DNA of 52,782 nt from Treponema sp. (GTDB lineage: Bacteria > Spirochaetota > Spirochaetia > Treponematales > Breznakiellaceae), in the NCBI GenBank assembly GCA_031256445.1, contig JAIRQN010000055.1:1-52782 (forward strand), read 5' to 3'. The translations under genes were made by a program, and so were the position numbers. This document shows, in pieces, positions 1 through 52,782 of the stretch (positions are counted from its first letter, which is position 1; the number at the start of each line of letters is the position of its first letter). The notes beneath the pieces were generated by a model. The model did no database searches. It worked only from the letters and a program-made list of their open reading frames with translations, and was not told the DNA's origin.

Positions 1-82
1 CATTTTTAAGTTGCCTGTTTCTGAAAAACCGGATTAAAATGAATATTAAGATTAAATCCCAAAAGGGAAATCAGGAGGAATT

Positions 83-1372
83 ATGAAAAAACTTTGTTTG
101 CTGCTTTTCATAGCGCTGCTTCCGCTGTGCGTTTTCGCTGGAGGCAAAAAAGACGCGGCTGCGACAGCCGGCGGACCTGTAACCATCATCTACTACACAT
201 GGGATGATGTGTCCATAAAACCGATGATCGACGCGTTTAACGCCGCCCAGAGTGAGATTATCGTACAGGCGGAATATCTGCCTTCGCCGGATTATGAAAC
301 CAAGATTACCACCCTGCTGACAGGGCGCACCCCAATGGACGCCTACATGCAGAAGCGCCAGGTGGATATGTTCCCGCATTTTCAGAACGGTTTTATTGAG
401 CCGCTGGACGACCTTATTGCCAAAACCGGAGTCAACAAGACTGCCGTTGATGCGTACAAAAATTCCCTGTCGGTAAACGGCAAGGTTATCGGCTTCCCGT
501 GGAGAGGGGCCGCGTATTATACATACTACAACAAGAAGATTTTCGCTGATAAAGGCGTTCCAACTCCGGACACTTATGTAAAAAGCGGAACATGGACATG
601 GGAAAAATTCGCGGAAGTGGCGCGCCAGGTTTCATCCGGCGACGGTAAAGTATACGGCGCTTCAGTTTATCACTGGGGATCGAGTCAGTTAATTATGCAG
701 ACACAGGCGCAGAAGAGCATAATCTCCGCAGACGGAAAGCTTGACTTTGACAATTCAATCCAGCGCTGGCTTTCCATGCGCAAGGCAATGGAAGAAAACA
801 AGTCCATGTGGCCCCTTGTTGACATGAAGGTAACAAGCACTCACTACTCCAAACAGTTCTACGACGGACAGGCGGCAATGCTGCTTATCGGCGAATGGTT
901 CCCCGGGCAAATCAAGTCAGGACGCGATCAGGGCGTACTTGTAGGATGGGGCTGGAATGACTGGGGTATAACCCGGCTTCCCTGTGATGTTACTCCTTAT
1001 GTGACAATGGGCGCGCCGACATTCAGCCATGTAACATCCTATTCCAAAAACAAGGAAGCGGCTTTGAAATTTATCGCGTGGATGGGCGGTCCTGAAGGCG
1101 CGAAAGTCGCGGCGCGATCCGGCGTTCTTCCCGCAATGGTTGACGCGGGCGTAAGGCAGGTGCTTTCCGAATCGGTTCCCGATCCGCAGTCGCTGGATTA
1201 TTTCACAGAGAACAAGATCACTTTCCCAATGTCGTATAACAAATACGGCTCCAGGATAGAAAACCTGATCAATACGCTTCAGGAAGAATACCTTCTTGGC
1301 AAAATTCCCGATGCTCAGTTTGACGCAAGACTGCGCGCCGGACTGGAAGAAATAATCAAAACAACAGATTAG
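83..1372 (+). CDS. Sugar ABC transporter substrate-binding protein (family 1)
   Basis: This is a 429-residue extracytoplasmic solute-binding protein that would capture a sugar or oligosaccharide and deliver it to the two permeases encoded next. The N-terminus has a short Lys pair, a hydrophobic core of about 15 residues and a VFA-GGKKD junction typical of treponemal exported proteins. C16 lies inside a poor lipobox (LPLC), so signal peptidase I cleavage after VFA is as likely as lipidation. The mature part has the type 1 binding-protein pattern, with an early YYTWDD strand and a later WNDWG segment. A strong ribosome binding site (AGGAGGAATT) fixes the start. The substrate cannot be read from sequence, but the adjacent beta-glucuronidase suggests a glucuronide or related glycan. 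The promoter may lie upstream of the window. Confidence 0.9.
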   Translation: MKKLCLLLFIALLPLCVFAGGKKDAAATAGGPVTIIYYTWDDVSIKPMIDAFNAAQSEIIVQAEYLPSPDYETKITTLLTGRTPMDAYMQKRQVDMFPHFQNGFIEPLDDLIAKTGVNKTAVDAYKNSLSVNGKVIGFPWRGAAYYTYYNKKIFADKGVPTPDTYVKSGTWTWEKFAEVARQVSSGDGKVYGASVYHWGSSQLIMQTQAQKSIISADGKLDFDNSIQRWLSMRKAMEENKSMWPLVDMKVTSTHYSKQFYDGQAAMLLIGEWFPGQIKSGRDQGVLVGWGWNDWGITRLPCDVTPYVTMGAPTFSHVTSYSKNKEAALKFIAWMGGPEGAKVAARSGVLPAMVDAGVRQVLSESVPDPQSLDYFTENKITFPMSYNKYGSRIENLINTLQEEYLLGKIPDAQFDARLRAGLEEIIKTTD

Positions 1373-1381
1373 CGCAGATTG

Positions 1382-1430
1382 GTTGATGGATTAGCGCGGA
1401 TTAATTTAAGTTACGTGCTAATCCATCAGC
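1382..1430 (+). promoter_or_regulatory. Intercistronic hairpin between binding-protein and permease genes
   Basis: TGATGGATTAGC at 1384-1395 is exactly complementary to GCTAATCCATCA at 1417-1428. Adding flanking G-U and G-C pairs extends the stem to about 16 bp around a 17-nt loop. It sits right after the binding-protein stop codon and before the permease ribosome binding site. No U-run follows, so it is more likely an mRNA 3'-end stabiliser or processing site than a full terminator. Such hairpins in importer operons commonly keep binding-protein mRNA more abundant than permease mRNA. The second importer in this window has a similar element at 31567-31596. Confidence 0.7.
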
Positions 1431-1447
1431 GCTATGGGGAAACAGAT

Positions 1448-2350
1448 ATGAAAAGGAGCGGTTTACAGCGCAGTCCCTGGCCTGTGGTAGCGGTTTTTAT
1501 GCTGCCCAGTTTCCTTGGGTTTCTGCTTTTCATGGCTATTCCCATGTTTGCCGCATTCGGTATTTCCCTTACCAATTTTTCGGGAGGGCCGAATTTCCGT
1601 TTTATCGGGCTTACCAATTATATAAACGCTTTTAAAAGCCCAAATTTTATAAGATATCTTTCCATTACAGTTAATTTTACATTCTGGACAGTACTGGCAC
1701 AGCTTATACTCGGGCTCTCTCTTGCCCTGCTGTTAAACGAAAAATTTTTCGGAAGGAATTTTTTCCGCGGCGTTATGTTCCTTCCGAATGTCCTTTCCGC
1801 AATCGCCGTAGGTTTAATCTTCTCGCTCATTCTGGATCCAAAACGCGGGCCTGTAAACCAGTTCCTTTTGTCAATCGGGCTTCCCGCCCCGCCCTGGCTT
1901 GCGGGAGAAAAAACAGCCCTGCCTACCATTATCATGGTTACAGTCTGGCAGAATTTCGGCTACTACATGGTGCTCTTCCTCGGCGGACTTCAAACCATTA
2001 ATTCCACTTTATACGAAGCCGCCGCCATAGACGGCGCGAAAGCGGTAAGGCGTTTCCTTGCGGTTACGCTCCCCGGGCTTTCGCCGATTCTTTTCTTTTC
2101 AGTTACAATCGCGATTATCCGCGCCTTTCAGGTGTTCGATCAGATATACATAATGACAGGAGGCCCGTGGGGCGGCGGTCCCGCGGGCGCAACTACTGTG
2201 CTCATCTTTGATATATACAAAAACGCCTTCTCCCAGTTCCGCTTCGGCTACGCGGCCGCCGAATCGGTGATACTTCTTGTAATAATTCTCGCGATTACGC
2301 TCGTACAGCAGCAGGGTCAGAAAAAGTGGGTAAGTTATGACATTGTATAG
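1448..2350 (+). CDS. Sugar ABC transporter permease (MalF/UgpA type)
   Basis: This is a 300-residue inner-membrane permease of the carbohydrate uptake type 1 family, with six predicted membrane segments. The cytoplasmic EAA loop reads EAAAIDGAKAVRRFLAVTLP, the site where the ATPase docks. The start chosen is the ATG at 1448 (MKRSG), preceded by GGGGA. A longer frame opens at a TTG at 1379, but it would translate through the intercistronic hairpin and add a non-membrane leader, so I reject it. It pairs with the MalG-type permease that overlaps its end by 14 nt, and with the binding protein upstream. No ATPase gene is in this operon. Confidence 0.9.
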   Translation: MKRSGLQRSPWPVVAVFMLPSFLGFLLFMAIPMFAAFGISLTNFSGGPNFRFIGLTNYINAFKSPNFIRYLSITVNFTFWTVLAQLILGLSLALLLNEKFFGRNFFRGVMFLPNVLSAIAVGLIFSLILDPKRGPVNQFLLSIGLPAPPWLAGEKTALPTIIMVTVWQNFGYYMVLFLGGLQTINSTLYEAAAIDGAKAVRRFLAVTLPGLSPILFFSVTIAIIRAFQVFDQIYIMTGGPWGGGPAGATTVLIFDIYKNAFSQFRFGYAAAESVILLVIILAITLVQQQGQKKWVSYDIV

Positions 2351-3176
2351 CAAAAAAACATTCGGTTACTATTCTTATGTAATCCTGAGAATGTTGCTTT
2401 TGTTATTGATGAGCTTTCTCATCTTCGCGCCGCTTGTGGTTATGCTGTCAAGCGCGTTCAAGATCGACTCGCAGATTTACGATTTTCCGATGCGGGTAAT
2501 TCCCAAGACGCCGACGCTTGAAAACTTCAGCCAGCTCGCGAACCGCTTTCCTCTTTACGCGTGGAATTCAATTAAGCTCACTTTCATCATTGTTATTGTG
2601 CAGCTCTTAACAGCCACTACCGGCGCATACGCTTTTTCCAAACTGCAATGGAAAGGACGCGATTTGGTTTTTATGTTCTATGTCGCGTCAATTATGATTC
2701 CTATTCACTCCATTATCATCCCGCAGTTTCTTATTGTAAGAAACCTCGGTCTTTACAATACCCACATGGCGCTTATCCTGACAGGCGCTTTTACGGCATT
2801 CGGCACTTTTTTAATCAAGCAGTACTTTATGACAATTCCGGACAGTTATACAGAAGCCGCGCACATAGACGGCGCAAACGATTTTATCATCTTTTTTAAA
2901 ATCATGCTGCCTCTGGCAAAACCTGTTTTCGCGACGCAGGTAATTCTGGCGTTCCGTTATTTCTGGAACGATTTCTTTTCACCGTTAATTTACATAACAA
3001 GCCAGCATTTAAAAACGCTTCCTTTGGGAATGAGCGATTTTACAAATGAATTTTATACATACAAAGGGCCGCAGATGGCAGCTTCGTTAATTTCAATCAT
3101 TCCCGTAATGATCATTTTTCTGGCGGCGCAGAAATATTTTGTCCAGGGTGTCGCGGCTACAGGCTTAAAAGGCTGA
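2337..3176 (+). CDS. Sugar ABC transporter permease (MalG/UgpE type)
   Basis: This is a 279-residue second permease subunit with an N-terminal membrane anchor and five further hydrophobic segments. The EAA loop reads EAAHIDGANDFIIFFKIMLP. The start overlaps the end of the preceding permease gene by 14 nt, which suggests translational coupling and equal amounts of the two subunits. The C-terminal QKYFVQGVAATGLKG is the usual ending of MalG-type proteins in sugar importers. The substrate is unknown. The cytoplasmic ATPase is probably supplied in trans by the MsmX/UgpC-like gene at 48542-49645. Confidence 0.9.
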   Translation: MTLYSKKTFGYYSYVILRMLLLLLMSFLIFAPLVVMLSSAFKIDSQIYDFPMRVIPKTPTLENFSQLANRFPLYAWNSIKLTFIIVIVQLLTATTGAYAFSKLQWKGRDLVFMFYVASIMIPIHSIIIPQFLIVRNLGLYNTHMALILTGAFTAFGTFLIKQYFMTIPDSYTEAAHIDGANDFIIFFKIMLPLAKPVFATQVILAFRYFWNDFFSPLIYITSQHLKTLPLGMSDFTNEFYTYKGPQMAASLISIIPVMIIFLAAQKYFVQGVAATGLKG

Positions 3177-3183
3177 AGACATT

Positions 3184-3226
3184 TAACAGTGAGTAATGCG
3201 AAGTGTTTGGTGCAAAGTGAACAGCG
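3184..3226. repeat. GTGA/CACT-rich intergenic tract
   Basis: The spacer between the permease and the GH2 gene holds an irregular run of AGTGAGTAATGCGAAGTG- and AAAGTGAACAG-type units. On the other strand these read as repeats of CACT with short fillers. Related CACT-rich pieces occur in other spacers (25820-25834 and 43666-43680, which share 15 nt). It has no coding potential that I recognise. Confidence 0.35.
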
Positions 3227-3277
3227 TAAAGCGCCATATTTGCACATAACAGAAAATAAAAAGCGGAGGCGGTTATT

Positions 3278-5116
3278 ATGGAGAAATCCGGGAATTATCA
3301 GTCGGATATTCATAATTCGGATTATGAAAGCGAATATTTACAATCAAGGCTGGACTGCGGCTCTCTTTTAAACATCACAGGGCGCGAAACAGAATCACTT
3401 AACGGTCAATGGAATTTCGCCGCAGATCTCTACGATACATGCAGAAGGGCGCACTGGTTTTGGGATAACAGTAAAAATGAAACCGGCAGGGAAATGCCAG
3501 TGGATTATGACTGGGAAGGCTGGGATCGCATAACAGTTCCCTCCTGCTGGAATCTTCAAAAACCCGAATTGCATTATTTTGAAGGAAGCGGAATCTACAC
3601 AAGGACATTCCGGTATTTTCCGAAAACAAAAGGAGAGCGGCTGTTTCTTCGCTTTGAGGGCGTTTCATACAGGACATCTGTTTTTTTAAACGGAAAAATC
3701 ATAGGAACGCATGACGGCGCTTCCACTCCGTTTAACGCAGACATCAGCGGTATTGTTCAAACAGATAACCGCATTACAGTAACCGCGGACGCAAGACGCA
3801 GCCCTTTGCGCATCCCGATGGAAAATACCGACTGGTTCAATTACGGCGGAATCTACCGCGATGTTTTTCTTGTCCGCGTACCGCCTGTTTACATCAAAGA
3901 CTGGTTTGTGCGCCTGTCGCCTGACGGGACTTATTCGGTAATTCTGGCGGACGTCACAGTCTCAAGCGCAGACGGCATGCCTGTAAACAACAAGGCGCTT
4001 CTGGAAATTCCACAGATGGGAATAAAGCAGGAAATAAACATTAAGGATGGAAAGGGATCTGCGAGAATATACGTTCGCACAGAAATGCACGCGAATATGT
4101 TAAAAGCAAAAATGTTATGGAGTCCGGAAAACCCAAAACTTTATGAAGTAATAATTTCCATCAATTCAAAGGAAAACGAAACAGCGGACATTGTAAGGGA
4201 TTCAATCGGTTTCAGGGAGATAAAAACTAACGGCGGGAACTCTCACGAAATATTATTGAACGGGAAAAAAATCTTTTTAAAGGGAGTTTGCGTTCACGAA
4301 GATCATTTCCTGTCCGGCAAGACAACAAATACGGAAATTATCAGGCAGACAATAAAAGATTTAAAAGAGATGAACGGCAACTACCTGCGGCTTGCGCATT
4401 ACCCGCACGACAGCCGCTTTGCCCGCATTGCCGATGAAGAGGGCGTCCTTCTCTGGGAGGAAGTTCCGGTGTATTGGGCGGTTGCTTTTAACAACAGCGA
4501 AACCTACAAAGACGGTGAAAATCAGCTGTCAGAATTAATTTTACGCGACAGAAACCGCGCAAGCGTTATCATCTGGTCTGTGGGGAACGAAAACGCGGAT
4601 ACGGACGCGCGCCTTTCATTTATGTCCAAACTCGCGCTAAAGGCAAAATCGCTTGACGACAGCCGGCTTGTTTCAGCGGCCTGCCTTATCAATCACGAAA
4701 AACTGCAAATCCAGGACCGCCTTGCCGATTATCTTGATGTGATTGGCATTAACGAGTATTACGGCTGGTACGATCCCGATTTTGAAAAACTCCCGAAGAT
4801 ACTGGATAATTCCAAACCGGGAAAACCAGTGCTCATCTGCGAATTCGGCGCGGACGCCAGATTGGGGCAGAGGGGAAGCGAAGACGATCTTTGGACTGAA
4901 GACAAGCAAAAGCGCCTGTACGAACAGCAGACGGAAATATTCAAAAAATGCCCGTATATCGCAGGCACTACTCCATGGATACTCTACGATTTCCGCTGCC
5001 CAAGGCGGCTGAACCGGTATCAGGAAGGTTTTAACAGGAAAGGTTTAATTGACGCCAAACGCAGGGAAAGAAAGCCCGCGTTCTATGTTATGCAAAAATA
5101 TTACTCAGAGGTTTAA
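3278..5116 (+). CDS. Beta-glucuronidase, glycoside hydrolase family 2
   Basis: This 612-residue cytoplasmic GH2 enzyme would hydrolyse beta-glucuronides. Its domains are a jelly-roll sugar-binding domain (about 40-210), an Ig-like domain (about 215-320) and a TIM barrel (about 325-612). The catalytic acid/base is E438 in WSVGNEN, and the nucleophile is E522 in LICEFGAD. The C-terminal N586-R-K588-G matches the NxK motif that beta-glucuronidases use to grip the glucuronate carboxylate, and this separates it from beta-galactosidases. Length and spacing resemble E. coli UidA (about 603 residues). There is no signal peptide, so the substrate must be imported, presumably by the ABC genes just upstream. 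GGAGG at about 3265 supports this start. The natural substrate could be a plant or host glucuronide. Confidence 0.85.
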   Translation: MEKSGNYQSDIHNSDYESEYLQSRLDCGSLLNITGRETESLNGQWNFAADLYDTCRRAHWFWDNSKNETGREMPVDYDWEGWDRITVPSCWNLQKPELHYFEGSGIYTRTFRYFPKTKGERLFLRFEGVSYRTSVFLNGKIIGTHDGASTPFNADISGIVQTDNRITVTADARRSPLRIPMENTDWFNYGGIYRDVFLVRVPPVYIKDWFVRLSPDGTYSVILADVTVSSADGMPVNNKALLEIPQMGIKQEINIKDGKGSARIYVRTEMHANMLKAKMLWSPENPKLYEVIISINSKENETADIVRDSIGFREIKTNGGNSHEILLNGKKIFLKGVCVHEDHFLSGKTTNTEIIRQTIKDLKEMNGNYLRLAHYPHDSRFARIADEEGVLLWEEVPVYWAVAFNNSETYKDGENQLSELILRDRNRASVIIWSVGNENADTDARLSFMSKLALKAKSLDDSRLVSAACLINHEKLQIQDRLADYLDVIGINEYYGWYDPDFEKLPKILDNSKPGKPVLICEFGADARLGQRGSEDDLWTEDKQKRLYEQQTEIFKKCPYIAGTTPWILYDFRCPRRLNRYQEGFNRKGLIDAKRRERKPAFYVMQKYYSEV

Positions 5117-5126
5117 CGGTATATTG

Positions 5127-5157
5127 GAGATAACCAACCGGGTTGTCTCACAAGTCC
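5127..5157. repeat. Dispersed palindromic repeat, degenerate copy
   Basis: GAGATAACC (5127-5135) pairs with GGTTGTCTC (5141-5149) around a 5-nt loop with one wobble, and ACAAGTCC follows. The half-site ACTTGT-N2-GA(T/C)AACC matches the elements at 23752-23788 and 50106-50155. It lies between the convergent GH2 and MoaD-like genes. It has no U-run, so it is a poor intrinsic terminator. Confidence 0.65.
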
Positions 5158-5158
5158 G

Positions 5159-5410
5159 TTACCCGCCGCCGCATATCGGCAAAAAGCTCACTTCATCTCC
5201 GTCTTTTAAAGCGGTTTTGAAAGCCTTTAGCAGAAGAATACTGCGCCCGTTAACGACAATAAGCATCGTCTTGGCCAGCTTTTCCGCCTGCGCACCGAAC
5301 CTGTTTTTTAAATGCTTTAACACATCCTTTATATTATCCGCTTCCATTGATTCGCCTGATATTTTTGTCAGCGCGGCCAAATCAGCGCGGTATTTAACCG
5401 TTATCTGCAT
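5159..5410 (-). CDS. MoaD/ThiS-like ubiquitin-fold protein
   Basis: This 83-residue beta-grasp protein ends in ICGGG. A C-terminal Gly-Gly is the hallmark of MoaD/ThiS sulfur carriers, which are activated as adenylate and thiocarboxylate on that glycine. The NGR and DGDEVSFLPICGGG segments match the family. It lies 9 bp downstream of the aldehyde oxidoreductase gene on the same strand and is probably the last gene of the operon. The likely role is sulfur donation for the pterin dithiolene of the tungsten cofactor of that enzyme. No MoaE, MoeB or MoaA homologue is nearby, so the rest of the pathway must be encoded elsewhere. Confidence 0.8.
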   Translation of the reverse strand: MQITVKYRADLAALTKISGESMEADNIKDVLKHLKNRFGAQAEKLAKTMLIVVNGRSILLLKAFKTALKDGDEVSFLPICGGG

Positions 5411-5419
5411 ATCTGCTCC

Positions 5420-7366
5420 TTAGGCTCCGGTTTTTATCTTCAGCCGCTTTAAAGTCTTCTCTTTGGGAACTCCGTTTTCGTCCCAGCCCCGTACCTTGTA
5501 AAATTGCTTTAGCATTTCGTCAAGCGGGACAACATGCGCCGGATGTGACGGGTCCGGCCCGCTTCCGTCTCTTGAAGGCTGAGGCGTTTTTGTCAGTCTG
5601 TCAGGAAGCGAATCGTCGGCCGCCGTTAAGCCTTCGCGCAGATTGAAAAGCCGCTCCAGATTGAAACTGCGATCCCCAAGAGCGATAAAGCCGCCTGTGT
5701 ACATGGGAAAACCTGTAGCAAGGCGCAGAGCTTCGGCCTGAGGCAGAAGAAAAAACGAATTGAAGCGCAAAAGCCCTTTCATTCCAAGCATCAACCGCAC
5801 CGCGCCGCCCGCGTGAGTCGCTATTTTACCTGTAATGCGCGTAACAAAATGATTCGGCCCCAGATGGAAAAAAACGGCCGGAACAAAGGTTTGCGCACTG
5901 AACAGGCAGAAACCTGACGCCGATACAGCTTCCAGCGCGTCCTGCATGAACACCGTCAGTTCCGCCTTGCCCGGATGCTGCGCGTCTGTTGAAAGAACTC
6001 CCACAGATTCCAAAAGCGCAAGGTAGCCGCCGTTAAGATGGCAGCCGCCGCGGTTGCTTGTCGCGTAACCAAGACCCATGCCGACAGAACGGCGCGGTTC
6101 ATAGGACGCCATTTCAAGCCCTTTGGAGTGCATGGCAAATTCTTTGCCTCCGTATTTTTCGCTCATCCACTTGCTGCCGTTCGCTATGTCGGAATAGATT
6201 CCCTGCCGGTACGCAATTTTACGCAGCGTTTCATCAAGATTGTCTGTCCGGCCGAATTCAACGTCAAAATCCGCCATTCCCTTTTCTTTTAATTCCATCG
6301 CGAAGGCGATGGAAGAAGCAGCCGATATGGTATCCATTCCCAGAAGGTCGCAGGCGTAATTCAAATTAATTATTTTGCGAAGATCCTTCGCGCCGATATT
6401 CGGGCCGAAGAATCCGGTGGTTTCGTATTCAGGACCCTTAATCTCTCGATCCTCTCCCGCGTTTTTTTTAACGCGGCGTTCGCAGCGGATCGGGCAGCTA
6501 ATGCATCCCGAATTGCGCGTAAGTTCGGTTTCAGCTAACGTTTCGCCGCTTACGGCGTCAGCCTGCGCGTCGTAGCCGTAGCGGAAATTGAGACTCGGAA
6601 GCGCGCCTGTGGCGTTTGCCTTGTTTACCAGCCCTACAGTCCCGTAATGAGGCAGTGCGTCTCCTGTCATTGGGTGATTTTTGATAAAACGCACCCACTT
6701 TTTAACAAATTTGCCGAATTTTTGCGGGTTTGCGATCTGCGGCATCCGCGTACCATACGCGTTAAGCGCCTTGATGTTTTTTGATCCCAAAACCGCGCCG
6801 CATCCGCAGCGTCCCGCTACGCGTTCTCCGCTTGCGGCGCAGGCGAAACGCACAAGGTTTTCACCGGCAGGTCCAATTACGAGCATCCCGTGAAAAGCGG
6901 CATGCGATGCGCGCAATTTTTCCTGCGCGACTTCTGTATCAAGACCCCATAAATCCCTGGCGTCAGCAATGGAAATTACGCCGTCAATAATTTCTATACG
7001 CGAAGGACTGGCGGCGCGGCCCGTGATAATGATTCCGTCAAAACCGGCGCGCTTCATCATAAAACCAAAAGTCCCGCCGCAGTTGGAAGAGGCGATGCCG
7101 CCTGTCAGCACATTTTTAAAAGTTATGTTAAAACGGCTGGAAGAAGGAGCGCCTGTTCCGTTAAGCGGGCCTGTGTTAATAATAAGAACAGCACCGGGAT
7201 CAAGGGCATCCAGCCCTTTGGGCATTAAATCCAGCAAAAGACGCGCCGCCAGCGTTTTTCCGCCGATGAAATTGCGGTAATATTCCTCGTTAATGGCAAA
7301 TGTTTCTGTTTTTCCCGTTGAAAGATCAATTTTCGCGTATACAGGCATATCCGTTATTTTTTTCAT
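5420..7366 (-). CDS. Tungsten-dependent aldehyde:ferredoxin oxidoreductase (AorB-like)
   Basis: This 648-residue enzyme of the AOR family reversibly oxidises aldehydes to acids with ferredoxin-level electrons, using a tungstopterin and one [4Fe-4S] cluster. Cluster ligands are C288, C291 and C295 (GCISCPIRCER) plus a distal C487 in ASGFCLFS. This is the spacing known from Pyrococcus AOR. The N-terminal segment with TGKTETF, FIGGKTLAARLL and NTGPLNGTGAPSSSR is typical of the pterin-binding domain. The start at 7366 (MKKITDMPVY) overlaps the ferredoxin stop codon as ATGA, implying translational coupling. An in-frame ATG 66 nt further up lies inside the ferredoxin gene and is rejected. Together with the four-cluster ferredoxin it resembles Aromatoleum AorAB. 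The aldehyde substrate is unknown. Confidence 0.88.
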   Translation of the reverse strand: MKKITDMPVYAKIDLSTGKTETFAINEEYYRNFIGGKTLAARLLLDLMPKGLDALDPGAVLIINTGPLNGTGAPSSSRFNITFKNVLTGGIASSNCGGTFGFMMKRAGFDGIIITGRAASPSRIEIIDGVISIADARDLWGLDTEVAQEKLRASHAAFHGMLVIGPAGENLVRFACAASGERVAGRCGCGAVLGSKNIKALNAYGTRMPQIANPQKFGKFVKKWVRFIKNHPMTGDALPHYGTVGLVNKANATGALPSLNFRYGYDAQADAVSGETLAETELTRNSGCISCPIRCERRVKKNAGEDREIKGPEYETTGFFGPNIGAKDLRKIINLNYACDLLGMDTISAASSIAFAMELKEKGMADFDVEFGRTDNLDETLRKIAYRQGIYSDIANGSKWMSEKYGGKEFAMHSKGLEMASYEPRRSVGMGLGYATSNRGGCHLNGGYLALLESVGVLSTDAQHPGKAELTVFMQDALEAVSASGFCLFSAQTFVPAVFFHLGPNHFVTRITGKIATHAGGAVRLMLGMKGLLRFNSFFLLPQAEALRLATGFPMYTGGFIALGDRSFNLERLFNLREGLTAADDSLPDRLTKTPQPSRDGSGPDPSHPAHVVPLDEMLKQFYKVRGWDENGVPKEKTLKRLKIKTGA

Positions 7367-7797
7367 GACGCATCCTTCATAACAATAGCACTGATAGGGC
7401 AATGAGAGCGGCAAATGGCGCATCCTGTGCATTTTTGCGGGTTTGAAAGCTGCGCGAAAACATTAATATCCCCGCGGAACTCCGGCGGAGAAATCGCAAG
7501 CGCGCCTGAGGTGCAGTCATTAACGCAGATTGAACACGCGCTGCAAACCGCGGCATCAATCGCGGGCTTTTGCCACTGGGCGCGTTTTACAGGGACGCAT
7601 ATCTTTCCCGCGCTGTCAGAAATTGCTTCTTTTTGACAGATCCTGCCGCAAACGCCGCAGTCAACGCACCGCTTTTCATTAATGATATACCGCGTATTTT
7701 TTTCACCCGGACCTTCTTTTCGCGTAATTGCGAAAACAGGGCACAGCTTCGCACAGGCGGTACAGCCTGTGCAGTTTTCATTTATGTTATACGCCAT
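7363..7797 (-). CDS. Four-cluster polyferredoxin (AorA-like)
   Basis: This 144-residue protein has four CxxCxxCxxxC motifs, each able to bind one [4Fe-4S] cluster. The first uses C9, C12, C15 and C19. The third and fourth are CSACSICVNDC and CTGCAICRSHC. It has no signal peptide or membrane segment. The gene ends in an ATGA overlap with the aldehyde oxidoreductase gene, so the two proteins are probably made together. In Aromatoleum the small four-cluster AorA subunit carries electrons from the tungsten subunit AorB and forms filaments with it. The size and cluster count match, but the flavoprotein AorC is absent here. The physiological electron partner may be a free ferredoxin or a hydrogenase encoded elsewhere. 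Confidence 0.85.
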   Translation of the reverse strand: MAYNINENCTGCTACAKLCPVFAITRKEGPGEKNTRYIINEKRCVDCGVCGRICQKEAISDSAGKICVPVKRAQWQKPAIDAAVCSACSICVNDCTSGALAISPPEFRGDINVFAQLSNPQKCTGCAICRSHCPISAIVMKDAS

Positions 7798-7807
7798 TAT
7801 ACGCCTC

Positions 7808-9016
7808 TTACAATTTAATGCTTTGGATAATTTTCAGGAAACGGTGCCTGTTGTATATTACCGGCACAGGATAAAGCGGATTGCTCTCCTTTCCTGCCCA
7901 GCTTATCATCTGCGGAATATCCTCATCTTTAATGCAGTCAAAACCTTTGGGTATTCCCATCCGCTCATTCATCGCGTAAATCGCGTCAATAAAGATACGC
8001 GCTTTTTCCGCGTTTGTTTTAACGTCTGTTTCCGAAACAAGCCCTGCGGTCTGGGCAAGAACAGCCAGTTTTTTATGCACATCCGCTCCGTAATCATCGA
8101 GCACCACAGGAAGAATTACGGCGTTGGCAAGGCCGTGCGGAGTATTATACAACCCGCCAAGGGTATGAGCGAGCGCGTGGATGTTCCCGACGCCGGCGCG
8201 GGTAAACGCGAACCCCGCTTTGTAGGAGGCGAGCAGCATCTCCTGGCGCGCCTGTATATCTTTTCCGTTCGCGTATACTTTTTCCAGATTCGCGAAAATT
8301 ATTTTAACGGCGTCAAGCGCGAACTGGATGCTCTCCTTTGTATTGTATGTCCAGCAAAGATACGCTTCTACAGCGTGAGTCAGCGCATCCATGCCTGTAG
8401 CTGCGGTGATCGCAGGCGGCAGTCCGGCAGTCAGATTTGGATCGAGCACTGCGTAACGGGGGATAAGGCTTAAATCCATGATCGCGTATTTGTGATGCGT
8501 GTCGGTATCGGTAATGAGAGCGGCGATAGTTGTTTCGCTGCCGGTTCCCGCGGTGGTGGGAACCGCGATAAAAGGAGGCAGCTTTTTTAAAACCCTTAAA
8601 AGACCGCCAAGCCTGTTAACGCTTTTTCTCGGTTTTACCGCTCTGGCGCCGGCTCCTTTCGCCGCGTCCATGGAAGAGCCGCCTCCAAGAGCGATAATTC
8701 CGTCGCAGTTCTGTTCAACGTACAATTTTTGAATTTTATTTACGGTATTCACCGAAGGATTCGGTTCAACATCGGTATATATAACATACGGAAATTTCGC
8801 GGATGCAAGCACGTCAATAATTTTCTGCGCGATGCCGGCTTTTACAAGCCCGTTATCCGTAACCAGAATTGGTTTTTTGACATTCTGTTCGCGCAGCAAT
8901 TCGGGAATTTTTCCGATACTGCCCGGACCGTCAATTACAGCGGCTTTTCTCCACGGCAGAACCATGGCTCCGAAGTTAAAAATAAACTGGAATATCCTGC
9001 AGAAGATTACAAACAT
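7808..9016 (-). CDS. Iron-containing alcohol dehydrogenase
   Basis: This 402-residue group III alcohol dehydrogenase interconverts an alcohol and aldehyde with NAD(P)H. The nucleotide-binding GGGSSMDAAKG spans 111-121. The predicted Fe ligands are D210 and H214 (GMDALTHAVEAY), H280 (HALAHTLGG) and H294 (TPHGLANAV), with spacing close to that of E. coli FucO. The N-terminus has about 20 hydrophobic residues before the usual start of the domain, and an internal ATG at residue 18 (MVLPWRK) is an alternative start. It lies 71 bp after araD and 10 bp before the polyferredoxin gene. In this setting it could reduce the aldehyde made by the oxidoreductase, or a pentose-derived aldehyde. The substrate is not predictable. 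Confidence 0.88.
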   Translation of the reverse strand: MFVIFCRIFQFIFNFGAMVLPWRKAAVIDGPGSIGKIPELLREQNVKKPILVTDNGLVKAGIAQKIIDVLASAKFPYVIYTDVEPNPSVNTVNKIQKLYVEQNCDGIIALGGGSSMDAAKGAGARAVKPRKSVNRLGGLLRVLKKLPPFIAVPTTAGTGSETTIAALITDTDTHHKYAIMDLSLIPRYAVLDPNLTAGLPPAITAATGMDALTHAVEAYLCWTYNTKESIQFALDAVKIIFANLEKVYANGKDIQARQEMLLASYKAGFAFTRAGVGNIHALAHTLGGLYNTPHGLANAVILPVVLDDYGADVHKKLAVLAQTAGLVSETDVKTNAEKARIFIDAIYAMNERMGIPKGFDCIKDEDIPQMISWAGKESNPLYPVPVIYNRHRFLKIIQSIKL

Positions 9017-9087
9017 GTTTACCCTCCGTCATATAGAATGGGTTTATTCTATGTCAGATACGGAGAATACTCAACCGTTTGGGACTA

Positions 9088-9789
9088 TTATTTCTGGCCG
9101 TAATAAGCGTCAGGGCCGTGTTTGCGTTCCCAGTGTTTTTTGGTTATGTACTCAGGCAGAGGAGCAGCCCGTGGATCTATCGAAACTGTAAAAAGCGCCA
9201 TTTTACAGATTTCCTCCAGAATGACGCCGTGGTACACAGACTGGGCGGCGCTTCTCCCCCATGTAAAAGGACCGTGCCCGGCGACAAGAACCATATTGAT
9301 AACAGCGGGATCAAGGTTTCCGATTTTGAAGGTATCTGCAATCAGATTTCCTGTTTCCAGCTCATAGTCTTTTTTTACTGCCTGCGAACTCATGTACTCC
9401 GTGCATGGAATCTCCATTGCGCAGTGGTCGGCATGAGTCGTCCCGAAAACCGGAACCGGCTTCCTGGACTGGGCCCAGGCGACCGCGTAAGGAGAGTGCG
9501 TATGCGTAACTCCGCGGATACAGGAGAATTCACGGTATAGAACAAGATGCGTTTTTGTGTCAGAAGAGGGATTCAAATCTCCATCGACGGTATTTCCTTC
9601 AAGGTCAACAATTACCATCATGCCAGGACTAAGTTTTTCATAATCAACGCCCGAAGGTTTTATCGCCAATACGCCTTTCCCGGAATCAAGGGCGGAAGCG
9701 TTACCCCATGTGTAAATGGCAAGGCTGTGCCTGTATAAGTCCATATTGGCTTCATACGCTTCTTCGCGTAACGTTTTAAATGCGCTCAT
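9088..9789 (-). CDS. araD: L-ribulose-5-phosphate 4-epimerase
   Basis: This 233-residue class II aldolase/epimerase fold protein converts L-ribulose 5-phosphate to D-xylulose 5-phosphate. Zn ligands H96 and H98 are in THTHSPYAVAW, and a third His is in GHGPFTWG. D121 (THADH) and the C-terminal Tyr pair Y229-Y230 (DAYYGQ) match the Asp and Tyr of E. coli AraD that are specific for epimerisation, so this is not a fuculose-phosphate-type aldolase. Length equals E. coli AraD within a few residues. It lies 5 bp after araA in the same operon. The product enters the pentose phosphate or phosphoketolase route. Confidence 0.93.
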   Translation of the reverse strand: MSAFKTLREEAYEANMDLYRHSLAIYTWGNASALDSGKGVLAIKPSGVDYEKLSPGMMVIVDLEGNTVDGDLNPSSDTKTHLVLYREFSCIRGVTHTHSPYAVAWAQSRKPVPVFGTTHADHCAMEIPCTEYMSSQAVKKDYELETGNLIADTFKIGNLDPAVINMVLVAGHGPFTWGRSAAQSVYHGVILEEICKMALFTVSIDPRAAPLPEYITKKHWERKHGPDAYYGQK

Positions 9790-9794
9790 AAAGA

Positions 9795-11288
9795 TTACCG
9801 CGCTGACCAGTAAGCTTCACCCCATCGCAGTTCATCGCGAAGCCTGTTTACATTGGTATCTTTATCGATTAGTACAAATTCAATTTCGTTCATTTCCGCC
9901 CAGTCGCGGAAATATTCGGAGGTAAGAGCGCTTGAATATACCGAGTGATGCGTACCGCCGGCGAGTATCCACGCTTCCGCCGCGCCGCTCAAACCCGGAT
10001 ACGGTTTCCACAGGGCGCGGGCAACGGGCAGCTTGGGCATCGCGTTTTCAATTTTTATTGTTTCAATTTCGTTCACGATCATCCTGAACCTCTGTCCAAG
10101 ATCAATAAGGGTCGCGAGAACAGCGGGACCGGGAGCGGCGTCAAATACCAACCGCGCCGGATCAGCTTTTCCGCCGATACTCAGCGGATGAACTTCCAGA
10201 CACGGCTTGGTTCCCGCGATTGAGGGACATATTTCCAGCATATGGGAGCCAAGGGCGGCTTCTTTGCCGGGTTCAAAATGGTAAGTATAATCTTCCATGA
10301 AAGAAACGCCGCCGCGAAGATTCGCCGCCATTACTTTGGCCGCCCTTGTCAGCATGGATTGTTTCCAGTCGCCTTCCGCGCCGAAGCCGTACCCCTGCTC
10401 CATCAGTCTCTGGCAGGCAAGACCCGGCAGTTGAGGCAGGCCGTAAAGATCCTGGAAGGTGGTTGTAAAAGCGCCGGCGCATTCGACTTCAAGCATTTCC
10501 TTAAGAACGATTTCAATTTTCGCCTGCTCAAGCACCGCTTTTCTTACCTTGCCTTCCTGTTTAAGATCGGGCGCAAGTTCATAAGAGGCATCGTACTCCT
10601 CCGCGAGTTTATTCGCGTGAGCGTCAGTGACTTTCGACAAACGTTCCGCAACCTCGCCGATACCCCAGGTGTTTATTTGCCAGCCGAATTTAATCTGGGC
10701 TTCCACCTTGTCGCCTTCTGTAACGGCAACTTCCCTCATGTTGTCTCCAAGCCGTATTACAACAGATTCCCTTCCGTCTTTTTTGGCAGCGGCGGCGCGC
10801 ATCCACACGCCAATCCTGCCGCGCAATTCCTCATCTTTCCAGAAACCCGCCACAACTTTGCGAGGCAGCCGCATCCGGGTATGAATGTAGCCATGCTCGC
10901 GATCTCCGTGCGCCGACTGGTTTAGATTCATAAAATCCATGTTAATTGAAGCCCAGGGTATGTCCCGGTTAAACTGCGTATGAAGGTGCAGAAGCGGCTT
11001 GCGGTTAACCGACAGGCCGTGTATCCACATCTTTGAAGGAGAAAACGTATGCATCCATGTAATAATTCCGGCGCAGGAGCCTGAAGCGTTTGCCTCTTCA
11101 AAAAGACAGAGAATCATCTGCGGCGTTATCGCGGTAGGTTTTAATATGACAGTTCCGGGAAGCAACGGATCCTTGTTGAAATCATCCGCCATAACCCTGG
11201 CATGCTCGGCTACCTGCCTGAGCGTCTCGTCTCCGTAAAGGTCCTGGCTTCCGACAATAAACCAGTATTCGCATTTTTTAAGATCCAT
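9795..11288 (-). CDS. araA: L-arabinose isomerase
   Basis: This 497-residue cytoplasmic isomerase converts L-arabinose to L-ribulose and needs a divalent metal, usually Mn2+. It is close to the 500 residues of E. coli AraA. Visible family features are WFIVGSQDLYG at the N-terminus, GIITWMHTFSPSKMWI, and the metal ligands in GFGAEGDWK (Glu), SFMEDYTYHF (Glu), GSHMLEICPS (His) and GGTHHSVYS (His). It lies between the FGGY kinase gene (3-bp gap) and araD (5-bp gap), so the three are almost certainly co-transcribed. No arabinose-specific transporter lies next to it, but one of the sugar ABC importers in this window could serve. Confidence 0.95.
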   Translation of the reverse strand: MDLKKCEYWFIVGSQDLYGDETLRQVAEHARVMADDFNKDPLLPGTVILKPTAITPQMILCLFEEANASGSCAGIITWMHTFSPSKMWIHGLSVNRKPLLHLHTQFNRDIPWASINMDFMNLNQSAHGDREHGYIHTRMRLPRKVVAGFWKDEELRGRIGVWMRAAAAKKDGRESVVIRLGDNMREVAVTEGDKVEAQIKFGWQINTWGIGEVAERLSKVTDAHANKLAEEYDASYELAPDLKQEGKVRKAVLEQAKIEIVLKEMLEVECAGAFTTTFQDLYGLPQLPGLACQRLMEQGYGFGAEGDWKQSMLTRAAKVMAANLRGGVSFMEDYTYHFEPGKEAALGSHMLEICPSIAGTKPCLEVHPLSIGGKADPARLVFDAAPGPAVLATLIDLGQRFRMIVNEIETIKIENAMPKLPVARALWKPYPGLSGAAEAWILAGGTHHSVYSSALTSEYFRDWAEMNEIEFVLIDKDTNVNRLRDELRWGEAYWSAR

Positions 11289-11291
11289 AAT

Positions 11292-12908
11292 TTAGTCTCT
11301 CCTTAAATTATCAACCGCAGAGCGTTCAACATTCAATCCCGCGTTGTAAAGCGCCATAAAATTTTTAAAACTTGCCACATCTTTCTGATTGGGTTCAATC
11401 CGCGTGCTTGCCTTGCCCGCGAAAACGCTTTCCGCAAGGAATTTATCAAGCGCGGTATTTTCATGTTTCAGGTATGCGGCCAAAAGCGCGATACCCCACG
11501 CGCCGCCTTCGCCGGCGGATTCTTCCATTACAGAAACCGGCGCGTTAAAAGCCGCCGCCATGAATCGCTGACCCACTCCCTTCGTTTTAAAGAGTCCGCC
11601 ATGACCCAGCAAAGAATCAATGCGAACATTTTCTTTTTCCGCAAGTATGTCCATTCCGTATTTAATTGTCCCCATTGTGGAGAAAAGCAGCGACTTCATG
11701 AAATTCGCAAGGTTAAAATTGCTGTCAGGCAGGCGCGCAAGCACGGGACGGCCTTCATCTATGCCGGTAATCGGCTCTCCTGAATAGTAATTACAGGAAA
11801 AAAGATCGCCGCATTTTTCATCGCCTTCCAGCGCTTTAAAATACAGAGCGTCATATAAAGCAGGTTTTTTAATATTGCACTCGCACATTTCCAGCAGCTC
11901 CTGAAATAATTTCACCCATGCGTCAAGATCGGTAGTGCAGTTATTACAGTGAACCATCGCGACCGATTTTCCGGCGGGTGTCGCCACTATGTCTATTTCC
12001 GGATAAACCTTTGACAGATTTTTTTCCATTACAATCATCGCAAAAATGGAAGTGCCGGCTGAAACATTTCCTGTGCGTTCGGCAATGCTGTTGGTCGCGA
12101 CCATTCCGGTACCCGCGTCTCCTTCCGGCGGGCAGAACGGAATACCGGCTTTTAAAACGCCTGACGGATCAAGAAGCCTGGCTCCTTCTTTGGTAAGAAC
12201 TCCGGCGTCTTCGCCGGCGTTTAAAACAGAAGGAAGAATGTCCGCTATTCTCCAGCTATAATCCCGAATAGCGATTAGTTCGTCAAATTTCTTCAGCATC
12301 CGCTCATTGTAAATTTTTCCGTCTACAGGGAAAACGCCGGAAGCGTCGCCTACTCCCAATACTTTTTTACCGGTCAGTTTCCAGTGCACAAAACCGGCAA
12401 GCGTTGTCATAAAATTAATTTCTTTTACATGCGGCTCTTTATTTAATATCGCCTGGTATAGATGAGCTATATTCCAGCGCTGCGGAATATTAAAATTAAA
12501 TTTACCGGTAAGTATCGCCGCAGCTTTATCTGTCATTGTATTGCGCCATGTGCGGAAAGGAACAAGCTGATTGTTGTTTTTATCAAAGACCAGGTACCCA
12601 TGCATCATGGCTGAAATGCCGATGGAGCCGACAGAAACAAGATCGATGCCATAACGGTTTTTTACATCAAGCGATAAACTGCGGAAACATTTTACAAGCC
12701 CATCCCAGATATCTTCCTGGCGGTAGGTCCAGATTTTTAACTGACCCGCGCTGCCGGCAGGCATTTCTTCCAGCCTGTTTTCCCAATTATGACTCCCGGC
12801 AGCGACAGGGGAATAATCATCTCCGATAAGCACCGCTTTAATCCTCGTAGAGCCAAGCTCAATCCCAAGCGCTGTTTTATTTTCGATTATTGCCTGTTTT
12901 ATTTCCAT
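11292..12908 (-). CDS. FGGY-family carbohydrate kinase, probable ribulokinase
   Basis: This 538-residue sugar kinase would phosphorylate L-ribulose with ATP. The ASKHA phosphate-1 loop is at the N-terminus ([16 protein letters not shown]). The FGGY signature region falls in [20 protein letters not shown], followed by adenosine-binding [14 protein letters not shown]. Its place before araA and araD argues for a ribulokinase role, although the sequence differs from E. coli AraB and resembles the alternative kinases found in many anaerobes. I chose the ATG at 12908 (MEIKQAI) because GGCGG lies just upstream and the promoter is at about 13010-13037. A frame starting at 13037 would begin inside that promoter. 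A hairpin in the leader may control expression. Confidence 0.85.
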
Positions 12909-12934
12909 GTTACGCCGCCTTTTTAATAAATATG

Positions 12935-12963
12935 AAAAAAGCCCCCAAAAGAGGAAGCTTTTT
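12935..12963 (-). terminator. Attenuator-like hairpin in the ara operon leader
   Basis: On the minus strand AAGCUUCC pairs with GGGGGCUU (8 bp including two G-U pairs) around a 6-nt loop, and six U follow at once. This is the form of an intrinsic terminator. It lies about 40-75 nt after the predicted transcription start and 27 nt before the kinase ATG, so a functional terminator here would block the whole ara operon unless prevented. An upstream GGGGGA segment in the leader (about 12985-12990) could pair with UUCCUC and open the terminator, but this antiterminator is speculative. Confidence 0.5.
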
Positions 12964-13008
12964 GTATTAAACGGGAGCCGGAAATCCCCCAAATCAACAG
13001 ATGTAATA

Positions 13009-13037
13009 ATACTATTCCACATGGTCAAATATGTCAA
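13009..13037 (-). promoter_or_regulatory. Sigma-70 promoter of the ara operon
   Basis: The minus strand reads TTGACA (13037-13032), a 17-bp spacer, then TAGTAT (13014-13009). The -35 box is perfect and the -10 matches 4 of 6. The predicted start at about 13002 gives a leader of about 95 nt before the kinase ATG at 12908. The spacing and position fit the seven downstream genes as one transcription unit. Confidence 0.7.
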
Positions 13038-13096
13038 TTTATTTTTTCATAACTTCTATAAGCTGAAGTAATCCAATAAAATGGATAAGGAATTAT

Positions 13097-13231
13097 ATGA
13101 AAAAAGAACTGACAGGCATATGTGAAAGCGGCTCGGAGCCAATGCGCAATATGTTTTCATGCGCGCGCGTTCTTTTCTGTGACGATGACGGTTTGCCGAA
13201 GCTGGTAAAGAACATTTCAATTTTTCAATAA
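13097..13231 (+). CDS. Small ORF of unknown function (44 aa)
   Basis: An ATG with AAGGA 5 nt upstream opens a 44-codon frame, MKKELTGICE...ISIFQ, with three Cys residues and an acidic CDDDG. I do not recognise it. It has no signal peptide or membrane segment. It is divergent from the ara operon and alone in a 463-bp spacer. It could be a small protein, a decayed gene start or chance. The ribosome binding site is the main support. Confidence 0.3.
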   Translation: MKKELTGICESGSEPMRNMFSCARVLFCDDDGLPKLVKNISIFQ

Positions 13232-13370
13232 AGAAGAAGCCGCCTTAAAACAATTCCGTTTTTACTGTTCATTCAGAATGTTATACAATTATTATTGGTT
13301 ATCTATTTTTTTAATGAGCAATCCTGCACAAAAAAGTACACAACATACGGTAAAGAAGAGGCTTAAAATC

Positions 13371-13442
13371 AGCGGGAAACGGGAGTCGGACCCGCGACAT
13401 CGACCTTGGCAAGGTCGCGCTCTACCACTGAGCTATTCCCGC
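13371..13442 (-). tRNA. tRNA-Gly (GCC)
   Basis: The minus strand folds into a full cloverleaf. The acceptor is GCGGGAA with TTCCCGC. The D arm is AGCTCAGTGGTAGAGC. The anticodon stem is CGACC/GGTCG around TTGCCAA, giving anticodon GCC. The T arm is GCGGG-TCCGACT-CCCGT, with a first G-U pair. The discriminator is U, normal for tRNA-Gly. CCA is not encoded: GATTTT follows, so a CCA-adding enzyme is required. Confidence 0.96.
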
Positions 13443-13451
13443 GTTTTTATT

Positions 13452-13480
13452 AAACTATCAAAAACCGCGAAAAATGTCAA
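13452..13480 (-). promoter_or_regulatory. Promoter of tRNA-Gly
   Basis: The minus strand has TTGACA (13480-13475), a 17-bp spacer and TAGTTT (13457-13452), 9 bp before the mature tRNA 5' end at 13442. The -35 is perfect and the -10 weak. Transcription would begin within a few bases of the tRNA. Confidence 0.55.
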
Positions 13481-13530
13481 GTCCAGGCTGTAAAAAATGA
13501 TCTTGATATTTTATGCATTTTACCTGTTCT

Positions 13531-13866
13531 TTATTCAACGGCGATTATCCTGATGTTGCGCAATTCGCGCCGGTAGCTTTTAAAACGGCCCTTCGCGAAT
13601 TCCATTTCAATAATTGCCTGTTCGCCTTCTATTGTAACAATGCGGTGCTGAAAATCCTTTAATTTGCCGTATTCATCCTGCGCGACATGCCATTCCATTT
13701 CATCGCCTGATATTACAATTTCCGGGAACAAGGATGTACCGGTAAGCCGCACCAGCCCTTTAACCTGCACAGACGGAGGTTTTTCTTCCTTTTCCCCGCT
13801 GCCTCCGGCGGACAGCTGCGAAGCAATGAGAATTAAGAGAATCCCAAAAAAAAACCTGTTATTCAT
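13531..13866 (-). CDS. Exported protein of unknown function
   Basis: This 111-residue protein has a hydrophobic N-terminus ending in SQLSA-GGSGEKEEK, a likely signal peptidase I site in the same style as other treponemal exported proteins. The mature part (about 90 residues) is beta-rich and charged, with no motif that I recognise. It overlaps the 3' end of the zinc-protease-like lipoprotein gene by 8 nt and is read after it on the same strand, so the two are probably co-expressed. A function in the periplasm is likely, but its nature is unknown. Confidence 0.65.
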   Translation of the reverse strand: MNNRFFFGILLILIASQLSAGGSGEKEEKPPSVQVKGLVRLTGTSLFPEIVISGDEMEWHVAQDEYGKLKDFQHRIVTIEGEQAIIEMEFAKGRFKSYRRELRNIRIIAVE

Positions 13867-15313
13867 GAATACGGTTTTTCATCAGCAAGAATTCCAGGTT
13901 TAAAAGATCCGCCGCGCCATTTTGCCGGAAAAAGGCGTCGATACGGTAAGGACCAGCCGGTTTCCTGATAAAACGGGCGGAATTTGTACCGGCTGAAGCG
14001 CCCGCTGTTATGCCTGCTTCCGGACTTATTGAACGTGAATTATTTGTATTGGCGTTAAATGTAAGCAGGGTATTTCCTTCGACTGCGGTCTCGACTGGCG
14101 ATGTATTGTTTAAACCTGTATATCTGATATTTCCGGTTCCAGTGGCAGGCATTGTAAAACCTGCGGGTATTAAACTGTAGACCCCTTCTCCCGGATACAG
14201 GAAAACGCTGGTTCCCGCTTCACTTACAGCGTGCTTCTCAAGCGTGATTTCGCCTTTATAACCGTAAATACTTTCAGGATCATTTATATGATTGGCCGCC
14301 AGCCATGTTTTAAGCAATGTTTTCCAGTCAGAAAAACCGTTGCCGGGACAGGCCGCGTCAATCGCGTTTGTTACAGCATTATAATTTTTTTCGCTTGATG
14401 TGATTATTTCCCTGTAGATGCTTTCACTGCCCGCCTGCAGTCTGAGCCATTGAAAGAAAAGATTGACTGTCGCGTAATCATCCAAATTCGCAAGATTGCT
14501 TTCATTTTCGCGGTTTTCCCATACAAAAAAATTATTGCCTTTTGAATGTATTAGTTCTGAAACATCAGCGTTATACCATGATATCCTGTCTTCGGAAGGC
14601 TCTCCTGAATAAACCCATTCAGCGGCTTCAGCCAGGCCTTCGTCAATCCAGAGATCCATATAGTTAACACTCAGCACATTATTGTATACTTCCTCTGACC
14701 TTACCACGATTGATGTAATATAATTCATCAGGTGCTGCATTTCATGGGCAAGAGTGGAAAATAACGCATCAGGCCTGTTTATTCCGGGATTTATATCAAT
14801 ATAAATCATGTCGCTTACGTTTGAACCGTTTGCTCTTCCGTCAAAATCACCCGGCCAGAAATATCCCGCGATATATGTTTCATTATAATCCGGAGAAAAA
14901 TCATCGAGTATATCCAGAAGCAGTATTGCCAGCTTTCCGTCTTCATCTCCCCACCAGTCCGCAAATTCCATAACATTGGAAAAAGTCTCTCCGTTAAATT
15001 CAAATTCATCAAGGCTGAAAGCGTTTAACATTTTCGAATAAATGTTATTATCATATTCGGCGGCGACCCGTCTTGCCTGAGCTTCTGTTACAATTGAAGG
15101 TCTTTCCGCATATACATTACAATATGTTCCCTCAGCAAGAAGCTGCGCCCTGAGAGTGTAAATACGGTTTGATATGAAATTATGCGCGTTAAAATACCTG
15201 ATCGAATACAGCGTAGACGGCGGATAGTAAGGATCATCCTCCTGCTCCTGTTCCGGCCGGCAGGAAAGAACCAGCGGAAGAACTAAACAGATAATCAGCA
15301 GGTACTTTTTCAT
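13859..15313 (-). CDS. Lipoprotein with HExxH zinc metalloprotease domain (M30-like)
   Basis: This 484-residue lipoprotein has a lipobox LVLSC with the lipidated C18. A metalloprotease motif HEMQH (H190, E191, H194) is followed about 30 residues later by DEGLAEAAEW, whose Glu would be the third zinc ligand. This is the gluzincin arrangement seen in peptidase family M30 (hyicolysin-like) and its spirochaetal relatives. The C-terminal third is Gly/Thr-rich and beta-like, perhaps a binding or pro-domain. AAGGAG before the ATG supports the start. It follows secA by 27 bp on the same strand and overlaps the next small exported-protein gene. The substrate is unknown. It could act on host, symbiont or cell-envelope proteins. 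Confidence 0.75.
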   Translation of the reverse strand: MKKYLLIICLVLPLVLSCRPEQEQEDDPYYPPSTLYSIRYFNAHNFISNRIYTLRAQLLAEGTYCNVYAERPSIVTEAQARRVAAEYDNNIYSKMLNAFSLDEFEFNGETFSNVMEFADWWGDEDGKLAILLLDILDDFSPDYNETYIAGYFWPGDFDGRANGSNVSDMIYIDINPGINRPDALFSTLAHEMQHLMNYITSIVVRSEEVYNNVLSVNYMDLWIDEGLAEAAEWVYSGEPSEDRISWYNADVSELIHSKGNNFFVWENRENESNLANLDDYATVNLFFQWLRLQAGSESIYREIITSSEKNYNAVTNAIDAACPGNGFSDWKTLLKTWLAANHINDPESIYGYKGEITLEKHAVSEAGTSVFLYPGEGVYSLIPAGFTMPATGTGNIRYTGLNNTSPVETAVEGNTLLTFNANTNNSRSISPEAGITAGASAGTNSARFIRKPAGPYRIDAFFRQNGAADLLNLEFLLMKNRIHE

Positions 15314-15328
15314 TATTACTCCTTGACG

Positions 15329-15349
15329 GGGCGCGTTTTTTCAGCGCCC
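15329..15349 (-). promoter_or_regulatory. Intercistronic hairpin after secA
   Basis: GGGCGC and GCGCCC (6 bp, all G-C) enclose a 9-nt loop, TGAAAAAAC on the minus strand. It overlaps the secA stop codon and precedes the ribosome binding site of the lipoprotein gene. No U-run follows, so it probably affects mRNA stability or processing between the two genes. Confidence 0.4.
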
Positions 15350-18109
15350 ATGACACATCTTATATTTTTTTCCGCTTCCGCAGGGGCAGGGATCATTGCG
15401 GCCGACCTTCGGCTGAGTACGGATTACAGTCGCGCCTCCTGGATTGCTTGCCTCCGCGACCGCGGAAACGCCCTGCGAACCGGCGCCTGCGGAAGACGCT
15501 CCGAAGGAAGCCATGCTGCTGTGGCTCGCCGATTGATTGGCGGCGATTGAATGGCCTTTGGATCTGCGCGCGGAGTCGTCTGTTACCTGAATACGGATTA
15601 AATGCATGCGTGATGCGATCTCCTGCCTTATTTCTTCGATCATGTTTTCAAAAATCTGGAAACCTTCAACTTTATACTCTGTAAGCGGATTCTTTTGCGC
15701 GTAATGGCGCAGATAAACAGCTTCGCGGAGAGCTTCCATATTCTCCAGATGATCCAGCCATCTGCGATCCACCGCGTAAAGATAATTATCCCTGATAATC
15801 ATGTTCAGATAATCATGGCCGATAAGCGTTTCCTTGCCGCTGATATCCTGCTCCAGGGCACAAAGGATATGTTTTTCCAGCAATTCGGTATTTTTATACT
15901 CTCTGCTGTCGCTGGCAAGCGCCAGATTATAGCCGAATTTCGTCCTCAGGTATTCAATTATGCCAGTAATTGCCTTTCCGGTGTCATTTTTATATGAAGC
16001 GCCGAACTCGTCAATAAGGTCGCCGATCATTGCGGCAGTCGAATCGTTTACGCGCTTTTTTAAATCCTGATCCAAAAGTATCGCGTCACGCTGCTCATAG
16101 ATAAATTTGCGCTGCTGGTTAAGCACATCGTCGTACTCCAGAAGGTGTTTGCGGATTTCAAAGTTCCGCTCTTCCACCTTCTTCTGCGCTCCTTCTATGC
16201 TCCGGTTCAGCATTGGGTGAAAAATGGGTTCTCCGCCCGACATGCCAATTCTGCTCATGATGCTTTTCATCTTTTCGCCGCCGAAAAGACGCATCAGTTC
16301 ATCGTCCATTGAAATAAAGAACCTGCTCTTTCCCGGATCGCCCTGGCGGCCGGATCTTCCGCGAAGCTGGTTATCAATGCGCCGGCTTTCGTGGCGTTCC
16401 GTGCCAATTACATAGAGGCCTCCAAGAGATTTTACCTCTTCATAATCGTCCTTCCACTTTTCATATTCTTCGCGGTAAACAGCCGCGTATTCTTCCGCAG
16501 ACGCGTTCGTGCCGGCGCGCCGGCGCGCTCTTGATTCCGGGTTTCCTCCCAGCTTGATATCGGTACCGCGGCCTGCCATGTTAGTTGCAATGGTGACAGC
16601 GCCTTTGGCGCCGGCTTCGGCGATAATTAGCGCCTCACGCGCGTGATTTTTCGCGTTCAGCACTTCGTGTCTTACGCCCTTGCGCATAAGCAGCGCGGAT
16701 ATATGCTCAGATTTTTCGATTGATACGGTTCCGACAAGCATTGGCTGGCCTTTCTTAAAATACTCGGCAATTTCATTGCATAAAGCCGTATCCTTGTCTT
16801 TTTCATTCATATATACAACATCATCTTCGTCAATGCGCGCAACCGGCAGGTTTGTCGGAATTACTACGACATCCAGCTTGTATATTTTATTGAACTCGAC
16901 GGCTTCAGTGTCAGCTGTTCCTGTCATGCCGGAGATTTTTTTGTACAGTCTGAAATAATTCTGAAATGTGATTGTGGCGAGCGTTCTGTTGCGCTGCGCG
17001 ATTTTTATCCGTTCTTTCGCTTCAATCGCCTGGTGAAGCCCGTCAGAATAACGCCTGCCGTGCAGAATGCGGCCGGTAAATTCATCTACAATCTGAACCT
17101 GCCCTTCTTCCACAACATAATCAACATCAATATGAAAAAGTTTATGCGCCTTCAGCGCCTGGGTAAAATAGTGAATATATTCAAAATTTTCTTCGTCTAC
17201 TATCGCGCCCTGAATCAGGTTTCGCTTTTTCAGTATTTCCTCAATTGTGGCAAGTCCCTGATTGCTGAAAGAAACGCTTTTATTTTTTTCATTGATTTTA
17301 TAGTCGCCGGTTACTTCTTCGCCGCGGGTTTCATCAGGATATTCGCCGTTCTCCTTTTTTTCAATTTCGCGTAACGTACCGAGGAGTTTGTCAACTTCGG
17401 CGTATTTGAAGGTATCGTCTTCCGCGGCTCCCGAAATGATAAGCGGAGTGCGCGCTTCGTCAATTAAAATTGAATCTATTTCATCCACAATGCAGAAATT
17501 ATGCCCGCGCTGCACGCGGCTTTCCATGTCGCGGTGCATATTATCGCGCAGGTAATCAAAGCCAAATTCGTTATTTGTGCCGTAGGTTATGTCACAGGCG
17601 TAATTTTCCTTTCTCTGTTCGTTGCTCATGTGCGATAGAATGGTCCCTACGGACAGGCCCAGGTAACTGAAAATCGGCTTCATCCATTGCGCATCGCGGC
17701 TTGCCAGGTAATCGTTAACGGTAACGACATGAATGCCGCTGCCGGGTATCGCGTTAAGATACGCGGCGGCGACAGACATCAATGTCTTTCCTTCGCCGGT
17801 TTTCATTTCCACTATTTTACCCTGGTGAAGCACAATGGAGCCAAGAACCTGCACATCGTAAGGCCGCTCTCCAAGATTGCGCCGCGCTGCTTCGCGCGCA
17901 AGAGCGAAGGCTTCCGGCAGAATACTGTCAAGGCTTTCGCCGTTTTTGTGACGTTCGCGGAACTGCGCGGTATATTCCGGGAATTCCTGCGCGGCAACAG
18001 CGGCGGCCCAGGCTTCTTTTTCATTAACGGCGTGAAGTAAAGGCAGCAAGGCTTTTAAATCGCGTTCATGCTGGGAGCCGAATAAAGCCTTAAAGAATTT
18101 TTCAAACAT
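15341..18109 (-). CDS. secA: Preprotein translocase ATPase SecA
   Basis: This 922-residue SecA is the motor that pushes unfolded preproteins through SecYEG. Walker A is GEGKT (105-109). The DEAD-type site reads [33 protein letters not shown] and [11 protein letters not shown] belong to the second nucleotide-binding fold. The C-terminus carries the zinc and SecB-binding motif [13 protein letters not shown], preceded by an Ala/Ser/Gly-rich linker. No domain is missing. There is no Shine-Dalgarno before the ATG. Instead a TATAAA lies 8 nt upstream, so the mRNA may be leaderless. The divergent neighbour is the OppF-type ATPase. Confidence 0.98.
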
Positions 18110-18117
18110 AAAATTAG

Positions 18118-18123
18118 TTTATA
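18118..18123 (-). promoter_or_regulatory. Putative -10 box of secA (leaderless)
   Basis: TATAAA on the minus strand lies 8 nt before the secA ATG and there is no Shine-Dalgarno. A TTGATT 15 bp further up is a possible but short-spaced -35. Transcription would start at or next to the ATG. Confidence 0.4.
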
Positions 18124-18197
18124 TGAAATTTTTACAGGAATCAATTACCCGGTTAAAACAGACGGCAGGCTGCCTTTCAAATAAACGTTTTTTAATC

Positions 18198-18203
18198 TAT
18201 AAT
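18198..18203 (+). promoter_or_regulatory. Putative -10 box of the OppF-type gene (leaderless)
   Basis: A perfect TATAAT lies 7 nt before the ATG at 18211, with a weak TTTCAA 17 bp upstream. No Shine-Dalgarno is present, so the transcript probably begins at the start codon. Confidence 0.5.
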
Positions 18204-18210
18204 AAAATTC

Positions 18211-19203
18211 ATGTCTGTTCTGACTGTCTCTCATCTTTATAAACGCTTTAATCTTGAAGCCGGTTTTTTCGCCCGTTTCGGGCGTTTCGTAAACGCGGTT
18301 AACGATATTTCCTTTTCCATCGGCAAAAATGAATCTTACGGACTGGTCGGCGAATCAGGCTGCGGAAAAACCACTACAGCGCGGATGCTGGTGCGAATGT
18401 ACGAAGCGGATTCGGGGGAAATACTGTTCCACAGGGGAGACTCCGCAGTATCTGTCGCTTCACTGCGAAAGGAAGAACTGCGGGAATACCGCGAGAAGGT
18501 TCGTTATGTGTTTCAGGACCCGGCAAGATCTCTTAATCCGCGGATGAGCGTTTACGAAGTTTTGGTTTCAGGATGCCGCCGTCCCTTGAAAAAGCGCGGC
18601 GTAAGCGAAAAGGAACTGCGCCGCAAAGCCGGCTCGATTCTGGAAGAAGCCGGTCTTCAGGCATCAGACCTTGAAAAACGTCCCTCCGAGTTTTCAGGCG
18701 GCCAGCGCCAGAGAATTTCCATTGCGCGATCCCTTTTAATGGAACCTGAAGTTTTAATCTGCGACGAAGTTGTCTCCGCGCTGGATGTTTCCATTCAGGG
18801 GCAGATTCTCAATCTGTTACTCGACATACGCGAAAAGAGGAATATCTCTTTTTTGTTTATCGCGCACGATTTAAAGGTAGCCTGCTATTTCTGCGACCGC
18901 ATCGGAGTAATGTACAGGGGCGAGCTGATGGAAGAAGCTCCCGCCGCCCTGCTTTACCGCGAAGGATTGCATCCGTATACGCAGCTTTTATTTTCCTGTG
19001 CCGCAGGGAATTCTGACAAACGTTTAGTAAATTCCGCACTACAAACTCAACACTCAAAACCCAACACTCAATACTCCGCTCTTCCCTCCTGCTCTTTCGC
19101 GCCGAGATGCGCCAGAGCTGCGGAACGCTGCTTTCAGGAACATCCCGTTCTGACCGAAGCCTCCTGCGGTCATTCAATCCGCTGTTTTAATTATGCTTCC
19201 TGA
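18211..19203 (+). CDS. Oligopeptide/dipeptide-type ABC transporter ATPase (OppF/DppF)
   Basis: This is a 330-residue ABC ATPase. Walker A is GESGCGKT (47-54), the signature FSGGQRQR is near 161-168, Walker B is VLICDE (181-186) and the switch His is H219. The C-terminal Cys pattern around CSFAPRCARAAERC (294-307) is the extra domain of OppD/OppF-like ATPases. Residues 272-291 (RLVNSALQTQ to QYSA) are a Gln/Ser/Thr/Asn-rich insert encoded by an ACTCAACACTC-type repeat, right before that motif. No permease or binding-protein gene is adjacent, so it is an orphan that must work with components encoded elsewhere. Its end overlaps the helicase gene by 11 nt. Confidence 0.85.
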   Translation: MSVLTVSHLYKRFNLEAGFFARFGRFVNAVNDISFSIGKNESYGLVGESGCGKTTTARMLVRMYEADSGEILFHRGDSAVSVASLRKEELREYREKVRYVFQDPARSLNPRMSVYEVLVSGCRRPLKKRGVSEKELRRKAGSILEEAGLQASDLEKRPSEFSGGQRQRISIARSLLMEPEVLICDEVVSALDVSIQGQILNLLLDIREKRNISFLFIAHDLKVACYFCDRIGVMYRGELMEEAPAALLYREGLHPYTQLLFSCAAGNSDKRLVNSALQTQHSKPNTQYSALPSCSFAPRCARAAERCFQEHPVLTEASCGHSIRCFNYAS

Positions 19204-22200
19204 AACATTCCATCCTGTAATCCGTAACTGGTTTACCGAAACATACGGCATCCCCACTTCCGTACAGGCGCAAGCCTGGCCGCTTATTGAAAACGGAGAG
19301 AATGTTCTGGCTCTGGCTCCTACGGGCAGCGGCAAGACGCTTACCGCGTTTCTTTCGGCAATTTCGCGCTTCGTTAACGAAGGGCCGCAAAATTACCAGA
19401 GCGGGAAACTGTCCGTTCTTTATGTTTCTCCCCTAAAAGCCCTTAATGAGGACATTAAACGCAATCTGCTTCATCCGTTAGCTGCAATCAAAACGCGCTT
19501 TGAGAAAGAAGGTCTTGCCTTTCCTCCTGTGCGGGTGGAAACAAGATCAGGCGACACGCCTCAGTCCGAGCGCCGCCGTTTTTTCATCCGCCCTCCTTCG
19601 ATTCTTGCCCTTACTCCGGAGAGTCTTGCCATAATCCTGTTAAACCCGCGGGGCAGACAGGTATTATCCTCGGTAAAATACGTTATTATCGACGAAATAC
19701 ACGCGCTTTTGGGAAACAAACGCGGCGCGTATCTTTCCTGTCAGATTGACAGACTTGCCCTGATCGCCGGGGAATTTCAGCGTATCAGTCTTTCAGCTAC
19801 TGTCCGTAATCCAGATATGGCAGCCGCATTTACAGGCGGAACAGGCAGGAAGGTGAGCATTGTATCTCCTCCCGCCGAAAAGAAAATTGATTTCAGCGTG
19901 GAATTTCCGGATGCCGGCTATAACACCGGCAAAGACGCGCATAACAATGAAGCGCGCGCGGAAAAATACGGAAAGCGTTATACGCCATTAATAGATTATA
20001 TCCTAAAACGCATCCGGGAAGATTCAACACTGCTGGTATTCGCCGAATCGCGGCGGAGAGCCGAAAGACTCTGTTATTTTTTAAATACGGAAGCCGCTCC
20101 TTCAGGAAGCGCTGTTGCTTTCCCCCACCACGGCTCCCTTTCCAAGGAAATCAGACGCGGCGTTGAAAAAGGGCTTGCCGAAGGACTGCTTCCGTGCGTG
20201 GTAGCTACCGCCTCTCTGGAACTTGGGATTGACATAGGCGACATAGACGAAGTTGTGCTGGCAGGCAGCACAGGCAATGTATCGCAGGCGCTTCAGCGGA
20301 TTGGACGTTCCGGCCACGGAGTGGGACAGGTAAGCAAGGGCAGGCTTTTCGCATTTCACGGCAAGGATCTTCTTGTCGCCGCGGCTTTAAAAAGCGCGGT
20401 TGAAGACCGCGATATAGAGGAAATAAACCCAATAGAAAATCCGCTGGATGTGCTGGCGCAGTTAATTCTCTCTCTCTGCTGCGAAAAGGAAAGAAACATT
20501 GAAGAACTATATCAATTAATTAAAAGTTTTTATATTTTTAAAAATCTGAATTATGATTCTTTTAACCGCGTTGTACATATGCTGGCGGGATTATCTTTTA
20601 AAGGAAAAGGAGAAGCGTCCAGGTTACGTGACATAAAACCCAGAATCTGGTTTGACAAAATTGAAGACAAAATCGGCGCGCTTGACGGGACGACTGTCCT
20701 GCTTTATTCATCGGGAGGAGTAATCGCGAACAGGGGGCTTTTTTCACTCAGACTCGCAGACGGCACCAGGATTGGCGAACTGGACGAAGAATTTGTCTGG
20801 GAACGGGCAATCGGCGACTGTTTTGATTTCGGCGCGCGCGGCTGGCGCATAACAAATATCGGTCCGGAAGCGGTTGAGGTAACGCCGCTTGAAAAAAGAG
20901 CGGATTACATTCCGTTCTGGAAAGGCGAAGCGGTTTTCCGCAGCGCAAATTTAACGCAAAGGGTTATTTCAATTCTTGATGAATACAACAGAACAAATGA
21001 TATTTCAACATGTTTGGCAAAAGAAGCGCGGGAGTCTCTTTTTGATTTCCTCGATTCGCAAAGCAGATCGCAGCAAGCGGCGAAGTACAACAGGCAAAAC
21101 AGGATTCCTCTTCCTGACAGTAAAAACATTGTAATAGAAATTATTGAAGGAACCGAGCTTAACAGGGATTTTTGTTCGATAGTACTGCACAGTTTCCGCG
21201 GCGGAAGCGTAAACTACCCTCTTTCGCTCGCGCTGTCAATGGAGTTATCGCAGGCTGTCAATTTGCGCGTTGAGCCTTTTTCCAATGATGACAGCATTCT
21301 CTTTTTATTGCCGCGCCTTGGATTAAAAGACGCTTCCCTGCCTCCTGAAGAAATTTTCCGCCGCGCGCTTGAAGCGCTGGAAAAAAGAGAACCGGGCGTT
21401 AATGCCCGCGGCATTACCCGCGCAGAGAGACTTTTCAGAAACCGCCTTGAAGCGTCCGGCGTTTTCGGAGCCGCTTTCCGCGAAGCCGCAGAGCGAAGCC
21501 TTCTTCTGCCTAAAGCGCCTTTCGGCAAACGCACCCCCCTTTGGATTATGCGCCAAAGATCAAAGCGGCTATTTGACGCGGTCGCGGGCGAAGACGGTTT
21601 TCCCGTAACGACAGAAGCGTGGCGGACCTGCCTTGTTGACAAATTCGACATGGACGGTTTTCGCTCTCTGGTATCGGCAATCAATGACGGCAGCGTTACT
21701 GTGTCATTCTTTCACACAAATATTCCAAGTCCGTTTTCACGCGACATGGTCAGGGAAGAAACCAATTCCTTTATGTACGAATACGATGAACGAAAGGATA
21801 TCTCCGGCTCCGCGCGGGCCACGCTATCCGATAGAATAATCGAAGAAGCTGTCAATAATTCATCATTGCGCCCCTCACTGAAAGAATCAATTGTAAATGA
21901 TTTTGTTTCAAGACTCAGAAGAGAAACCGCAGGTTACGCTCCGGACGATATTCTCTCGTTATGCGAATGGATAAAGGAAAGGGCAGTAATTCCGTATGAT
22001 GAGTGGGAAATCCTCTGCGCCGCCATGAGTGACGAAACAAGGCAGAACGCGCTGACCGGCATTTTTGACAGCGGAAAAATAAAAATTGTTACGCGTAACG
22101 GCACGTCCGCGCAGTCTGTAATTCACCGCGAATGGGAAAAAGCATGGCGCAGCGAACCTCTTGGCATGCTTGGGCAATGGCTGCGCTATGAAGGCCCTGT

Positions 22201-23722
22201 ATCCATTGAAAGAATATGCGCCGTTTTCGGCGTAAGCGAAAGCGACGCGCAAGACGCGGTAAACGCGTTAGCCGAAGTTGACGAAATAGTCACAGATGCC
22301 GCCATATTGAAAGATGCTGTTCCGCCTGACTCCTCAGTCAAAACTGTTCCCTCACTGCTCATCTGCGACAGGGAAAATCTGGAAATGCTATTGCGGCTTT
22401 CGCGTAAAAAAGAGCGGCCGGTAATAAAAGAGCGTCCCTCTTCATTGCTTGCGCCGTTTCTTGCGCTTCGCCAGGGATTGGCCTGCGCGGCAAATGAAAA
22501 TAAATCTGACATTTTTGTAAAAAGCCTGTACGCATGGACAGCGCCCGCAAAATTATGGGAAACCGAAATCCTGTGCGCAAGAAACAGCTCTTATAGCGGA
22601 GAAAAAATTGATCGGGAAATCCACGACGGACAGCTTGTCTGGTACGGCGTAAAAGGAAGCAAAGAGAAAATAGGCTTCTGCCTGCCTGAGGATCTGGATT
22701 TGGCAGGCGAAGCGAAAAAGAGCGAATCAAAGAACAGCGGAATTGGTTTAAAAATGGAACAGCTTGCATCATCAGAATTTTTCAACCGCCCGCGCGATTT
22801 TTGGGAAATAAAGAATGAACTTGCCGGCGCAGACTCATCCGGTAACTCAGTTTCAGTGTGCGCGAAGGCTCTTTGGCATGAGGTCTGGCAGGGTTCGCTG
22901 ACATCTGACTCTTTTGAACCTGTAAGAAAAGGACTGGAATTTGGTTTTATACCGAAAGAAATTGACATTCCCGCCGATCAATCAAGAGCCGCGGCGCGTC
23001 CCTTCGGCCGTCATCCCAGAATTCCGGGTGCTTTGAAAAACCGCTGGAAAAACGGAGCGCCTGTCAGCGGAAACTGGTTTTCCCTTGTCATGGAAGATCA
23101 AGCCGCCGGCAGTCCCGATCCAATCGAGGAAGACGCAGTAAACCGCGATCGCGTGCGCCTTCTTCTGCGCCGCTGGGGTATCCTCTGCCGCCCGTTACTC
23201 GAACATGAATCCGGCGCTTTTTCATGGTCAAAATTGCTTCCCGCCATGCGGCGCATGGAGCTTGCGGGAGAACTTGTTACAGGGCGTTTTTTCGCGGGAA
23301 TAAAATCACTGCAATTCGCCTCTCCTTCAATCGCCGCAGAACTCCTACAGGCGGATAATTTCGGCGGTATTTACTGGATGAACGCGGCTGATCCCGCAAG
23401 TCTCGCAGGCGTTGAAATTGAAGGTCTGGGATATTCGTTATGTGCAAGAATTGCGGGCAGCAGGCTTTATTACAGGGGAGCGCGGTTAATCGCTGTATCG
23501 GCAAAAAACGGCAGGGATTTGCAAATTAATATGGAAAACAGCGATCCTGACATGGCGGAGTTAATCTCTCTTTTAAAATTACCGCGAACAAGATCAGCGC
23601 TGCCGGAAAATAAAATATCCGTCGAAAAAATCAACGGACAGGACGCCGCCTACAGCGGTTACGCAGCTTGTTTTAAAGAAGCGGGTTTTGTAAGCGACAG
23701 GGGAAAGCTGGTTTTCTGGTGA
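19193..23722 (+). CDS. Lhr-type large superfamily 2 helicase
   Basis: This 1509-residue ATP-dependent helicase is close to the 1538 residues of E. coli Lhr. Motif I is APTGSGKT (42-49), motif II DEIH (167-170) and motif III SLSAT. Motifs V and VI lie in TASLELGIDIGDID and QALQRIGRSGHG. After the RecA pair come the winged-helix and Lhr-core regions, and a long C-terminal half as in full-length bacterial Lhr. Lhr proteins unwind 3'-tailed DNA or RNA:DNA hybrids and are linked to DNA repair. The start overlaps the ABC ATPase gene by 11 nt and has no Shine-Dalgarno, so translation may depend on the upstream gene. A second nuclease gene (RNB) is convergent downstream. Confidence 0.9.
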   Translation: MLPETFHPVIRNWFTETYGIPTSVQAQAWPLIENGENVLALAPTGSGKTLTAFLSAISRFVNEGPQNYQSGKLSVLYVSPLKALNEDIKRNLLHPLAAIKTRFEKEGLAFPPVRVETRSGDTPQSERRRFFIRPPSILALTPESLAIILLNPRGRQVLSSVKYVIIDEIHALLGNKRGAYLSCQIDRLALIAGEFQRISLSATVRNPDMAAAFTGGTGRKVSIVSPPAEKKIDFSVEFPDAGYNTGKDAHNNEARAEKYGKRYTPLIDYILKRIREDSTLLVFAESRRRAERLCYFLNTEAAPSGSAVAFPHHGSLSKEIRRGVEKGLAEGLLPCVVATASLELGIDIGDIDEVVLAGSTGNVSQALQRIGRSGHGVGQVSKGRLFAFHGKDLLVAAALKSAVEDRDIEEINPIENPLDVLAQLILSLCCEKERNIEELYQLIKSFYIFKNLNYDSFNRVVHMLAGLSFKGKGEASRLRDIKPRIWFDKIEDKIGALDGTTVLLYSSGGVIANRGLFSLRLADGTRIGELDEEFVWERAIGDCFDFGARGWRITNIGPEAVEVTPLEKRADYIPFWKGEAVFRSANLTQRVISILDEYNRTNDISTCLAKEARESLFDFLDSQSRSQQAAKYNRQNRIPLPDSKNIVIEIIEGTELNRDFCSIVLHSFRGGSVNYPLSLALSMELSQAVNLRVEPFSNDDSILFLLPRLGLKDASLPPEEIFRRALEALEKREPGVNARGITRAERLFRNRLEASGVFGAAFREAAERSLLLPKAPFGKRTPLWIMRQRSKRLFDAVAGEDGFPVTTEAWRTCLVDKFDMDGFRSLVSAINDGSVTVSFFHTNIPSPFSRDMVREETNSFMYEYDERKDISGSARATLSDRIIEEAVNNSSLRPSLKESIVNDFVSRLRRETAGYAPDDILSLCEWIKERAVIPYDEWEILCAAMSDETRQNALTGIFDSGKIKIVTRNGTSAQSVIHREWEKAWRSEPLGMLGQWLRYEGPVSIERICAVFGVSESDAQDAVNALAEVDEIVTDAAILKDAVPPDSSVKTVPSLLICDRENLEMLLRLSRKKERPVIKERPSSLLAPFLALRQGLACAANENKSDIFVKSLYAWTAPAKLWETEILCARNSSYSGEKIDREIHDGQLVWYGVKGSKEKIGFCLPEDLDLAGEAKKSESKNSGIGLKMEQLASSEFFNRPRDFWEIKNELAGADSSGNSVSVCAKALWHEVWQGSLTSDSFEPVRKGLEFGFIPKEIDIPADQSRAAARPFGRHPRIPGALKNRWKNGAPVSGNWFSLVMEDQAAGSPDPIEEDAVNRDRVRLLLRRWGILCRPLLEHESGAFSWSKLLPAMRRMELAGELVTGRFFAGIKSLQFASPSIAAELLQADNFGGIYWMNAADPASLAGVEIEGLGYSLCARIAGSRLYYRGARLIAVSAKNGRDLQINMENSDPDMAELISLLKLPRTRSALPENKISVEKINGQDAAYSGYAACFKEAGFVSDRGKLVFW

Positions 23723-23751
23723 ACGTATGCGCCGCGCAAATACGCTCATTG

Positions 23752-23788
23752 GACTTGTGAGATAACCAACAGGGTTATCAAACAAGTC
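23752..23788. repeat. Dispersed palindromic repeat, complete copy
   Basis: GACTTGT (23752-23758) pairs with ACAAGTC (23782-23788). After a 2x2 internal loop, GATAACC (23761-23767) pairs with GGTTATC (23773-23779) around AACAG. All 14 pairs are perfect, so both strands fold alike. It lies between the convergent helicase and RNB genes, just as the copy at 5127-5157 lies between convergent genes. No U-run follows. Confidence 0.8.
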
Positions 23789-23822
23789 TAATAATTGCCA
23801 GCTGTAAACCGTTAATCGCTCA

Positions 23823-25751
23823 CTACCCGCTGACAAAAACCGCTTCCCCCCTGGGGATATTAACCGACTTAAGCGTAAGTTTCAAAAGTTCGTTAGGCGC
23901 AACATCCTTTCGAATGGAAACCTGCGTTTCCAGGGCAAGGGAGGGTATTATTGTTTGTACGCGGTTTCCTTTCTTTTCCAGTACAACTGCTTCCCATACA
24001 GATTCCTTTTTACCGGACAGGTAAACCATTGTCCAGTGAATTCGCGAAGCGCGTTCCGCCTGAACTGCCGCGCTGGCGGCTGCCTCTCCTGCGGCAAGCC
24101 GCGCCATTACTTCATCCGCCTCAAGCGGTTTTCTTCCGCCCAGAAAAGCGTGAATCTGCATATGGGCAAGAAAATCAGTGTAGCGGCGCAGAGGGCTTGT
24201 CACCTGGGTATATATATCAAGACCCATTCCGCAGTGGCGGCCCGGCTTTGCGGAAAGAACGCGCGGCCTCATGCAGCGCCGAAGCTGCCAGGAACCAGCA
24301 AGACCTCCGGGAATTTTACCCTGTATTTCCGTCTCCTGGCTTATATAGGGAAACGCGATGCCATTTACCGCGGCCCAGGTTCCCGCGCCTTCCCCGGCGG
24401 ATATCATACATTCCCTGACCAGAGAAGCTGATTTGTATTGCGCGACAGGCTCTATTGTCACATTTTCATTTTCAACTGTTATATTTGTTTCCGGCAGTTC
24501 TATATTAACAGCGCCGGCGCCGGAGCGTCTTTTATTAATACGCGCCGCTAAATCATAAAGGGATCTCAGCGCACGGCTACCGGCGCTTTCCGCGTTACCC
24601 ATGTCAATATCCGCCTGTTCATATGTTATGCGCCTTACTTTTACAACAGAAGGGAATATTTCGGTATTTATTATTCTGCCAGCATCGTTAAATGTCATTT
24701 TAAATGTAAGCGCGGGCGATTTTTCAGACATACCCAGAGCGAAAAACGGCAGCGCCTCGTCAGCTAACATTCTGACTGTATTTTCCGGGAGGTACAAAGT
24801 GGCTCCCCTGTCGCGGGCTTCCTTTTCGGCCGGACTGTCAGGCGCGATTGAACAGGCGGGATCGGAAACATGAACATATAAAACCGTTTTTCCGTCTTTT
24901 TCTTCGATGGATACCGCGTCATCGGGATCGCGGCTCCAGGGGCTGTCAATCGCGAAAGCGTCAAGATGGCAGAGGTCTGCGCGGTTTAAACCGTCCTGGC
25001 CTTCAGGAGAAGGCGCTTCAGGGCAAATAACCGCACGGTTCAGCGAAACGCCGAAGCGTCCGGGGTGCGGATTGACCGCGTTTGACCAGAAACCGCAGGA
25101 AAGAAGCAGAGCGTGCGCGTCCTGCGGAGTTTCGCCAAGATCGAGTTCCTTCATGGTGCGGCTCTTCGCTGTTTTTCCGCAAGCGAGCGCTTCAACATCC
25201 TGCAAAAAACGCGCCGCGCCTGCCGGCAAATGATTTTCTTCCGTTTTTTTGTTAGCTGAATTTTTTATAAAATATTTAAGCCGCTCCAGAAAAGAAGCGC
25301 GTTCGTCTGCTTCACGCTGTTTTTCGGCGCGTTTTGCCTCCTCACAGGCAACGTCGTCTTTAGAGCGGCATTCAACCGCGGCGGTACTGCCGGAAAAATA
25401 CAAACCGTCCTTAAGCAGGCAATACGCCGCGTACGCGGAAGAAGGCGTGTACTCATTGAAAACAAACGATGAAAAATCTTTCAGGCTGAGCGAAGATCTT
25501 TCATCCGATAATAGTTCCCATGCTTCCTTTGCTTTTTTAAAAATATCCGGCGCGCCTGACAATTCAATAAATTCAAAATTTTTAACAGGTCCGGGATGAA
25601 GCAGTTCAATATCTTTATCCCGCACTTTTACCTGCGCGCCGCACCTGGCGGACGCGCCGTCCTGCAATAAAATGGTAAATTTTCCTTCAGAGATTTCCTT
25701 TACAATCGCGCTTTTATTTTTATAAATAACAAGCGCATGTTCCGCAGTCAT
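23823..25751 (-). CDS. RNB-domain ribonuclease (RNase II/R family)
   Basis: This 642-residue 3'-5' exoribonuclease is shaped like RNase II. The RNB catalytic core is recognised by AIDSPWSRDPDDAVSIEE, which carries the cluster of Asp residues that bind Mg2+, followed by LYVHVSDPA and the RGATLYLPENTVRML segment. A late SPLRRYTDFLAHMQIHAFLG motif is the usual end of RNB. The N-terminal third is divergent from canonical cold-shock domains and contains charged linkers. There is no Shine-Dalgarno. A perfect TATAAT lies 6 nt before the ATG, so the mRNA is probably leaderless. It probably turns over mRNA. RNase R in the strict sense is less likely, because the length fits RNase II and no Lys-rich tail is seen. 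Confidence 0.85.
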   Translation of the reverse strand: MTAEHALVIYKNKSAIVKEISEGKFTILLQDGASARCGAQVKVRDKDIELLHPGPVKNFEFIELSGAPDIFKKAKEAWELLSDERSSLSLKDFSSFVFNEYTPSSAYAAYCLLKDGLYFSGSTAAVECRSKDDVACEEAKRAEKQREADERASFLERLKYFIKNSANKKTEENHLPAGAARFLQDVEALACGKTAKSRTMKELDLGETPQDAHALLLSCGFWSNAVNPHPGRFGVSLNRAVICPEAPSPEGQDGLNRADLCHLDAFAIDSPWSRDPDDAVSIEEKDGKTVLYVHVSDPACSIAPDSPAEKEARDRGATLYLPENTVRMLADEALPFFALGMSEKSPALTFKMTFNDAGRIINTEIFPSVVKVRRITYEQADIDMGNAESAGSRALRSLYDLAARINKRRSGAGAVNIELPETNITVENENVTIEPVAQYKSASLVRECMISAGEGAGTWAAVNGIAFPYISQETEIQGKIPGGLAGSWQLRRCMRPRVLSAKPGRHCGMGLDIYTQVTSPLRRYTDFLAHMQIHAFLGGRKPLEADEVMARLAAGEAAASAAVQAERASRIHWTMVYLSGKKESVWEAVVLEKKGNRVQTIIPSLALETQVSIRKDVAPNELLKLTLKSVNIPRGEAVFVSG

Positions 25752-25757
25752 TGAATC

Positions 25758-25763
25758 ATTATA
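25758..25763 (-). promoter_or_regulatory. Putative -10 box of the RNB gene (leaderless)
   Basis: A perfect TATAAT on the minus strand ends 6 nt before the ATG at 25751. No clear -35 and no Shine-Dalgarno are present. The transcript would start at the initiation codon. Confidence 0.5.
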
Positions 25764-25819
25764 ACCGGATATTTACACAACAGGAAGATGATCCTGCAAA
25801 CAATAATTTAACTACTCAC

Positions 25820-25834
25820 TTCCCGCTATTCACT
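25820..25834. repeat. CACT-rich intergenic motif, copy shared with 43666-43680
   Basis: TTCCCGCTATTCACT occurs here and again identically at 43666-43680, both times in a short spacer at a gene boundary. Neighbouring bases (ACTACTCACT here) extend the CACT-rich character. See also 3184-3226. Confidence 0.45.
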
Positions 25835-25840
25835 CTCCCC

Positions 25841-26686
25841 CTATATCGCCTCGACTACGCACTCGCGCAGTTCTTTCGCGTGACGGCGTATCTTTTTCAG
25901 CGCTCTCATTTCAATCTGACGCACTGTTTCGGGGGAAATGTTAAACTTATTGCCGATTTCCCTTAACGTATAACGTTCACAGCCGTTCAGCTGATAACGG
26001 TAGCTTAAAATCCTCTTTTCTTTTTCTTTCAGATTGTCAAGAACAACCATTGTACTGTCCTGCGAATACTGTTTCATAAAATTTATTTCGGGACTGTAGG
26101 TATAATCTTCATATACGTCAATTTCGCCCGTTGTCTCATCATAATTATTGGACGCAAATGAAAGCGAACCTACAGACATATTGACGATATAATCGATATC
26201 CTTGACAGGAATGCCAAGTTCCCTCGCGATGTCGGCGTTTTGCGGCTGATGCATAAGCTGCTGGCAAAGAACATGATATGTGCGCTGAATCTTGTTAAGG
26301 ATTTCTTCCTTGCGCAGGGGAAGGCGCACCAGCCTGCGTTTATTGGAAATTGAACGGCTTATATACTGCTTAATCCACCAGCTCGCGTATGTGCAAAAAC
26401 GGACATTCTTGCGGTAATCAAATTTTTCCGCGGCGTGAATTAAGCCAAGATTCCCTTCCTGAATAATATCCAGAATGGAAATATCAGGCTTGCTGTACAT
26501 TCCAGCGATTTTAACAACCAGCCTTAAATTGGAATTTATCAGTTTATGAAGAGCTTGCGTGCTCCCTTTCTTTATCTGTCTGGACAGTTCCAATTCATCA
26601 TCAAATGATAAAAGAGGGAAGCCTTTAATCTGCCTGAAATATGATTCAAGCATATTCTCGTTATCGTGTTTTGATTTTTTCTGCAT
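25841..26686 (-). CDS. Sigma-70 family RNA polymerase sigma factor (RpoD/RpoS type)
   Basis: This 281-residue sigma factor lacks region 1.1. Region 1.2 is SYFRQIKGFPLLSFDDELELSRQIKKG-like. Region 2 includes NLRLVVKIAGMY, the core-binding DIIQEGNLGLIHAAEKFD, and the -10 recognition and melting part with FCTYASWWIKQYISRSI. Region 4 ends in the HTH LREIGNKFNISPETVRQIEMRALKKIR. The size and layout fit group 2 factors such as RpoS, as opposed to a housekeeping RpoD. The ATG at 26686 (MQKKSKH) is chosen because GGAGG lies 5 nt upstream. Longer frames start within or just after a sigma-54 promoter at 26754-26770. That promoter suggests control by RpoN and an enhancer-binding protein, as for Borrelia rpoS. 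Confidence 0.88.
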   Translation of the reverse strand: MQKKSKHDNENMLESYFRQIKGFPLLSFDDELELSRQIKKGSTQALHKLINSNLRLVVKIAGMYSKPDISILDIIQEGNLGLIHAAEKFDYRKNVRFCTYASWWIKQYISRSISNKRRLVRLPLRKEEILNKIQRTYHVLCQQLMHQPQNADIARELGIPVKDIDYIVNMSVGSLSFASNNYDETTGEIDVYEDYTYSPEINFMKQYSQDSTMVVLDNLKEKEKRILSYRYQLNGCERYTLREIGNKFNISPETVRQIEMRALKKIRRHAKELRECVVEAI

Positions 26687-26753
26687 AATAACCTCCGTGC
26701 CTACACTGTTCATTCCAATACTTTCATATATGAATAATAGGCACACCATATAT

Positions 26754-26770
26754 AGCAAATATCGTGCCAA
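26754..26770 (-). promoter_or_regulatory. Sigma-54 (-24/-12) promoter of the sigma factor gene
   Basis: The minus strand reads TTGGCACG-ATAT-TTGCT, a full match to the sigma-54 consensus TGGCACG-N4-TTGCW. The GG at -24 and GC at -12 are at the required spacing. Transcription would start near 26743, giving a 5' leader of about 57 nt before the ATG at 26686. A 14-bp inverted repeat 25 bp upstream (26794-26826) may be the activator site. Confidence 0.8.
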
Positions 26771-26793
26771 GTAATTAGCAATTTATTATAAAA

Positions 26794-26826
26794 TTCGTAA
26801 TTCCTTACTACATAAGGAGTTACGAA
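26794..26826. promoter_or_regulatory. 14-bp inverted repeat upstream of the sigma-54 promoter
   Basis: TTCGTAATTCCTTA (26794-26807) and TAAGGAGTTACGAA (26813-26826) are inverted copies with one mismatch around CTACA. The centre is about 65 bp upstream of the predicted start site, a place where a dimeric enhancer-binding protein could bind. On the minus strand TTTTATAAT follows the right arm, so a weak terminator is an alternative reading. Confidence 0.45.
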
Positions 26827-26954
26827 AGCGGTCCGCCGGAATAAAAACAATTAAAAATTAACACTGTATGATTTTTCATACAAACCCGGAAAAAAGAGTA
26901 TACAAAAGTAATCATAATGGTCTTTTAATACTTACTTTCAGTTTTTATTTTTGT

Positions 26955-26960
26955 TATTAT
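26955..26960 (+). promoter_or_regulatory. Putative -10 box of the small unknown gene (leaderless)
   Basis: TATTAT ends 5 nt before the ATG at 26966, and no Shine-Dalgarno is visible. The -35 region is weak. Further upstream, GTATGA and TCATAC (26866-26881) form a 6-bp inverted repeat that could be an operator. Confidence 0.3.
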
Positions 26961-26965
26961 TAGCC

Positions 26966-27409
26966 ATGGAGTACGGCATTATCGCCCGGGAAAAAAAGGG
27001 TGAAATCTACTATTCTGTTAACTGGTCTCCTCTATCCAAAGCCGACAGATGGGAAATTAACGCAAAAGTTCCGTCGGTTGCCGGTATTTTTGAAATTTAC
27101 TGGATGGATGAAACCAAACACCTGAGAATGTTTTTTGTCGGACAGACTCATTACGGCGGGCTGCGAAGCGAACTGCGCCGCCTGACCGATCCGGAATTAA
27201 CCGAAAACGCGAAAACAAAAGCAATTCTGGAAGACAAAGAAATATGGTACAGGTATACTCCGTGCAATTCCGCCAAAATAATGGCTGATGTTGTCTGGTT
27301 CTTTATGAAAACCTATTTCCCGGAAAATCCGCCGACGGAACATTCAGGACGTTACGAAAAAATTTTTCTTTCCGAATCCGCGCCGGATAAACTGATTTGG
27401 GTACCCTGA
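26966..27409 (+). CDS. Unknown protein with GIY-YIG-like N-terminal pattern
   Basis: This is a 147-residue soluble protein. The ATG at 26966 (MEYGIIAR) is preferred over a TTG 15 nt upstream. Residues 40-46 (GIFEIYW) followed by FVGQT (57-61) and GGLRSELRRL echo the GIY...YVG strands and the Arg helix of GIY-YIG nucleases. The usual downstream catalytic Glu is not evident, and the fit is by eye only. The WYRYTPCNS and YFPENPP segments look conserved-like, but I cannot name a family. It is followed 8 bp later by the YciO/YrdC gene, suggesting co-transcription. It could be an inactive nuclease fold or an unrelated protein. Confidence 0.5.
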   Translation: MEYGIIAREKKGEIYYSVNWSPLSKADRWEINAKVPSVAGIFEIYWMDETKHLRMFFVGQTHYGGLRSELRRLTDPELTENAKTKAILEDKEIWYRYTPCNSAKIMADVVWFFMKTYFPENPPTEHSGRYEKIFLSESAPDKLIWVP

Positions 27410-27416
27410 GGTTTTC

Positions 27417-28085
27417 ATGATTGAATATATTGTCCCTAACAATATTGATGACAGAATCCTCGCAAGAACGGCGCAGATGCTCAAAGACGGCGCTCTGGTT
27501 GCCCTGCCGACCGACACAAGCTGGAGCGTTGTCTGTTCGTTAAAATCTCCGGCGGCGATAAAAAAACTCAGGAAACTGTCAGGCGAAAGAGATGAGCGAC
27601 ACTTTACCCTGCTGTGTTCCGGCATCTCGCAATTCGGAGAAGTATGCAGCATATCCAACAGCCGCTTCAGAATGATAAAACGTCTCTCTCCGGGACCTTA
27701 TGTCTTCATTTTAAAAACCCTGCCGGGAACAGAAAAATTCCTGGATATCAGGCGCAAAGAAGCCGGTGTGCGAATTCCCGAATACCCGGTTCCTGTCCGT
27801 CTGATTGAAACGCTTGGGCACCCGCTGTATTCAATAACCGCGAAAAAAAGCATGACAAACAGCGGCGAATGGGAAGCGGAAACGGATGACAACAGCGATA
27901 CAGAACTGCCGCCAATTCCCGAAGAAGAGCTTTTTGAAAGCGGCTGGGAACTTGAAGGAATTGAAGGAGTGGATTTAATTCTGGACGGCGGCGAGGAACG
28001 CGAGCGGGTATTTTCAACAATCCTGGATATGTGCACAGACGAGATAAAACTGCTGCGCAAAGGTTCCGGCCCCTGGCCCGTATAA
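27417..28085 (+). CDS. YciO/YrdC (Sua5/TsaC) family protein
   Basis: This 222-residue YrdC-fold protein has the strand-loop GALVALPTDTSWSVVCS, KLRKLSGERDER, and the later LSPGPYVFILK and GVRIPEYPVPVRLIETLG motifs of the Sua5/YciO family. True Sua5/TsaC makes threonylcarbamoyl-AMP for tRNA t6A. Here the usual KxR...KP is replaced by GERDERHFTLL, so a YciO-like role is more likely and t6A synthesis is not assured. The C-terminal 80 residues are acidic (DDNSDTELPPIPEEELF) and lack the Sua5 extra domain. GAGG before the ATG supports the start. Confidence 0.8.
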   Translation: MIEYIVPNNIDDRILARTAQMLKDGALVALPTDTSWSVVCSLKSPAAIKKLRKLSGERDERHFTLLCSGISQFGEVCSISNSRFRMIKRLSPGPYVFILKTLPGTEKFLDIRRKEAGVRIPEYPVPVRLIETLGHPLYSITAKKSMTNSGEWEAETDDNSDTELPPIPEEELFESGWELEGIEGVDLILDGGEERERVFSTILDMCTDEIKLLRKGSGPWPV

Positions 28086-28093
28086 AATTTTAT

Positions 28094-28156
28094 GGTATTC
28101 ACATCAAAAAGAGAGAAATTTTAATTTATTAATAAATTCCAAATAATGTGAATACC
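28094..28156. promoter_or_regulatory. Inverted repeat flanking AT-rich palindromes upstream of cls
   Basis: GGTATTCACAT (28094-28104) and ATGTGAATACC (28146-28156) are perfect 11-bp inverted copies 41 bp apart. Between them lies the 16-bp perfect palindrome AATTTATTAATAAATT (28123-28138), and just before them ATAAAATTTTAT (28082-28093). The set sits 50-125 bp upstream of the cls promoter. It could be a pair of operator sites for a looping repressor, or the ends of a small decayed element. Confidence 0.45.
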
Positions 28157-28205
28157 CGGTTAAATATAATACAAGACAACCGATGGCGTTTGATTTATTC
28201 TACAT

Positions 28206-28211
28206 TATAAT
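28206..28211 (+). promoter_or_regulatory. Putative -10 box of cls (leaderless)
   Basis: A perfect TATAAT ends 6 nt before the ATG at 28218. No Shine-Dalgarno and no good -35 are seen. Transcription would start at the ATG. Confidence 0.5.
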
Positions 28212-28217
28212 TAAGCT

Positions 28218-29786
28218 ATGATAAATAAAAAGAAGTGGATAAAATTCCTCTTCAGAAGAAGGAGCCTGGTTACGCTGACTCTTCTGATTCAAATAATATT
28301 GATAATGTTACTGCTGGCGGAAGCCGGGAAACATTTAAAATATTTATATATTATTTTATTTATCCTGAGTTTACTGGTCTGTATTCATGTGCTGAATAAA
28401 CATGAAAAGGCAGGCTACAAACAGACATGGATTTTTCTGATATTGATCTTTCCGTTTTTCGGCGGAATTTTATATATTCTTTTCAGGTCATGGTCAAACC
28501 CCAAAAAATTAAAAAGAAATCTTGAAAAAAACATCAGGGAAAGCAAAGAATCATTTTTCCTTTCGGGAAACAGGCTTGACGAATTAATTGATGACCACGG
28601 CGAATTCAGAACCAACGCGCAATATCTTCAGGATTACGCGAATTTCCCCGTTTACGCGAACACAAGGCAGCAATATTTTGATTCGGGAGAAGCGTATTTT
28701 GATAAAGTTCTGGAAGAACTTGAAAAAGCGCAAAAATATGTTTTTCTGGAATTTTTTATTTTAAAAGAGGGGCTAATGCTCAATTCCATAATGGATATAC
28801 TCGAAAAAAAAGCCGCGCAGGGCCTTGATATCAGGATTATATACGACGATCTCGGGTGTTTTTTTACCCTTCCCCACGATTACCCGAAAAGACTGTTAAA
28901 AAAAGGAATTAAATGTTTTGTTTTTAATCCGTTCAGGCCGATTGTTTCTTCGCTGCAGAACAACCGCGATCACAGAAAAATAATCTCGATAGACGGAAAA
29001 GCCGCGTTCACGGGCGGCCTTAACCTTGCGGATGAATATATCAATAAAGTTGAACGTTTCGGCCACTGGAAAGATTCGGCGATTATGATAGAAGGAGACG
29101 GCGCATGGTCGCTGACGCTGATTTTTCTTCAGATGTGGAATCTGAGCAAATATGAAAAAGATGATTACCCGTCTTTATACCCGTGGAAGGACTGCGGCGT
29201 CATGAATGCCGAAAAGGGCGTAGCCGACGGTTATGAAGCATGGGGTTATGTGCAGCCTTACGCGGACAGTCCGCTTGATAACGAAAATGTCGGAGAGCAT
29301 GTATATATCCAGATAATCAATCAGGCAAAAAAATATATTTACATTAATACGCCCTATTTAATCGTAGATGACAATCTTTTGTCCGCGCTGACGCTCGCGG
29401 CGAAAAGCGGCGTGGATGTGCGCATAATAACCCCGTACCGCTGGGATAAATGGATTGTGGCCATTACATCGCGCTCCTACTACCGCCGCCTCATTCAGGC
29501 CGGCGTTAAAGTATACGAATACACATCCGGTTTCTGCCACGGAAAATCGTTTGTATCAGACGATAAAATCGCCACAGTCGGCACCACAAATCTTGATTTC
29601 CGCAGTTTGTACCTGCACTTTGAATGCGGCGTATTGATTTACTCAAGCGCGACAATTGCCGCCATTAAAGAAGATTTTTTAAAAACAGTTCCGGTGTCCC
29701 ATGAAATGACTCTCAATCAATGCGCGCGTAACGCCTTCCAGCGGATAATTCCCGATGTTCTGCGCGTTTTCGCGCCTTTAATGTAA
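28218..29786 (+). CDS. cls: Cardiolipin synthase (phospholipase D family)
   Basis: This 522-residue membrane enzyme joins two phosphatidylglycerol molecules into cardiolipin. The N-terminus has basic residues, then two membrane segments (about 18-60 and 70-90). Two HKD motifs are seen: H252-x-K254 in DHRKIISIDGKAAFTGG, and H441-x-K443 in CHGKSFVSDDKIATVGTTN. Length is close to bacterial ClsA. It is divergent in layout from nothing nearby: the next gene is convergent, with only one base between stop codons. The start is probably leaderless, as TATAAT lies 6 nt before the ATG. Confidence 0.92.
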   Translation: MINKKKWIKFLFRRRSLVTLTLLIQIILIMLLLAEAGKHLKYLYIILFILSLLVCIHVLNKHEKAGYKQTWIFLILIFPFFGGILYILFRSWSNPKKLKRNLEKNIRESKESFFLSGNRLDELIDDHGEFRTNAQYLQDYANFPVYANTRQQYFDSGEAYFDKVLEELEKAQKYVFLEFFILKEGLMLNSIMDILEKKAAQGLDIRIIYDDLGCFFTLPHDYPKRLLKKGIKCFVFNPFRPIVSSLQNNRDHRKIISIDGKAAFTGGLNLADEYINKVERFGHWKDSAIMIEGDGAWSLTLIFLQMWNLSKYEKDDYPSLYPWKDCGVMNAEKGVADGYEAWGYVQPYADSPLDNENVGEHVYIQIINQAKKYIYINTPYLIVDDNLLSALTLAAKSGVDVRIITPYRWDKWIVAITSRSYYRRLIQAGVKVYEYTSGFCHGKSFVSDDKIATVGTTNLDFRSLYLHFECGVLIYSSATIAAIKEDFLKTVPVSHEMTLNQCARNAFQRIIPDVLRVFAPLM

Positions 29787-29787
29787 A

Positions 29788-30639
29788 TTATCCCTTGACA
29801 GCGCCGGCCGTTAGGCCTTTAATAAACTGCTTGCTCATAAACAGATAAAGAATGATCACGGGGATTGCGGAAAGGGTAAGAACCGCCAGCACTTTTGACC
29901 AGTCTGTCTGATACTGGCCGAAAAGGCGCGTAACGCCAAGGAGCAGCGTCTTTGCCCTGTCATCGCTGATAAAAATCAGCGGGAACCAGAGATCGTTCCA
30001 GAACGGAACAAGATTGTAAATTGCCGTTGTCGCCAGAGCGGGACGAAGGAGGGGGGCGATTATCCGCGTAAAAATGCCAAAACGGCCCGCACCGTCAATA
30101 ATGCCGGCTTCGGTCAGTTCGTGCGGAACCTGCCGGATAAACTCGGTAAGTATAAAAATCGCTATTGGTATGCCCATCGCGGTATAAACCGGTATTAAAG
30201 ACCAGATAGTGTTAATAAGGCCAAGGTAGCGCACCAGTTCCAGTATCCTGATAGACGCGATTTTAATGGGAAGCATCATCCCGGCAATCAGAAAAAAGTA
30301 CAGTATGCGCGAAATTCTTCCGCGCCATGCGGCAAGCGCGTATGCAGCTAACGACCCTGTGATCAAAAGCAGGGCAAGCGATAAAATCACTACGACAAAA
30401 CTGTTTCTGAAATATACAAGAAAATCGCCGTCTGTCAGAACCGCGCTGTAATTGATAAAATTCCATTTATCGGGGAGCCCGAACGGATTTTGATAAATTG
30501 AAAGCCTGTCTTTAAAGGAATTTATTATCATTACCCAGAGAGGGAAAAGCACAATCAACGACCAGAAACCAAGGATCAAATGGGACGCAATGTTCTTTTT
30601 TTGCCTTTTAAGCGAACTAACGGCGAATTTTCCGGCCAT
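29788..30639 (-). CDS. Sugar ABC transporter permease (MalG type)
   Basis: This 283-residue permease has an N-terminal anchor and five further membrane segments. The EAA loop is EAGIIDGAGRFGIFTRIIAP, in which Gly replaces the second Ala of EAA. The C-terminus QFIKGLTAGAVKG is the usual MalG-type ending. It abuts the MalF-type gene with no gap (stop and start adjacent), so the two should be made together. It is the last gene of the second importer operon and is convergent with cls. No ATPase is encoded in the operon. Confidence 0.9.
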   Translation of the reverse strand: MAGKFAVSSLKRQKKNIASHLILGFWSLIVLFPLWVMIINSFKDRLSIYQNPFGLPDKWNFINYSAVLTDGDFLVYFRNSFVVVILSLALLLITGSLAAYALAAWRGRISRILYFFLIAGMMLPIKIASIRILELVRYLGLINTIWSLIPVYTAMGIPIAIFILTEFIRQVPHELTEAGIIDGAGRFGIFTRIIAPLLRPALATTAIYNLVPFWNDLWFPLIFISDDRAKTLLLGVTRLFGQYQTDWSKVLAVLTLSAIPVIILYLFMSKQFIKGLTAGAVKG

Positions 30640-31551
30640 TTAATTCCTCCCCTGCGTCAGGCGCAGCGTCGGGATTACCCCAAGGCACAGCACAAAGAAG
30701 GTAATGGTTGCTATTGCGGCTCCCATTCCTGGATCGGGTATGCCGACAGGATGCTGTCCCGCTATGCCAATACGGTAAAAAAGAGTGCCTATAAGGTCGG
30801 TAGAATAATTCGGCGCGCCGTTCACGTTGGTCATGGAGAAAACTATATCAAAAGCGTTAAAATTATTTACAAAAGTAAGAATGGCGATCATGCCCGCGAC
30901 AGGTTTTATAAGGGGCAGTTTAATCCGCCAGAATATCTGAGAGCCGCTTGCCCCTTCAATATTGGCGGCTTCAAGATAATCCTCGCTGATGCCGCGCAGC
31001 GCCGCGACAAACATCATTACCGGAATTCCTATCCACTGCCAGCATGACACCAAAGACACGCACAGAAGCGCGGTATTCCTGTCTCCAAGCCAGGGGTGAA
31101 CCAGAAAATCCAGGCCGAATGAACGTAAAAAAGGACCGCTCCATACAGGATTTAAAAGCAGTTTCCACAAATAGCCTGTCACAAGCACTGCCAATGTTGT
31201 AGGCAGAAAAATCACCGTCTGATAAAACTGCCTTCCCTGCATCGTTTTGTTTGTAAGAAGAACGGCGAAGAAAATTCCCAGGCAATTCTGGACTATCATA
31301 TGTATAATAAAAAAGATCACAGTGTGGGCAAACGCGCCCCTGTATCGCTGCGCGTAATGTTCCACTGTAAAAAGCTGCTTGAAATTTTCAAGGCCGGTAA
31401 ACTCGCGCCCCATGCCCGCGGAGCCGGTGTAAAGGCTCAAGCGAAGAGAGTCCAAAAGCGGCCATGCCATGAAGAAAGTATAAAATAACAATGCGGGCAG
31501 AAGCCACGGGAGCCAGCTTATGCCGGAATTTTTTATTCTTTTTATATCCAT
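30640..31551 (-). CDS. Sugar ABC transporter permease (MalF type)
   Basis: This 303-residue permease has six membrane segments and the EAA loop EAANIEGASGSQIFWRIKLP. The start chosen is the ATG at 31551 (MDIKRIKNSG). A longer frame runs to 31731, but its first 60 residues would be read from the 3' end of the binding-protein gene and from the hairpin at 31567-31596, so I reject it. The ribosome binding site is poor, with AAGG set in the hairpin, so translation may depend on how that hairpin folds. The substrate is unknown. Confidence 0.88.
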   Translation of the reverse strand: MDIKRIKNSGISWLPWLLPALLFYTFFMAWPLLDSLRLSLYTGSAGMGREFTGLENFKQLFTVEHYAQRYRGAFAHTVIFFIIHMIVQNCLGIFFAVLLTNKTMQGRQFYQTVIFLPTTLAVLVTGYLWKLLLNPVWSGPFLRSFGLDFLVHPWLGDRNTALLCVSLVSCWQWIGIPVMMFVAALRGISEDYLEAANIEGASGSQIFWRIKLPLIKPVAGMIAILTFVNNFNAFDIVFSMTNVNGAPNYSTDLIGTLFYRIGIAGQHPVGIPDPGMGAAIATITFFVLCLGVIPTLRLTQGRN

Positions 31552-31558
31552 AAAATTT

Positions 31559-31596
31559 AAAAACAGGAGCCTTAAAAAGATTTCTTTTAAAGGCTC
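31559..31596 (-). terminator. Intercistronic terminator-like hairpin in the second sugar importer
   Basis: On the minus strand GAGCCUUUAAAAG pairs with CUUUUUAAGGCUC (13 bp, one mismatch) around AAAU, and CUGUUUUU follows. It lies between the binding-protein and permease genes, 8 nt before the permease ATG. As a partial terminator it would make more binding-protein than permease mRNA. It parallels the hairpin at 1382-1430 in the first importer. Confidence 0.65.
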
Positions 31597-31607
31597 ACTG
31601 TTAGCTG

Positions 31608-32855
31608 CTAACGCAGACGGGCCGCTGCGGTTTCCATTGATTCGGCGGCCTGCCGGGGCGTAATCTCGCCCTTTATAACCTGAATTACCGCCTGATTCAT
31701 CGGCGCATACAGATCCATGAACTTCGGCCATACAAAACGGGCGTCTGTTTCCTTGCCGCTGTTAAGGCTCAGGAATTCATTGGCCTGCGCGTTTGTAAGC
31801 TGAATTGGGAAGTTAATCATCGGGAAGAATCCCAAAGGAAGCGCCGCGGACGCGGTTGTCGCGCCTTCACGGGCCGCAAGCCACGCCAGGAAATCTCTTG
31901 CTTCCTGCGGGTACTTTGTCTTTGCGTTCCATGTAATAGCCATATCAGGATGGAAGCAGATTACAGCGCTTTTTCCTCCCGGAGCCGGCATCGCGAAAAC
32001 GCCCCAGTCAAAACTTACGCCTGAATAAACACCCGCTGTCCATGAACCGTCCATGAACATCACAGCCTGCTGCGTATTAAAGAGAGCCTGGGAATCGTTG
32101 TACGTTACTGACTCATAACCTCTGGGCAGGAATTTTGCGGAATCCGCCATTGCCTGGAAAGCGGCGATGAAGGCCGCATCATTAAGTTTCTTCTCTCCGG
32201 ATTCATATTTCACGCGCTCTCCGGCTCCGCCGATATTATTGGGCAGCAATCCAAGGAAGAATACTTCCAGAATATCCCATTCATCGGCGACGCCGTTAGC
32301 CAATGGCGTGTAACCTTTTGAAACAAGCGTTCCGCACAGGGTAAGGAAATCCTCCCATGTCTGCGGAATGGAAAGTCCTTCTTTCTGGAAAATGGTTTTA
32401 TTGTAATACACAGCGTGAGATACGGCCGCGAACGGAACGGCGAAATATTTTCCGTCAGGCATCTGCCAGGGAGCCGCGTTGGAAGCGGTAAAATTCTGCT
32501 TTACGCCGGGAATATCGGAACAATCGCCGAAATAGCCCGCTGTAAAAAGCTCCTGCCCTGTAGCATAGGAACGCGCGTACATTAAATCCGGGGCTGTTCC
32601 GCCTTCCAGTTGAAGGCGCAGCGTAGCGTTATATTCAGGCGGATTGGTCGGCCGGAACTGAATTTCAACATTAGGTTTTACTTTTTTATACTCAGCCAAT
32701 AAATTGTTCATCTGGACGGTATCATCCGCCCTCCATGAACCCAGCGTGAGAACTACTTTTTCCGAATCTGCTTTCTTGCTGCATCCTGTAAACAAGAGCC
32801 CTGTCATTATTACGGCAATTAAAATAAAAACTGCCAAATAAACCGTTTTTTTCAT
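31608..32855 (-). CDS. Sugar ABC transporter substrate-binding lipoprotein
   Basis: This 415-residue binding protein is a clear lipoprotein: the lipobox LFTGC makes C25 the lipidated residue, followed by SKKADSEK. The mature sequence has family 1 features such as LEGGTAPDLMYARS and WNAKTKYPQEARDFLAWLA. GGAGGAAAT before the ATG supports the start. It is the first gene of a three-gene operon on the minus strand with two permeases. The sugar is unknown. Arabinose or arabinosides are possible, since an arabinose operon is present and has no importer of its own, but nothing in the sequence proves that. Confidence 0.9.
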   Translation of the reverse strand: MKKTVYLAVFILIAVIMTGLLFTGCSKKADSEKVVLTLGSWRADDTVQMNNLLAEYKKVKPNVEIQFRPTNPPEYNATLRLQLEGGTAPDLMYARSYATGQELFTAGYFGDCSDIPGVKQNFTASNAAPWQMPDGKYFAVPFAAVSHAVYYNKTIFQKEGLSIPQTWEDFLTLCGTLVSKGYTPLANGVADEWDILEVFFLGLLPNNIGGAGERVKYESGEKKLNDAAFIAAFQAMADSAKFLPRGYESVTYNDSQALFNTQQAVMFMDGSWTAGVYSGVSFDWGVFAMPAPGGKSAVICFHPDMAITWNAKTKYPQEARDFLAWLAAREGATTASAALPLGFFPMINFPIQLTNAQANEFLSLNSGKETDARFVWPKFMDLYAPMNQAVIQVIKGEITPRQAAESMETAAARLR

Positions 32856-32881
32856 ATTTCCTCCTGATTGGATTTTATCCA

Positions 32882-32906
32882 GGGTTTGCGGTTATGTACG
32901 CAACCC
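32882..32906. promoter_or_regulatory. Palindromic operator candidate upstream of the binding-protein gene
   Basis: GGGTTTGCG (32882-32890) and CGCAACCC (32899-32906) are inverted with one bulged base around an 8-nt centre. It lies about 27 bp before the ATG and next to the AT-rich palindrome ATAAAATA-AAG-TATTTTAT, which probably contains the -10 region. The layout fits a repressor site for a sugar importer, but the regulator is not identified. Confidence 0.4.
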
Positions 32907-32978
32907 GTATAAAATAAAGTATTTTATTTATTATCATACTGTTTTTGGGATATGTAAAGGTAGAAAAAACCGAAATAT

Positions 32979-35537
32979 TTAATTAAATTTCAATTCTATC
33001 TGCGAATTAATACTATTTCTGGTCGAAAAACAGGAAACATCCCAGCGCGCCGCCGCGGCAATTGAACGGACAAGCGGAAAAATCTGGGAATCGGCGTAGT
33101 GATCATAATCCGGCCTGCCGTGAGGAAGGGACGCCGGCTCCGGCCCGTTCACAGTCCACAGATACTCCACAACTCCCCGCCTTTTTTTCCAGCCAAGAGC
33201 GCGGGCGGCCTTTACCTGCGGCGGAGTGGAAGAAGTGTACGTTTCCGGATAACGTGTCAGGCGTTTGCGGTAAACCAGTTCGTCATCCAGGCTGCCGCTT
33301 CTTAATTCGCTGACGGCCTGCTCTACTCTTTGCCTGAATTCATCCTCCGCGCAGCCCCTGAAAACCTGTTCCAGCAATTCAAGCTGCAGGCGGCGCGCAA
33401 GAGGCGTACTGTCGCTTCTTACCGCTTCCATTCCCTTAACATCAACCGTAAGGCTTCCGTCAGGGTGTAATAAATATCCGCCGTAACCCTTGGCCCTTCC
33501 CCTTGCCGCGGCAAGCTTCTCCGTCAAATCATGAGAACTTTCACCGGCGTTAAAATGCCTTACGGGCGGAATTAAAAAGCGGCGGTAGGCTTTGTCAAAA
33601 CGCAATTCAATGAATGATTCCAAACCATATTCTTTTTTTACTGCGCCGGCAATCAGCAGATTAATTTCGTCCGCCAAATGCGAGCCGAATTTTTTAAATT
33701 CAGCTAACGGCGCGTCTGTAAGACCGGACACAACAAACAGGGAATCCGTGTCGCCGTAAAGAACGCGAAAACCGCGGCTGTTAAACCAGTCTCTGGAAAA
33801 AAAGAGCCACTTCCGCGCGAAGGAAGTAATCGCTCCCGCGAGCGAGCTTTTCCCGTAACGGCAGGCGGAAGTTCCAAGCACTCCGTAAAAACTGTTCATC
33901 AGTATCTTGTAGACATGGGCCGCTGTCCCGTCCCCGCTTTCCAGCGCCTCTTTTCTTTTTGAAAAATATTCCTCTATCAGCGCGGGCAGCACTCCCGGCT
34001 CACGCGAAAAAACGGCTCCGTTAGGCGCAACTATCGCGTTCTTTTCCGCGCCGCGCCCGCGGGATGCCAGCTCATGCGACAGAGGATCGATGTTGAAAGT
34101 CCGCATAATTGTAGGATACAGGCTGCGGAAGTCAAAAACCGCGACATTATTAAAAAGACCGGCTTCGCTTTCAAGAACCGTGCCGCCAGCCGCGCCGCTT
34201 ACATCCCTGTCCGCGGGAGCGGGAGGGGCAATGCCCCTCTTTCTCAGCTCGATTCCGTAAACGCGCTCGAAACTCGCCACGCTGGTCCACGCCTTATCCA
34301 GCGAAACTCCGGTAAGCGAGGAACGTTCCGCCGTCAGCCGGAAAAGGCCGGTCTTTGAAAGTATTTTAAGCGCAAGCTGCGCATCACGCAGGCAGTATTC
34401 GCCGAAGAGCGCGGGGTTTTCCGCGTAAAGACAGTCAAGAGCGGCGATTTTTTCCTCTCCCTTTTCATGAACTGTCTTTCCTTCGCCCAAAACCTGCCAG
34501 GCGGTTTCATCAAGGGAGAATCCCTGCCCTGCCGTCCTGTTCTGCATTCCGGCGGGCGCGGCGCGTGTTACGCGCAAAGCATCCAGCACCTGTCTGCCTG
34601 GAACCACAGCCGCGGCGCTGCGCCTGCGGCGGCTTTTACCGTCGTCGCTTCCGGGCAAAAACACAGCGTTATCATCAGATCTGCCAAGAGTGAAAGGCAA
34701 TCCCAGCTCTTTAAAACGCCCCGCAAGACAGGGAAAATCAAAATCCAGAAAATTCCATCCTGTAATAACATCCGGATCTGCGGCGCGAATGTCTTCGTTA
34801 AAAGCGGATAACATTGATTTTTCATCATTGTGAAAATGAACAAACGGGGAACATGGCGCAGGCGAATCAAAAGGAAGCAGAACTCTTGCCGTATTATTGG
34901 CGGTATTATTTTCATCAAAAAAAATATTATTGTTTACCGTGTCAGCCCATGCGACACTGACCGCGCGTATGGAATTTGAGGCGGCGTCAGTCTCAATATC
35001 AACAGAAGCGATCCTGAGGGCGGCAGGCCTGCTGCCGGGAAAAATTTCCGCGTTTCGTATAACAACATCCACCCTCTTCCCGCTTTGAAAATCTCCTTTA
35101 AGCGATACAGAGCCGCGAATTTGCCTGTCGCCGAGAAACAGTTCGGCGGGTTTAATGTCAGCGTCGGGACTCTGAATATCCGATTTTAAAAGCGCGGCGG
35201 CGGCAAGCGAACGCCCGCGGTAATTATTAAATTCAATGCGGATTAAATTCCCCCGCACGGCGGATCGCCTGCACGGGAAAGGCTTATACAGAGCCGCTTT
35301 TTCTTCAAATTCGCAAGTCCGCAGCAGCGAAAGAACCTGAGCGCGATCCTTTTCATAAATATGGAAATACGGCCGCCAGGTTTCTTCGACTGCGGCGAAT
35401 GATCTTCCGTCCTCAAGCCGCCCAAGCAGGTAGAGCCGGTTTTTTTTCATGTCGGCATAAGAGTGAACAATAAAACCAAAAACCGGCTCTGTGCGCTCTG
35501 CCGCGGGAGACACCGCTGGGGGTTCCATAATTGGCAT
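32979..35537 (-). CDS. Family B DNA polymerase (Pol II-like)
   Basis: This 852-residue DNA polymerase has a 3'-5' exonuclease: Exo I is D180-I-E182 in SVDIETD, Exo II is in ITGWNFLDFDF and Exo III is YCLRDAQL. The polymerase site is VFDFRSLYPTIM, KILMNSFYGVLG and YGDTDS (594-599, with D596 and D598 as catalytic Asp), followed by the KGMEAVRSD motif. It is somewhat longer than E. coli PolB (783). Such enzymes act in repair and translesion synthesis. There is no Shine-Dalgarno, and TATAAT lies 7 nt before the ATG, overlapping the -10 of the divergent hydrolase gene. The start could also be the ATG 9 nt further in. Confidence 0.92.
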   Translation of the reverse strand: MPIMEPPAVSPAAERTEPVFGFIVHSYADMKKNRLYLLGRLEDGRSFAAVEETWRPYFHIYEKDRAQVLSLLRTCEFEEKAALYKPFPCRRSAVRGNLIRIEFNNYRGRSLAAAALLKSDIQSPDADIKPAELFLGDRQIRGSVSLKGDFQSGKRVDVVIRNAEIFPGSRPAALRIASVDIETDAASNSIRAVSVAWADTVNNNIFFDENNTANNTARVLLPFDSPAPCSPFVHFHNDEKSMLSAFNEDIRAADPDVITGWNFLDFDFPCLAGRFKELGLPFTLGRSDDNAVFLPGSDDGKSRRRRSAAAVVPGRQVLDALRVTRAAPAGMQNRTAGQGFSLDETAWQVLGEGKTVHEKGEEKIAALDCLYAENPALFGEYCLRDAQLALKILSKTGLFRLTAERSSLTGVSLDKAWTSVASFERVYGIELRKRGIAPPAPADRDVSGAAGGTVLESEAGLFNNVAVFDFRSLYPTIMRTFNIDPLSHELASRGRGAEKNAIVAPNGAVFSREPGVLPALIEEYFSKRKEALESGDGTAAHVYKILMNSFYGVLGTSACRYGKSSLAGAITSFARKWLFFSRDWFNSRGFRVLYGDTDSLFVVSGLTDAPLAEFKKFGSHLADEINLLIAGAVKKEYGLESFIELRFDKAYRRFLIPPVRHFNAGESSHDLTEKLAAARGRAKGYGGYLLHPDGSLTVDVKGMEAVRSDSTPLARRLQLELLEQVFRGCAEDEFRQRVEQAVSELRSGSLDDELVYRKRLTRYPETYTSSTPPQVKAARALGWKKRRGVVEYLWTVNGPEPASLPHGRPDYDHYADSQIFPLVRSIAAAARWDVSCFSTRNSINSQIELKFN

Positions 35538-35544
35538 ATTTTAC

Positions 35545-35550
35545 ATTATA
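35545..35550 (-). promoter_or_regulatory. Putative -10 box of the family B polymerase gene
   Basis: TATAAT on the minus strand ends 7 nt before the ATG at 35537. It shares four bases with the plus-strand -10 at 35547-35552. Both start codons have no Shine-Dalgarno. Confidence 0.45.
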
Positions 35551-35552
35551 TT
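35547..35552 (+). promoter_or_regulatory. Putative -10 box of the DUF2974 gene
   Basis: TATATT ends 7 nt before the ATG at 35560 and overlaps the minus-strand -10 at 35545-35550. The -35 would fall in the first codons of the polymerase gene and is weak (TTCCAT-like). Confidence 0.4.
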
Positions 35553-35559
35553 TGAAAAT

Positions 35560-36678
35560 ATGGCCAATATATTTGACTATCTCGCCTGGAGGGGCGATCT
35601 TGATTTTTCTCAACATCCGTTTAATCCGGCAGATAATATTGTTTTATGTCAGTTATCGTACCTTCCAATGGATAACATTGTCAGCGGCCCTGATACAAAA
35701 GAAAAAATGGATTTAAGCCAGGCCATGAAAATGATCGATGAAAAATTAAAAGCGGCGGTTCATATTAAATCGCTTGCCATGTACAGGGACGATCCCAGGC
35801 TGCCGGACGCGCTCATTTCTTCAAAGCGTTTCGCGAACTGCCGGATATTCGGATACGTGAATCATATTGATACGAACAGGGAAATCCAGTTTTCCGCGGT
35901 CTGCATTGACACAGGAGACGGATCATGTTTTGTCTCATTCAGGGGAACCGACTTTTCCCTGATTGGCTGGAAAGAAGACACAAACATGAGTTTTAAAGAG
36001 GTAATTCCCGCTCAAAAAGAAGCTGTGAACTATCTGGAAAAAATGGCTTACACAATCAAGGGCCCAATCCGCCTTGGCGGTCATTCAAAAGGCGGAAACC
36101 TGGCAGTATACGCCGCGTCCAACTGCGATAAAAAAATTCAGAAGCGCATCACGGAAATTTACAGCAATGACGCGCCGGGTTTTCATAAAAAAATTATCGA
36201 AAGCGAAGGCTTTGCGCAAATCAGGAAGCGGGTACAGTCTTTTATTCCGCAGGGTTCGGTAGTAGGGAAATTTCTTGAACAGGGGTGCGATTACAGGGTT
36301 GTCAAAAGTTCCCAGATTGGGCTGCTGCAGCATGAGCTTTACTCCTGGGAAGTGACACATAACGACATGGTGTATGTGGATGATGTCAGCGTCGGCAGCC
36401 GCTTTGTCGATAAAACGCTCAGGGAATGGATAGGCAATCTGGACAATGAAAAACGCGAACAGTTCTTTGACGCCCTTTTTACAATTATTTTCGCGACCGA
36501 GGCAAAATCGCTTGTGGAGCTTGAGCGCTCAAGGCTGAAAGCCGCCGGACGCATGATTAAGGCGCTTGGTAAATTTGACATTTCGACAAGGCGTTTAATC
36601 CGCAATACGATCATGGAACTGTTCCGCTCGGCAACGCGCAATATTGACACGTTCATCAAACCGGAAAAAAAAGAATAG
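35560..36678 (+). CDS. DUF2974 (Mbeg1-like) alpha/beta hydrolase
   Basis: This 372-residue protein starts MANIFDYLAWRGDLDFSQHPFN, typical of DUF2974 hydrolases. The nucleophile elbow is GGHSKGG, with Ser in a GxSxG context, after a strand FVSFRGTD like the oxyanion region of lipases. Family members are thought to be lipase- or esterase-like, but substrates are unknown. A frame opening at 35491 would overlap the polymerase gene and start in poor context, so I use the ATG at 35560. The C-terminal 90 residues are helical and charged. It has no signal peptide. It is divergent from the polymerase, with only 22 bp between the two start codons. Confidence 0.8.
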   Translation: MANIFDYLAWRGDLDFSQHPFNPADNIVLCQLSYLPMDNIVSGPDTKEKMDLSQAMKMIDEKLKAAVHIKSLAMYRDDPRLPDALISSKRFANCRIFGYVNHIDTNREIQFSAVCIDTGDGSCFVSFRGTDFSLIGWKEDTNMSFKEVIPAQKEAVNYLEKMAYTIKGPIRLGGHSKGGNLAVYAASNCDKKIQKRITEIYSNDAPGFHKKIIESEGFAQIRKRVQSFIPQGSVVGKFLEQGCDYRVVKSSQIGLLQHELYSWEVTHNDMVYVDDVSVGSRFVDKTLREWIGNLDNEKREQFFDALFTIIFATEAKSLVELERSRLKAAGRMIKALGKFDISTRRLIRNTIMELFRSATRNIDTFIKPEKKE

Positions 36679-36695
36679 AGTTGTTCGATAACTTC
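36676..36695 (+). repeat. Dispersed repeat, half copy
   Basis: The 20-nt TAGAGTTGTTCGATAACTTC here is identical to 50058-50077. It begins at the stop codon of the DUF2974 gene. The second arm present at 50078-50092 is missing. The core TTGTTCGATAAC relates it to the palindromic elements at 5127, 23752 and 50106. Confidence 0.65.
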
Positions 36696-36715
36696 GGTTT
36701 TTAATATACTTGACA

Positions 36716-36721
36716 TAATAT
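36716..36721 (+). promoter_or_regulatory. Putative -10 box of the MATE exporter gene (leaderless)
   Basis: TAATAT ends 7 nt before the GTG at 36729. No Shine-Dalgarno precedes that GTG. If the alternative TTG start at 36765 is used, AGAGG would be its ribosome binding site and this box would serve a 5' leader. Confidence 0.3.
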
Positions 36722-36728
36722 AAGCACT

Positions 36729-38153
36729 GTGACAGTATCAAAAAACCATTACAGAGGCATAAAATTGAAAACCGGGCCGATTTCCGCCACAGTATCAGAC
36801 CTACCCGCGGCTATTCCTGCTGTAGACTGGAATAACAGGAAACTTTTTAATTTGTTCTGGCCACTGATTGTTGAACAGATCCTGATTGTAACAATGGGGA
36901 TCGTTGACATGATAATGGTAAGTTCGGTCGGAGAACATGCGGTTTCCGGCGTTTCACTCGTAGATACGATCAACTTCCTTATAATCACGGCTTTTAACGC
37001 GATAGCTACAGGCGGCTCGGTTGTGGCAAGCCAGTACATCGGGCGCAAGGACGAAAAAAGCGCCTGCTGTTCGGCGCGTCAGCTTGTTTACATAAGCGTC
37101 ATTATTTCCCTGTTCATGATGGTTTTAACAATGTGCCTGTGCCGCGTTCTTCTGCGCCTGATTTTCGGAAACATCGCAGCCGATGTAATGAAATCCGCGC
37201 AGATCTATTTTACAATTACCGCCATGTCTTATCCGTTTCTGGCGCTGTACACATCCGCTACCGCTCTTTTCCGCAGCATGGGAAATTCAAAAATGCCGAT
37301 GCGGATGGCGGTACTGCTTAACATAATAAAACTTGGAGGAAACTTTCTGTTCATTTATGTTTTTAAATGGGGAGTGGCGGGAGCGGCGCTTTCAACGTTT
37401 TTCGGACGCATAATAATCGCGCTGCTGCTGATTCATCTTTTAATGCGCGATAAAACAAGGCAGATAAATCTTTACGGGCTTACAAGGATTTATTTTGAAC
37501 CTGCCATGATAAGGCGAATTCTGAATATCGGAATACCAAGCGGGCTGGAAACTTCCATGTTTCAGATAGGGAAAATATTAATTACAAGAATTTTCACCGC
37601 GTTCGGGACGGCGTCGATTGCAGCTAACGCGGTATCGGGAACAATCAACTCCATAGCGTTTATGCCGGGCAGCGGTTTCGGCATGGGCCTTTTGATAATC
37701 GCGGGTCAATGCATAGGAGCCGGGGATTACCTTGCGGTAAAAAAATACACAAAAAAAATCATGATTCTGTCATACATCACCTACTTTGTCATAAATGTAA
37801 ATATTTTTATTTTTATGAAGCCGGTTGTCGGCGTTTTTAACCTGTCGGACGAAGCTTTCAGGCTGTGCCTGCTGTTCCTGAAGATTCACTGTATCACTTC
37901 CACTCTGTTCTGGTGCCCGTCATTTGTGCTTCCCAACGCGCTTAAGGCCGCCGGAGACGCCCGCTATATCATGGTTGTAGCCGCCGGCACAATGTGGATT
38001 GTCAGGGTATGCTCCGCTTATTTTCTGGCGTTTGTTCTCGGATTGGGACCTGTAGCCGTCACAATCGCGATGGGCGCGGATTTTCTTTTCCGCGGAATAT
38101 TCTTTACCAAACGATGGCTTGGCAATAAATGGATAGAAAAAAAAGTTATTTAA
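36729..38153 (+). CDS. MATE family multidrug/toxin exporter
   Basis: This protein of about 474 residues with 12 hydrophobic segments belongs to the MATE (NorM/DinF-type) Na+- or H+-driven exporters. Typical stretches are LFWPLIVEQILIVTMGIVDM in the first helix and SVVASQYIGRKDE-like residues in the second, and the later half repeats the fold as expected. The start is uncertain: GTG at 36729 would be leaderless, while TTG at 36765 has AGAGG 6 nt upstream and would give 462 residues. Substrates (cationic drugs, flavins or metabolites) cannot be deduced. It is alone between the DUF2974 hydrolase and exonuclease III genes. Confidence 0.88.
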   Translation: MTVSKNHYRGIKLKTGPISATVSDLPAAIPAVDWNNRKLFNLFWPLIVEQILIVTMGIVDMIMVSSVGEHAVSGVSLVDTINFLIITAFNAIATGGSVVASQYIGRKDEKSACCSARQLVYISVIISLFMMVLTMCLCRVLLRLIFGNIAADVMKSAQIYFTITAMSYPFLALYTSATALFRSMGNSKMPMRMAVLLNIIKLGGNFLFIYVFKWGVAGAALSTFFGRIIIALLLIHLLMRDKTRQINLYGLTRIYFEPAMIRRILNIGIPSGLETSMFQIGKILITRIFTAFGTASIAANAVSGTINSIAFMPGSGFGMGLLIIAGQCIGAGDYLAVKKYTKKIMILSYITYFVINVNIFIFMKPVVGVFNLSDEAFRLCLLFLKIHCITSTLFWCPSFVLPNALKAAGDARYIMVVAAGTMWIVRVCSAYFLAFVLGLGPVAVTIAMGADFLFRGIFFTKRWLGNKWIEKKVI

Positions 38154-38171
38154 CATTACCGCTGTTTACGG

Positions 38172-38177
38172 TATAAT
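38172..38177 (+). promoter_or_regulatory. Putative -10 box of the exonuclease III gene (leaderless)
   Basis: A perfect TATAAT ends 6 nt before the ATG at 38184. There is no Shine-Dalgarno and no clear -35. It would drive the four coupled genes 38184-40778. Confidence 0.5.
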
Positions 38178-38183
38178 TTTCAA

Positions 38184-38957
38184 ATGCGGATAATTTCATG
38201 GAATGTAAACGGAATACGCGCCGTAGAAAAACGCGGGCTTGTAGACTGGATTGTAAAAGAAAACGCGGATATCCTTTGCCTGAACGAAACCAAGGCGCAG
38301 CCGGATCAATTATCAAATGAACTTTTAAATCCGCCCGTAAAGGGAAAACCATACAGCGTTTTTTGGGCATGTTCGGTAAAAAAAGGATATTCGGGCGTAG
38401 CGATCTACACAAAGGAAAAACCGGACGATGTGCGTTTTTCGGGAAAACCGGAATTTGACAGCGAAGGCCGCGTTTTAATCGCCGATTACAGGGATTTTTC
38501 GCTTATCGCCGCGTACTTTCCCAATTCGCAGCATGAAAGAAAACGGCTCGATTATAAACTTGCCTTTAATGACGTAATTTTTAAACTATGCAAATCTATT
38601 GTAAAAAAGGGCAGGCGCTTTTTGCTGTGCGGCGATTATAATGTCGCGCATACGCCGATTGACCTTACCCATCCAAAAGCCAACGAAAACAACGCAGGTT
38701 ACCTTCCGGAGGAACGCGAATGGATGGACAAATTCCTCGCCGCCGGAAACATTGACACATTCCGTCATTTTCATCCGGGAGAAAAAGGGCATTATACCTG
38801 GTGGTCATATATGGGCGGCGCCCGCGCGAAAAACGTCGGATGGAGAATCGATTACAACTGTGTGGACAAGGACTTTATGCCCAGGGTAAAATCGTCAATA
38901 ATAAGGCCGGAGGTGCAAGGCTCGGATCATTGCCCTGTGGAAATAAATTTAATATGA
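38184..38957 (+). CDS. Exodeoxyribonuclease III (AP endonuclease)
   Basis: This 257-residue enzyme of the ExoIII/APE1 family cuts DNA at abasic sites and trims 3' ends. Conserved parts are SWNVNGIRA at the start (catalytic Asn), LNETKAQ (the metal-binding Glu), GDYNVAHTPIDL (Asp/Asn), and GSDHCPV at the end (Asp-His). It is the usual length (E. coli XthA is 268). It is probably the head of a four-gene operon: its stop codon overlaps the rhomboid start as ATGA. The transcript is probably leaderless. Confidence 0.93.
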   Translation: MRIISWNVNGIRAVEKRGLVDWIVKENADILCLNETKAQPDQLSNELLNPPVKGKPYSVFWACSVKKGYSGVAIYTKEKPDDVRFSGKPEFDSEGRVLIADYRDFSLIAAYFPNSQHERKRLDYKLAFNDVIFKLCKSIVKKGRRFLLCGDYNVAHTPIDLTHPKANENNAGYLPEEREWMDKFLAAGNIDTFRHFHPGEKGHYTWWSYMGGARAKNVGWRIDYNCVDKDFMPRVKSSIIRPEVQGSDHCPVEINLI

Positions 38958-39538
38958 GAATTAAATACAACGCGCCCACAGTACTTTCTTTCACTCTGCT
39001 TTGCGCGCTCGTGCTTTTTTTAACGTACACTGTATCCCCCAATCTAATTTCAAACTGGTTCATGGTTCCCGGAAGGGGTAATTTTCACGCAGGAAGTTTC
39101 CGCAGTTGGGCTGCTGTTTTTACCCACATTATAGGCCACGCAAGCTGGTCGCATTTAATCAGCAACTTTACGCTGATACTGCTGATTGGCCCCATGCTGG
39201 AAGAAAGTTACGGCTCGGCTGAGCTCCTTGTTATGATAATTATCACGGCTGTTGTAACGGGAGCCCTGAATGTGCTGCTCTTTCAAAGTTCGCTTTTGGG
39301 CGCTTCCGGCGTAGTATTCATGATGATCCTTTTATCTTCGTTCACCAATTTCTCCAAAGGAGAAATTCCGTTAACATTTATTCTTGTATTAATTCTGTAC
39401 ATGGGCGTACAGCTTTTTAATTCATTCAGTTCAGACAACATTTCGCAGTTTGCCCATATAGTCGGCGGTCTTTGCGGGAGTTTCTTTGGATTCTTCCGCC
39501 AGCCGAAAAACAGGGGAAAGGAGACAGGAAAAGCATGA
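38954..39538 (+). CDS. Rhomboid family intramembrane serine protease
   Basis: This 194-residue protein has six predicted membrane segments. The active Ser is S118 in GASGVVFM, and the partner His is H168 in QFAHIVGG. The HLISNFTLILL segment corresponds to the Asn/His-containing second helix of rhomboids. The start is the ATG at 38954, overlapping the exonuclease stop as ATGA. An in-frame extension to 38801 lies inside the exonuclease gene and is rejected. It is translationally coupled to its neighbours on both sides. The substrate is unknown. Confidence 0.88.
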   Translation: MRIKYNAPTVLSFTLLCALVLFLTYTVSPNLISNWFMVPGRGNFHAGSFRSWAAVFTHIIGHASWSHLISNFTLILLIGPMLEESYGSAELLVMIIITAVVTGALNVLLFQSSLLGASGVVFMMILLSSFTNFSKGEIPLTFILVLILYMGVQLFNSFSSDNISQFAHIVGGLCGSFFGFFRQPKNRGKETGKA

Positions 39539-40146
39539 AAAAAGAATTTTTACAATTCGACGTGGTGCGCGATAACGCGATTAAACTTGCGCAGCATATT
39601 TACAGCGACGGATTCGTTCCCGACGTAATTTATGTATCGCTGCGCGGCGGGGCGTATCTCGGCAATATCATAAGCGAGTATTTTAAAATTGTACGCAAAG
39701 ACGCGCATCCTGTGTATTACGCGGCTGTGGTCGCCCGTTCCTACACGGATGTCGCCAAATCGGATTTGGTCAAGGTAGACGGGTGGACCTATTCGCCGGA
39801 TTACCTGCGGGTAGGAGACAAAGTGCTGCTTGTGGACGACATTTTCGATTCGGGCAAGACCATTAACCACCTTGCGCAGATAATCCTGGACAAGGGAATT
39901 CCGCGCAATGATTTAAAAATCGCGGTGCATGATTACAAATATTTCTTTGACAAGAACAAGCAGCTTCCGGTTCAGCCGGATTACTGGTGCCGCAAGCATG
40001 AATGTTCGGTTAATGACGAATCATACTGGATTCACTACATGAGCCACGAACTTATGGGGCTTACGCAGAATGAACTGGAAGAAAACTACTATTTGCGCGA
40101 TCCGGATTTAAAACAACCGTTAAATGTTTTAACGGAATATTCGTGA
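39535..40146 (+). CDS. Phosphoribosyltransferase (hypoxanthine/xanthine PRT-like)
   Basis: This 203-residue type I phosphoribosyltransferase has the PRPP-binding loop VLLVDDIFDSGKT (D101-D102 within it) and the SLRGGAYLG diphosphate loop. The pattern resembles archaeal-type purine phosphoribosyltransferases, so salvage of hypoxanthine, xanthine or guanine is likely. Later residues DYWCRKHECSVNDESYW contain two Cys and may bind a metal or be structural. The ATG at 39535 overlaps the rhomboid stop codon (ATGA), with GGAAAAGC-type purines upstream. Its stop overlaps the RNase HII start as GTGA. Confidence 0.82.
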   Translation: MKKEFLQFDVVRDNAIKLAQHIYSDGFVPDVIYVSLRGGAYLGNIISEYFKIVRKDAHPVYYAAVVARSYTDVAKSDLVKVDGWTYSPDYLRVGDKVLLVDDIFDSGKTINHLAQIILDKGIPRNDLKIAVHDYKYFFDKNKQLPVQPDYWCRKHECSVNDESYWIHYMSHELMGLTQNELEENYYLRDPDLKQPLNVLTEYS

Positions 40147-40778
40147 TAATCAGCGGCATTGACGAAGCCGGACGCGGCCCTCTTGCGGGGCCTGTCTGCG
40201 CCGCCGCTGTAATTCTGCCTGACAATTTTGACTTTAAACTGCTTAACGATTCAAAAAAAATGTCCGCTTCCCGGCGCGAAGAAGCAAAAAGCGCAATAAT
40301 TAAAGACGCGCCCGCATGGGGCATTGGCTGGGCTTCTCATACCGAAATTGACAGCATTAATATCCTGCGGGCAAGTTTACTGGCCATGAAACGCGCCTTC
40401 GAAGAAATGATGAAAAACGCCGCGGCCGGTAAAAAAACAGCCTGTCTTTCTGAAAAAAACATAACCGCGATAATAGACGGCCTTTATGTCCCTGACATTC
40501 CCGTCCCCTGTACCGCAATTGTTAAAGCGGACGCAAAAATCCCGCAGGTAATGGCGGCTTCCATTCTGGCAAAAACAGCCCGTGACAGTTACATGGACGA
40601 AATCGCCGCTTTATACCCATTGTACGGTTACGAAAAACATAAAGGCTATCCCACAAAAGCCCACCGCGAAGCAATCCTTAAATACGGGCCTTCGCCGGTA
40701 CAAAGACTGACTTTTAAAGTAAAAAATAAGGCTGCCCTCACGGACAGCCTTAATAATTCTACTGATTTGTTAAATTAA
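40143..40778 (+). CDS. rnhB: Ribonuclease HII
   Basis: This 211-residue RNase HII removes RNA primers and single ribonucleotides from DNA. Catalytic acids are D7 and E8 in GIDEAGRGPLAGPV, D112 in AIIDGLYVP and probably D130 in VKADAKIP. The GTG start overlaps the phosphoribosyltransferase stop (GTGA). The last 16 or so residues (KAALTDSLNNSTDLLN) go beyond the usual end and are encoded by the hairpin that seems to be the terminator of the convergent lipoprotein gene. The two genes overlap by 4 nt. Confidence 0.92.
   Translation: MIISGIDEAGRGPLAGPVCAAAVILPDNFDFKLLNDSKKMSASRREEAKSAIIKDAPAWGIGWASHTEIDSINILRASLLAMKRAFEEMMKNAAAGKKTACLSEKNITAIIDGLYVPDIPVPCTAIVKADAKIPQVMAASILAKTARDSYMDEIAALYPLYGYEKHKGYPTKAHREAILKYGPSPVQRLTFKVKNKAALTDSLNNSTDLLN
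40721..40751 (-). terminator. Terminator of the repeat lipoprotein gene, inside the 3' end of rnhB
   Basis: On the minus strand AAGGCUG (40751-40745) pairs with CAGCCUU (40734-40728), extended by inner G-C pairs, and UAUUUUUU follows (40727-40721). It is 24 bp after the lipoprotein stop. Because rnhB is convergent, the same bases code for its C-terminal extension. Confidence 0.7.
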
Positions 40779-42841
40779 TTAGGATACCTGTTTCTAAGAG
40801 CGTAAAGGAAATTAGAAACCGCGGACCTAAGATTACTGTTATAGCTATTATTGTTTCTGCAATCCAGAACCAGATAAACTACAGAATTACGCGGAGTAAC
40901 AACTGATGTATCATTCGGAGTGTAAGAAGCGTATTGAAGATAATTATCTTCATAACTGGCAGCACTTAGTTTATAGAACTGTTTTGTAGTAGAAGAAGAA
41001 TTACTGAAAGTATATCCGGAAACATTATGGAATGTGAATGTAACCTCCAAACCGCTCCGCACTCCCGTGATAGTCCCACCCCTTTGCGTATCGCAACTCC
41101 AGCTTTGAGGGTAATCAATATCAGTAAGTGTAAAATTTGTTCCGTTTACAACAAGAGTACCTTTTAAATATTCTGCCGCCGAATCTACATAAGACGGAGA
41201 TGGACCGGAAACAGAGGAGAAGGTAATTATTACTGTAGTGCCATTTACCCAATTAGCAGGAATTCTAAAATAAAAATCGGTATTTGAAATAGACAACTTA
41301 CTGGCAAATTCAGTCAGGAATGATGTGCTCACACTTGAAAATGATGTGTATTGGTTATCATCAGATCTGAAGGCGTCTAAATCCCTGGTGTAGTTTGGAT
41401 TATTATTTGAAGATACATTTAGCCCTATTGAATACGCGTTAATATTTTTTCCCCTTATTGTTCTGGTATCGATTAAATTTTTTACATATCCGGCATATTC
41501 ATCTTCACTTTCTACTTCGGTTGTTGAAGATAACGTTTCATCATCTCCAAGTAATAACATCGATCCCCCATCCTCTGAGGCAGTAAATGTTATAAGGTTT
41601 ACAGAATGAACATTGGCAGGAATTAAATTTTCGTTAGTTCTAAGGTGTTCCAGCGCCTTATGTACACCGTAAATTGGAGCATTACCGTTAGGAGGTACGA
41701 AATTAATATTATTACCCAATGTACTATAATTGGAACTTGTAAGAAGCTCAGGAGTAGTTTGCAGTATAGTAACAGCCCCTCCGAAGGTAATTATTCCTAT
41801 GCGAGCTCCGACAATCTCCTGCCATTTGGCGTACATGGTAACATTGTCATTAACAGTGTACGAAGAGCCGGCGGCATGATTGTATCCCGAGCCGTCAGCG
41901 GCGGTATTCCACCCTGAAAAAGTATAACCGGTTTTTACAAGCGTACCCACCGAAGCCAACGTAACAGACAGGCCGAAATTTGTCATTGATTGAGCCGCCG
42001 GGGCTGTGCCGCCTGTATTCCCATTGCCATTATAGGTAACAGTGGGAGGCGGCGCCCAATTCGCATATAGTATATCTCTATCGGTAACAGTGTACGAAGA
42101 GCCTGCCGCATAACTGATTCCCGAGCCGTCAGCGGCGGTATTCCACCCTCTAAAAATATTGCCGGTTTTTACAAGCGTACCCTGCAAAGGCAATGTAATA
42201 GATGATCCAGGATCAGCCATTTGATACGACGGGGCTGTGCCGCCTGTACTTCCATTGCCATTATAGGTAACGCCAGGAGGCAGTTGCCCCCATTGCGCAT
42301 ACATTGTAACGCTTCCGGTAACAATGTACGAAGAACCGGCTGTATAACTGTTTCCTGAGCCGTTAGCGAGGGTATTCCACCCTGTGAATATATAACCGGT
42401 TTTTTCAAGCGTACCCTGCGCAGCCAATGTAATGGATAAGCCGATACTGCCAGTCTGAGTTGCCGGGACTGTGCCGCCTGTATGCCCATTGCCGTTATAT
42501 GTAACAACAGGATTGGAAGTCCACATGGCGTACATGGTTATATTTTCGCTTAACGTATACGGGGAGCCGGCTGCATAAGTGGAGCCCGTACCGTTTGCGG
42601 CGGTATTCCATCCAACAAAAGTAAAACCGGTTCTTGTAAATGATGCCGAAGGCATATTAACAGATGTATTGGCTCTTTCAGTTATATCGGCCATATACCC
42701 GGTTCCGCCGTTACTGTTCCATGTAATGGTAAACCATTCATCAACAGATTCACCCGGCTGATCTAAACACCCCGAAATTAACAATACAAAAATGGCAAAT
42801 ACACAGAAAAAACCTGTAAAATTACGGTTTTTATTAATCAT
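40775..42841 (-). CDS. Repeat lipoprotein with InlB-type B-repeats and a vWA-like region
   Basis: This 688-residue cell-surface or periplasmic lipoprotein has lipobox LLISGC with C25. Residues 37-346 hold four repeats of the Listeria-Bacteroides (InlB B-repeat, Flg_new) type, each with VTYNGNG, GTLxKTGYxFxGWNTxAxGSG and TMYAxW. The last three are a 78-residue tandem. Next comes a vWA-like region (about 347-520) beginning ARIGIITFGG with GNAPIYGVHKALEHL, but the DxSxS strand expected before it is missing. The protein ends VVYLVLDCRNNNSYNSNL, which resembles that missing strand and helix. AGGAGG supports the start. Adhesion or recognition is plausible, not shown. Confidence 0.82.
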   Translation of the reverse strand: MINKNRNFTGFFCVFAIFVLLISGCLDQPGESVDEWFTITWNSNGGTGYMADITERANTSVNMPSASFTRTGFTFVGWNTAANGTGSTYAAGSPYTLSENITMYAMWTSNPVVTYNGNGHTGGTVPATQTGSIGLSITLAAQGTLEKTGYIFTGWNTLANGSGNSYTAGSSYIVTGSVTMYAQWGQLPPGVTYNGNGSTGGTAPSYQMADPGSSITLPLQGTLVKTGNIFRGWNTAADGSGISYAAGSSYTVTDRDILYANWAPPPTVTYNGNGNTGGTAPAAQSMTNFGLSVTLASVGTLVKTGYTFSGWNTAADGSGYNHAAGSSYTVNDNVTMYAKWQEIVGARIGIITFGGAVTILQTTPELLTSSNYSTLGNNINFVPPNGNAPIYGVHKALEHLRTNENLIPANVHSVNLITFTASEDGGSMLLLGDDETLSSTTEVESEDEYAGYVKNLIDTRTIRGKNINAYSIGLNVSSNNNPNYTRDLDAFRSDDNQYTSFSSVSTSFLTEFASKLSISNTDFYFRIPANWVNGTTVIITFSSVSGPSPSYVDSAAEYLKGTLVVNGTNFTLTDIDYPQSWSCDTQRGGTITGVRSGLEVTFTFHNVSGYTFSNSSSTTKQFYKLSAASYEDNYLQYASYTPNDTSVVTPRNSVVYLVLDCRNNNSYNSNLRSAVSNFLYALRNRYPN
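41804..42733 (-). repeat. Tandem coding repeats of about 234 bp
   Basis: Four consecutive units encode the InlB-type repeats. The word gcgtac recurs at 41941, 42175 and 42409, exactly 234 bp (78 codons) apart, and GAGCCGTCAGCGGCGGTATT-like blocks recur at the same interval. The first unit (about 42510-42733) is more diverged. Such arrays can change copy number by recombination. Confidence 0.75.
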
Positions 42842-42966
42842 TCCCGCCCTCCTGTAAAAAAAAATATATTATTCAAAAAAAAAGACTTTTCCATACTACT
42901 AGAAATATACACAAATAACTCATAATTGTCAACATTTGAGAAACATTATTAAAGTCAATGAATTTT

Positions 42967-43644
42967 TTATTCTTCGTTATCGTTTTTATGTTTTTTTACA
43001 ATTACCCTCTTGTTTCCTCTGGAAACGCGGTCGAATCCCCGGTTTCCGCCATGTTCTCTGCGTTTTACGCCGCCTTCTGCGCCGCCTTCTGCGCCGCGTT
43101 TTTCGCCGCGTGCCCCGCCATATTTCCCGCCGCGTCCTCCGCCACGTTCTACGCCGCGTTCCCGGCCGCGTGAAACAGCGGAATTTTTCCCGCCGCCCGG
43201 ACTATAACGGCGTTTTTCGCCGAAACCCTGGGTTTTTTCCTTTCGGGGCGAACCGCGCTCAGCGCCGCGGCTGAAATCACGTCCGCCTTCGCGTCCTTTT
43301 TCACGCCTGCTTTCATACCCCTTCTCGCGTACGCTTTCACGCCCGCGTTCTCCGCCGCGTTCCGCGCCGCGTCCTACGCCGCGTTCCGCGCCGTCTCCTT
43401 TATGCCGTTTTTCACGGGCTGCCTTTTCAAGTACCTTCAAAGATTCATCAAAACCTTTCAGGAACTCCTGTAAATCATCTGCAAATAAAATAACAGACTG
43501 ACGGTCAAAACCGCCCTCATCCCGGTTTTTACTCTCTACTATGTTAAGGTAGAGATCGCCCATGCGATTCTCCTTTACATTGAAAAAATACGTCCTGTTG
43601 GGCAGGATTATCCTGTTTGAATATAATTCGCCTCTAACTCCCAT
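42967..43644 (-). CDS. PUR-domain nucleic-acid-binding protein with RG-rich tail
   Basis: Residues 1-75 of this 225-residue protein (RGELYSNRIIL, RTYFFNVKENRMGDLYLNIVES, SVILFADDLQEFLKGFDESL) match the PUR/DUF3276 domain, as in Borrelia BpuR, a DNA- and RNA-binding regulator of about 120 residues. From residue 76 to the end the sequence is almost only Arg, Gly, Glu, Lys and Ser, with about 14 RG dipeptides, the look of an RGG/RG-box disordered RNA-binding tail. This tail is absent from short BpuR proteins. AAGGAG before the ATG supports the start. The lipoprotein gene follows 125 bp downstream. It may be a nucleoid or RNA-binding regulator. The tail suggests condensate formation, which is speculation. 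Confidence 0.8.
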   Translation of the reverse strand: MGVRGELYSNRIILPNRTYFFNVKENRMGDLYLNIVESKNRDEGGFDRQSVILFADDLQEFLKGFDESLKVLEKAAREKRHKGDGAERGVGRGAERGGERGRESVREKGYESRREKGREGGRDFSRGAERGSPRKEKTQGFGEKRRYSPGGGKNSAVSRGRERGVERGGGRGGKYGGARGEKRGAEGGAEGGVKRREHGGNRGFDRVSRGNKRVIVKKHKNDNEE

Positions 43645-43665
43645 TTCTCGCTCCTTACTGCTTTA

Positions 43666-43680
43666 TTCCCGCTATTCACT
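43666..43680. repeat. CACT-rich intergenic motif, second copy
   Basis: TTCCCGCTATTCACT is identical to 25820-25834. It is followed by TGTCACTGCG and preceded by CCTTACTGCTTTA, so the whole spacer is CACT/TACT-rich. Confidence 0.45.
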
Positions 43681-43703
43681 TGTCACTGCGCGCTTCTTGC
43701 CAT

Positions 43704-45596
43704 TTATTGATCGCTCTCCATTATCATATCACGCTGCCAATCAAGTAAATACCTTTCTATCCTGTTATCCGATCCCTGAACATCCGCCATTATACGGAAA
43801 ACAGGTTCTGTCGCGGAACCTCTCATCCATATATAGGCAGTTTCATTTCTTTTGGAATCGAAGAAAATTATTTTAAGCCCTCCCCTGCCGGCTTCTTCAA
43901 AACGAACCAAATTCCGTTTTTCTTCCAACCCGTTATATGCAACAGCTTCCCAGCCAAAAAAACCAAAATTTGATTTTAATTCGTTCTTTCGTTTTTCCCA
44001 CTCCCTCAGAAATATTTCCCCGTACCTGTCTTTAAGTATAGCATGATCCTTTGCATTAATCCGCAACACCGCGTCTTTATTGTACGCGGGAGTTGTCACA
44101 AACTGCGGAAGGCTTGAAATTATATCGGCAAGCGTAAAATTACCGCGGTATTTATCCATTTGCCCCGAACGCCTGCACCATATTTCAAAAAGGCCGGGTC
44201 TGCCGGATGAGCGAATAGAGAGTAGTTTTACAATTGCCATGACTGTGTTAATCGGGTCGCGAACCGCCGATGGGTGGGTAATATTGCCTCCCGCAGAACC
44301 TTCGCCCAGAATACGCACTGTATAGCCTTCTGTCCTTAATCTGCGGGCAAGGCTGACAACATTCGCCTCGCCGACTTCGGCGCGGAAAACAGAAGCGCCG
44401 AATGCCTGCGCTATTCTGTCAATGCGCATGGATGTCGGGTCGTTGACAGCCACGGCTGTTTTACGCGGTAAAGACGCGGAATCTGAATTTTCCATCCACG
44501 CAAGATGGGAAAGCTCCGCCGCGCACGCAAGGGCAAAAACCTCCTGCGCTTCAAGAACGCGGGTTTTTCCTGATGAATCTGATTCCATATGCCGCGAAGA
44601 CCCGGTTTGCGTATCCCAGATGACCAAATTTCCCCTGTCTCCGTCGCAGTCAGGAACATAACCTAACATGAATGACGCATTACGGTTATGGACTTCTTCC
44701 AGAAGCCCTGCGCAGGGCAGTAAAGATTCGCCTTCAGGCACGATACGGTGAACAATCTGTCCCGGTTTGTCATTAATACATTCAAATTTTAAACCCGCTG
44801 CGGATAAGAATTCCCTGTCTATCGAGACAGTGCGCGCGCTGCCGTTAAAATCGCAGACAACCCCAAGCGGCATTTTTTCAAGACCGTCCTTAAGAGCGGC
44901 AGCAACAGAAGGCTCGCCCTTCTGCTGCCCTCCATAAACTGTTTCGCCGCAAAAGTCATAATAGGCTTTAAAAGCCGCTTTTTTTGAATTTTCAGTATTA
45001 TTTAATAACGAACTATACAAACCCGTATCCCGGTTCGCGGCGGAAAAAATGGAATCTATCTTACAAATACAGTCATTATTGCCTAAAAAAGCCCGAAAAT
45101 TGGCAATAAGCTCAACTGCGTCCTTCGCCGGCAAAACGCCGCCGTCAGTAAGGCCGAATTTTAGCCCGTTATGGCCAATGGGGTTGTGACTCGCGGAAAT
45201 ATAGATAAAACCGGTGTCAGCCGTCTGATTCCCGGCGCCCGGCCTGTTCCTTGCCCATGCCATAATTTCAGGCGCGGCAATAATACCGGCATACTGAACA
45301 TCGCAGCCCTGTGCAATCAGGACAGGCATTATGGCTTCGGCGATTGATTTTCCTGTAGGGCGCGTATCGGCGCCAAGAAGAACAAGCGGTTTATTTTGCG
45401 GGTTTTGCCCGCAGGATTTTAATTTTAAAAAATCAGCGAATACAAAAGCCGCCGCGCCGCAAATAATACGATTGGCGGCGGATATGTCACAGGAGGAGCT
45501 TTCTTCACCGCCGTCAGCGGCAAAGACCGCGCGCCACCCGGAAGCGGAAAGGATCATTTTATCAAGAGCGGAATTCAGTTCATCAGCACAGATCAT
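43704..45596 (-). CDS. Phosphohexomutase (phosphoglucomutase/phosphomannomutase)
   Basis: This 630-residue enzyme of the alpha-D-phosphohexomutase family moves phosphate between C1 and C6 of a hexose. The phosphoserine is S136 in YISASHNPIGHNG. The metal loop is GYVPDCDGDRGNL (Asp-x-Asp-x-Asp). The sugar loop lies in GEGSAGGN, and the phosphate-binding loop is RGSATEPVFRIM. It is longer than the usual 450-550 residues because of extra loops in domain 1 and a long linker. The ATG at 45596 (MICADELNSALDK) is chosen. A frame to 45707 would add a hydrophobic leader and run past the -10 box. No Shine-Dalgarno is seen, and TATACT lies 8 nt upstream. Glucose versus mannose specificity is not determined. 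Confidence 0.88.
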   Translation of the reverse strand: MICADELNSALDKMILSASGWRAVFAADGGEESSSCDISAANRIICGAAAFVFADFLKLKSCGQNPQNKPLVLLGADTRPTGKSIAEAIMPVLIAQGCDVQYAGIIAAPEIMAWARNRPGAGNQTADTGFIYISASHNPIGHNGLKFGLTDGGVLPAKDAVELIANFRAFLGNNDCICKIDSIFSAANRDTGLYSSLLNNTENSKKAAFKAYYDFCGETVYGGQQKGEPSVAAALKDGLEKMPLGVVCDFNGSARTVSIDREFLSAAGLKFECINDKPGQIVHRIVPEGESLLPCAGLLEEVHNRNASFMLGYVPDCDGDRGNLVIWDTQTGSSRHMESDSSGKTRVLEAQEVFALACAAELSHLAWMENSDSASLPRKTAVAVNDPTSMRIDRIAQAFGASVFRAEVGEANVVSLARRLRTEGYTVRILGEGSAGGNITHPSAVRDPINTVMAIVKLLSIRSSGRPGLFEIWCRRSGQMDKYRGNFTLADIISSLPQFVTTPAYNKDAVLRINAKDHAILKDRYGEIFLREWEKRKNELKSNFGFFGWEAVAYNGLEEKRNLVRFEEAGRGGLKIIFFDSKRNETAYIWMRGSATEPVFRIMADVQGSDNRIERYLLDWQRDMIMESDQ

Positions 45597-45604
45597 AATA
45601 AGAC

Positions 45605-45610
45605 AGTATA
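45605..45610 (-). promoter_or_regulatory. Putative -10 box of the phosphohexomutase gene (leaderless)
   Basis: TATACT on the minus strand ends 8 nt before the ATG at 45596, with no Shine-Dalgarno between. No clear -35 is seen. Confidence 0.4.
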
Positions 45611-45748
45611 AGCATTTCTTTACAGCTATACTACAGGAATTTTTTTTTAATTTTAATGGGTAAGAAATGTTTAAAAAAAATTCCGAATCCGGGTGTATTT
45701 TGTCCAATTTGACAGGTTTAGATTTATTACTAAGAGGAGTATTTTACA

Positions 45749-47020
45749 ATGTCAAAGTTATCGAATATTATCCAACGCCGCGATTTAGAACCATTATTTG
45801 TTAAAGCGCTAAAAATCACAAAACATTATAAAAAAGCGGTTAACTGTTCTGCGATGGTTATGGGACCTGATTGCGAAGCCAGTCACTTTGCTCATCTTTG
45901 CAGGAATTGCAAAACTCCCTCAAAGCAGCAGGAAGCAAACGCCGTTCCTGCCGGATGCGCCGCTTCCGCCGGATGCGCCGCCGGGAAAACATGCTTTTTA
46001 ATGCACATGAACGCAATCAATGAAGCGAGACGTCTGGGAGGTTCATATGTCTACATGTGCCAGGAAGGTTATGTTTTTTGGACCAGTCCGTTTTTTTCCG
46101 GAGAACGCTTCGCCGGAGCCCTTCTATCGGGAGGTATAGAAGGATCTGAAAAAACCAACCGGAAAGTCAAAGCTCTGGCCCAGATATTGCTGCTGTGCGC
46201 GGAACAGATATCCGATATGAGTTTCATTCAAAAAAATGTAACGACAAAGCTGTCTCATAAACCGGAATACAATTGCGCGGAATGCAATTCAAAGAACTGC
46301 GAATCCGCGGCAGAAGTTAATGAAAAAATGTCGAATAACACTTATCCGATTGATATGGAAAGGATGTTATTGGCAAGCCTTCGCCGGGGAGACAACATAG
46401 AGGCAAAAAAAATCCTGATGGATCTGCTGAAAATCCTGCAGAATGAAACAAAAGGCAATATCACAGTTTTCCGGCTTAAGGCAATGGAATTGGCGGTTCT
46501 TTTGTCAAGAGCGGCCATAAGTCCCAATGATATAAAAGATAACGCGGCTCTTGACGCAAACAACCGCTATTTAAAAAAAATCGAGGAAAGCGCAAGTCTG
46601 GAAGAAATTTCAGGCATCCTCTGCGGGTTAATAGACAGAATGTCGGGAAATATATTTTCCTTCCAGGGTGTCCGCCATTTTGCGGCGCTCAGGAAAGCGG
46701 AAAGGTATATCTGGACTCATTACACAAGAAAACTGAGTTTACAGGAAATTGCGGTTGCTTCGGGGCTTTCGGCGCCCTATTTCAGTACAATTTTCAAGGA
46801 AGAAATGGGAGAAAATCTTTCAAGCTATCTGAACAGGTTAAGAGTGGAAAAAGCCGCCGCGATGCTGGCTACGACAAATGTGTCAATAAGCGGGATTGCG
46901 GCTGCCTGCGGTTTTGAAGATCAAAGCTGGTTTTCAAAAATATTCAAGAACAATACTGGTTTAACCCCTGGTAAATACAGAGAACGCGGCATTACAGCCG
47001 ATGGGAGTATTTTGGGATAA
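45749..47020 (+). CDS. PocR-domain AraC-type transcriptional regulator 1
   Basis: This 423-residue regulator has an N-terminal PocR sensory domain (about 5-150), Cys-rich with CRNC and the core SYVYMCQEGYVFWTSPFFSGERFAGAL, a helical middle (about 195-310), and a C-terminal AraC double helix-turn-helix (about 315-415) with LSLQEIAVASGLSAPYFSTIFKEEMG and FEDQSWFSKIFK. PocR domains bind small diols or sugars in known members. Residues near 69-78 repeat GCAA, encoded by a short tandem duplication at about 45952-45984. GAGGAG before the ATG supports the start. The next gene, 22 bp downstream, is a close paralogue, and the pair faces the sugar ABC ATPase gene across a terminator. Confidence 0.88.
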   Translation: MSKLSNIIQRRDLEPLFVKALKITKHYKKAVNCSAMVMGPDCEASHFAHLCRNCKTPSKQQEANAVPAGCAASAGCAAGKTCFLMHMNAINEARRLGGSYVYMCQEGYVFWTSPFFSGERFAGALLSGGIEGSEKTNRKVKALAQILLLCAEQISDMSFIQKNVTTKLSHKPEYNCAECNSKNCESAAEVNEKMSNNTYPIDMERMLLASLRRGDNIEAKKILMDLLKILQNETKGNITVFRLKAMELAVLLSRAAISPNDIKDNAALDANNRYLKKIEESASLEEISGILCGLIDRMSGNIFSFQGVRHFAALRKAERYIWTHYTRKLSLQEIAVASGLSAPYFSTIFKEEMGENLSSYLNRLRVEKAAAMLATTNVSISGIAAACGFEDQSWFSKIFKNNTGLTPGKYRERGITADGSILG

Positions 47021-47042
47021 ACCGCAAAAATCAGGAACTATT

Positions 47043-48455
47043 ATGAGAGAAAACAAAGGGAAAACAAGTATTTTCAGAGATCAAGGGAAGAATCTTATGG
47101 AAAAAGCCGAAAAAATGATGGTTGACTATAATCATGCGACCGGCTGCGGGGTTTGTATCTATGACAGCGCGTACAAACCATTATTTCCGGATATTTCCTG
47201 GGATTGCAGCCCGGAAAAACAGATTTGTCCGTATTGTACAGGGTTCCGGCCAGGTTCTGGAGACAAACAGGAGACTTTTCCATGCCAGGAAATGCATATT
47301 AGTGCAATAAAAGAGGCAAACAGGAAAGGAGGCTCCCATATTTATGAGTGTTTACTGGGTCTTACCTTCTGGACAAGCCCAATTTATACCGAAGGTTTCT
47401 TTTCCGGGGCTGTCAGGGGATCGGGTTTTTTAAGAGAAAGTAAAAAAACAGTTGACATTTCTTCAAATGAAGATAATACTCTTGTTATGTGCAATAGTGA
47501 AATACCAAATGAAGAGTTTAAAGAACGCGTTAATTCCTTCCCTGCGGCAGACGGGGAAAAAGTCGAATCATTGTCAGAAATGCTGCAAGTATGCGCTGAA
47601 TCCCTTTCTACCGGAAACGAAGATTATCATGAAATACTCAAACGGAGAACCGAACAACAGGAAGCTATTGGTAAAATAATTACGGAACTGGAAAAACAAT
47701 ACTCACAAAGCGCGGATGGTTCGGGCAAGAGCGAAAAACCGGGATATCCGCTGGAAAAAGAGAAAGCCTTGCTGGCCGCGCTGCGAATGGGCGATATTGA
47801 AGAAACAAAAAAATTGTTGAATGAATTAATGGCAATGCTGATATTTTCCAATGCCGGGCAGTACAAATATATTCAATTCCGCGTTACCGAACTGGTGGTC
47901 CTCCTTTCAAGGGTTGAAATTAATCCCATTAAAGGCGGAAACCTGTCAACAGAAACCAACAGCCAGAACCTGAAACAGGTTCAGGATGCCAAATCAATCG
48001 AAGAACTGACTGATATTCTGCATATGATAGTGGACAGAATATCTGACACAATCTCGTCTTTCCGGGGTATCCCTCACGCGGCGGCGTTAAAAAAAGCCGA
48101 AGATTTTATCCTGGAAAATTTTACAAGAAAAATCAGCCTGAAAGAAATTGCCACTGTAGCTGGGCTTTCGCCGCCTTATTTCAGCACAATCTTCAAAGAA
48201 GAGATGGGAGAAAACCTGTCAAAGTACCTGAACAGGCTGAGAGTGGAAAAAGCAAGCCGCTACCTGCTGGAAACAGATATGTCTTTAAGTGAGATCGCAT
48301 CCTGCTGCTGTTTTGAAGATCAAAGCTGGTTTTCCAAGATTTTCAAGGCATATACAGGCATCAGCCCGGGAAAATACCGCAATCAGGGCGGCGGGTTAAT
48401 CAGAAATATCGGGGATAATAATCTGTCGGAAGGTTTCCGCAAAGCAGTTAATTAA
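47043..48455 (+). CDS. PocR-domain AraC-type transcriptional regulator 2
   Basis: This 470-residue paralogue of the preceding gene keeps the same order: PocR domain with GCGVCIYDS and SHIYECLLGLTFWTSPIYTEGFFSGAV, a helical linker, and the AraC HTH with ISLKEIATVAGLSPPYFSTIFKEEMGENL and CCFEDQSWFSKIFK. The HTH is nearly the same as in regulator 1, so the two may share or compete for DNA sites, while the sensor domains differ more. The ATG at 47043 (MRENKG) follows AGGAAC. A frame from 47001 overlaps the first gene and is rejected. A strong bidirectional terminator follows at 48479-48518. Confidence 0.88.
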   Translation: MRENKGKTSIFRDQGKNLMEKAEKMMVDYNHATGCGVCIYDSAYKPLFPDISWDCSPEKQICPYCTGFRPGSGDKQETFPCQEMHISAIKEANRKGGSHIYECLLGLTFWTSPIYTEGFFSGAVRGSGFLRESKKTVDISSNEDNTLVMCNSEIPNEEFKERVNSFPAADGEKVESLSEMLQVCAESLSTGNEDYHEILKRRTEQQEAIGKIITELEKQYSQSADGSGKSEKPGYPLEKEKALLAALRMGDIEETKKLLNELMAMLIFSNAGQYKYIQFRVTELVVLLSRVEINPIKGGNLSTETNSQNLKQVQDAKSIEELTDILHMIVDRISDTISSFRGIPHAAALKKAEDFILENFTRKISLKEIATVAGLSPPYFSTIFKEEMGENLSKYLNRLRVEKASRYLLETDMSLSEIASCCCFEDQSWFSKIFKAYTGISPGKYRNQGGGLIRNIGDNNLSEGFRKAVN

Positions 48456-48478
48456 CATTAATCTGTGTAATCCGTATG

Positions 48479-48518
48479 AAAAAGCCTGATTGCTTTAAAG
48501 CAGTCAGGCTTTCTTTTT
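48479..48518. terminator. Bidirectional intrinsic terminator
   Basis: AAAGCCTGATTGCTTT and AAAGCAGTCAGGCTTT (48481-48512) form a 16-bp stem with one wobble. TCTTTTT follows on the plus strand, and a run of A on the left gives a U-run on the minus strand. It ends regulator 2 on one strand and the ABC ATPase gene on the other. Confidence 0.9.
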
Positions 48519-48541
48519 GGTTATTAACAAAACTTGATTTT

Positions 48542-49645
48542 CTAGACCGATGATGGAATAATTGCCAATTCTGTCTCTTTGTCGAAAAAGCGTGCTTTTT
48601 CCATTCTGGGAATAAATACCGCTGTGTCTCCAACCTTAAAGGTAAAGTTTGGTTCAGTACGGGCAACCAAAGGTTGAGTTTCTGTAGTAAGCCAAAGATG
48701 GATATCCGCGCCAAGCGGCTCAACTACTGTTACTTTTACTGTAATGCTGTTATTCCCGCCAGCCTGGGAATATGTCATATCTTCCGGCCTGATGCCAAAG
48801 AATACTTCCTTACCTGCATATTTTTTAAGATATTCGGTATGAGAGGAATCTGCTTTAATTTTAAATGAACCTTCGTCAAGCAGGACGCAGTTTCCGTCAT
48901 CAATAACTTTTACAGTGAGGAAGTTCATCGGGGGCGAACCAATAAAACCGGCGACAAACTTGTTAACCGGATGATTGTAAAGGAACAAGGGCGCTCCAAT
49001 TTGCTGGATTTTGCCGTCTTTCATAACGACAATCTTGTTCGCCATTGTCATGGCTTCTACCTGGTCGTGGGTAACGTAGATCATGGTGGCATTCAGACGA
49101 AGGTGCAGGTCGGAAAGTTCCGCCCTCATCTGTACGCGCAGTTTTGCGTCCAGGTTGGAAAGAGGCTCGTCAAAAAGGAATACTTTTGGGTTACGGACAA
49201 TCGCGCGGCCTACAGCGACACGCTGCCTCTGACCGCCGGAAAGCGCCTTTGGTTTGCGATCCAGGAATTTTTCAATATCCAGAATACGGGCCGCGTCATT
49301 AACACGCTTGTCAATTTCAGCCTTGGGTACCTTCTTGATACGAAGACCGAACGCCATGTTTTCATAAACTGACATGTGCGGGTAAAGGGCGTAATTCTGG
49401 AATACCATAGCGATATTCCTGTCTTTGGGCGGAACATCGTTCATTTTTTCACCATCAATAAGGAGTTCGCCTTCGGTGATATCCTCAAGACCGGCGACCA
49501 TACGGAGAGTAGTGGATTTTCCACAGCCCGAAGGTCCTACAAGAACGACAAATTCCTTGTCTTCGACTACGATGTTGGCATTGTCCACCGCGCGGACACC
49601 GCCATCATACACCTTGGAAATGCTTTTCATTTCAACTTTTGCCAT
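48542..49645 (-). CDS. Sugar ABC transporter ATP-binding protein (MsmX/UgpC/MalK type)
   Basis: This 367-residue ATPase powers carbohydrate uptake systems of the CUT1 type. Walker A is GPSGCGKS, the signature is LSGGQRQR, Walker B is VFLFDEPLSNLD, and the switch region is MIYVTHDQVEAMTMA. The C-terminal regulatory domain has FGIRPEDMTYSQ and GADIHLW, like MsmX and MalK. GGGAGG lies before the ATG. No permease gene is next to it, while both sugar importers in this window lack an ATPase, so it probably serves several importers, as MsmX does in Bacillus. It is convergent with the PocR-AraC pair. Confidence 0.92.
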   Translation of the reverse strand: MAKVEMKSISKVYDGGVRAVDNANIVVEDKEFVVLVGPSGCGKSTTLRMVAGLEDITEGELLIDGEKMNDVPPKDRNIAMVFQNYALYPHMSVYENMAFGLRIKKVPKAEIDKRVNDAARILDIEKFLDRKPKALSGGQRQRVAVGRAIVRNPKVFLFDEPLSNLDAKLRVQMRAELSDLHLRLNATMIYVTHDQVEAMTMANKIVVMKDGKIQQIGAPLFLYNHPVNKFVAGFIGSPPMNFLTVKVIDDGNCVLLDEGSFKIKADSSHTEYLKKYAGKEVFFGIRPEDMTYSQAGGNNSITVKVTVVEPLGADIHLWLTTETQPLVARTEPNFTFKVGDTAVFIPRMEKARFFDKETELAIIPSSV

Positions 49646-49711
49646 ACGCTGGCCTCCCTGTTTTCGCCCAAACCGCCAAAAGGCAGCCAGACGGGGTTAT
49701 TTTATAATACC

Positions 49712-49740
49712 AGAATAGCAAGAAATTCCCCGTTCGTCAA
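49712..49740 (-). promoter_or_regulatory. Sigma-70 promoter of the sugar ABC ATPase gene
   Basis: The minus strand has TTGACG (49740-49735), a 17-bp spacer and TATTCT (49717-49712), about 67 bp before the ATG at 49645. ACGGGG and CCCCGT arms flank the -10 and may form an operator. Confidence 0.55.
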
Positions 49741-49833
49741 TGAGTATTTTTTTGGAATTAACCTGTTTTTTATTCAAAATCAACCCAATAATACCCTAAA
49801 GTCCAATATTTTTCAGCCGATATTAATATTACC

Positions 49834-49915
49834 GGGAGGGACTACCTCTCAATAATCAGACGGTGTGCAACGGGCCGATAGCCCGAGACGTCCAGGCACA
49901 TCGTCTTTTTTTTTT
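49834..49915 (+). ncRNA. Candidate structured RNA with intrinsic terminator
   Basis: On the plus strand GGGAGG pairs with CCTCTC around GACTA (49834-49850). Then GACGGTGTGC (49859-49868) pairs with GCACATCGTC (49896-49905) with one wobble. Inside that stem CGGGC pairs with GCCCG around CGATA. Ten T follow at 49906-49915, a textbook terminator tail. The TTGGAA-17-CAAAAT upstream is only a weak promoter candidate. No downstream gene is close enough for a riboswitch, so a small RNA is more likely. It does not show the SRP RNA, tmRNA or RNase P landmarks. The family is unknown. Confidence 0.45.
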
Positions 49916-50057
49916 ATACTCGCACCGATACTCCCAAGAAGGCCAGAGTATACGCCTTAAGTATATTATTGGCATTTGATAGCAAAATGACATAGCATGG
50001 ACAGACCGCTTTTTAATAATAACGGGAGCGCGCGGCGGCAAGCCCTACATGTTATAT

Positions 50058-50155
50058 TAGAGTTGTTCGATAACTTCAGTTATTGAACAACTACCGCTTA
50101 AAAGAACTTGTGAGACAACTAACTCGAACCGAAGGTTCGCTGTTGTCGAACAAGT
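50058..50155. repeat. Dispersed palindromic repeat cluster
   Basis: Two elements lie in a row. The first is AGTTGTTCGATAACT (50061-50075) facing AGTTATTGAACAACT (50078-50092), with one mismatch. The second is ACTTGT-GA-GACAAC (50106-50119) facing GTTGTC-GA-ACAAGT (50142-50155), with CGAACC/GGTTCG nested inside. The first shares 20 nt with 36676-36695. The second is the relative of 23752-23788. Confidence 0.7.
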
Positions 50156-50216
50156 CCATTAAACTCTCCATAATTTCTTTTCGTTTCTATTGCAATTTTA
50201 TTTTTCAGGCTTTATG

Positions 50217-50249
50217 ATCATATCATGATATGTCATATCATGATATGAT
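50217..50249. promoter_or_regulatory. 33-bp perfect palindrome (double operator)
   Basis: CATATCATGATATG, itself a perfect 14-bp palindrome, occurs twice (50219-50232 and 50234-50247), separated by one T. With flanking AT pairs the whole 33 bp is one palindrome. It ends 4 bp before the AAAGGAG ribosome binding site of the ATPase gene. It could bind two dimers of a helix-turn-helix regulator, or fold in the mRNA leader and hide that site. Confidence 0.65.
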
Positions 50250-50263
50250 AAAAGGAGACCGGG

Positions 50264-51658
50264 ATGTTTATTGGCAGGGAGCAGGAGATTGGGGAATTAA
50301 ATAAACTGTATAAAAACAAGCGCCTGGAAGTCGCCATCATGTACGGCAGAAGAAGGGTTGGCAAGACGGAACTTATAAATCATTTCTGCAAAGGCAGGAA
50401 AAATATATTCTTTACCGCTATTGAAAATTCCGCAGATTATAATCTTAATGCGTTTATAGAAGCCGTCCATAAGTCGCGTTTAAGACTCTCCGACGAATCA
50501 TTCGCTAAAGTGATTCCCGGAGATTATATACAGTTACTGGATTTGATAACCGCAATAGCGAAGAAAGAAAAAATAATACTCGTCATTGATGAATATCCTT
50601 ACCTCGCAAAAGCGGAAAAAAGTTTTTCTTCCATTTTGCAGAAATACATGGATTATAATTTTAAAAACATAAACATGCTGATAATACTCTGCGGCTCATC
50701 CATGAGTTTTATGGAAAATCAGGTGTTAAGCGCCAAAAGCCCGCTGTACGGCAGAAGAACCGCTCAATTTAAAATAGAACCTCTTAATTACCGTGACGCT
50801 GTTGAATTTGTTCCTAACTATTCCAAAGAGGATAAATTACTGACTTACGGCATTTTTGGAGGCACTCCGTATTATCTGTCTCAAATTAATAAAAAGCGCA
50901 GCTTGCAGGAAAATATCATTGAGCTGTTTTTTAATTCAAAAGGTTTGCTTTTTGAAGAACCGGGCAGTTTAATCAAACAGGAATTAAGGGAACCGCATAT
51001 GTATAACGCGATAATTACTGTGATTGCCAACGGAAGCACGAAATTATCAGAAATCGCGGACAAAGTAAGCAAGCCGGCCAATTTATGCGATTCTTACATA
51101 AAAAAATTAATAAGCCTTGGCCTTGTAGTAAGGGAAAAACCAACCGGAGAAAAAACCGGAACAAAAAGCCTTTACATTTTAAATGATAATATGTTTAAGT
51201 TCTGGTTCAGGTATGTGCAGAATAATTTAACCTTAATTTTAAAAGGACTTGGCTCAAAAGCCGCCGCTGATATTTGGCAGGAAATAAACAGTTTTATGGG
51301 CAGATGTTTTGAAGAAGTCTGCATTCAATACATGTGGAAAAATTATGATTCGCTTCCCATTGCGCCAAGGGAAATTGGCAGATGGTGGGGAAACAATCCT
51401 GCGGAAAAACAAGAAGAAGAAATTGATATTCTTGCCGTTGACGGCAGCAGCGCTATTTTCGGCGAATGTAAATTCAAAAACATAAAAACCGGAATTGACA
51501 GTTTTGAAAATCTGGAAAGAAAGAGCGGATTGTTTAAAAAGTATGCAGGCAAATATTATTATCTTTTCAGCAAGGACGGCTTTACCAAACAAATGAAAAA
51601 ACTGGCCAAAGGAAACGGCAATATTAAGCTGATTGGTCTAAGCGATCTGTTGAGATAG
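50264..51658 (+). CDS. AAA-type ATPase with DUF234 nuclease-like domain
   Basis: This 464-residue protein is of the archaeal/bacterial ATPase family with a C-terminal DUF234. The N-terminus is FIGREQEIGEL, with Walker A GRRRVGKT and Walker B ILVIDEYPYLAKA, then GSSMSFM and a winged-helix-like part around 255-300. The end has EIDILAVDGSSAIFGECKFKN, a PD-(D/E)xK-like pattern (Asp, then Glu-x-Lys). Such proteins are common in gene islands, and their role is not established. AAAGGAG supports the start. The tandem palindrome directly upstream and a decayed Xre gene convergent downstream hint at a former regulated two-gene module. Confidence 0.82.
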   Translation: MFIGREQEIGELNKLYKNKRLEVAIMYGRRRVGKTELINHFCKGRKNIFFTAIENSADYNLNAFIEAVHKSRLRLSDESFAKVIPGDYIQLLDLITAIAKKEKIILVIDEYPYLAKAEKSFSSILQKYMDYNFKNINMLIILCGSSMSFMENQVLSAKSPLYGRRTAQFKIEPLNYRDAVEFVPNYSKEDKLLTYGIFGGTPYYLSQINKKRSLQENIIELFFNSKGLLFEEPGSLIKQELREPHMYNAIITVIANGSTKLSEIADKVSKPANLCDSYIKKLISLGLVVREKPTGEKTGTKSLYILNDNMFKFWFRYVQNNLTLILKGLGSKAAADIWQEINSFMGRCFEEVCIQYMWKNYDSLPIAPREIGRWWGNNPAEKQEEEIDILAVDGSSAIFGECKFKNIKTGIDSFENLERKSGLFKKYAGKYYYLFSKDGFTKQMKKLAKGNGNIKLIGLSDLLR

Positions 51659-51663
51659 CAGTA

Positions 51664-51969
51664 TTAAATCTTATTTTTGCGGTAACGGCAGTATGTGTTT
51701 TCAATGGAATTGTTTACTGAAACGGCTATATCGTTCACTAATCTGTCAATAAGGGTTGCTTTATCGTCAATTTTAAATTTATTTTTACGAAAAAGTTCAA
51801 ATTCTTCAATCTTTAGGGCTTTTGCAATTCTTACCAGAGTATCGGGATATGGCCATTTGGTTCCCCGTTCAATATTGCTTAAAAATGTTATTGATATATT
51901 CGCTTTTTCAGCCAAGTCTGCCTGTGACCAGCCGTGATGACTGCGGTATAATTTAATTATTTTACAGCG
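51664..51969 (-). pseudogene. Xre-type HTH regulator, 5'-degraded
   Basis: The open frame from 51969 to 51664 encodes a Cro/C1-type helix-turn-helix (KLYRSHHGWSQADLAEKA, NISITFLSNIERG, PYPDTLVRIAKALKIEEFEL) and a short tail. The HTH is intact, but no ATG or GTG opens it: a TAA stands at 51972, and the first usual start is the TTG at 51915, inside the HTH. The frame could use ATT at 51957, but no Shine-Dalgarno is seen. Loss of the 5' end is the simplest reading. It is convergent with the ATPase gene and may be the former regulator of the palindrome at 50217. Confidence 0.6.
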
Positions 51970-52056
51970 TTACATTAATTACAATAATTGGATTAATAAT
52001 GAACGCCTGTGAAGGTTTTCCGGTGCTGCCATTAAAAAGAAAATCCCTGTTGCGGA

Positions 52057-52782
52057 CTATTGCTTGTTATACACGCTGGCAGTCCCATACCTCTCTTTTG
52101 TATTCCTCTGCCCCAGGTTAATGGACCGTTTGTCATTGGAAATATACCAGTGATCCGCGTATTTGGTGCCTACGCCTGAAACATAATTTGCCGCAGATGT
52201 GTCATTGGACCATCCCTGATTTTTAGTTACTGTTCCTGTAATCGCGTAACCTGCGGGGTATGTAGAAGCCATATTTCCGCCGTTTCTGTACGGCGCCCAG
52301 GAGAGATTTTCGATAGTATATGTGACATTATTGCCCCTGTTAATGAAAGTCAGCCTGTTGGTTTCTATGGTTACTATGGCATTCGCGCTTGAGTTGACCC
52401 ATGTCCCGATAAACTCGGCGGGAACACTGCCGGTATTTGAAGCGGCCGCGGGTTGGGCAGGAGCGCGGGCAGAAGAGGAAGCGCTCTGGGCGGGAGCGAC
52501 TGTTCTTGTTAAATGGGTAAGCCTGTTATCCTGCGTCAGATTGGCGCTGTATATACCGGGAACCTGCGCGCTCTCTATCGATATTATCCTTATCCTCAGC
52601 CGAATCCCGGCTCCTGAGTCAATTATCTGGCCGGAGATTATCGACTGCGCCCCAAGCTTCTGTCCTATCGCCTGCATCGACTCATTGCTCACCTCTCCAG
52701 ATAACTGAAAGTTCATTTCCTGACGGATTGTTTCCAAATTAGCCCTGTCTACCACAGTCAGTTTTCCGTCATTTACAATATG
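52057..52782 (-). CDS. CsgG/LpoB-like protein, 5' end beyond the window
   Basis: The frame is open to the end of the window, so the first residues are missing. The 242 visible residues begin HIVNDGKLTVVDRANLETIRQEM, followed by SGEVSNESMQAIGQKLGAQSIISGQI. This is the pattern of treponemal proteins with a CsgG or LpoB-type (penicillin-binding protein activator) fold. Then come RIISIESAQVPGIYSANL, an Ala/Pro/Ser linker, and a second domain starting PAEFIGTWVNSSANAIVTIE that resembles a lipocalin-like or calycin-type small barrel. The protein is presumably exported. The function is not known. Confidence 0.7.
   Translation of the reverse strand, partial: HIVNDGKLTVVDRANLETIRQEMNFQLSGEVSNESMQAIGQKLGAQSIISGQIIDSGAGIRLRIRIISIESAQVPGIYSANLTQDNRLTHLTRTVAPAQSASSSARAPAQPAAASNTGSVPAEFIGTWVNSSANAIVTIETNRLTFINRGNNVTYTIENLSWAPYRNGGNMASTYPAGYAITGTVTKNQGWSNDTSAANYVSGVGTKYADHWYISNDKRSINLGQRNTKERYGTASVYNKQ

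Follow-up and report, generated by a model that had tools for sequence, protein, structure and literature searches.

To our knowledge, work on RpoN-RpoS cascades is almost confined to Borrelia. In the Rrp2-RpoN-RpoS pathway of Borrelia burgdorferi (BB0763, BB0450 and BB0771), a sigma-54 -24/-12 promoter lies ahead of an RpoS-type gene, as it does at the locus described here. Borrelia Rrp2 neither binds nor requires the 238 bp upstream of rpoS (PMC1976401), and Borrelia rpoS also possesses a second promoter of the sigma-70 type (PMC11109971). One Borrelia study describes a broad grouping of its RpoS with homologs of various proteobacteria (PMC6719511). The EbpA-sigma-54 pathway of Leptospira likewise combines RpoN with activators in a spirochaete, as in the genome studied here, while Leptospira interrogans is without RpoS (PMC12655853), unlike this genome. 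The accessible part of a 2025 survey ties COG0568 to sigma-54 in general and does not name spirochaetes for COG0568 (PMC12316311). In the literature that we searched, which covered few subscription papers, we found no report that sigma-54 controls a sigma factor in any spirochaete beyond Borrelia, and no RpoN target in treponemes.

The window analysed here, a contig of 52,782 nucleotides from Treponema sp., encodes on its minus strand (25841..26686) a sigma-70-family sigma factor of 281 aa in which regions 1.2, 2, 3 and 4 are all present by Pfam/NCBIfam. Together with the trees described below, these matches identify it as the spirochaetal RpoS ortholog, hereafter sigma A. Judging from sequence comparisons, its gene is very likely driven by a sigma-54 (RpoN)-dependent promoter, on which an activator encoded on contig C28 would probably act via a dyad at about -130. 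The promoter element, TGGCACGATATTTGCT, lies at 26769-26754 in the minus-strand context ...ctaattacTTGGCACGatatTTGCTatata..., with the first T of TGGCACG at 26769 and the last T of TTGCT at 26754. It matches exactly the consensus that was tested (GG at -24 and GC at -12, with the spacing TGGCAC-N5-TTGCW). The original prediction had placed a near-perfect sigma-54 promoter about 70 bp before the sigma factor start, and it is confirmed at 67 bp before the ATG (26686-26684), the previously given limit of 26770 merely including an extra 5′ T. Judged from the position of the element, transcription would start near 26743, 12 nt after the GC of the -12 box (26756-26755). The predicted leader is 57 nt long and has a ribosome-binding site, GGAGG (26692..26696, minus strand), ahead of the ATG; an alternative TTG start in the program's list of open reading frames, giving 309 aa, falls inside the promoter. 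A divergent gene without Pfam/NCBIfam match (26966..27409, plus strand) forms the genomic context on the other side. The same genome encodes a paralog with 62% identity to sigma A on contig C38 (G000:C38:3072-3899, L073), and no sigma-54 site was found in the 300 bp upstream of it; RpoN control is therefore not universal for this sigma family.

By score the proteobacterial RpoS model TIGR02394 was the top NCBIfam model for sigma A, with 217.1 bits against a curated cut-off of 378.7, which was thus missed. Sigma factor trees of 76 and 30 rows placed sigma A and its orthologs, Borrelia-type RpoS and relatives from Treponemataceae (f3) in a single clade (99; 100/99), with E. coli RpoS outside it, so that sigma A is an ortholog of Borrelia RpoS. 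AU tests on the 30 rows rejected trees in which Borrelia RpoS groups with E. coli RpoS (p-AU 4e-5) or with sigma B, a second sigma factor described below (p-AU 0.0009). The branching order inside the clade was not resolved by either tree. Of the 39 families sampled from the class, 28 contain a clear ortholog of sigma A (E 1e-58 or better), as counted by hand, and several small-genome families among the 39 gave none. The labels Borrelia-type and T. pallidum-like, as used here for genomes, were assigned from gene content and from the arrangement of rpoS and activator.

Conservation of the -24/-12 element was scored as the best 12-position match in the 250 bp upstream of each gene, with dinucleotide shuffles as control. 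All 36 same-genus orthologs scored 11-12 (shuffles reaching 12: 0/3600). The order set supplied 15 orthologs from other families, of which 14 scored in the same range and one scored 10 (1/1500). All of a further 30 class loci, from 25 additional families tallied by hand, likewise scored 11-12 (0/3000). RpoD genes, E. coli rpoS and the sigma factor of the type on contig C103, used as controls, scored 8-9, and 16 non-orthologous sigma loci scored at most 10. The element is also found before most sigma A-type genes of Treponemataceae (f3). Two T. denticola-like sigma genes within the RpoS-ortholog clade (L204 in G041, L205 in G038) have no -24/-12 site, both scoring 8/12.

Two further elements are located upstream. 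The inverted repeat TTCGTAACTCCTTA-tgtag-TAAGGAATTACGAA (minus strand, 26794..26826), listed by the original prediction as centred near -65, is present as described, with 13 of 14 arm positions paired around a centre at 26810, about -67. Its core, TAANTNNTTA-N5-TAANNANTTA, is kept at -64/-66 across the class with the consensus TAA.T..TTA-N5-TAA..A.TTA. A dyad not listed previously, TGTATGAAAAATCATACA (minus strand, 26865..26882), is centred at about -130 and is a candidate enhancer; its class consensus, tGTATaaAAAAgtAtACA, lies at about -126. Profiles for both elements were trained on the genus of the window alone and then run on 32 loci from other families. The best match to the repeat fell at -61 to -70 in 27 of these (chance expectation 1.8), and that to the dyad at -120 to -136 in 25 (chance expectation 3.0). 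A separate symmetry scan peaked at -64/-66 and near -126 to -130. With the same profiles neither element was detected at four Borrelia-type loci.

The genome encodes the proteins that such a promoter would require. A search for rpoN, whose absence would speak against the proposed cascade, found the gene intact on contig C31, where it scores 366 bits with TIGR02395 (cut-off 277). Of 60 relatives, 57 also encode rpoN, and the three genomes without a match are 69-71% complete. Three true sigma-54 activators are encoded: an NtrX-like regulator on contig C57 (GAFTDA), a GAF-domain activator on contig C5 (GAFTNA), and an AtoC-like (Rrp2-like) regulator of 455 aa on contig C28 with receiver, AAA and Fis-type HTH domains, an intact GAFTGA motif and an adjacent histidine kinase. 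The last of these is 52% identical over 449 aa to the activator of a 0.9-Mb Borrelia-type genome, where it sits about 7 kb from rpoS, compared with 40% and 45% for the other two, and its kinase is 34% identical to the kinase neighbouring the Borrelia-type activator. The Rrp2-like activator that the original prediction had called for is thus present as an ortholog, and, to the extent that sequence allows, the suggested RpoN-to-sigma cascade is supported by rpoN, the Rrp2 ortholog, a target sigma factor in the Borrelia RpoS clade and a -24/-12 box across the class.

In the mechanism that we propose, RpoN holoenzyme would bind the -24/-12 element at 26769-26754 and, upon an inducing signal, a sigma-54 activator, most likely the C28 regulator, would activate the promoter, with the dyad at 26882-26865 as its probable site. 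A further protein on the inverted repeat at -67 may help or restrain activation, and the sigma factor would then transcribe its own regulon. Since enhancers usually lie 100-150 bp upstream (PMC3037356), the dyad appears to be the likelier enhancer of the two upstream parts. That Borrelia Rrp2 needs no upstream site (PMC1976401) and has nearly the same recognition helix as the C28 regulator lends no support to the latter as the protein reading the dyad.

A second sigma-70-family sigma factor, sigma B (291 aa, 32% identical to sigma A), is encoded on contig C80 (G000:C80:26049-26971; L015:1501-2423), and a sigma-54 -24/-12 site, TGGCACACTTCTTGCT, lies 32 bp ahead of its ATG. Scores of 11-12 were obtained for all 19 orthologs from relatives and all 14 from the class, 11/12 in T. 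denticola-like genomes and 12/12 in G046, a T. pallidum-like genome (around 1104.6-1105.5 kb); among further loci examined, one scored 9 and one 10. The genus-trained profile found the dyad at none of 33 sigma B loci, and that of the repeat matched at 7 of 33, as a weak AT-rich signal. A further candidate sigma-54 promoter, TTGGCATGCTGTTTGCT, is located 47 bp ahead of a lipoprotein-like ORF (G000:C47:5863-5879, L009).

The inverted repeat is not restricted to the sigma promoter. Within three mismatches it occurs at eight places in this genome, seven besides the sigma promoter, and at none in a reversed control, and as the palindrome TAATTCCTTA-N5-TAAGGAATTA it is scattered through the genus (L100-L106, L136-L164). 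Its sites, with gene names assigned by eye from translations, lie 3′ of many different tRNA genes, in the gap between dnaA and gyrB, and near fusA and pspA. Integrase-like genes are found near some of the tRNA-flank copies, and the repeat also forms the centre of small MITE-like elements bounded by AGTGTCCTGT. One genome (G004) contains 73 copies, some of them 106 bp apart. At the fusA and pspA loci dyad and repeat occur together, about 63 bp apart, without a -24/-12 site. The full module of dyad, repeat and TTGGCACAGTTTTTGCT precedes an ORF without family match on contig C13 (G000:C13:5145-5290; L004, L112, L315), and at another locus (L206, G026:C106:364-447) the gene that follows all three parts is lipoprotein-like and does not encode a sigma factor. 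Several identities were considered for the repeat and found no support. The consensus given for Fur/Per boxes and the BosR direct repeat (PMC3037356) differs when compared by eye; a tRNA terminator would fit the many copies adjoining tRNA genes, but these are without a T run; and an Xer/integrase core site would fit the 11-5-11 geometry and the integrase-like genes close to a few copies, but the repeat is also fixed in the sigma promoter.

A -24/-12 match could arise by chance, with the sigma gene being transcribed from an ordinary sigma-70 promoter. The pattern TGGCACGNNNNTTGCW has a single exact match in the 2.79-Mb genome, the sigma promoter itself, where composition predicts roughly 0.7, that is about one, and with up to one mismatch 15 sites compare with 9 for a reversed control. 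The lone exact match is therefore not decisive, and position and conservation must carry the argument. The element stands before nearly every ortholog at a similar distance, and shuffles almost never score as high, and it is on this conservation that chance origin is rejected. A sigma-70-type promoter has a precedent in Borrelia rpoS (PMC11109971), but sigma-70-like matches near the sigma gene are no commoner than in shuffles, and we consider this explanation hardly credible. As for the upstream elements, dyad and repeat might act on the divergent gene (26966-27409) or in some other process instead of on the sigma promoter. The copies of the repeat at places without sigma-54 sites (tRNA 3′ flanks, dnaA/gyrB, fusA, pspA and MITE-like repeats) are in line with another role, and the repeat would therefore appear to bind something of wider use. 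Both parts, however, hold a fixed distance to the -24 box across the class, and the three-part module also precedes the C13 gene and the G026 lipoprotein gene. With respect to the divergent gene, dyad and repeat are retained at loci whose examined flank gave no divergent homolog (L052, L053, L076-L078), and three loci (L048, L050, L051) have kept the divergent gene without the repeat. A function apart from the sigma promoter thus seems unlikely.

A related question is which of the two upstream elements would act as the enhancer. The original prediction regarded the inverted repeat as the possible activator site, in which case the dyad at -130 would belong to another regulator. The repeat is the longest symmetry in the region, is kept at -64 to -68 and is the most precisely placed element (27/32 class loci). 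On the other hand, it lies nearer than the usual 100-150 bp (PMC3037356), a position that the dyad occupies, and copies of the same repeat at tRNA 3′ flanks, dnaA/gyrB, fusA and repeated elements are without sigma-54 promoters. The suggestion thus holds in part: the location of the repeat is conserved, and its role as the activator site is possible though rather doubtful. The preferred reading has the dyad as the probable enhancer and the repeat as the site of a further protein.

Families throughout the spirochaete class have this switch ahead of their sigma A genes, and the RpoN-RpoS circuit of Lyme disease therefore looks like an old spirochaete trait and not a Borrelia invention. We think it reasonably probable that in the ancestor of the Spirochaetia RpoN switched on two sigma factors, sigma A through a three-part promoter that had an enhancer dyad at -126 as well as a palindrome at -65, and sigma B through a promoter lacking the dyad, and that Borrelia has a reduced form of this arrangement. 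If so, the syphilis-type treponeme would retain the sigma B arm only, and Borrelia would have lost the upstream elements together with sigma B, which would explain why Rrp2 activation there is enhancer-independent (PMC1976401). What is new is the breadth with which a predicted multi-part RpoN promoter is conserved before the RpoS ortholog, together with a second, apparently RpoN-linked sigma factor. Orthologs with the same switch throughout the class would give the pathway an ancestry, and the promoter, with its apparent enhancer, could serve as a reference. The pathway might also be studied in relatives that are free-living or inhabit the termite gut. The sigma promoters would furthermore supply a testable RpoN target in treponemes.

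Compared with the described systems, the locus shares with the Borrelia burgdorferi pathway an orthologous target sigma factor and an orthologous activator with its adjacent kinase. It differs in having two upstream parts, conserved and centred at about -67 and -130, that are absent at the four Borrelia-type loci checked, in the three sigma-54 activators of the genome compared with one in Borrelia burgdorferi, and in a further sigma gene that also carries a -24/-12 site. With proteobacterial RpoS (TIGR02394) sigma A has a group-2-like sigma-70 architecture in common, whereas the stretch tested for E. coli rpoS, unlike that of the sigma gene of the window, contains no -24/-12 site (8/12).
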